A stretch of DNA of 25,857 nucleotides from a virus. The notes under the pieces are model-generated. The model ran no database searches. It was not told the DNA's origin and saw nothing but the letters and a program-made list of their open reading frames with translations. Both the position numbers and the translations under genes were made by a program. The DNA lies in the IMG/VR virus record IMGVR_UViG_3300042261_001514, positions 1 through 25,857 of that record. One strand, written 5' to 3'. Below, one piece after another: positions 1 to 25,857 of this stretch. Position 1 is the stretch's first letter, and each line of letters opens with the position of its first letter.

Positions 1-1
1 T

Positions 2-1888
2 GTGCAAAATGATGCGGCACGTAATTGGAGTCTGGACGATATCAGCATCAAAGCCGCCTCGATCCCCTGCCACTCGGACGCGGACGTGTTTGGGTCGTGG
101 ACGGAAAGCGACGGCGTATATGTCGAAACGACGGACGTGGATGCGGGAAGCATGGCTGCTAGGTTAGTGCGAACAACGGCATCAGCGAATGTGTATCAGA
201 ATGGCATTTTAACGTCTGGAAACTCGTACACCGTTTCTGTGAAGAACAAGTCTGCGGCTGGAAGTGCGGCTGTTACGATTGGTGTTGGAACGAATACGCA
301 GTCGTTTTCTTCTAACGCGACATGGACGAAGAATGAGTTTACTGGCACGTCAAATAACACGTTTGTAAAGATCGATCTCGGAGTAAACAGTTCCACGCTA
401 CTAGTTGACACCGTCTCCTGCAAATCCGCCGCCATTGCCGTGGGCAACGGACCAGCGGAAGCAGTGGCGAGAAACACCGGCAGCGGATCGAATCTCGACG
501 GTACGTTCGTGGGAGTATCGGCGAGTGGGTTGATTACGAATTACAAGTCCGATGTGCCGACGCCGTTGAAAGCACAGGGAGGATATGCGTATCAGTTTGA
601 TGGGGTGAATGACATAGTCACCTGCGCCGCGCCGACAGTAATGCGGAACGAGAATACTTGGGCAGTGTCATTTTGGGCGTCTGCATCAGCGTACATTGAC
701 GCTCAACGGTGTGCGTTCTCGCTGAACACAGGAGGGGCACTAGCCAAGTCGTTCAACTTCTTTCCGTTTGATACGTCAGGTGGAAATGGAGCGCGCGTAT
801 ACTTTGCCGGTAGTTCGCTAATAAACAATACCACACAGTCGATTGCAGACAGTGCGTGGCATCACTTTCTGTTTGTCAGTCGCTCAAGTACCGATCACGA
901 GTTGTATGTGGATGGAGCGTCTGCGGGAACGTCAATTAGCGAAGCATCACTTGATTCTGCACTCGATCAATGCAACATCGGAGGATGGAAGGTTGGCGGA
1001 ACACTGTGGTTCACTGGAAGACTCGACGACGTTCGCATCTACAACGTAGCACTCTCCCCCGCACAAATCGCAGAACTCTACGCCGGTACGGAAGCCACGG
1101 GTGCAACGCCCGTCCTTCGTATCGGATTTGACGAGGGTCCGTTTGGACAACCAAGCGATGGCGATGCGGTGTGGGGATGGGAAAGCCAGGAGGGCAATCG
1201 CTACCAGTTGGTCAACGGCACGCCCGCGAATCGAGTCGTGCATCGCCTCACGGGGATTAATGGCTACCCTGCGGAGGAAGGCGACGGCGCGACGGACATT
1301 ATGCGGGTCGCGTCTGTCACGGCAATGTCGGTCGCGACACCGACGTTTGCGGTCGTATGCAAGCCGTATGACGTGATCCTGGGAACTCCCGCGATTCAAG
1401 CGTTGATGGCAGTTCAGGACGAGGGATCGACAAACAACTTCGTCTTCTTGGGGATCGATGCGGCGGGCAAGTTCACCGTGCAGGGAAACAACGCTGGCAC
1501 AGCGTTTACGGTCACGGGTGCGTCCGTCCTTACCGATAACACCGACTACATCCTCATGGCAACGTGGGACGGGACGAACTGGCAGTTATCTATCAACGGC
1601 GTGGCGGAAACCGAGACTCGCACCGGCACGGAAGTCATCCCGGCGAGCATCACTGGACTGGACTCCACAACGCTGTTCGCGAGGAACACGAACAATATCG
1701 CGAGCAACTGGTTCAAGGGACTCATAGCGGAGCCATTTGCCGACACCTTGAGTGCAAACGAAATCAACCGCCTGATCAAGCATTGGATTCGCCGTTACGC
1801 CATCGTTGCCATCGCGGCACTGGCGATACTGACGGAGGTCGGGTCTGTGCTGCTAACCGAATCTGGGATCGAACTGTTCATCGGGTGA
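2..1888 (+). CDS. LamG-domain tail fibre / receptor-binding protein, 5' partial
   Basis: The frame is open to the left edge, so the N-terminus lies outside the window; 628 codons are visible. Residues about 25-140 look like a carbohydrate-binding beta-sandwich. Residues about 195-361 form a laminin-G/concanavalin-like domain, with YQFDGVNDIV, AWHHFLFV, ELYVDG and a closing GRLDDVRIYNVALSPAQIAELY. A second LamG-like domain covers about 430-590 (TWDGTNWQLSINGV, KGLIAEPF). The last 30 residues are hydrophobic and end LLTESGIELFIG. LamG modules are common in phage tail fibres and bind glycans or mediate trimer assembly. With the structural neighbours downstream, a host-recognition role is likely. 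Thr codons are biased to ACG (12 of the first 17), unlike most genes further right, which fits a recently exchanged module. The exact virion position is not determinable. Confidence 0.75.
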   Translation: MQNDAARNWSLDDISIKAASIPCHSDADVFGSWTESDGVYVETTDVDAGSMAARLVRTTASANVYQNGILTSGNSYTVSVKNKSAAGSAAVTIGVGTNTQSFSSNATWTKNEFTGTSNNTFVKIDLGVNSSTLLVDTVSCKSAAIAVGNGPAEAVARNTGSGSNLDGTFVGVSASGLITNYKSDVPTPLKAQGGYAYQFDGVNDIVTCAAPTVMRNENTWAVSFWASASAYIDAQRCAFSLNTGGALAKSFNFFPFDTSGGNGARVYFAGSSLINNTTQSIADSAWHHFLFVSRSSTDHELYVDGASAGTSISEASLDSALDQCNIGGWKVGGTLWFTGRLDDVRIYNVALSPAQIAELYAGTEATGATPVLRIGFDEGPFGQPSDGDAVWGWESQEGNRYQLVNGTPANRVVHRLTGINGYPAEEGDGATDIMRVASVTAMSVATPTFAVVCKPYDVILGTPAIQALMAVQDEGSTNNFVFLGIDAAGKFTVQGNNAGTAFTVTGASVLTDNTDYILMATWDGTNWQLSINGVAETETRTGTEVIPASITGLDSTTLFARNTNNIASNWFKGLIAEPFADTLSANEINRLIKHWIRRYAIVAIAALAILTEVGSVLLTESGIELFIG

Positions 1889-1921
1889 GCAAGAGCAAGA
1901 TCAACAGTAAGAGAATTCACT

Positions 1922-2719
1922 ATGGGAACGCCAATCTCCGCACTCGCCTCCGCATCCGCTTTCGGCACAGGCGATGTGTTACTCGGCAACGATAGCGGCA
2001 CGACGAAGACGTTTCCTAAGTCGGTCATCGACGCGCTGTATGTGACCAAGCAGGGAAACTCAGAAGTCAATGGCGTCCTGAAATTCGGCGACGGCGGCAC
2101 GTCGCATTACACGCAGTTCGACGCGACCGGGCACATGACGATGGTCGGCAACGCCCGCCCATGGCGCGACGCAATGACCGATGCTCTTGAGCTTCAGAAG
2201 TCCGGTACGGGCGTTGCGCTCAACGTCACGGAGGGGACGGTCGAGTTTGCATCCAACGCGGCGTATCACGCGACGTTCACCAGCGCGGACGCGATGTTCT
2301 GCAATATCCAACTGAACCATGATAAAGACCTGACGGCGAGCATCTATCCGCATATCCACTGGATTCAAGAGAAGAACTACACGCCGAACCTGCTGATCGA
2401 ATACCGCTGGCAAAAAAACGGAGGCGCAAAGACGACGGCATGGACGAAGCTGAAATGTGACACACTGGCGTTTACCTACGTCTCCGGCTCGCTGAATCAG
2501 ATTTCCTATGCGGCAGGAATTGCGGTTCCGGTCGGAACGGCGATCAGCGACATCGTGCAGTTTCGCATCTATCGCGATACAGGCGGGGCGAGTGGTGCAG
2601 GGTTCTACACCGGGGCCTGTCCGTACAATACAGGCGGCAACGCAGTCGTGGGCGTCTATGCGTTCGATTGTCACTTCCAGATCAATTCACTGGGCAGCAC
2701 GGACGAGTACACAAAATGA
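1922..2719 (+). CDS. phage structural protein, probable tail fibre/baseplate-associated
   Basis: This 265-residue protein lies 33 nt after the LamG fibre gene, with a weak AAGAG-type ribosome binding site. The N-terminal 60 residues (SALASASAFGTGDVL, then TKTFPKSVIDALYVTKQG) are typical of the start of phage appendage proteins. The middle holds YPHIHWIQEKNYTPNLLIEYRWQKNG, split by short linkers, and later IVQFRIYRDTGG, a beta-rich pattern I associate with small jelly-roll phage structural proteins of unknown function. It shares the ACG-rich codon style of its upstream neighbour, so the two probably moved together. No catalytic residues are evident. A role as a fibre tip or fibre-associated protein is an inference from position. 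Confidence 0.6.
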   Translation: MGTPISALASASAFGTGDVLLGNDSGTTKTFPKSVIDALYVTKQGNSEVNGVLKFGDGGTSHYTQFDATGHMTMVGNARPWRDAMTDALELQKSGTGVALNVTEGTVEFASNAAYHATFTSADAMFCNIQLNHDKDLTASIYPHIHWIQEKNYTPNLLIEYRWQKNGGAKTTAWTKLKCDTLAFTYVSGSLNQISYAAGIAVPVGTAISDIVQFRIYRDTGGASGAGFYTGACPYNTGGNAVVGVYAFDCHFQINSLGSTDEYTK

Positions 2720-3027
2720 GCCGAACCAAACCCATTACCATCGTCATGCCCGCCAAGACTGTTGCCGATAAGAAACGCATTGCTGAGTTTGAAGAAGCAA
2801 TGAGTCGTCAAGTCGGATTCAAGGTTGTTATGGAACCTATAAAAGATAAGTCCGGCAACGAATCCCGCATCGTGGGTTGGCCGATGAGTCGCAGCGATCA
2901 AGCAGCGGTTGCGATGTTTATGCGTCGGGGGAAGAAACCGAACAATCCGGCTTTACTGACAACTGCCGACGTTCATGAAAAAAGACCCGTTCAGATCCTG
3001 ATTGAAAAAGAGCTAACCAAAAAGTGA
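2716..3027 (+). CDS. hypothetical small basic protein
   Basis: The start ATG overlaps the upstream stop codon (ATGA), a classic translational coupling arrangement. An alternative upstream start at 2668 in the same frame would overlap the previous gene by 52 nt and is less likely. The 103-residue product begins MSRTKPITIVMPAKTVADKK, has a helical stretch around residues 20-35 and a short beta-like segment (GFKVVMEPI). It ends in a charged tail (IEKELTKK). I do not recognise the family. It is the last gene of the fibre block and is followed by 181 nt without a gene. Confidence 0.55.
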   Translation: MSRTKPITIVMPAKTVADKKRIAEFEEAMSRQVGFKVVMEPIKDKSGNESRIVGWPMSRSDQAAVAMFMRRGKKPNNPALLTTADVHEKRPVQILIEKELTKK

Positions 3028-3113
3028 TAAGTCATGCCAGCGTGGGTGAGTGGGTGAAAATCGTGGTCCACACAACCGGGACCTCCTTTGAACTGACTTC
3101 CACGCTGGATCCC

Positions 3114-3131
3114 TGATTTAATCCCGCATTA
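3114..3131 (+). repeat. intergenic 18-nt motif, copy 1
   Basis: TGATTTAATCCCGCATTA, the most divergent of the seven copies at its 3' end. It does not overlap a stop codon. It lies 77 nt upstream of the ATG at 3209 rather than directly before it. Confidence 0.65.
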
Positions 3132-3138
3132 CGAGGAT

Positions 3139-3167
3139 GTGACTGCCATCGGGAATTCCTGTATAAA
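3139..3167 (+). promoter_or_regulatory. candidate sigma70-like promoter
   Basis: GTGACT (3139-3144, 4 of 6 matches to TTGACA), a 17-bp spacer and TATAAA (3162-3167, 5 of 6 matches to TATAAT). The predicted start would be near 3174, directly in front of the GTTCC-AG-GGAAC palindrome, which could be an operator. It would drive the connector and tail genes. Confidence 0.35.
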
Positions 3168-3208
3168 GTAGATTGTTCCAGGGAACTCCAAACTGAAAAG
3201 GTGCCTCC

Positions 3209-3529
3209 ATGTCCTCCCTAGTCGTCAACGTCAGCACTGCCGCCAGCAATGAAATCATCCCCGCTGTTTCCGGAAAACGGATCCGTGTCCTTGGGTTGCA
3301 ACTGATCGCGGCGGAAGAAGTCACCGTCACTCTGGAAGACTCGGACGGATTGAACCTGTTCGGTCCGATCCTGCTGGGAGCTTCCGGTGGAGTGGTCCTT
3401 CCTCCGGTATCCCCCAGTCCGTTGTACGGCACCGCATATTGCGAAGTTGCCGCCGGTAAAGCGGTACATCTGCTTTTGAACGGTGCGGTCCAAGTGGGCG
3501 GCGCCATCCAGTACGTCGTACAGAAATGA
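3209..3529 (+). CDS. small phage structural protein (head/tail-associated, unknown role)
   Basis: 106 residues, preceded by AAAGGTG at good spacing. The sequence is beta-rich: VVNVSTAASNEIIPAVSGK, then IRVLGLQLIAAEEVTVTLEDSDG, ending with LLNGAVQVGGAIQYVVQK (each quoted in parts). This pattern is familiar from small proteins found in many phage head-tail regions, whose function is not established; a decoration or adaptor role is possible. It is the first gene of a run that continues with connector proteins, and the next ATG follows 12 nt after its stop, consistent with one operon. Confidence 0.6.
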   Translation: MSSLVVNVSTAASNEIIPAVSGKRIRVLGLQLIAAEEVTVTLEDSDGLNLFGPILLGASGGVVLPPVSPSPLYGTAYCEVAAGKAVHLLLNGAVQVGGAIQYVVQK

Positions 3530-3541
3530 GCGGAGACGGTC

Positions 3542-4042
3542 ATGGTCGAAACTCTGCCCTACACCTACACCACCGAAGAAGAAATCACCCGTGTGTTTTC
3601 TTCCACGGGTGTCACCCTACGGATTGACGACCTTGACCCTCTCGTCCTGACCGACTTCTGGACGGAGATTTGCAGCGAAGCCACCGACATCGCCAACACC
3701 TACTTGGAGGTCTTCTACGAACCCGAAGACCTGAACACGTCTTTCTGGGTCCGCTCCCGTTGCAAATGGATCGGGGCTTACCTGCTCTCCCTCCGTCGGG
3801 GGAATCCTGCCCTATTCCTGCAACGCTATGAAGAGGTCTTGGAAGATTTCCAACGGGTGTTCCAGGGTGAACTCATCATCCCGCGTCTACCCGTCCGGGA
3901 AGACTTCGTGCCGTCCATGAGCAATCTCGTGGTGGACGACCGGTTCCTCGTACAGAAGCTCCGCATCCACCCCGACATCTCGACTGGCAATCTGTCCTCG
4001 AAACAGCACATCAGCTACTACCCCGCCATCGACCTCCTCTAA
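3542..4042 (+). CDS. putative head-tail adaptor, gp36-like (DUF1320-type)
   Basis: 166 residues with an ATG preceded by GGAG. The N-terminus (YTTEEEITRVFSSTGVTLRIDD) is followed by helices with IANTYLEVFY and WIGAYLLSLRRGNPALFLQRYEE, then FQRVFQGELIIP. This all-helical layout matches the Mu gp36/HK97 gp6 type of connector: an N-terminal helix, a substrate-like central bundle, and a region with repeated R/Y-E residues. Such proteins form the ring between portal and tail. Position directly before a gpG-like protein and a likely tail terminator supports this. No search was possible, so the assignment rests on pattern and order. Confidence 0.6.
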   Translation: MVETLPYTYTTEEEITRVFSSTGVTLRIDDLDPLVLTDFWTEICSEATDIANTYLEVFYEPEDLNTSFWVRSRCKWIGAYLLSLRRGNPALFLQRYEEVLEDFQRVFQGELIIPRLPVREDFVPSMSNLVVDDRFLVQKLRIHPDISTGNLSSKQHISYYPAIDLL

Positions 4043-4067
4043 TCCCCAGAGAAAGGGGGGGGCGGGT

Positions 4068-4847
4068 ATGCGGTCACCCTCGGTTTACATCAAGCAGAAG
4101 TGGGGCAAACTGGTCCGGAAGGTCACCGAGTACATGACGGCAGTTCGTCATGCAGGTTCCTCTGGCGCCAGATCCTCCCGTGCCGCCCAGGTCGCTGCAA
4201 ACGTGTTCTGGGCTCATTTCGCCCACTCTTTCTTCTCCCAGGTCCACAAGAGTTATCTGGATCGCTCTAAGGGGCATTCTGACGACACAGGAGCGATCTG
4301 GGCTCCGTTGGCCGCATCGACCATCCGACGCAAGAAGAACCTCTCCAAGCGGCATAAGAAGGTCCATTGGACGAAGACCGATTTCCTCAAGTCTCGTTTC
4401 ATCCCCGCCTCGAAAGCCTGGGGGTCGGTCTATTCTTCCCATTTCTCGCGTCTTTCCGCCACCATGGGAACTGCCGGCGCTCACTTGGAAGCCACCCGTA
4501 TTGCCTGGGGAGTTTTACGGAAAGCCGGTCTGGAACCCAAGGTGAAACCCACCCAGGGAATTGAAGTCCCGATCATGATCGATTCGGGACGTTTGATCCG
4601 TTCCTATCGTCCGGGAACCATTTCCCGCTCTCGTTACTACCCACCGGCAGAGCAGGTTTTTGAAGTTGACGACAGTACAGTCACGGTCGGAACCATGGTC
4701 CCCTATGCCAAATACGCCGAACGTAAGAGACCGGTACTGCATTCCCAAAATACCATCTGGGTGCGGAAAGCCCTGGCCCAAGCGACCAATTCCATGGCAA
4801 CCCGCATTACCATGTCCGACCCCACCATCAAAGTGAGAGTGTCATGA
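4068..4847 (+). CDS. gpG-like phage virion morphogenesis / neck protein
   Basis: 259 residues. A tryptophan-proline segment (IWAPLAASTIRRKK, about 77-90) matches the conserved 'W.pL...Ti..K' of phage virion morphogenesis proteins (Mu gpG, P2 gpS). DSGRLIRSY (172-180) matches the 'tG.L..S' element, and VTVGTMVPYAKYAE (205-218) the 'v.vGs...YA..h' element. The family completes or joins tails. This protein is longer than usual because of a basic N-terminal 75 residues and an insertion between the first two motifs. A G-rich purine run precedes the ATG, and the 3' end overlaps the next start codon by 4 nt (ATGA). Confidence 0.7.
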   Translation: MRSPSVYIKQKWGKLVRKVTEYMTAVRHAGSSGARSSRAAQVAANVFWAHFAHSFFSQVHKSYLDRSKGHSDDTGAIWAPLAASTIRRKKNLSKRHKKVHWTKTDFLKSRFIPASKAWGSVYSSHFSRLSATMGTAGAHLEATRIAWGVLRKAGLEPKVKPTQGIEVPIMIDSGRLIRSYRPGTISRSRYYPPAEQVFEVDDSTVTVGTMVPYAKYAERKRPVLHSQNTIWVRKALAQATNSMATRITMSDPTIKVRVS

Positions 4848-5431
4848 GTCTGGGACGATTGCTATTCGCCGTTCGTGGGATCCTCCGCACCGGTCTCGAA
4901 AACTGGTACACCCCCTTCACTTCGGAAGAAATCCAGATCATGCCGGGGGCTGAACCTCCCGCTTACAGCGGACAGAAATTCATCTCCATCCACGGGTTGA
5001 ACTGGGATACAGGACAATCCGATGACATGCACCTGGGTCTGGATGAAGTTTACGGATTCGCCTGCACCCTCTCCATGCGTTCACCGGTAGTGCCTTACGA
5101 CCGTCAGGGACCGGAACTCTACATCAAGTCCTTCATCGGCATGGAAGACATCTGCCGCCGCATTATCGTCCTGCTCCACCAGTCCATCCCCCTGATCCAA
5201 AGTTGGGACGAACTGATCCTCGAAGATGCGGACATCCTCAAGACCACCTTGGTCAACGAATACACCGTCAACCTTTCCACCGAATACCCTCGCTGGGTGA
5301 ACTGTGACGCCGCACCGGAACCAGTGGATGGGTCTTGGTTTAGTGCCGACCCCATGGAAGCTGCCGGTCTGGTGATGCAGGTACGCTTCGGACAGGCTCG
5401 ACGGATGCAAGCCTATGACCAGATGATTTAA
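4844..5431 (+). CDS. probable tail terminator / tail completion protein
   Basis: 195 residues, translationally coupled to the gpG-like gene through an ATGA overlap. The N-terminus (SLGRLLFAVRGILRTGLENW) is a helix, followed by a region resembling a small alpha/beta tail-terminator fold with an ISIHGLNWDTGQ strand and a long helix around DICRRIIVLLHQ. Sequence alone does not prove the family. The call rests on gene order: adaptor, neck protein, terminator and tube is a standard siphovirus arrangement. The stop codon TAA lies inside an 18-nt intergenic motif copy. Confidence 0.45.
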   Translation: MSLGRLLFAVRGILRTGLENWYTPFTSEEIQIMPGAEPPAYSGQKFISIHGLNWDTGQSDDMHLGLDEVYGFACTLSMRSPVVPYDRQGPELYIKSFIGMEDICRRIIVLLHQSIPLIQSWDELILEDADILKTTLVNEYTVNLSTEYPRWVNCDAAPEPVDGSWFSADPMEAAGLVMQVRFGQARRMQAYDQMI

Positions 5432-5441
5432 TCCCACCTTA
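5424..5441 (+). repeat. intergenic 18-nt motif, copy 2
   Basis: TGATTTAATCCCACCTTA. The upstream gene's stop codon (TAA, 5429-5431) is read from inside the motif in a different register from copies where the leading TGA is the stop. The downstream ATG at 5454 starts 12 nt after the motif. Confidence 0.8.
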
Positions 5442-5453
5442 GTGAGCCCGACC

Positions 5454-5852
5454 ATGCCCACGCTAAAACCGTTCCGTTGTTCTTCCGAAACCTGTCAGAA
5501 GCGGAAACTGGACTCCCCGGAAAGCCTAATCGAATACTACGAATCTGCCCGGGAACCATGCACCTTCTGCGGCAGTGAAGGCACTCTCTACCCCCTGACT
5601 GAGATACATTTGCTCCAACCGGACGAGGACGGTATCATACACGGCAAGGATATTTCAGGACGACCGACCGGAGTTCGTTGGGAATTCTGTTGCGAAGCCT
5701 CACGTCGGGGTTATCGAGCGGGTGCCCGATCTTCCAGTTTTCCGGCATCATTCACCGGAGTTCCTTCAGCCGCAACATGTTACGAATGCTTGATGGAGTA
5801 CGGCAGGATGAAAATCCTCCATACCCACAACAGTCGCAAAGTTCTTTCCTGA
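5454..5852 (+). CDS. Cys-rich, putative zinc-binding protein in the tail operon
   Basis: 132 residues from ATG 5454. A GTG at 5442 in the same frame would add 4 residues, but the distance from the intergenic motif to other confirmed starts favours 5454. Cysteines come in pairs: RCSSETC near the N-terminus, CTFCGSEG around residue 38, FCCEA near 80 and CYECLMEYG near 107. This suggests one or two zinc-ribbon-like sites. The protein is otherwise basic and of unknown function. It sits between a tail terminator candidate and the tail tube, an odd place for a zinc finger. It could be a regulator, an assembly factor or a structural component. Confidence 0.55.
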   Translation: MPTLKPFRCSSETCQKRKLDSPESLIEYYESAREPCTFCGSEGTLYPLTEIHLLQPDEDGIIHGKDISGRPTGVRWEFCCEASRRGYRAGARSSSFPASFTGVPSAATCYECLMEYGRMKILHTHNSRKVLS

Positions 5853-5861
5853 AAGACGAAA

Positions 5862-5892
5862 CTCAGATTTGAGTTGCGGACTCAAATTTGAG
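5862..5892 (+). other. strong hairpin upstream of the tail tube gene
   Basis: CTCAGATTTGAGT (5862-5874) pairs with ACTCAAATTTGAG (5880-5892): 12 Watson-Crick pairs plus one G-U, closing a 5-nt loop (TGCGG). The right arm is itself a 12-bp palindrome (CTCAAATTTGAG). No U-run follows, so it is not a standard terminator. It ends 13 nt before the AAAGGAG ribosome binding site of the next gene. It could stabilise or delimit the mRNA of a highly expressed protein, or be a DNA-binding site. Confidence 0.7.
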
Positions 5893-5917
5893 CCGAAGAT
5901 CCGCAAAGGAGTTTCCC

Positions 5918-6460
5918 ATGTTTGTTGCCGGTCCCTACAAAGCGACTTACGACGGTCAGAGCATCGGCGTCACGGAACGTGGATTTGAACTGGAAGTCAA
6001 CACCATGGAGCAGTCCATCATCGGGGACGATATGGGTGAATCCGTGCAGGATGACGTTTACACGGGCATGAACTGCTTCCTGAATTTCGTCTTGCAGGAA
6101 TACTCCCACACCGGCATCCAGCGGTCGCTGTTCTGGCCTTTCCACGCCACGTTCGGCAAGCTGGGTCTGGTTGGCCGGATGAAATGGGATCTCTCCAAAC
6201 CGCTGGTCCTGACGGCATTGGTCGGCACGCGCGTAGCTCGCGGCGACATCGCCCTGGTCTCTTCCGGCCCGACGACCATTACCTTCCAGAGAGCAGTGCT
6301 GGCGGGAGGCTATCCCATCCGCATGATGTTCTCTGCCCGACACCGCAACATCCCCTTGCGGTTCAAGTCCTATCCGACTCCGACGGACTTGCTCCCCAGC
6401 ACGACTTCCCCCATGGGGTACGACAGTGTTTCGGAAGCAGCGGTGTTCACCATCGTCTGA
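5918..6460 (+). CDS. putative major tail tube protein
   Basis: 180 residues. The start is fixed by AAAGGAG 6 nt upstream of ATG 5918; an in-frame start at 5888 would run through the hairpin. The opening MFVAGPYKATYDGQSIGVTE, then GFELEVNTMEQSIIGDDMGE, is the typical first beta-hairpin of phage tail tube proteins, followed by VQDDVYTGMNCFLNFVLQEYSHTG, quoted here only as a pattern of alternating strands. Tail tube monomers of this class polymerise into the hollow tail. Position after the likely tail terminator agrees. There is no sheath-like gene in the window, so the tail is probably non-contractile. Confidence 0.65.
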   Translation: MFVAGPYKATYDGQSIGVTERGFELEVNTMEQSIIGDDMGESVQDDVYTGMNCFLNFVLQEYSHTGIQRSLFWPFHATFGKLGLVGRMKWDLSKPLVLTALVGTRVARGDIALVSSGPTTITFQRAVLAGGYPIRMMFSARHRNIPLRFKSYPTPTDLLPSTTSPMGYDSVSEAAVFTIV

Positions 6461-6468
6461 GCAATGTC

Positions 6469-6482
6469 TCTTCCAGAAAAAC
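6469..6482 (+). repeat. TCTTCCAGAAAAA repeat, copy 1 (intergenic)
   Basis: TCTTCCAGAAAAAC, 12 nt before the ATG at 6495 and followed by the G-rich GGGTAGGGG. One of four exact same-strand copies of the 13-mer in the window. Confidence 0.6.
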
Positions 6483-6494
6483 GGGTAGGGGTGA

Positions 6495-7634
6495 ATGTCC
6501 GACAACCACACCATTACGTTCAACCTTGCGGATAATTCCGCTGGTTCCGGAGCGCCCCTTCCGGATGTAGGTCCGGATCCCGTAAATCCGAATCCTCCGA
6601 GTCCTGGCGGGGGTGGTGCGGGTCCTGGCGGGGGTGGTGGCGGAAGTGGTGGAGGTCCCCCTGGTCCCGGTGGCGGTAGCGGTGGACCTCCCGGTCCTGG
6701 CGGCGGTCCTCCCGGGGGTGGAGGTCCTGCCGGTGGTCCGACTCCAGTCCCCCCTGCTCCCCCTGGTGGAGGAGGTCCTCCAGGCCCTGGTGGTGGACCT
6801 GCGGGAACGGTAACGGCGGTTGCTTCCACAATCATCGCGTTGATTGCCATTTTCCGGCAACTGACCGCCGTGGCAACCAACTTGGCTTCCGCGCTGGGAA
6901 ACATTCCTCCCGCAGCGGCGAGGATGGCGTTCGGCAGCGGTTACGGTCTGATGGGTGGCGTTTCCACCATTGCTTCATCCACTGTGCGTGCCGCCACCAG
7001 TCTGATTCCTTTCCCCGGTGTTTCCGATGTGGCTGGAATTGCCGTCAGCAGTTTCTTCCGCACCATCGAAGAAATCAAACAAGGGGTGAAAGCCATCGAG
7101 GAATCGGTGGAAGGTCTTTCCCCGGATGTTGCCGTATCTTCCGCTGAAAATCAGATCCGTATTCTGGAACATTTGTTGTATCGGGCGGATGTAATCGGTG
7201 AGGACCTGGGTGAAACAGTTCGGATGCGCGGTCAGCTTGAAGCAATTTGGATAGACATTTCCACCAACCTCACCAAAGCGATCATGCCGGATCTGAAAGC
7301 CGTTTTGCAGGCACTCCTCACGATCAGCAGAATGATCGAATTGATTTCCCGTAATACCCCGGCGATGACGGATGTAATCGATGCAATTCAAGTTGCCCTG
7401 ACTGTCACCTTTCCGGCAGCAGCAGTTCAAGTTGCCCAGATGCTGGACTTTCTGGAGATTATTTCCGAACTTTTGAAAAAGTCCGAAGTGGATATTGATG
7501 CAAACACTTTGGCGGATATTCAGAAATTCCTGTTAAACCCGATTCCGGATCATGTCCGTTACGGAGGCGGAACCAAGTTCACTCCTCCCGCTGCTGCAGG
7601 TGCTGCCGGTGCTGCCGGTGCAGGAGGTCCTTGA
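6495..7634 (+). CDS. Gly/Pro-rich helical tail protein, possible short tape measure
   Basis: 379 residues. After about 25 residues the protein enters a low-complexity Gly/Pro tract to about residue 103, built from PGGG, GPGGG and GPPGPGG units. The remaining 270 residues are strongly helical and amphipathic, with segments such as TVTAVASTIIALIAIFRQLTA (split here: a hydrophobic helix near 104-125) and IEEIKQGVKAIEESVEGL. It ends in an Ala/Gly tail. A hydrophobic-helix, coiled-coil-like protein directly after the tail tube fits a tape measure, but it is short and the chaperone genes lie downstream rather than in between. If it is a tape measure, the helical part would span roughly 40 nm. A minor structural protein is the alternative. 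Confidence 0.4.
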   Translation: MSDNHTITFNLADNSAGSGAPLPDVGPDPVNPNPPSPGGGGAGPGGGGGGSGGGPPGPGGGSGGPPGPGGGPPGGGGPAGGPTPVPPAPPGGGGPPGPGGGPAGTVTAVASTIIALIAIFRQLTAVATNLASALGNIPPAAARMAFGSGYGLMGGVSTIASSTVRAATSLIPFPGVSDVAGIAVSSFFRTIEEIKQGVKAIEESVEGLSPDVAVSSAENQIRILEHLLYRADVIGEDLGETVRMRGQLEAIWIDISTNLTKAIMPDLKAVLQALLTISRMIELISRNTPAMTDVIDAIQVALTVTFPAAAVQVAQMLDFLEIISELLKKSEVDIDANTLADIQKFLLNPIPDHVRYGGGTKFTPPAAAGAAGAAGAGGP

Positions 7635-7635
7635 T

Positions 7636-9693
7636 ATGGCTGGCAGACTTATCAGCGTCGGAGAAGTCACTTACAACGGAATCACTTTCCCGCCCGCACT
7701 ATCTTCCAAGGCGCTTCTGGAACCGCAGTACGATCCTGCTCACCGGGTAGTCCGCTGGACGGAAATCAACCTGACGGTGGAGTTCGTAGTCACCACTAGT
7801 GACTTGCCCATTAAGGGTACCACCAGCGCCGACAACTCCCTGGAACTTATCCGCATCGCTCTGTCCGAAGCGGGAGGTCCGTTGACCTTCATGCTTCAGG
7901 GATTCGGATTCGTTGCCGTGAATGTTCCGGAAGGAGCAACCGTCGGCACTTCCGTGTACGGGTTGAATTACACACCGCAACCTTCCGTCTTGGTCTGGGA
8001 ACCCATCGGCGCTAATCGGGCGGTACGCGTGGTCTGGACCTGTCGGATTCAACTGGAAAATTGTCTCAGCACTTATTCCAGGGCCTATCCCTGGTATCCG
8101 CACAGTTACAACTGGGAAGCCTCGTGGAACATCAACGAGGACGGAATGTCGGTCCGGTCCATCAACGGTGAACTGACTCTGGCCGGATACTATTCGGTCC
8201 AGTTCGCCGGGAACTATCACGACCGGATCAACATCGCCATCAAAAATTACGTCTACATCATGGCGGATTTGTGGCGGGAAAAAATCTCGCAGAACATTCT
8301 CCCCATTCCCGGGTTTCGCCGGAATCAGGAATGGTCCCTGGACAAGACCAAAGCGGTTCTCCGTTTCCGGATTCAAGACACGGAAATTCCCTCCCCCAAC
8401 CCCTACCCTCCGTATGTCGTGGATATGGATATCGATCATTCCATGTCATCGTCATTCGGTCAGAAGGGTCTGTACCACGGTCAGGGAATGCGTACCTGGC
8501 GCAGTAGTATCAGCGGCAATGTGAAGCTGGCTCCCTGCGTCGGACGCAACCATGCCTACAACGTCTTCATCATGGTGGTGAAAGACCGACTTTCGTGGCT
8601 TTCCATCGGACATCCCGACAAACCTCCGGTCCCCGGGATGCCGGAAGAAATCAAGCCGAACGAATCTCCCGAAGAACGTGCCCAGCGTCTGGAAGTCAAA
8701 AAGAACTGCTGGTACTTCCCCATCAGCCTGACCATGAAGGAGAAAATCTTCCGCCGGGAATTCTCCTTCACTTTCGAGTATCTCGTCGGAAGCAGGCTGG
8801 AAGACCTGTGGAAATCCTCCCGTATCTTCATGATGCTGGACGATACGGTTAATGGAAAACTGAACTGGGACAACCACTCCCTTTCTCTGGCAGTGGATGT
8901 GCATCACTCCCGTGGCAGTGCCGGTTTGAGACTGACCCCTACCGGAACCGGTGAATACGATCTGCTGGTGAACTCTTGCAGTTACGCCAATTCAATCACC
9001 AGCGGTGGGAATTATATGTCGGGCACTCTGCCTTCCGTTTCCAATGCCCGTCTAGCCTGTGTTCCTCCCAATATCCCCCCGGATCAACCGCAGCAACCTG
9101 TCCCGGCTCCGGGATCTCCCTGGGCAAGTCCCGATAGAACTGCCACAGGTCCGGTAGGCGGAACCGTCATTGCCCAAAGCACCATTGATGCCGCCAAACT
9201 ATTTACCCCGGCGCCAGCCACTCCGGAACAAAGCTGGATCGATTTTTACAACGCTTTCTACATCCTCGAAATTCCCAACACGGTGGCTTACGCCCGCATC
9301 CGGAACGTCTCTGACGAAAACATCCACACCCAATCCGTTTACACGAATGCAGCAGCAGGCGGGTTCCAGATAGCCAACAACGTCTCCAACACAGGACGGG
9401 ATGCCAACCCGCATTCCATTCAAATCCGTGGAGACTCCCAGTACATCGTGACCATGGTCGGCTACGCTGTCAGGGCCTATTACTCCATTCCGACCCCCAC
9501 CCTGCAATCTTTCGCAGGACAACCCGCATATCGCGAAGGCGGTGAATGGTCCCACCGCGAATACGTCCGATCCAATACCAGTCCGATTTACGTCGCCACA
9601 TGGAGAATCCCTTTCCGCATTACAGGATTGGTTTCCGGGACTTATCTTTCCGGTAACGCCGTCCATAACGCACAACCCCAGAATTATGCCTGA
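7636..9693 (+). CDS. large tail structural protein, unknown family
   Basis: 685 residues from ATG 7636, which follows the previous stop by 1 nt (TGATATG) with GGAGG upstream; an in-frame start at 7552 inside the previous gene is rejected. The N-terminal part (GRLISVGEVTYNGITFPP, then VRWTEINLTVEFVVT) and VLVWEPIGANRAVRVVWTCR are beta-rich. A central block contains DLDHSMSS-type strands and MRTWRSSISGNVKLA. A Pro-rich linker lies at about 475-510, and the C-terminal 180 residues form a second beta-rich domain. From memory the N-terminal half resembles structural proteins of planctomycete prophages. A distal-tail or baseplate role is inferred. The TGA stop begins an 18-nt motif copy. Confidence 0.5.
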   Translation: MAGRLISVGEVTYNGITFPPALSSKALLEPQYDPAHRVVRWTEINLTVEFVVTTSDLPIKGTTSADNSLELIRIALSEAGGPLTFMLQGFGFVAVNVPEGATVGTSVYGLNYTPQPSVLVWEPIGANRAVRVVWTCRIQLENCLSTYSRAYPWYPHSYNWEASWNINEDGMSVRSINGELTLAGYYSVQFAGNYHDRINIAIKNYVYIMADLWREKISQNILPIPGFRRNQEWSLDKTKAVLRFRIQDTEIPSPNPYPPYVVDMDIDHSMSSSFGQKGLYHGQGMRTWRSSISGNVKLAPCVGRNHAYNVFIMVVKDRLSWLSIGHPDKPPVPGMPEEIKPNESPEERAQRLEVKKNCWYFPISLTMKEKIFRREFSFTFEYLVGSRLEDLWKSSRIFMMLDDTVNGKLNWDNHSLSLAVDVHHSRGSAGLRLTPTGTGEYDLLVNSCSYANSITSGGNYMSGTLPSVSNARLACVPPNIPPDQPQQPVPAPGSPWASPDRTATGPVGGTVIAQSTIDAAKLFTPAPATPEQSWIDFYNAFYILEIPNTVAYARIRNVSDENIHTQSVYTNAAAGGFQIANNVSNTGRDANPHSIQIRGDSQYIVTMVGYAVRAYYSIPTPTLQSFAGQPAYREGGEWSHREYVRSNTSPIYVATWRIPFRITGLVSGTYLSGNAVHNAQPQNYA

Positions 9694-9708
9694 TTTATTC
9701 CCACGTTA
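9691..9708 (+). repeat. intergenic 18-nt motif, copy 3
   Basis: TGATTTATTCCCACGTTA. Its first three bases are the stop codon of the upstream gene. GGAG follows immediately as ribosome binding site and the ATG at 9719 is 10 nt after the motif. Confidence 0.85.
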
Positions 9709-9718
9709 GGAGAACCTT

Positions 9719-10000
9719 ATGACCAAGCTGACCATGACCATTCCCGAAAACACCATTCTGGAAGTCTGCAATCCGGAAGGGGTGACCATCCTGACCGAGG
9801 ACATTATCACCCTCGATCAGGAATTGGCGGCATCCCAGACAGGTATCCCCCAGGAAGAACTGATGCGGGACCGGTCTGAGTGGTGCGAAAGATATGCCGC
9901 TGCGTTGTCCGCCCGTGCAACGGGACCAATTACCCCCTTTCAGGCATACCTGATTGCCGTTCGCGTCAACAAAGTCATGAAGGAAATCCTGGGAAACTGA
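9719..10000 (+). CDS. tail assembly chaperone, G-like short form
   Basis: 93 residues, start set by GGAG right after the intergenic motif. The protein is helical and acidic (TIPENTILEVCNPEGV, TEDIITLDQELAASQTG, then a C-terminal helix FQAYLIAVRVNKVMKEIL). It ends ...CTG GGA AAC TGA, so its last sense codons form a perfect -1 slippery heptamer. Small tail chaperones of siphoviruses (lambda gpG and gpGT) use exactly this arrangement. They bind the tape measure protein during tail assembly and are absent from the mature virion. The sequence family itself is not recognised; the frameshift architecture carries the call. Confidence 0.65.
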   Translation: MTKLTMTIPENTILEVCNPEGVTILTEDIITLDQELAASQTGIPQEELMRDRSEWCERYAAALSARATGPITPFQAYLIAVRVNKVMKEILGN

Positions 10001-10275
10001 AACCGCTCGCCAGAGTCTACCGTTCCTACGGCGTCAATGCCCTGGAACTTCCGCAGCACATGATTTACTACCTGCATCTGTTGGAAGCGGGGTTCCGGGC
10101 GGAAGAGGAACTTCAAGCCCGCCGTGTGCAGGGAACTCTGACGAGCGATCACCTTTACAACTTGGTCTTAGCATCCACCGGAGATGTGGAACAGGCGGAA
10201 AAAGCGGAAGCGGATTTCATCCTGGCTACCATGAAAACCAAATCCGGGACTGAATCATTCGGAGACGAATCCTAA
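9719..10275 (+). CDS. tail assembly chaperone, GT-like -1 frameshift product
   Basis: A -1 slip at GGGAAAC (9991-9997) bypasses the TGA at 9998 and continues LKPLARVYRSYGVNALELPQ to the TAA at 10273-10275. The predicted fusion is 185 residues: 93 from the short form plus 92. The added domain is helical (HMIYYLHLLEAGFRAEEEL, then SDHLYNLVLAS) and charged at the end. The downstream segment has no well-placed start of its own; the first ATG (10059) lies well inside and lacks a clear ribosome binding site. This supports expression by frameshifting. In lambda the GT form recruits tail tube subunits to the tape measure. Confidence 0.65.
9991..9997 (+). promoter_or_regulatory. programmed -1 frameshift site (GGGAAAC)
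   Basis: G GGA AAC fits the X XXY YYZ rule in the correct register and is one base different from lambda's GGGAAAG. The zero-frame stop follows directly. AAGGA at 9980-9984 could act as an upstream anti-Shine-Dalgarno stimulator, and a small CCGT/ACGG hairpin lies about 20 nt downstream; both are weak. Confidence 0.7.
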
Positions 10276-10299
10276 GAAGGATCGAGGACGGAGAAAGTC

Positions 10300-12921
10300 A
10301 TGACAAAGAAGCATTACAAACCCTCCGAACTGCTGGGTGGTCCGCGTACTGCCGACTATCTGCCGTCCTATCTCCCCAGCCATTTCTCCATTCACCGGAC
10401 CCGTCCGCCTTTCTCGTCCTTCATTATCCGCGAGATGCTGACGGACCCTCGCATCATCTTCGGACTGTGGCTCATCAAGGGTCCGATCCTCACATCCGCC
10501 AAGTTTGAAATCGAGGCACCTTCCGCCGACATCCAGAATTTCATCCAGAAAAATCTGAAACGGTTCTGGAAGAACAGTGCTTCCCGCGCTTTGAAAGCGG
10601 TGGAATGGGGTTACTCCGCTTCGGAAGTTCTCTACCGCCTGGAAGACGGTCGGGTGCATTTCGATATTCTCCGTGACTTGGAACCGCTCGACTGCCGTGC
10701 CATTACCAAGCAGGGTGAATTCCAAGGCATGACCGTGGATAACGTCCCCCAATTCAGCGATCAGGAAGCCACCACGGTTGGAGGAGGGGGCGCCCGTGGA
10801 AAAATCTTCCTGGGAGGTCCCAAAGCGTTCTGGCATGTTCACGGACGGGAGAAGCACCCCTGGTACGGTATGAGCCGTTTGTACGGATGCCACATCCCCT
10901 GGTGGGAGCAGTGGTCGGACGGCGGCTATCGCGACATCCGGCGACTCTGGTTTTACAAGAACTCCTTTGAGGGTGGCATCATCTATCACCCGCCTGGAAC
11001 GGTACGCACCAAAGAAGGCACGGTCGTCTCAAACCGGGATCTTGCCCGGGAACTTTTGGAAAAGAAGCGTGCCGGTGGAACACTTGCCCTGCCCAACACC
11101 ATGCAGGACACCAAACGGTCCTGGGAGTATGAACCTCCTTCGGCCAATGCCGTCCCGACCGGCTTGCTGGAATACGGCGACCTCCTTCGTCGTGAAGTGC
11201 TGGAAGGCATGGGTATCCCCAACGAAGTCATCGACGCGGGTGGTAATCAGGGATTCGGCAGCAGCAGCGGACGTAAAGTCCCACAACTGGCGTTCTTTTC
11301 CACGCTTCAGGAATTGGTGCAATGGCTTGTCTCCGACATCGACAAGCAGATTCTCCGTCCGCTGGTCACCATGAATTTCGGGGACGACCTCAATTACGAA
11401 ATCAACGTCCTGCCTTTGACTGACGAACTGGACGAGAACAAACCCCAGGACCAGAACCCCAATCAGCCTCAACAGGAATACGACGAGGAAGGCAATCCTA
11501 TTCCTCCAGAAGAAGGGGGTGGAGGGGGTCCTCCGGGAATGAATCAAACTTCCCAGCCTCCCGGTGGAAAGGGTTCCCCGGAGATGATGTTCCCCAATGA
11601 CCGGCAACAGGCATTCGGTTTAGAATCCCGTCGTTCCCGCGCCCTGAAACGCAAGGCACCGCTCCGTATGGCAGTTGTTGCCGGGAAGTCCGGAAGCTGG
11701 ACAACCATCGGCGGTCAATCCGGTGAAGGAGAGGACGGAGAGAAAGTCGAACACAAAGGTGGGATGCACGTTTTTGTTTCCAAAGACGGCAAAGTTTTGG
11801 CAGGAGGTCCCCGTGCATTACATGGCAAGCACATCTCTCAGGCGGGAGAAGTCCTTGACAGACTTCGTAGTCCCAAGGGACGACCTTCGGATTCCGGGAC
11901 CAAAGGTAGCCCCAAGGGAGCCCCTCGCCGTGGGGGAGCGCGCCCCCATGCGAAACCCAAGGGAGAAATGCAGGACGACGGGAAAGCCTCTGGAAAGGCC
12001 CAGGACGGCGCCAGCGGGTTTCCCTGGGAAAATGATCCAGACCCGTCTGCACCCTCGTTACCGAGCGAGGCAGACCCCATCACGGACATCCTACAGACCA
12101 TTGCCGGTAAGGACCCCACTGATCAGGAGGGTTTTCTTGAATACATGAAGGAAGCTCACAAGGAGCTTCAAAGCGAAGCCGAATTCGGCGCCAGGGCCAA
12201 AAAAGCCATGGACAAACTGGCTCAATCGGCTGGCGGTACGGAATCCTCCAAAACGGTGATGAAGAAAAAACCCATTAAGGACAAAGACACCGGAAAAGTC
12301 ACCGGCTACGAACGAGTCCCCACCAAGGTTTCTTACACCCGTTACGACCCGACCTATGCCCCGACTTTCGAGAAGGCAGTTTCCAAACTCGCCAAGGAGG
12401 TCAAAGGTCTGGACGTGGGGACTTTCAAGGACCTCGCCCGGGAGCATTGGAATACCCGCTACGCGGATCAGTACGAGCAATACAAGATGGAGATGGATAT
12501 CCGCAAGCGGTTCCATGATGCCTACGGTCTGTCCCCCATCGGTCTCCGTCGCATGGAGAATGCCGGAAAGGATTTCACCGGCAAACACAAAGGTGGTGGT
12601 AAAAGCGGCAAGGAAATCCTCCCCGGCTTCGACCGTTTCTCCCGTTCCATGGCTTCCGAATACCAGTCCTTCCGCTGGACGAATCGGGATGACGAGAAAG
12701 CTGTTGAACAGGATATGTGGGAGATGATGATTAAGGATCAGCCGGAACGTCCTATGCAGATCACCGACAAGGCATTCATGCAGGAGGTCCTGGGTGAATA
12801 CCTTTCCGGAATGGATGCACCCACGGAACCTGTTCATCTGACCCATGATCGGGTGATCCAGCGTGCCATCGACAAATGGGACAAGGACAGCGAATTCAAC
12901 CCGGGTTCCGAGAACTTCTGA
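10300..12921 (+). CDS. phage portal protein (DUF935/Mu gp29-like) with long C-terminal extension
   Basis: 873 residues. Residues 1-375 carry portal hallmarks of the gp29 type: ALKAVEWGYSASEVLYR (97-113), an FDILRDLEPLDCR turn, FWHVHGREKHPWYGMSRLYG (178-196) and IPWWEQW. Then come ALPNTM, a WEYEPP segment and GIPNEVIDAG (305-314) near the inner helix, ending in LQELVQWLVSDIDKQILRPL. Portals form the dodecameric DNA channel and tail attachment point. After a Pro/Gly/acidic linker (375-430) come about 440 extra residues. These include a WTTIGG motif (467-472), a GGMHVFVSKDGKVLAGGP element near 487-504, and a charged helical C-terminus with PGFDRFSRSMASEYQ. Ordinary gp29-like portals are near 500 residues. 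The extension could be an injected or scaffold-like domain. The ATG is preceded by GGAG. Confidence 0.75.
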   Translation: MTKKHYKPSELLGGPRTADYLPSYLPSHFSIHRTRPPFSSFIIREMLTDPRIIFGLWLIKGPILTSAKFEIEAPSADIQNFIQKNLKRFWKNSASRALKAVEWGYSASEVLYRLEDGRVHFDILRDLEPLDCRAITKQGEFQGMTVDNVPQFSDQEATTVGGGGARGKIFLGGPKAFWHVHGREKHPWYGMSRLYGCHIPWWEQWSDGGYRDIRRLWFYKNSFEGGIIYHPPGTVRTKEGTVVSNRDLARELLEKKRAGGTLALPNTMQDTKRSWEYEPPSANAVPTGLLEYGDLLRREVLEGMGIPNEVIDAGGNQGFGSSSGRKVPQLAFFSTLQELVQWLVSDIDKQILRPLVTMNFGDDLNYEINVLPLTDELDENKPQDQNPNQPQQEYDEEGNPIPPEEGGGGGPPGMNQTSQPPGGKGSPEMMFPNDRQQAFGLESRRSRALKRKAPLRMAVVAGKSGSWTTIGGQSGEGEDGEKVEHKGGMHVFVSKDGKVLAGGPRALHGKHISQAGEVLDRLRSPKGRPSDSGTKGSPKGAPRRGGARPHAKPKGEMQDDGKASGKAQDGASGFPWENDPDPSAPSLPSEADPITDILQTIAGKDPTDQEGFLEYMKEAHKELQSEAEFGARAKKAMDKLAQSAGGTESSKTVMKKKPIKDKDTGKVTGYERVPTKVSYTRYDPTYAPTFEKAVSKLAKEVKGLDVGTFKDLAREHWNTRYADQYEQYKMEMDIRKRFHDAYGLSPIGLRRMENAGKDFTGKHKGGGKSGKEILPGFDRFSRSMASEYQSFRWTNRDDEKAVEQDMWEMMIKDQPERPMQITDKAFMQEVLGEYLSGMDAPTEPVHLTHDRVIQRAIDKWDKDSEFNPGSENF

Positions 12922-12936
12922 TTTAATCCCACGTTA
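12919..12936 (+). repeat. intergenic 18-nt motif, copy 4
   Basis: TGATTTAATCCCACGTTA; the leading TGA is the portal stop codon. CGGGAAGG follows and the ATG at 12951 is 14 nt after the motif. Confidence 0.85.
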
Positions 12937-12950
12937 CGGGAAGGCACTCC

Positions 12951-15170
12951 ATGGCGGTCTACAGCGTCAGTTTCCAACTGGACGGCATCGATGTCATTGA
13001 CGCCAGGGACATCTTGCGTGCCTTGCGGCAATCCGGACAACGGACGGATCATGTGGAGGGTTGGGCGAATTCTGTACGGATCTCAGCAGGACCCGTGGCG
13101 GGAAAAGCCTACCTATTGCTTTCTAAGAGTGATCTTGATGATATCTACGAATCCTACAGCGTTACTTCCCTGGACGGGGTGGGTTACGTCTGTACGGCGA
13201 ATATCCACGACACGGAAACTAATGCTACGATACAGGTCTTCGGACTCTGCCCCGTCAAAATCACTTCCGTCCTGACTTCCAATGATCCCACGAACGACAA
13301 CGATAACGTCTACCTCGTGGAGTTTGCGGACGCCCGTCATGCCGCTGCCCGGAGTGCGGTGAACTATGCCTACAACATGCTTCTCCACGACCGTACCGGA
13401 GGGGTCTACATGCACACGTCGCAGGACGGTGCAGGGACTCCCTGGACGTGGGAGGAAATGCTTACCGACCTCTGGAATCTGCTTCCCGACTGCATGGGAG
13501 CTATCGACCTTACCCTCGCCACTCTTCCTTCCGATGCTCCCAAGAATTATGACTTCCAGGGCTGGAATGCCTGGGATGCCATTACCAGCGCCCTGGCGGA
13601 AATTGACCACTGGGTAGTTTCTTCTCTGGATGGAACCTTCGCGATTGAACCGCGTTCAGCTTCCATCCCCGATCCGTCTACCACCACAACGACGTGGGGT
13701 CACCGGCTGATCGACCGCAGTCACGCCAAGCAGGGTCAGGTGATCCCCGAGACCGTGACGGTTTTCTTTCCCAGAAAAGACGATTACTTCCCCACAGATG
13801 GTCTATCCGATGAGCAGACCTCCAAGGAGTATCGTCTTTCCCGGATGTTCCATGTGGTTCAGGTGGAGACCAGTGACATTCTCGCTTCTGTGGAAACGGT
13901 GCCAGGGTCGCAGCAGGTCCTGCACGCCACCATGGATGCCCTGTTCGATTCCACGGGGGCAATCACCAACGAATCCGCCTGCGAAGCCCACGCCGCTCTC
14001 AAGGCGGCGCGCTGGCTGAATTACGTTTACAAAGACCCGCTTCACGAAATCTACAACGGTGTGCTGGACATCAGCCCTTCCGGGACGCTCTCCGGAGTCA
14101 TCTGGCATGACTTAGGTACAGGACTGGTGACGGAACTGGTTTACAGTCATCACGGGTATGTGGTCCCGGCGCCCATGCACGGCAAGTTTGAGGATTACGA
14201 TTACGCCGGTCCCGCCGACATTTCCCGTCAGCACATCGACCCGGACTACTGGTGCGTAGCCCGCCTGGACAGCGAACTCTACCCGCACGGCAGTGCTTCG
14301 GCCCGGGTATGTTCCATCCAGAAAGATGGGTATGGGAATGTATCTGTTATCCCCCACAATTCCAAACCCACCACGATCTACGAAGTCCGGAACAAAGGAT
14401 TGCTCTCCGGGGATACGGTCATTGCCCACTATCACCAACAGTTGCGGGAGTGGATAACTGCTGGGGACTTGTCCTACAACATGGCTTACGATGCTCTGGC
14501 GAAGTTGGCAAGCAATATGTGCCCCGATGACGCCAGTGGCAGTCTCACCGATGTGGAGATCCTTTCGGAATACCCGTATACTATCCCTGGGGGTATCCCC
14601 ACTTCCGCATTGAATTTATTCCACCTTAGCGGACTACAGGGGTACTGGGTGTTCCTGAAGTATTGGCCCAGGATGCAGTCGTGGTTCATCGTGCAGGTTC
14701 AGCACCGGTCCTTTGACGTGCCCGTGGAGAATGAATTGACCCAGGCGGACAAGTTCCTGATGTTTTCTTCACAGGGTCAAGTTGGGGACTGCGCCATCAA
14801 GGGGCATGTTTTGGACAAGGTATCCCTGATGTCTTGTATGCAACCCGATTGGAAAGAAGAAATTCCGCTTTACCATCGCGGTTTCGTGACGGAAGTTTCC
14901 AAACAGGATGTGCAGGGCGACTGCCCAAAACTGGTCTACAAGGCTTCCACTGCCTGCCTGTTTGAGGAATCCGACGGTCAGGGTGACACGGAAACCACCA
15001 TCATGGAATTCGAGGCACAACTGATTGTGACCGGATTCTACGACACCGGAACCTGTCTGCGAGCGGTTTACCAGGGTGTCTGCGTGGCGGGTGTCAGTAC
15101 GGCACAGGCGGAACAGAATATCATCTGCGGTGTCGATTGCGAAGGTTCTAGCGGGTCCAGTGGTCAGTAA
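12951..15170 (+). CDS. large tail hub/tip-like structural protein
   Basis: 739 residues; the start follows the intergenic motif and AAGG. The N-terminal region (AVYSVSFQLDGIDVIDARDI, then a GPVAGKAYLLLSKSDLDDI strand set) and VYLVEFADARHAAARSAVN resemble, from memory, the first domain of tail proteins in planctomycete prophages. GTPWTWEEMLTDLWNLLPD and NAWDAITSALAEIDHWVVSSLDGTF suggest a gp27/hub-type beta-barrel arrangement in which a domain is placed into a ring. An ETVTVFFPRKDD strand follows, and the C-terminal 250 residues are beta-rich with dispersed cysteines. A baseplate hub or tail tip role is inferred. No enzymatic residues are evident. Confidence 0.5.
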   Translation: MAVYSVSFQLDGIDVIDARDILRALRQSGQRTDHVEGWANSVRISAGPVAGKAYLLLSKSDLDDIYESYSVTSLDGVGYVCTANIHDTETNATIQVFGLCPVKITSVLTSNDPTNDNDNVYLVEFADARHAAARSAVNYAYNMLLHDRTGGVYMHTSQDGAGTPWTWEEMLTDLWNLLPDCMGAIDLTLATLPSDAPKNYDFQGWNAWDAITSALAEIDHWVVSSLDGTFAIEPRSASIPDPSTTTTTWGHRLIDRSHAKQGQVIPETVTVFFPRKDDYFPTDGLSDEQTSKEYRLSRMFHVVQVETSDILASVETVPGSQQVLHATMDALFDSTGAITNESACEAHAALKAARWLNYVYKDPLHEIYNGVLDISPSGTLSGVIWHDLGTGLVTELVYSHHGYVVPAPMHGKFEDYDYAGPADISRQHIDPDYWCVARLDSELYPHGSASARVCSIQKDGYGNVSVIPHNSKPTTIYEVRNKGLLSGDTVIAHYHQQLREWITAGDLSYNMAYDALAKLASNMCPDDASGSLTDVEILSEYPYTIPGGIPTSALNLFHLSGLQGYWVFLKYWPRMQSWFIVQVQHRSFDVPVENELTQADKFLMFSSQGQVGDCAIKGHVLDKVSLMSCMQPDWKEEIPLYHRGFVTEVSKQDVQGDCPKLVYKASTACLFEESDGQGDTETTIMEFEAQLIVTGFYDTGTCLRAVYQGVCVAGVSTAQAEQNIICGVDCEGSSGSSGQ

Positions 15171-15172
15171 TC

Positions 15173-15718
15173 ATGACACTCCTGATTTACAAATGGAGGG
15201 GGAATTATCTTCGTCGGAATCAATTCCGAGACCGGTTCGGACTCCCAGGGTGGGCAATTCATCAGCGATGCTGCTGCAATACCTGCTGCGGACGTAATAT
15301 TCCGGGGCCTCCTCCCTACAAAGAAGGTCCGACCTACTATCCGCTGACCATGCACATCAAGATTTCCCCTCTTGGGAAATGCGCCTGTCCGGATCCACCT
15401 TTGACCTTCGATCTGGAATGGGATGGAAACCAGTGGTACAAGGCATCCGAAAGCATCGGGTACTGCCCGGGGTTCTACGAAGACCTGACTGATATCTGGC
15501 TGCAATGCAGTTCCGGGAACTGGTATGCCCATTTCAAATGGGGTACTGCCTGTTTCGACCAGATTTTCCAGTTGACCCCTGTCCTGAATTCCCAGGGTCA
15601 GTGCGATCCGTTTTCCGCCAGCAAAGAATTGACAATCACCACTACGGATCCCTACTGCTGCGGTTTCTCCACCCCTCCCATTACGGATAAACGCATTTTA
15701 GTGGAGGTATGGGAATGA
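15173..15718 (+). CDS. Cys-rich virion-associated protein, unknown function
   Basis: 181 residues, starting 2 nt after the previous stop with no strong ribosome binding site, so it is probably coupled. A tight cysteine cluster, HQRCCCNTCCGRNIPGP, sits at residues 31-47. Further cysteines occur at CACPDPP, YCPGF, LQCSSG, GTACFD, GQCDPF and YCCGF. The central part (PPLTFDLEWDGNQWYK) is beta-rich. Planctomycete phage-like regions often carry such short Cys-cluster proteins between tail hub and glycosyltransferase genes, as far as I recall. Disulfide cross-links or metal binding are possible; neither is shown. Confidence 0.5.
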   Translation: MTLLIYKWRGNYLRRNQFRDRFGLPGWAIHQRCCCNTCCGRNIPGPPPYKEGPTYYPLTMHIKISPLGKCACPDPPLTFDLEWDGNQWYKASESIGYCPGFYEDLTDIWLQCSSGNWYAHFKWGTACFDQIFQLTPVLNSQGQCDPFSASKELTITTTDPYCCGFSTPPITDKRILVEVWE

Positions 15719-16128
15719 GTGTCGATATGGATGTCCAACGGATGATGGAAGAGATGCAACAGCGTCTGGCTTCCAAAATCCCTCCTTCACCACCTCCTTC
15801 GCACGAAGCGATGACCACCCTGTTGAACCCCTGTCCGGAATTCGGTCCGGGAACAGAACTGAAACGGATCTTCAAGTGGTTCGGACAGAAGGAAGTTACC
15901 GGTTGCCGTTGCAGCGATACCGCCTGCACCATGAACCTCAAAGGTCCTGAATGGTGCCGCGAAAACATGGAATGGATCTACAACCGGATTTACATGGAAG
16001 CCGATAGCCGCAAGATCGGTTACCTGATCCGTCTGGCGAAACCCATCTTCCGCATGGCAGTGGAACAGGCGATTCTCCTAGCCATCCGTAATGCGGGATT
16101 AAATACCCGACCACTACCCACCGAGTGA
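15715..16128 (+). CDS. small protein with conserved Cys/EA-helix motif, unknown function
   Basis: 137 residues from ATG 15715. GGAGG at 15703-15707 is 7 nt upstream of this ATG, whereas the ATG at 15709 is only 1 nt away, so 15715 is chosen. It overlaps the preceding stop (ATGA). A Pro-rich N-terminal third leads to EVTGCRCSDTACTMNLKGPE and WCRENMEWIYNRIYMEADSR. This GC.C...MN..G...C..N pattern with following helix resembles small proteins or domains next to glycosyltransferases in planctomycete phage-like loci. Four cysteines could bind zinc or an iron-sulfur cluster. Function is unknown. Confidence 0.5.
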   Translation: MSVDMDVQRMMEEMQQRLASKIPPSPPPSHEAMTTLLNPCPEFGPGTELKRIFKWFGQKEVTGCRCSDTACTMNLKGPEWCRENMEWIYNRIYMEADSRKIGYLIRLAKPIFRMAVEQAILLAIRNAGLNTRPLPTE

Positions 16129-16131
16129 TTT

Positions 16132-17793
16132 ATGCCGGTAAATCTCGATGTAGAACTGATGTTGGCAAAGCAGCGTGAAACTGTCAGTCAACGCCGATAC
16201 AAGCACCTACAGGATCAAATCGACTTTCACCGAACTCTGATAGCCGACACTCTGGCACACATTCCAAGATATCCCGAAAATAAGTATGCCGGTCGGGGTA
16301 TCGTCACCATTGCCGGTGGTCAGACCTATTTTTCCGGTGGATACGTTCTCTGCAAACTATTGCGTCACCTGGGTTGCAAACTCCCGATTCAGGTTTGGTT
16401 TCTGGACCGATCCGAGATGGACCCCTACATGCAATCCCTGATCGAGGGGATTGGGCCAGACATTTCCTGTGTGGACGCCAGTGTCTTTCTTCCAGAAAAA
16501 CCACCGCATTTGGGTGGTTGGGAATGCAAAGTCTATTCCATTTTGCATTGTCCTTGGCAGGAAGTTCTCTTTCTCGATTCCGATCAGGTTCCCGTCAAAG
16601 ACCCGACTTACCTGTTTGATACACAGGAATACGAAGCAGCCGGAACTATTCTCTGGCCGGATTTCTATTCAGACGGAGGGTGGGATATTACCACCCAGGC
16701 ATTCAAGGCAGCGGGGTTGCCATTCCCTAAAGAGGGTGCCGAGTTCTACGACAAACTTCGAGACAAAATTAAAGTTCGTGGAGGTTACATTCCGGTGGAA
16801 TCCGGTCAGTTGCTGATTGACAAGAAGCGTTCTTGGACTGCGCTGCAAATCTGCAAACTGATGAACATCCATTCCAACTTCTGGTACCAGTATATTTACG
16901 GAGACAAGTCAACCTTCTACCTCGCCTGGAACCGTACACACACAACTTATGCTGTTCCACCTTCCTGCGGATGGTTGGGCAACAATGACGGCGGATGTTT
17001 CCTGCAAAAAGATTTCACCGGAGAAGTCGTCTTTCAGCATCGTTGCCAACCGGTGACCAAATGGGACCTTCTGGGATATAACAAACACCCCGAGGGTTTT
17101 GTCCATGGAAATCTCGTGGATGCCTACCTATCGGAACTGCGTCAAGCCTGGAGGGGGGAAACCCGTTACCCTGGACCTGCCTGGAAGATGTTGCGGAACC
17201 CGCAAGAGATTGGTATCTGGACCGATAATGTTCTGTTGAACACTTACCGCTTACCGGAACGCTTCCCAGGCAATTCTGTAGTTCTAGACATCGGTGGGCA
17301 TGTCGGATGCTTCGCCAGCGAGTGTTTGACTCGCGGCGCCATGCGGGTCTTCTCCGTGGAACCTGATGATTTCAATTTCCAATGCCTGTGTCAGAACATG
17401 GCGGAATGGGGGGACCGATCTGTCCGTATTCATGCTGCTGCTTTGGATGTCTTGGGACATTCCTTCATTACCCCAGGCACCCACACAGGGGAAAATTACC
17501 TCCACACATCAGGCCAGTTCTGCCTGACGATTCCATTCTGGTGGCTGATAGGACTTTGCGGTCTGAAAATCCACACCCTGAAATTGGACTGTGAAGGGTC
17601 GGAATGGGTGCTGCTTCGACAAGATTTGTCGAGAGTTCAAAATTGCGTGGGAGAATGGCATACACCTGAAATGAACCATTCGGCGGAAGAACTGCAATCT
17701 CTCTTGGAAGCCCAGGGTTTCACCACCATTGAAATCCAGCATCACCCGGAACTTCCAGGGAAACTCGGACAATGGTGGGCATCCCGCGCATAA
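16132..17793 (+). CDS. glycosyltransferase - FkbM-family methyltransferase fusion
   Basis: 553 residues in one continuous frame. Residues about 55-340 form a GT-A glycosyltransferase related to alpha-mannosyltransferases. It shows AGGQTYFSGGYVLCKLLRHLG, quoted only in part, WECKVYSILHCPWQEVLFLDSD with a DxD (D149, D151), and VESGQLLIDKKRSW. Residues about 380-553 are an FkbM-type SAM methyltransferase: VVLDIGGHVGCF (383-394, SAM-binding loop), SVEPDDFNF (409-), KLDCEGSEW (484-492) and GEWHTPE. The GT would add a sugar and the FkbM domain would O-methylate it. The target could be a virion protein or host glycan. The start ATG overlaps a TGATTTAT sequence and the ribosome binding site is weak. 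It is the last gene before the module boundary. Confidence 0.75.
   Translation: MPVNLDVELMLAKQRETVSQRRYKHLQDQIDFHRTLIADTLAHIPRYPENKYAGRGIVTIAGGQTYFSGGYVLCKLLRHLGCKLPIQVWFLDRSEMDPYMQSLIEGIGPDISCVDASVFLPEKPPHLGGWECKVYSILHCPWQEVLFLDSDQVPVKDPTYLFDTQEYEAAGTILWPDFYSDGGWDITTQAFKAAGLPFPKEGAEFYDKLRDKIKVRGGYIPVESGQLLIDKKRSWTALQICKLMNIHSNFWYQYIYGDKSTFYLAWNRTHTTYAVPPSCGWLGNNDGGCFLQKDFTGEVVFQHRCQPVTKWDLLGYNKHPEGFVHGNLVDAYLSELRQAWRGETRYPGPAWKMLRNPQEIGIWTDNVLLNTYRLPERFPGNSVVLDIGGHVGCFASECLTRGAMRVFSVEPDDFNFQCLCQNMAEWGDRSVRIHAAALDVLGHSFITPGTHTGENYLHTSGQFCLTIPFWWLIGLCGLKIHTLKLDCEGSEWVLLRQDLSRVQNCVGEWHTPEMNHSAEELQSLLEAQGFTTIEIQHHPELPGKLGQWWASRA
16488..16501 (+). repeat. TCTTCCAGAAAAA repeat, copy 2 (inside the glycosyltransferase gene)
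   Basis: TCTTCCAGAAAAAC, read in the gene as part of FLPEKP. The reading frame differs from copy 3, so protein conservation does not explain the shared sequence. Confidence 0.5.
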
Positions 17794-17822
17794 AAAACCC
17801 GGACAGGATTAACCTGCCCGGG
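17791..17822 (-). terminator. hairpin with U-run on the minus strand
   Basis: CCCGGACAGG (17798-17807) and CCTGCCCGGG (17813-17822) form a 10-bp stem with one A-C mismatch and an ATTAA loop. On the + strand no U-run follows, but on the - strand the stem is followed by TTTTTT (17797-17792). It therefore has intrinsic terminator form for antisense transcription, although no minus-strand gene is present in the window. On the + strand it may still act as a weak barrier or 3' stabiliser. Confidence 0.5.
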
Positions 17823-17841
17823 AACCCCAGGAGACTTGGAT

Positions 17842-17872
17842 CAGTCTGCCTACCTCCATAATATGCAGACTG
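17842..17872. promoter_or_regulatory. operator-like inverted repeat
   Basis: CAGTCTGC and GCAGACTG are perfect 8-bp arms separated by 15 nt (CTACCTCCATAATAT), centre-to-centre about 23 bp. This is a typical dimer-operator layout upstream of the predicted promoter. Confidence 0.5.
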
Positions 17873-17892
17873 TCCTTGGCGTCAAGTGCAGG

Positions 17893-17920
17893 TTGACGCA
17901 CTTCTTCCTACAGCTATAAT
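17893..17920 (+). promoter_or_regulatory. sigma70-type promoter with overlapping inverted repeat
   Basis: TTGACG (5 of 6 to TTGACA), 16-bp spacer and a perfect TATAAT; the start is predicted near 17927. The -35 hexamer is the right arm of GCGTCAA-7 nt-TTGACGC (17879-17899), so a repressor bound there would block RNA polymerase. It would drive the replication/recombination genes. Confidence 0.7.
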
Positions 17921-17958
17921 ACGGTGTCGCTACCTACACACCGCACCGGAGCAGAATC

Positions 17959-18432
17959 ATGACAACCAAGAAACGCCGCAAGATCACGACTATGAAAGCC
18001 TTGGAGGAAATTCTGGACTTCACTCCCATCGAGGACCCACCAACCAAAAGCATGAGTCGGTCCAAGGGTCGCCGGTCTTCCCTGGGAGTCCGCCTCTTCA
18101 TCTGGAATTTGTTCCAATTGAACGAGAATCTCCCCAAGTCAAAAAAGCTGACCAACGTCATGTTGGAAAAGAACATCCGCGAGGAATTTTCCAACCGCCC
18201 ATCTCTGCTGACGTCCATGGATTCCGGACGGCAGGGCGTCAACTGGTGGAGATTACTGTTCAACACCGGACAGCTTCTCAATTCCAAGGGAACCCCTCCC
18301 GTCATCTCCCTGCGGTACAACCATCACGGTGATCCCGTAGATAGCCGCACCGGGAACAAAGAACTCCACGAAGCGGACATTGTGGAACTGTGTCGCAAGT
18401 ACGGTATCGAGGATGCCCGTTTCACCGGATGA
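17959..18432 (+). CDS. small basic early protein, unknown family
   Basis: 157 residues, the first gene after the strong promoter, ribosome binding site GGAG. The N-terminal 40 residues are very basic (TTKKRRKITT, SRSKGRRSS). The middle reads as LFIWNLFQLNENL, KKLTNVMLEKNIREEF, then VNWWRLLFNTGQL. From memory this 'N..kLT...l...i..EF...vn..R..yN.G' layout recurs in small uncharacterised phage proteins and may be a DNA-binding helical domain. Position suggests an early regulatory or replication-associated job. Its stop codon is the first triplet of an 18-nt motif copy. Confidence 0.5.
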   Translation: MTTKKRRKITTMKALEEILDFTPIEDPPTKSMSRSKGRRSSLGVRLFIWNLFQLNENLPKSKKLTNVMLEKNIREEFSNRPSLLTSMDSGRQGVNWWRLLFNTGQLLNSKGTPPVISLRYNHHGDPVDSRTGNKELHEADIVELCRKYGIEDARFTG

Positions 18433-18447
18433 TTTATTCCCACCTTA
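18430..18447 (+). repeat. intergenic 18-nt motif, copy 5
   Basis: TGATTTATTCCCACCTTA; the TGA is the stop of the upstream gene. AAGGG follows and the ATG at 18462 is 14 nt after the motif. Confidence 0.85.
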
Positions 18448-18461
18448 CAGAAGGGTTGGCT

Positions 18462-19001
18462 ATGCCCAACAAAGTATGGAAACAGGCGGAACGGAGGGGG
18501 GCGGCATCCTTCGGCACCAAACGGAATTCTCTGTCGGGGGGTGCCTCCAAAATGACCCGTTCAGATACCATCCACCCACGTTTGTATATCGAGCAGAAGT
18601 ACGCTGCCCGCAATGCGACATGGACTCTGTGGGACGACACGGCGGAAAAGGCGGCAAAAGAGAATGCAGCACCTTTCGAGTGGGAGTTGTACTCTTCCAG
18701 AAAAAGAGCTGGAGGAAAACCCCAGAAGAAACGTCCGTTAATTCTACTCCATCGTAAACGCTCAAAAGGGTTCCTCGTTGTCGTTCACATTGACGACCTG
18801 CCGGAAGTAGCCCGGGAGTGGTTTCGTGCGAACGGCGGCTTCCTGGGAACTCTGGCGGGCGATCCTGACCTCTGTGGAAAACCGCAGATCCAATCCGACC
18901 AGAACCCCCTCAAACAGAGGAAGAAGAAAAAGCTCGTAACCCCCAAAAGGAGAGGAAAGCAGAATGCCGAGAAAGAAGAAAATCCGATTCAAAAAATCTG
19001 A
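18462..19001 (+). CDS. PD-(D/E)XK nuclease, Holliday junction resolvase-like
   Basis: 179 residues from ATG 18462 (AAGGG upstream, after the motif); an in-frame start at 18390 would overlap the upstream gene and is rejected. KVWKQAERRGAASFGTKRNSLSG is the usual N-terminal helix and loop of phage resolvase-like nucleases, quoted in pattern only. SDTIHPRLYIEQK (34-46) gives the catalytic D35 - E44 - K46 triad. RPLILLHRKRSKGFLVVVHIDDL supplies the following strands. The C-terminal 40 residues are Lys/Arg-rich and probably bind DNA. Such enzymes cut branched DNA before packaging or during recombination. The 3' end overlaps the exonuclease gene by 38 nt. Confidence 0.65.
   Translation: MPNKVWKQAERRGAASFGTKRNSLSGGASKMTRSDTIHPRLYIEQKYAARNATWTLWDDTAEKAAKENAAPFEWELYSSRKRAGGKPQKKRPLILLHRKRSKGFLVVVHIDDLPEVAREWFRANGGFLGTLAGDPDLCGKPQIQSDQNPLKQRKKKKLVTPKRRGKQNAEKEENPIQKI
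18693..18705 (+). repeat. TCTTCCAGAAAAA repeat, copy 3 (inside the resolvase-like gene)
   Basis: TCTTCCAGAAAAA followed by G, not C. It is read as SSRK in the gene, a different frame from copy 2. Confidence 0.5.
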
Positions 19002-20217
19002 ATTCAACGCCAGACGGGAGCATAAAACCAGTGCCCGTCGAGTTTCTCGACGCCGCGTTTATAAGCAGAAGCTGCTTATTCCTACGGCAGCGGAATCCGA
19101 AGAATTTCTGGGCAAGCTGGCAAAGACCAGTCGTCGCCGTAATAAGACTGCCGGGGATTCCCTCTGGGACCTCGACCGAGACGGGATCACCTACAGTGCC
19201 ATCAGCAAGTTCATGACCTGTCCGGAACGATTCCGGCTGGCGATGGTCGAGGGTTGGTCGGAAACCGGTCTCTCGGCGCCATTGGAATTTGGATCGGCTT
19301 TTCACTACTGTCTGGAAATGGCGGCATCGGGAGTCGGGGAAAAAGAAATCCCACGCATCTTGGATGAGTACACCCAGACCCGCATCAAGGAAAATCGCCG
19401 CATGACTCCTGAGCAGATTCAGGAGTTTGAAAACCTGATGTCCATGGTGGAAGCGGTTTACCAGGGGTACGTCAAATACTGGGCGAAAGAAGACGACCCG
19501 TCCAAGAAAGTCTACATTTCGCGGGAAGAAACTTTCCGCGTACAGTATCCCCTGCCGTCGGGACGGCAAATCACTCTTCGCGGTCGCTGGGACGAAGCCT
19601 ATCGGGACCTGTCCGAATCCAAGGATTCCAACGGATACAACCGCATCTGGTTGCAGGAGAACAAGACCAAGGGGAATATCGACCAAGATTCCCTGCAATC
19701 CATGTTGTCCCAAGACCTGCAATCCATGTTCTATTGCGTCACGTTGGCCTGCCGTTTCATGGAGGTTCCGCAGGGCATTCTTTACAACGTGATTCGTCGT
19801 CCGCAACTTCGCCCGAAGAAAGGGGAAACTATCCCTTCATTCAACGCTCGGGTACAAGATGATGTGGCTGCACGACCGTCTTGGTACTTTATGCGGTGGA
19901 AAACTTGCCTGGAACCTGGGGACTTGGAAAACTGGTGTTTGCGGAGCTTGAACCCCCTGCTTGAAATCGTGGTGAAGTGGTGGGATTCTGTGAAACACAA
20001 CCCTTTCGACCCGTGGGGAGAGCAGGTCGATTGGAAAGTGCCGTGGACGGAACAAGTCCTCAAAGCACGCCTACAGAACATCCATTATCAGCGCCCCTTC
20101 GGAGTCTACGACTCTCTTGGATCGGGCCAGAGGGGCGAGTTTTTCGAGTACCTGACCAGGGGGAGTTCCTACGGACTGAAGAAACGGAAAGAGGTATTCC
20201 CGGAACTGGCGGACTGA
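18964..20217 (+). CDS. RecB/Cas4-like PD-(D/E)XK exonuclease
   Basis: 417 residues, start preceded by AGGAGAGG inside the previous gene. Motifs in order: YSAISKFMTCPERF (77-90), the entry motif of this family; GSAFH (110-114) with catalytic His; GRWDEAY (207-213) with catalytic Asp; ENKTKG (232-237) with E-x-K; and a following Q in MLSQDLQSMFY. It lacks a clear four-cysteine cluster, so an iron-sulfur site as in Cas4/AddB is unlikely. The family resects DNA ends to give single-stranded DNA. Directly before a Sak4-like ATPase and an SSB-like gene, it probably forms part of a phage recombination set. The stop codon begins a motif copy. Confidence 0.75.
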   Translation: MPRKKKIRFKKSEFNARREHKTSARRVSRRRVYKQKLLIPTAAESEEFLGKLAKTSRRRNKTAGDSLWDLDRDGITYSAISKFMTCPERFRLAMVEGWSETGLSAPLEFGSAFHYCLEMAASGVGEKEIPRILDEYTQTRIKENRRMTPEQIQEFENLMSMVEAVYQGYVKYWAKEDDPSKKVYISREETFRVQYPLPSGRQITLRGRWDEAYRDLSESKDSNGYNRIWLQENKTKGNIDQDSLQSMLSQDLQSMFYCVTLACRFMEVPQGILYNVIRRPQLRPKKGETIPSFNARVQDDVAARPSWYFMRWKTCLEPGDLENWCLRSLNPLLEIVVKWWDSVKHNPFDPWGEQVDWKVPWTEQVLKARLQNIHYQRPFGVYDSLGSGQRGEFFEYLTRGSSYGLKKRKEVFPELAD

Positions 20218-20232
20218 TTTATTCCCACGCTG
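20215..20232 (+). repeat. intergenic 18-nt motif, copy 6
   Basis: TGATTTATTCCCACGCTG, with two substitutions at the 3' end. TGA is the exonuclease stop. Unlike most copies, no start codon follows closely; the next gene begins 134 nt downstream. Confidence 0.75.
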
Positions 20233-20270
20233 GAAGGGTGTACCTCGACACCCGACACCGGAAATAGCTT

Positions 20271-20284
20271 TCTTCCAGAAAAAC
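20271..20284 (+). repeat. TCTTCCAGAAAAA repeat, copy 4 (intergenic)
   Basis: TCTTCCAGAAAAAC, preceded by TT so that TTTCT-TCC-AGAAA is a small perfect inverted repeat. It is followed by GAAAGGGGGG. Confidence 0.6.
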
Positions 20285-20297
20285 TGAAAGGGGGGTA

Positions 20298-20325
20298 TTT
20301 ACTTAGATAGACACATCCGTATACT
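20298..20325 (+). promoter_or_regulatory. candidate sigma70-like promoter
   Basis: TTTACT (4 of 6 to TTGACA), 16-bp spacer, TATACT (5 of 6 to TATAAT). It would start transcription near 20332, giving a 35-nt leader for the ATPase gene. Confidence 0.35.
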
Positions 20326-20366
20326 TCGGATACTGACCGAGACGAAACCACCCGCAGGAGACTCAC

Positions 20367-21293
20367 ATGGCATCAACCAAGAAAGTGAATAAGACGCAAA
20401 TGAAGAGGCGTCTTGGAAAGGGCTCACCGGGAAAGCAGATTCCCGAATACGAGGGAATCCCCTCGTTGGAAGACATCAACTGCCCGCCCGAGGACTTCTT
20501 CTCCTACCACCTTGCCATTTACGGAGAGAAGGGGGTAGGCAAAACTTCTCTGGCATCCCAATGGCCGAATGCTCTAACTTTCATGTTTGAGCGCGGTCGT
20601 CGTAACCTGCCCATCCGACAAATCCCTCGTCGTCTCAAGGACGGTTCCATGCAGCCTCCGTTGACGTGGAACGAGATGGATAAACCCTGCACGCCGTTCT
20701 TGCCGCTGCTGATGGAAGCAGTGGAGGACAAGAGCGTGAAAACCATCGTTCTTGACACGATTGACCGTGCCTATGAGGCATGTTTCGAGTATGCCTGCTG
20801 GGAAGAAGGAGTGTCCCATCCCAATGCTGCTTCTGAAGGTCATCAAGTCTGGCAGCGGATCAAAGACGAACTAGAACACGCATTGGCATTGGTCTCCGAT
20901 GCCGGAAAACAGTTGGTGCTGATTTCCCATGCCCGGGACAAAAAGATCATTTCCCGTCTGGGTGGTGAGTACGACATCGTTTGTGCAACCTGCACACCGA
21001 CTGCCTGGAAGGTCATTCAGACCATTTGTGATTTTGTGTTCTACTACGGATTCCACGGCAGTAACCGCGCCATGATGGTCCGTGGAAACGATCAGATCGT
21101 GTGCAGCAATCAGGTCCCCGGTCACTTTCTCGATCCCGAGGGACGACCGGTTTCCATCATTCCCATGGGTTCCAATGCCCAGGAAGCATTTCAGCAGATC
21201 CAGCTTGGGTTTGACAACAAGCTCTACGACATGGATCAGCCGGAAACCACCGCAACTACCACCAAGAAGAAAAAACGCCGTCGGGTGGAATGA
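20367..21293 (+). CDS. Sak4-like / AAA_24 nucleotide-binding recombination ATPase
   Basis: 308 residues, AGGAG upstream of the ATG. After a basic N-terminus, SYHLAIYGEKGVGKTSL holds Walker A (GEKGVGKTS, 53-61). KTIVLDTIDRAYE holds Walker B with a following Asp, and QLVLISHARDKK is a sensor-type strand. The C-terminus is a Lys/Arg tail (KKKKRRRVE). Phage proteins of this RecA-fold type (Sak4) anneal single strands and work with a neighbouring SSB and exonuclease. This context is present here, with the exonuclease before and the SSB-like gene after. A DnaB-like helicase is less likely because the protein is short and lacks the extra motifs. Confidence 0.75.
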   Translation: MASTKKVNKTQMKRRLGKGSPGKQIPEYEGIPSLEDINCPPEDFFSYHLAIYGEKGVGKTSLASQWPNALTFMFERGRRNLPIRQIPRRLKDGSMQPPLTWNEMDKPCTPFLPLLMEAVEDKSVKTIVLDTIDRAYEACFEYACWEEGVSHPNAASEGHQVWQRIKDELEHALALVSDAGKQLVLISHARDKKIISRLGGEYDIVCATCTPTAWKVIQTICDFVFYYGFHGSNRAMMVRGNDQIVCSNQVPGHFLDPEGRPVSIIPMGSNAQEAFQQIQLGFDNKLYDMDQPETTATTTKKKKRRRVE

Positions 21294-21340
21294 CCTGCGG
21301 CATTACGAACCATTTTCAACCCCACTTGAAAGGTACTGTT

Positions 21341-22309
21341 ATGGCAAAGGCCAAAGGTAAGGGTCACTCTGAGTTCCTCGCCGCTTCCAAGCGTCTTCAA
21401 TCCGCCTGGAATAAAGCCCGTAAGGTGAAGGACTCTTCGCGTCAGGACAACGCCAAGATCATCAAGGCGCTCGGTCTGAAAGACGGGGAAAGTCAGACCG
21501 TCGTCGCCCGTCTCACCCAGGTCTCCCTGGGCAAGGACAAGAAGAACAACCCCTTTGTTTCCATGTCATTGATCGGAAGTCGCGGCAAGGCGAAGGGCCT
21601 CCGTTTCGACCGCTTTCATTCTCTGGCGGACAAGAAGTTCAAAAACGGCGAATCCGTGTCGGCGGAAGAACTGATCGAACGTCTGATGATCGATCTGCAA
21701 CGTCTCGGTTACGACACCGAGGGTCTGGAATTGAACGAGGAATTCCTCGAAATCATGGCGGAACTGGGCGAGGAAAAACCGGAAGTTCAGTTGTCCGTGA
21801 AACGGACCAAGGAATATGCCAATATCTTCCTCAACAAGCGTCTGGACGACGAAGAAGGCGCCGAAGCGGATGAAGACGAAGACGAGGAAGAAGAAACCGA
21901 CGACGAAGATTCCGACGAAGAAGGAGACGATGACGCCGAAGAAGATGACGAGGAATCCGAGGAAGAAGAGTCGGACGAAGAAGATGGTGACGAACCGGAC
22001 GAAGACGAAGAATCCGAAGAGGATTCGGAAGAAGAATCCGAAGAGGATTCGGAAGAAGAGTCCGATGAGGACGAATCTGACGAAGACGACGACGAGGACG
22101 ACGAGGACGAGGGAGACGAAGCTGACGATACCGTCCCTGAGAAGGACGACGCCGTGATGTACAAACCCAAGGGCAGCAAGAAAACCCTGGAATGTCAGGT
22201 CACGACGGTCAACGTCAAGGCAAAAACGGTCTCTCTCCGTTGTCCGTCCAACGAGAGGGACTACAAGTCCGTTCCGTGGAGTGACATCGAAATCATCTAC
22301 GAAGAATGA
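21341..22309 (+). CDS. SSB-like protein with long acidic tract and C-terminal SH3-like domain
   Basis: 322 residues from ATG 21341, which has GAAAGG 7 nt upstream. An ATG at 21290 overlaps the previous stop (ATGA) and would add 17 residues; it cannot be excluded. Residues about 45-165 look like an OB-fold phage SSB (GESQTVVARLTQVSLGKDKK, PFVSMSLIG, LIERLMIDLQRLG, VQLSVKR, NIFLNKRL). Residues 169-270 are almost only Asp, Glu and Ser. Residues 271-322 (AVMYKPKGSKKTLECQVTTV, then KTVSLRC) resemble an SH3/KOW-like barrel. Classical SSBs end in a short acidic tail that recruits partners; here the acidic part is about 100 residues and internal. Neighbours (recombinase, polymerase) fit an SSB role. 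Confidence 0.55.
   Translation: MAKAKGKGHSEFLAASKRLQSAWNKARKVKDSSRQDNAKIIKALGLKDGESQTVVARLTQVSLGKDKKNNPFVSMSLIGSRGKAKGLRFDRFHSLADKKFKNGESVSAEELIERLMIDLQRLGYDTEGLELNEEFLEIMAELGEEKPEVQLSVKRTKEYANIFLNKRLDDEEGAEADEDEDEEEETDDEDSDEEGDDDAEEDDEESEEEESDEEDGDEPDEDEESEEDSEEESEEDSEEESDEDESDEDDDEDDEDEGDEADDTVPEKDDAVMYKPKGSKKTLECQVTTVNVKAKTVSLRCPSNERDYKSVPWSDIEIIYEE
22010..22057 (+). repeat. 24-nt perfect tandem duplication in the acidic tract
   Basis: Bases 22010-22033 and 22034-22057 are identical and encode ESEEDSEE twice; a degenerate third unit follows. It lies in a roughly 290-nt purine-rich stretch. Confidence 0.85.
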
Positions 22310-22328
22310 CATGGGTCGGCTCCCCATG
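22310..22328 (+). other. small hairpin after the SSB-like gene
   Basis: CATGGG (22310-22315) and CCCATG (22323-22328) enclose a 7-nt loop immediately after the stop codon, directly upstream of the main terminator. Confidence 0.45.
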
Positions 22329-22330
22329 AC

Positions 22331-22370
22331 AAGGCCCGGGAGGACCTGCCACACTCCCGGGCCTTTCTCT
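22331..22370 (+). terminator. rho-independent terminator
   Basis: AAGGCCCGGGAG (22331-22342) and CTCCCGGGCCTT (22354-22365) form a perfect 12-bp GC-rich stem with an 11-nt loop, followed by a short pyrimidine run (TCTCT). It closes the recombination operon. The polymerase gene begins 16 nt later, so its expression needs read-through or a separate start. Confidence 0.8.
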
Positions 22371-22386
22371 ACCCCAGGAGGTCACC

Positions 22387-24345
22387 ATGTTGCTTGCTAT
22401 TGACACGGAATGCACCGGACCGGATTTTGTCCACGGATGTATGCCCTACTTCGTATCCACCGTCAACGACTTCGGAGAAATCCGCTGGTGGTCGTGGAAA
22501 GTGGATCCATTCACCCGCATCGTCCAAGTTGACCCGAAAGATGTGAAGGAAATCCGTAATTGGATTTATTCCCACGGTAAATGGGTATTCCACAACGCTA
22601 AATTCGACTTGAAAGCATTGGAAAAGATCGGTATCCAGCTTTCCCAGCATTTCGACCGGATTCACGACACTCTCATTTCCTCCCATGTCTTGGATTCATC
22701 AGAACCGCACGGGCTTAAAGACCTGTCCGTCAAATACCTCGACATCCCTGACGATGACGAACAGGAATTACTGAACGCCACCAAACAAGCCCGCGCCATC
22801 GCCAAAAAATTGGGTTGGCGCCGTGCCGAAGAGGGTGATCCCATGTTCCCGGGACTCCGTTCCGGGTTCGTCAAAATGGACACATGGATGCCCGCTCAAA
22901 TAGCCGAGAAGGAAGATTACCCCAAAGATCATCCATGGCATACTCTGCTGTCCACTTACGGTATCCGTGATGCGGAACGGACGCTGCTGTTACGACGGAT
23001 GCACGAAGAGGAATTGAATGTCCAGAAATTGGAGCATGTCTATCAGAGAGAGATGCAGTTGATGCCGGTGGTGTACTCCATGGAATCCAGGGGGATCACC
23101 GTCAACCGGCACGCTCTGGTGCAGGAATTGGAACGCTACGAACGGGAGTATTATCAGAGAATTCACATTTGTGAAAAGATTCACCGCAAATTCAAACGCG
23201 CGGATATGAATCTCAATTCCACCAAGCAACTGCGGGAATTTCTGTACGATTGTCTGGGACTACCGGAAATTTCGTGGACGGATACCGGACCTTCCACCGA
23301 CCGCAATACCCTGACCATCCTGCGGGATGACCGTTGTCCCACCCGATCCCAATCCCACAAATACCTCACGGCACTTTTGGAAAGCCGGAAATACAGCACC
23401 GCCATTCGGTATCTTACCGGCTATTTGCAAAACCTCGTGGAATCGGTGGACGATAAAGTTTCCCGCCGCATCCACCGGTTGTTTCCGAATTTCAATCAGG
23501 TAGGTACCCGCACCACCCGTTTCTCTTCGTCCAACCCGAATGCTCAAAACATCAGCAAGGGGGTGACGGTCGAAGGTGATGACGGGGAAGACGTGAAAGA
23601 ATTCCGCTTGCGGGTAGTGTTTGGACCCGCTCCCGGCAGGATCTGGGTCCCCATGGACTACTCCAATCAGGAAATGCGGATCTTCGCCTACGCGGCTCAG
23701 GATCATCGCCTGATCGAAGCCTTTGAACGCGGTGAATCGGTTCACATGATTATCGCCCGTGAGTTATGGGGCGACGATGTTACCAAGGAAAGTGACGAAT
23801 ACGGTTGGACGAAGAACGGAAATTTCGCTTTGATCTACGGAGCGGAAGAAGAAACGGCTGATTCCACCTACCATCAAAAAGGTGCCTACCACAAGATCCG
23901 CAGACAGTTCCCCCAGATTGACGCTTTCCTTGAAAAACGGGTACAGGAAGTTTCCGAAAACGGGTATGTCACCACCCTGGGCGGATACCGGTTGATGATC
24001 ACTCCGGGAGAAGAGGGCTGGCGTCAGAAATGCTGCAACTTCTTCGTGCAGGGGTCAGCCGGTGAAATGGCGAAACTCGCCATGATTTACTGTCACGAAT
24101 GGTTGGAATCGCACGGATACGACGCGCACATCACCATGCAGGTCCACGACGAATTGGTGTTCGATCTGGATTATTCTCGTCCGAAACTTGCTGCGTCCAT
24201 CATCCGTCGTTTGAAATACCTGATGGAAGCTGCCGCCATGGTTCTGGGTGTTCCGGTCCCTGCATCCCCTTCGGTGACTACCACCAACTGGGCGGATAAA
24301 ACCGAAATACCACTCCCGAAGAATTGTTTGATACACACACTGTAA
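22387..24345 (+). CDS. family A DNA polymerase with 3'-5' exonuclease
   Basis: 652 residues; AGGAGG 5 nt before the ATG. Exonuclease motifs: LAIDTECTG (Exo I, D6 and E8), FHNAKFDL (Exo II, D74) and YGIRDAERT (Exo III, Y191 and D195). Polymerase motifs: DYSNQEMR (motif A, D424), KNGNFALIYG (motif B, K476, F480, Y484) and MQVHDELVFD (motif C, D588). The phenylalanine in motif B matches E. coli Pol I rather than T7 (Tyr). The position equivalent to E. coli R754 is Y472, an unusual change. There is no 5'-nuclease domain, as usual in phage enzymes. It is the replicative polymerase and is encoded next to the primase-helicase. Confidence 0.93.
   Translation: MLLAIDTECTGPDFVHGCMPYFVSTVNDFGEIRWWSWKVDPFTRIVQVDPKDVKEIRNWIYSHGKWVFHNAKFDLKALEKIGIQLSQHFDRIHDTLISSHVLDSSEPHGLKDLSVKYLDIPDDDEQELLNATKQARAIAKKLGWRRAEEGDPMFPGLRSGFVKMDTWMPAQIAEKEDYPKDHPWHTLLSTYGIRDAERTLLLRRMHEEELNVQKLEHVYQREMQLMPVVYSMESRGITVNRHALVQELERYEREYYQRIHICEKIHRKFKRADMNLNSTKQLREFLYDCLGLPEISWTDTGPSTDRNTLTILRDDRCPTRSQSHKYLTALLESRKYSTAIRYLTGYLQNLVESVDDKVSRRIHRLFPNFNQVGTRTTRFSSSNPNAQNISKGVTVEGDDGEDVKEFRLRVVFGPAPGRIWVPMDYSNQEMRIFAYAAQDHRLIEAFERGESVHMIIARELWGDDVTKESDEYGWTKNGNFALIYGAEEETADSTYHQKGAYHKIRRQFPQIDAFLEKRVQEVSENGYVTTLGGYRLMITPGEEGWRQKCCNFFVQGSAGEMAKLAMIYCHEWLESHGYDAHITMQVHDELVFDLDYSRPKLAASIIRRLKYLMEAAAMVLGVPVPASPSVTTTNWADKTEIPLPKNCLIHTL
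22562..22579 (+). repeat. internal match to the intergenic motif, inside the polymerase gene
   Basis: GGATTTATTCCCACGGTA differs from the consensus at the first base and one base near the end. It lies in the exonuclease domain coding sequence (WIYSHGK). It may be coincidental or a further functional site. Confidence 0.35.
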
Positions 24346-24350
24346 CCCCA

Positions 24351-24368
24351 GGATTTAATCCCACGTTA
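24351..24368 (+). repeat. intergenic 18-nt motif, copy 7
   Basis: GGATTTAATCCCACGTTA, five bases after the polymerase stop codon and therefore not overlapping a stop. GGAG follows directly and the ATG at 24380 is 11 nt after the motif. Confidence 0.85.
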
Positions 24369-24379
24369 GGAGTAGGGTC

Positions 24380-25857
24380 ATGTCGAGGAAGAAACAGGAT
24401 CAGGAAACCGAAACTACACGTCCATTAGACCCCATCGAATTCCATGGAGTCGTTTTCTCCGGAAAGAGCGGAGAGAATCTGCTGGCGGAATGTCCGTTCT
24501 GCGGCAAAGAATTACATTTCTACGCCAACCCCAAAACAGGTCAGTGGGACTGCAAGGCATGCATGCTTTCCGGCAACGCTTACACATTTCTCGAAAAATA
24601 CCATCAGTATTGGTTAGACTTGACCGAAGAAACCCACTACAAACTACTTGCCAAGGATCGGGGAATCCCCTGGAAAGTCTTCAAACGCCATGACCTCGCC
24701 TGGGACGCTTCGCAGGGTCGTTGGCTGATTCCGATTCACAACGTCAACGGCAAACTTGCCAATTTACGCACTTGGAATCCTATTGAAGGGGAACTGAATG
24801 CACGCACTTTACTGTCCACGAAAGGTTGCAAGAACCATTTGTATCGTGGTCATCTCATTCGTCCTGGCGGTCGTATTTACGTCTGCGAAGGTGAATGGGA
24901 CGCCATGGCATGGGACTACCTGCTCCGCGCAGGGAACCTGCAATGCAAAGACGACGCCGATCAGCGTCTCAAAGAATTGTTCTCCCCAGAGAATTTCTCG
25001 GTCGTCGGTGTGCCAGGATGTACTTTCCTGTCCAGCAAGTCCTGCAAGAATCTTCAGGAAATGTTCCAAGCCCGTGAAATCATTCTGCTCTACGACAAAG
25101 ATCCACCCAAAATTGTCAGTCCTGCCACCAAGAGCAAACCTGCTCGTACAATCCGTCCGGGTTACGACGGGATGGTTAAGGCAGCGGAGTCGCTTGCTGC
25201 TCTCAGCCCTTCGCCCCGTTCGATCCGCTGGTTACAGTGGCCGGATGAGGCGGTGACTCTGGATTGCGGTCTGGACATCCCAGGACCGGATACTAAATTC
25301 GACATCAGGGATTACGTTACGGCAGCGCGTGCTGTTCCTACTCCGCAGTACACCTATGCCGTAACGTCCCTGTTGAAACACCTGAAGAACTGGGAGATCC
25401 CCGAGGACAATCTCCCTCGTCTCAACGAGACGATCATTCCCGATATTATCCGTACCAAATTCAGCGAAGTGGTGCAGGACTTCCGTGAAAATCTGCATGT
25501 GGACCCCGCTTTCGTGGATGCCTTGCGTCTGGTCACGGCAGCAGTCTTTTCGGAAGAAATTCCCGGTGATCCCATCTGGATGTTTCTCGTGGGTCCCCCG
25601 GGCTCGGGCAAGACCACCATCGTGGAAGCGTTCGGACGCAGCAATCAGCATGTGGAAGCCATTTCCAAGCTGACTGCCAAGGCACTCATCAGCGGTTGGA
25701 AAACCGATTCCGGTGAAGACGTATCCTTTTTGCCTCTGCTGCATCACAAGACATTGGTGGTGAAGGATTACACCGCTGTGTTGTCCATGCCCACCCAGGT
25801 GCAGGAGGAACTGTACGGCATCCTCCGGGACGTGTATGACGGCGTGGTTCGCATCCC
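24380..25857 (+). CDS. primase-helicase, 3' partial
   Basis: The frame opens at ATG 24380 after motif copy 7 and GGAG, and stays open to the window edge; 492 codons are visible. Residues 38-61 are a primase zinc ribbon (CPFCGKELHF... with C38, C41, C58, C61). Residues 165-245 are a TOPRIM domain, with RIYVCEGEWDA (E170, E172) and IILLYDKDP (D239, D241), followed by FDIRDYV. Residues 402-413 hold a Walker A motif, FLVGPPGSGKTT, starting an AAA-type ATPase/helicase part whose end is missing. The layout is that of phage primase-helicases such as T7 gp4, though the ATPase looks closer to superfamily 3 or AAA+ than to DnaB. It would unwind and prime the fork for the adjacent polymerase. Confidence 0.8.
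   Translation, partial: MSRKKQDQETETTRPLDPIEFHGVVFSGKSGENLLAECPFCGKELHFYANPKTGQWDCKACMLSGNAYTFLEKYHQYWLDLTEETHYKLLAKDRGIPWKVFKRHDLAWDASQGRWLIPIHNVNGKLANLRTWNPIEGELNARTLLSTKGCKNHLYRGHLIRPGGRIYVCEGEWDAMAWDYLLRAGNLQCKDDADQRLKELFSPENFSVVGVPGCTFLSSKSCKNLQEMFQAREIILLYDKDPPKIVSPATKSKPARTIRPGYDGMVKAAESLAALSPSPRSIRWLQWPDEAVTLDCGLDIPGPDTKFDIRDYVTAARAVPTPQYTYAVTSLLKHLKNWEIPEDNLPRLNETIIPDIIRTKFSEVVQDFRENLHVDPAFVDALRLVTAAVFSEEIPGDPIWMFLVGPPGSGKTTIVEAFGRSNQHVEAISKLTAKALISGWKTDSGEDVSFLPLLHHKTLVVKDYTAVLSMPTQVQEELYGILRDVYDGVVRI

What the first reader, a model, noticed from the sequence alone, without database searches (positions are those of the whole stretch)
16132..17793. Glycosyltransferase fused to FkbM methyltransferase in a virion operon
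One ORF carries a GT-A domain with DxD and a SAM methyltransferase of FkbM type. Such a fusion can add and O-methyl-cap a sugar in one polypeptide. It follows tail-hub and Cys-cluster genes, suggesting modification of virion proteins, the DNA-exposed surface or a host receptor glycan. This could be a camouflage or superinfection-exclusion function.
Basis: partly seen in the sequence, partly recalled or inferred. Interest (0 to 1): 0.6.

Follow-up and report, generated by a model that had tools for sequence, protein, structure and literature searches.

The report
Phage enzyme predicted to glycosylate tails
An uncultured tailed phage carries, as the last gene of its tail operon, one protein that fuses a yeast-like mannosyltransferase to a sugar-type methyltransferase, and relatives of both halves repeatedly sit beside tail proteins rich in serine-glycine, so the phage probably builds a methyl-capped sugar on its own tail tip.

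Summary
The ORF 16132-17793 (553 aa) joins a Mannosyl_trans3/GT71-like GT-A domain (aa 54-275; DSD, ESG and GDK motifs; closest solved structure yeast MNT2) to an FkbM methyltransferase (aa 383-530), with catalytic motifs intact. It is the last gene of a tight tail operon: hub, Cys-rich protein, small GCxC protein, GT-FkbM. A conserved hairpin and a promoter-like site follow. A contig about 50% identical in protein (L088) keeps the same order. About 100 viral homologues show that GT71 and FkbM were linked repeatedly: fused in at least three GT lineages, adjacent in many others. Within this phage lineage the slot behind the tail hub holds GT71s from different clades, or a GT2. Many loci carry a Ser-Gly-repeat gene directly upstream of the GT, and GT-bearing hubs often have GS runs. 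Best explanation: O-glycosylation plus O-methyl capping of Ser-Gly segments of the phage's own tail-tip proteins (0.6); acceptor, sugar and benefit are inferred. Camouflage and superinfection exclusion are untested; DNA modification has no support. Phage virion glycosylation is known; the GT71-FkbM version with Ser-Gly tail partners is a new variant. The GCxC partner family is unnamed in Pfam, PHROGs and NCBIfam.

The parts
16132..17793 (+). GT71-like glycosyltransferase fused to FkbM methyltransferase, 553 aa
16291..16956 (+). Mannosyl_trans3 (PF11051) domain, aa 54-275
   Evidence: fold match to yeast MNT2
16576..16584 (+). DSD (DxD) motif, aa 149-151; D149 and D151 in 105/105 homologues
   Evidence: part of the set was selected with a DxD pattern
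16798..16806 (+). ESG motif aa 223-225, shared with MNT2
16900..16908 (+). GDK motif aa 257-259, shared with MNT2
17278..17721 (+). FkbM methyltransferase domain, aa 383-530
17281..17307 (+). SAM-binding motif VLDIGGHVG, aa 384-392; G388, G392, E410, D486 and E488 invariant in the aligned family, D386 in 29/30
15709..16128 (+). small GCxC..MN..G..WC protein ('cysB'), overlaps the gene before it and ends 3 nt before the GT gene; family found directly upstream of GT71 genes in many viral loci
   Evidence: no Pfam, PHROGs or NCBIfam match
15173..15718 (+). Cys-rich protein ('cysA'), between hub and GT; candidate tail-tip protein and acceptor
   Evidence: homologue in L088; other Cys-rich genes at the same place in L147, L075, L013 and L089
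12951..15170 (+). tail hub protein
   Evidence: predicted fold matches MuSo2 43-kDa tail protein, phage Milano baseplate and contractile-injection hubs
15144..15164 (+). GSSGSSG at the extreme C-terminus of the hub; candidate acceptor
   Evidence: GS runs in GT-bearing relatives' hubs
10300..12921 (+). Mu-type portal protein, upstream in the same gene run
   Evidence: PF06074
17797..17822 (+). hairpin right after the GT-FkbM stop codon, conserved at the same place in L088
17893..17920 (+). promoter-like TTGACG-16-TATAAT ahead of the next gene block
   Evidence: consensus match only; the number of such sites in the region is near chance

Best explanation
A bifunctional enzyme, made together with the tail proteins, that decorates the phage's own tail tip. 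The GT-A half (GT71-like) moves a sugar, probably mannose from GDP-mannose with a divalent metal bound by DSD, onto serine in Ser-Gly segments (the hub C-terminus, possibly the neighbouring Cys-rich protein) or onto a first sugar already there. The FkbM half then O-methylates the added sugar, capping it. Shown: domain identity, motif conservation, operon position, hub identity by predicted fold, recurrent GT71-FkbM linkage, statistical proximity of Ser-Gly genes to GT71 genes. Inferred: sugar donor, acceptor residues, order of the two steps, and the benefit (protease or defence shielding, or tuned receptor binding).
For: Domains and motifs; MNT2 is best fold and best profile match in the PDB with aligned DSD/ESG/GDK. 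Tight gene run hub-cysA-cysB-GT/FkbM with 2-3 nt gaps or overlap, then hairpin and promoter-like site. Same order in L088 at about 50% identity, like the portal (49%) and polymerase (50%), so it behaves as a core gene and not a recent pick-up. The slot behind the hub holds GT71s of different tree clades (window/L088/L014; L147 and L075; L013; L039) or a GT2 in L150. GT71-FkbM linkage: fused in window, L088, L014, L008, L118; adjacent in many others; one single fused clade rejected, AU p 4e-8, group named after seeing the tree. Ser-Gly runs: 8 of 16 GT clusters that have one anywhere have it within 1 kb upstream on the same strand, 1.1 expected, p 3e-6; GS runs in hubs of window, L088, L089 and L147 and in few GT-less hubs. 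L014 adds a sulfotransferase domain in the same polypeptide, as a glycan-building enzyme would.
Against: No biochemical or mass-spectrometry data. The window's own Ser-Gly segment is only 7 residues. GS runs can be plain flexible linkers or collagen-like stalks. The FkbM versus Ser-Gly association (Fisher p 0.002 on 70% clusters) is not significant once tree relatedness is allowed for (few pairs). L013, L075 and L039 have a GT near the hub but no clear GS run in the hub sequence held. GT71-FkbM also occurs in a Planctomycetota chromosome (L118), where the target is unlikely to be a phage tail. Some PF11051 homologues were chosen with a DxD pattern, which inflates that motif's conservation.
Confidence: 0.6

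Rival explanations
1. It modifies a host surface glycan or lipid-linked sugar, changing the receptor and blocking superinfection (serotype-conversion-like).
For: GT71 enzymes extend glycans in yeast; FkbM enzymes often cap surface sugars (general knowledge); GT71-like genes occur in Verrucomicrobia and Planctomycetota genomes.
Against: Last gene of the tail operon, beside the hub and Cys-rich proteins, not in an early or lysogeny block; no GtrA/GtrB-like or other membrane partner in the Pfam scans of neighbours.
Confidence: 0.15
2. It extends and methylates a sugar that a host or other phage enzyme first places on the tail protein, so it is a second-step enzyme, not the initiating one.
For: Yeast GT71 enzymes (MNN1/MNT2) extend existing O-mannose; other GT domains co-occur in relatives (GT2 in L042, GT34 and Anp1-type matches).
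Against: No second GT recognised in the about 35 kb seen of this phage, although the genome is incomplete.
Confidence: 0.15
3. It glycosylates and methylates phage DNA bases (hypermodification against restriction).
For: Phage-encoded GTs that modify DNA are known (Pyle et al. 2024, cited in PMC12619734).
Against: No thymidylate synthase, hydroxymethylase or TET/JBP-like partner in Pfam scans of about 35 kb (incomplete genome); the gene is in the structural operon; the fold is that of a protein/glycan mannosyltransferase.
Confidence: 0.04
4. A decayed or neutral pick-up with no current role.
For: No match in isolate phages; known from metagenomic contigs only.
Against: Intact catalytic residues in both halves, core-gene-like divergence with conserved order in L088.
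Confidence: 0.03

Closest known systems
Yeast MNT2 / MNN1 family alpha-1,3-mannosyltransferases (CAZy GT71; PF11051)
   Same: Best PDB fold match (E 6e-12) and best profile match (E 5e-7); DSD, ESG and GDK motifs align
   Different: Yeast enzymes are Golgi membrane proteins extending O-mannose chains; here a phage protein fused to a methyltransferase; about 14% identity; donor unproven
FkbM family SAM methyltransferases (TIGR01444, PF05050)
   Same: Over the TIGR01444 cut-off; conserved glycine-rich SAM motif, E410 and KxDxEG motif
   Different: Just below the PF05050 cut-off; fused behind a GT71; substrate unknown
Mycobacteriophage virion glycosylation (Che8, Corndog, Myrna; Freeman et al. 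2023, as described in PMC12363180 and PMC12619734)
   Same: Phage-encoded GTs; glycans reported at C-termini of virion subunits, comparable to the C-terminal GS tail here
   Different: There capsid and tail-tube subunits; here the linked genes are a tail hub and Cys-rich proteins; GT71 plus FkbM in one polypeptide; glycans here not demonstrated
Streptococcal serine-rich repeat glycoprotein loci (PMC7661464)
   Same: Ser-rich repeat stalk protein encoded beside its own GTs
   Different: There a cell-wall adhesin with accessory Sec export and LPxTG anchor; here phage tail genes; used only as an analogy
Uncultured Caudovirales and giant-virus GT/FkbM proteins (e.g. A0A6J5NND2; Catovirus 'Glycosyltransferase and methyltransferase domain protein')
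   Same: A0A6J5NND2 is the best viral fold match, aligned over 583 columns
   Different: Distant (18% identity); gene context and function not examined here

Membership tests
PF11051 Mannosyl_trans3 / GT71-like | Curated sequence cut-off (22 bits) | tested here: met
   108.5 bits
PF11051 Mannosyl_trans3 / GT71-like | GT-A fold with DxD and the ESG/GDK motifs of MNT2 | tested here: met
PF11051 Mannosyl_trans3 / GT71-like | Alpha-mannosyltransferase activity with GDP-mannose | not testable with these tools
   needs an enzyme assay
FkbM methyltransferase | TIGR01444 curated cut-off (37.7 bits) | tested here: met
   38.4 bits
FkbM methyltransferase | PF05050 gathering cut-off (22.7 bits) | tested here: not met
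   21.3 bits; narrow miss; other fused members reach E 6e-15
FkbM methyltransferase | SAM-binding motif and conserved acidic residues | tested here: met
Phage-encoded virion glycosylation system | GT encoded within the structural operon | tested here: met
Phage-encoded virion glycosylation system | Glycan present on a virion protein | not testable with these tools
   needs glycoproteomics
Phage-encoded virion glycosylation system | Ser/Thr-rich acceptor segment in a linked virion protein | tested here: inconclusive
   7-residue GSSGSSG in the window's hub; strong in relatives
Serotype-conversion Gtr systems | GtrA/GtrB membrane partners next to the GT | tested here: not met
   none in Pfam scans of neighbours
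DNA-modifying phage GTs | Base hydroxylase/hydroxymethylase partner | tested here: inconclusive
   none in about 35 kb; genome incomplete
Serine-rich repeat glycoprotein locus | Accessory Sec (SecA2/SecY2) genes and LPxTG anchor | not tested
   not expected for a phage tail; compared only as an analogy

The most novel reading that the evidence does not exclude
A widespread, so far undescribed viral glycoprotein module: a Ser-Gly-repeat tail protein, a small GCxC partner protein of an unnamed family, a GT71 mannosyltransferase and an FkbM (sometimes also sulfotransferase) capping enzyme, assembled repeatedly and sometimes fused, that gives tails of uncultured phages (perhaps of Planctomycetota) a capped glycan coat.
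Probability: 0.35. Interest if true: 0.7.

Novelty: new variant of a known kind. Interest (0 to 1): 0.52.

Why it matters
If true, it extends phage-encoded virion glycosylation from a few mycobacteriophages to a broad set of uncultured environmental phages, names the enzyme type (GT71 plus FkbM), and gives a concrete acceptor hypothesis (Ser-Gly segments of tail hubs and tail fibres) that simple co-expression and mass spectrometry can test. It also points to an unnamed small protein family that travels with these glycosyltransferases.

Tried and rejected
Two mis-spaced DNA patterns brought unrelated contigs; corrected. tblastn of the whole protein against isolate phages: no match; plasmids: one weak FkbM-only match. 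tblastn of the hub against isolate phages: none. Host inference: the hub profile found 2 weak, partial matches in 392 Planctomycetota genomes, 0 in 388 genomes of L115's phylum (a Verrucomicrobia MAG), 0 in 398 of L123's phylum (Bradyrhizobium); only a hint. PF11051 is rare in Planctomycetota (3 of 392, one of them the centre genome itself), so the GT is not a standard host gene. The FkbM/Ser-Gly correlation does not survive a tree-aware paired test. PHROG 'tail fiber' matches of the Ser-Gly proteins lie largely in the low-complexity stretch and are weak evidence. Literature searches for GT71 or FkbM in phage virions found no precedent in the held library; the main mycobacteriophage paper is not held and is cited through PMC12363180 and PMC12619734. 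DNA modification was considered and set aside for lack of partner genes.

Full report
What is there. The window is a 25,857-bp virus record. ORF 16132-17793 encodes 553 aa. Residues 54-275 match PF11051 Mannosyl_trans3 at 108.5 bits, far above the cut-off of 22; residues 383-530 match FkbM methyltransferases (TIGR01444 38.4 bits, cut-off 37.7; PF05050 21.3 bits, cut-off 22.7). The AlphaFold2 model has mean pLDDT 88.6, two confident domains and a flexible linker near 350. Its best solved neighbour is yeast MNT2, an alpha-1,3-mannosyltransferase solved with Mn and GDP-mannose (E 6e-12); a profile search finds MNT2 at E 5e-7 with DSD, ESG and GDK aligned. Catalytic-type residues are conserved across 105 GT and 30 methyltransferase rows (part of the GT set was picked with a DxD pattern, so the DxD count is biased; the ESG, GDK and His303 counts are not).

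Same virus, second contig. IMGVR_UViG_3300047491_001112 overlaps the window over 18,886 bp at 100% and continues past its right end. Pfam scans of the window and of that extension show a Mu-type portal, PD-(D/E)XK nuclease, AAA ATPase, DNA polymerase A and a primase-like protein, and no DNA-base-modification or serotype-conversion partner. The genome is not complete.

Operon. The genes hub (12951-15170), Cys-rich cysA (15173-15718), cysB (15709-16128) and GT-FkbM (16132-17793) are packed with 2-3 nt gaps or overlap. The hub's predicted fold, of modest confidence overall (pLDDT 54), matches tail hubs: contractile-injection spikes, the MuSo2 43-kDa tail protein, phage Milano baseplate. Right after the GT-FkbM stop lies a hairpin (A-tract, CCCGG...CCGGG; RNA fold -20 kcal/mol for the region, z -3.0) conserved at the same place in L088, then a promoter-like TTGACG-16-TATAAT before the next gene. 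The gene therefore looks like the end of the virion operon. The hairpin has its T-run on the minus strand, so whether it ends plus-strand transcription is not shown.

Relatives. A motif scan of IMG/VR and alignment-guided scans gave about 100 viral loci with GT71-like proteins at 21-51% identity. The closest, L017/L088 (57.6-kb contig), has the same fusion (50% GT, 51% methyltransferase) in the same order, and the neighbouring core genes are 34-66% identical. L014/L089 has GT71-FkbM plus a C-terminal sulfotransferase domain. Separate FkbM genes sit beside GT71 genes in many other loci. In a maximum-likelihood tree the fused proteins fall in three places, {window, L088, L014}, L008 among unfused L081 and L044, and the Planctomycetota chromosomal L118; holding them as one clade is rejected (AU p 4e-8, group chosen after the tree was seen). 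Repeated linkage is good evidence that the two activities act on one product.

The slot behind the hub. Window, L088, L147/L148, L142-L146, L149-L151, L131/L132 and L135-L138 share portal, hub or other core genes. Behind the hub lie: cysA-cysB-GT/FkbM (window, L088); a Cys-rich gene then GT71 (L147, L075); a Cys-rich gene, GT71, FkbM (L013); a Cys-rich gene then GT/FkbM/sulfotransferase (L089); a GT2 with a cysB-like domain (L150); or no GT (L132, L135, L137, L144, L145). The GT71s in this slot come from different tree clades, so the position seems to have been filled more than once.

Candidate acceptor. Of 107 GT loci, 36 have a same-strand Ser-Gly run of at least 12 residues ending within 3 kb upstream, some over 400 residues long. 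Counting one per 70%-identity cluster, 8 of 16 clusters with any such run have it within 1 kb upstream, against 1.1 expected (p 3e-6). In the window's own lineage, GS runs occur in the hubs of window (GSSGSSG at the C-terminus), L088, L089 and L147, and are mostly absent from GT-less hubs. The link of Ser-Gly runs to FkbM in particular is Fisher p 0.002 but not significant in a tree-aware test. The cysB-like family sits directly upstream of GT71 genes in many loci and matches nothing in Pfam, PHROGs or NCBIfam.

Reading. The simplest account is that the enzyme adds a sugar to Ser-Gly segments of tail-tip proteins and caps it with a methyl group. The fold and family point to mannose, but donor and acceptor are inferred. 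Phage virion glycosylation has been reported for mycobacteriophages, with glycans at C-termini of capsid and tail-tube subunits (PMC12619734, PMC12363180; the primary paper is not held). Streptococcal serine-rich repeat loci are a useful analogy for Ser-rich stalks encoded beside their GTs (PMC7661464), not a family claim.

Host. Hub homologues were found, weakly, in 2 of 392 Planctomycetota genomes and none in 388 and 398 genomes of two other phyla. That is a hint toward Planctomycetota, not an assignment.

Noticed in passing
window 15709-16128; L015, L032, L043, L058, L064, L073, L088, L093-L106, L146, L150: Small GCxC..MN..G..WC family with no match in Pfam, PHROGs or NCBIfam, repeatedly next to (or fused to) glycosyltransferases.
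   Followed up: partly
L091, L093, L096, L103, L106-L113 and others, immediately upstream of the GT71 gene: Very long Ser-Gly repeat proteins (up to 416 residues of S/G run); in L091, L095, L107, L108, L110 and L113 the repeat follows N-terminal repeats of the type 'RYLxRxxGxxxxxPVYAxxC'.
   Followed up: partly
L014:3496-6726 (L089): GT71, FkbM and a sulfotransferase domain in one 1077-aa phage protein with an N-terminal Cys cluster.
   Followed up: partly
L118:6614-8626 (Planctomycetota MAG contig): GT71-FkbM fusion in what looks like chromosomal DNA, away from recognisable phage genes.
   Followed up: partly
window 10300-12921: Portal protein carries an extra C-terminal region with a HKGGMxVxxSKDGKVLAGGPRALxGKHIS motif conserved in L088.
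   Followed up: no
window 2-1888: Laminin-G-like (concanavalin A-like) domains near the left end of the window, in the virion gene block.
   Followed up: no
window 21290-22309: Protein with a very acidic Asp/Glu-rich stretch between the AAA and polymerase genes; its homologue in L088 (13547-14626) aligns on both sides of the stretch.
   Followed up: no
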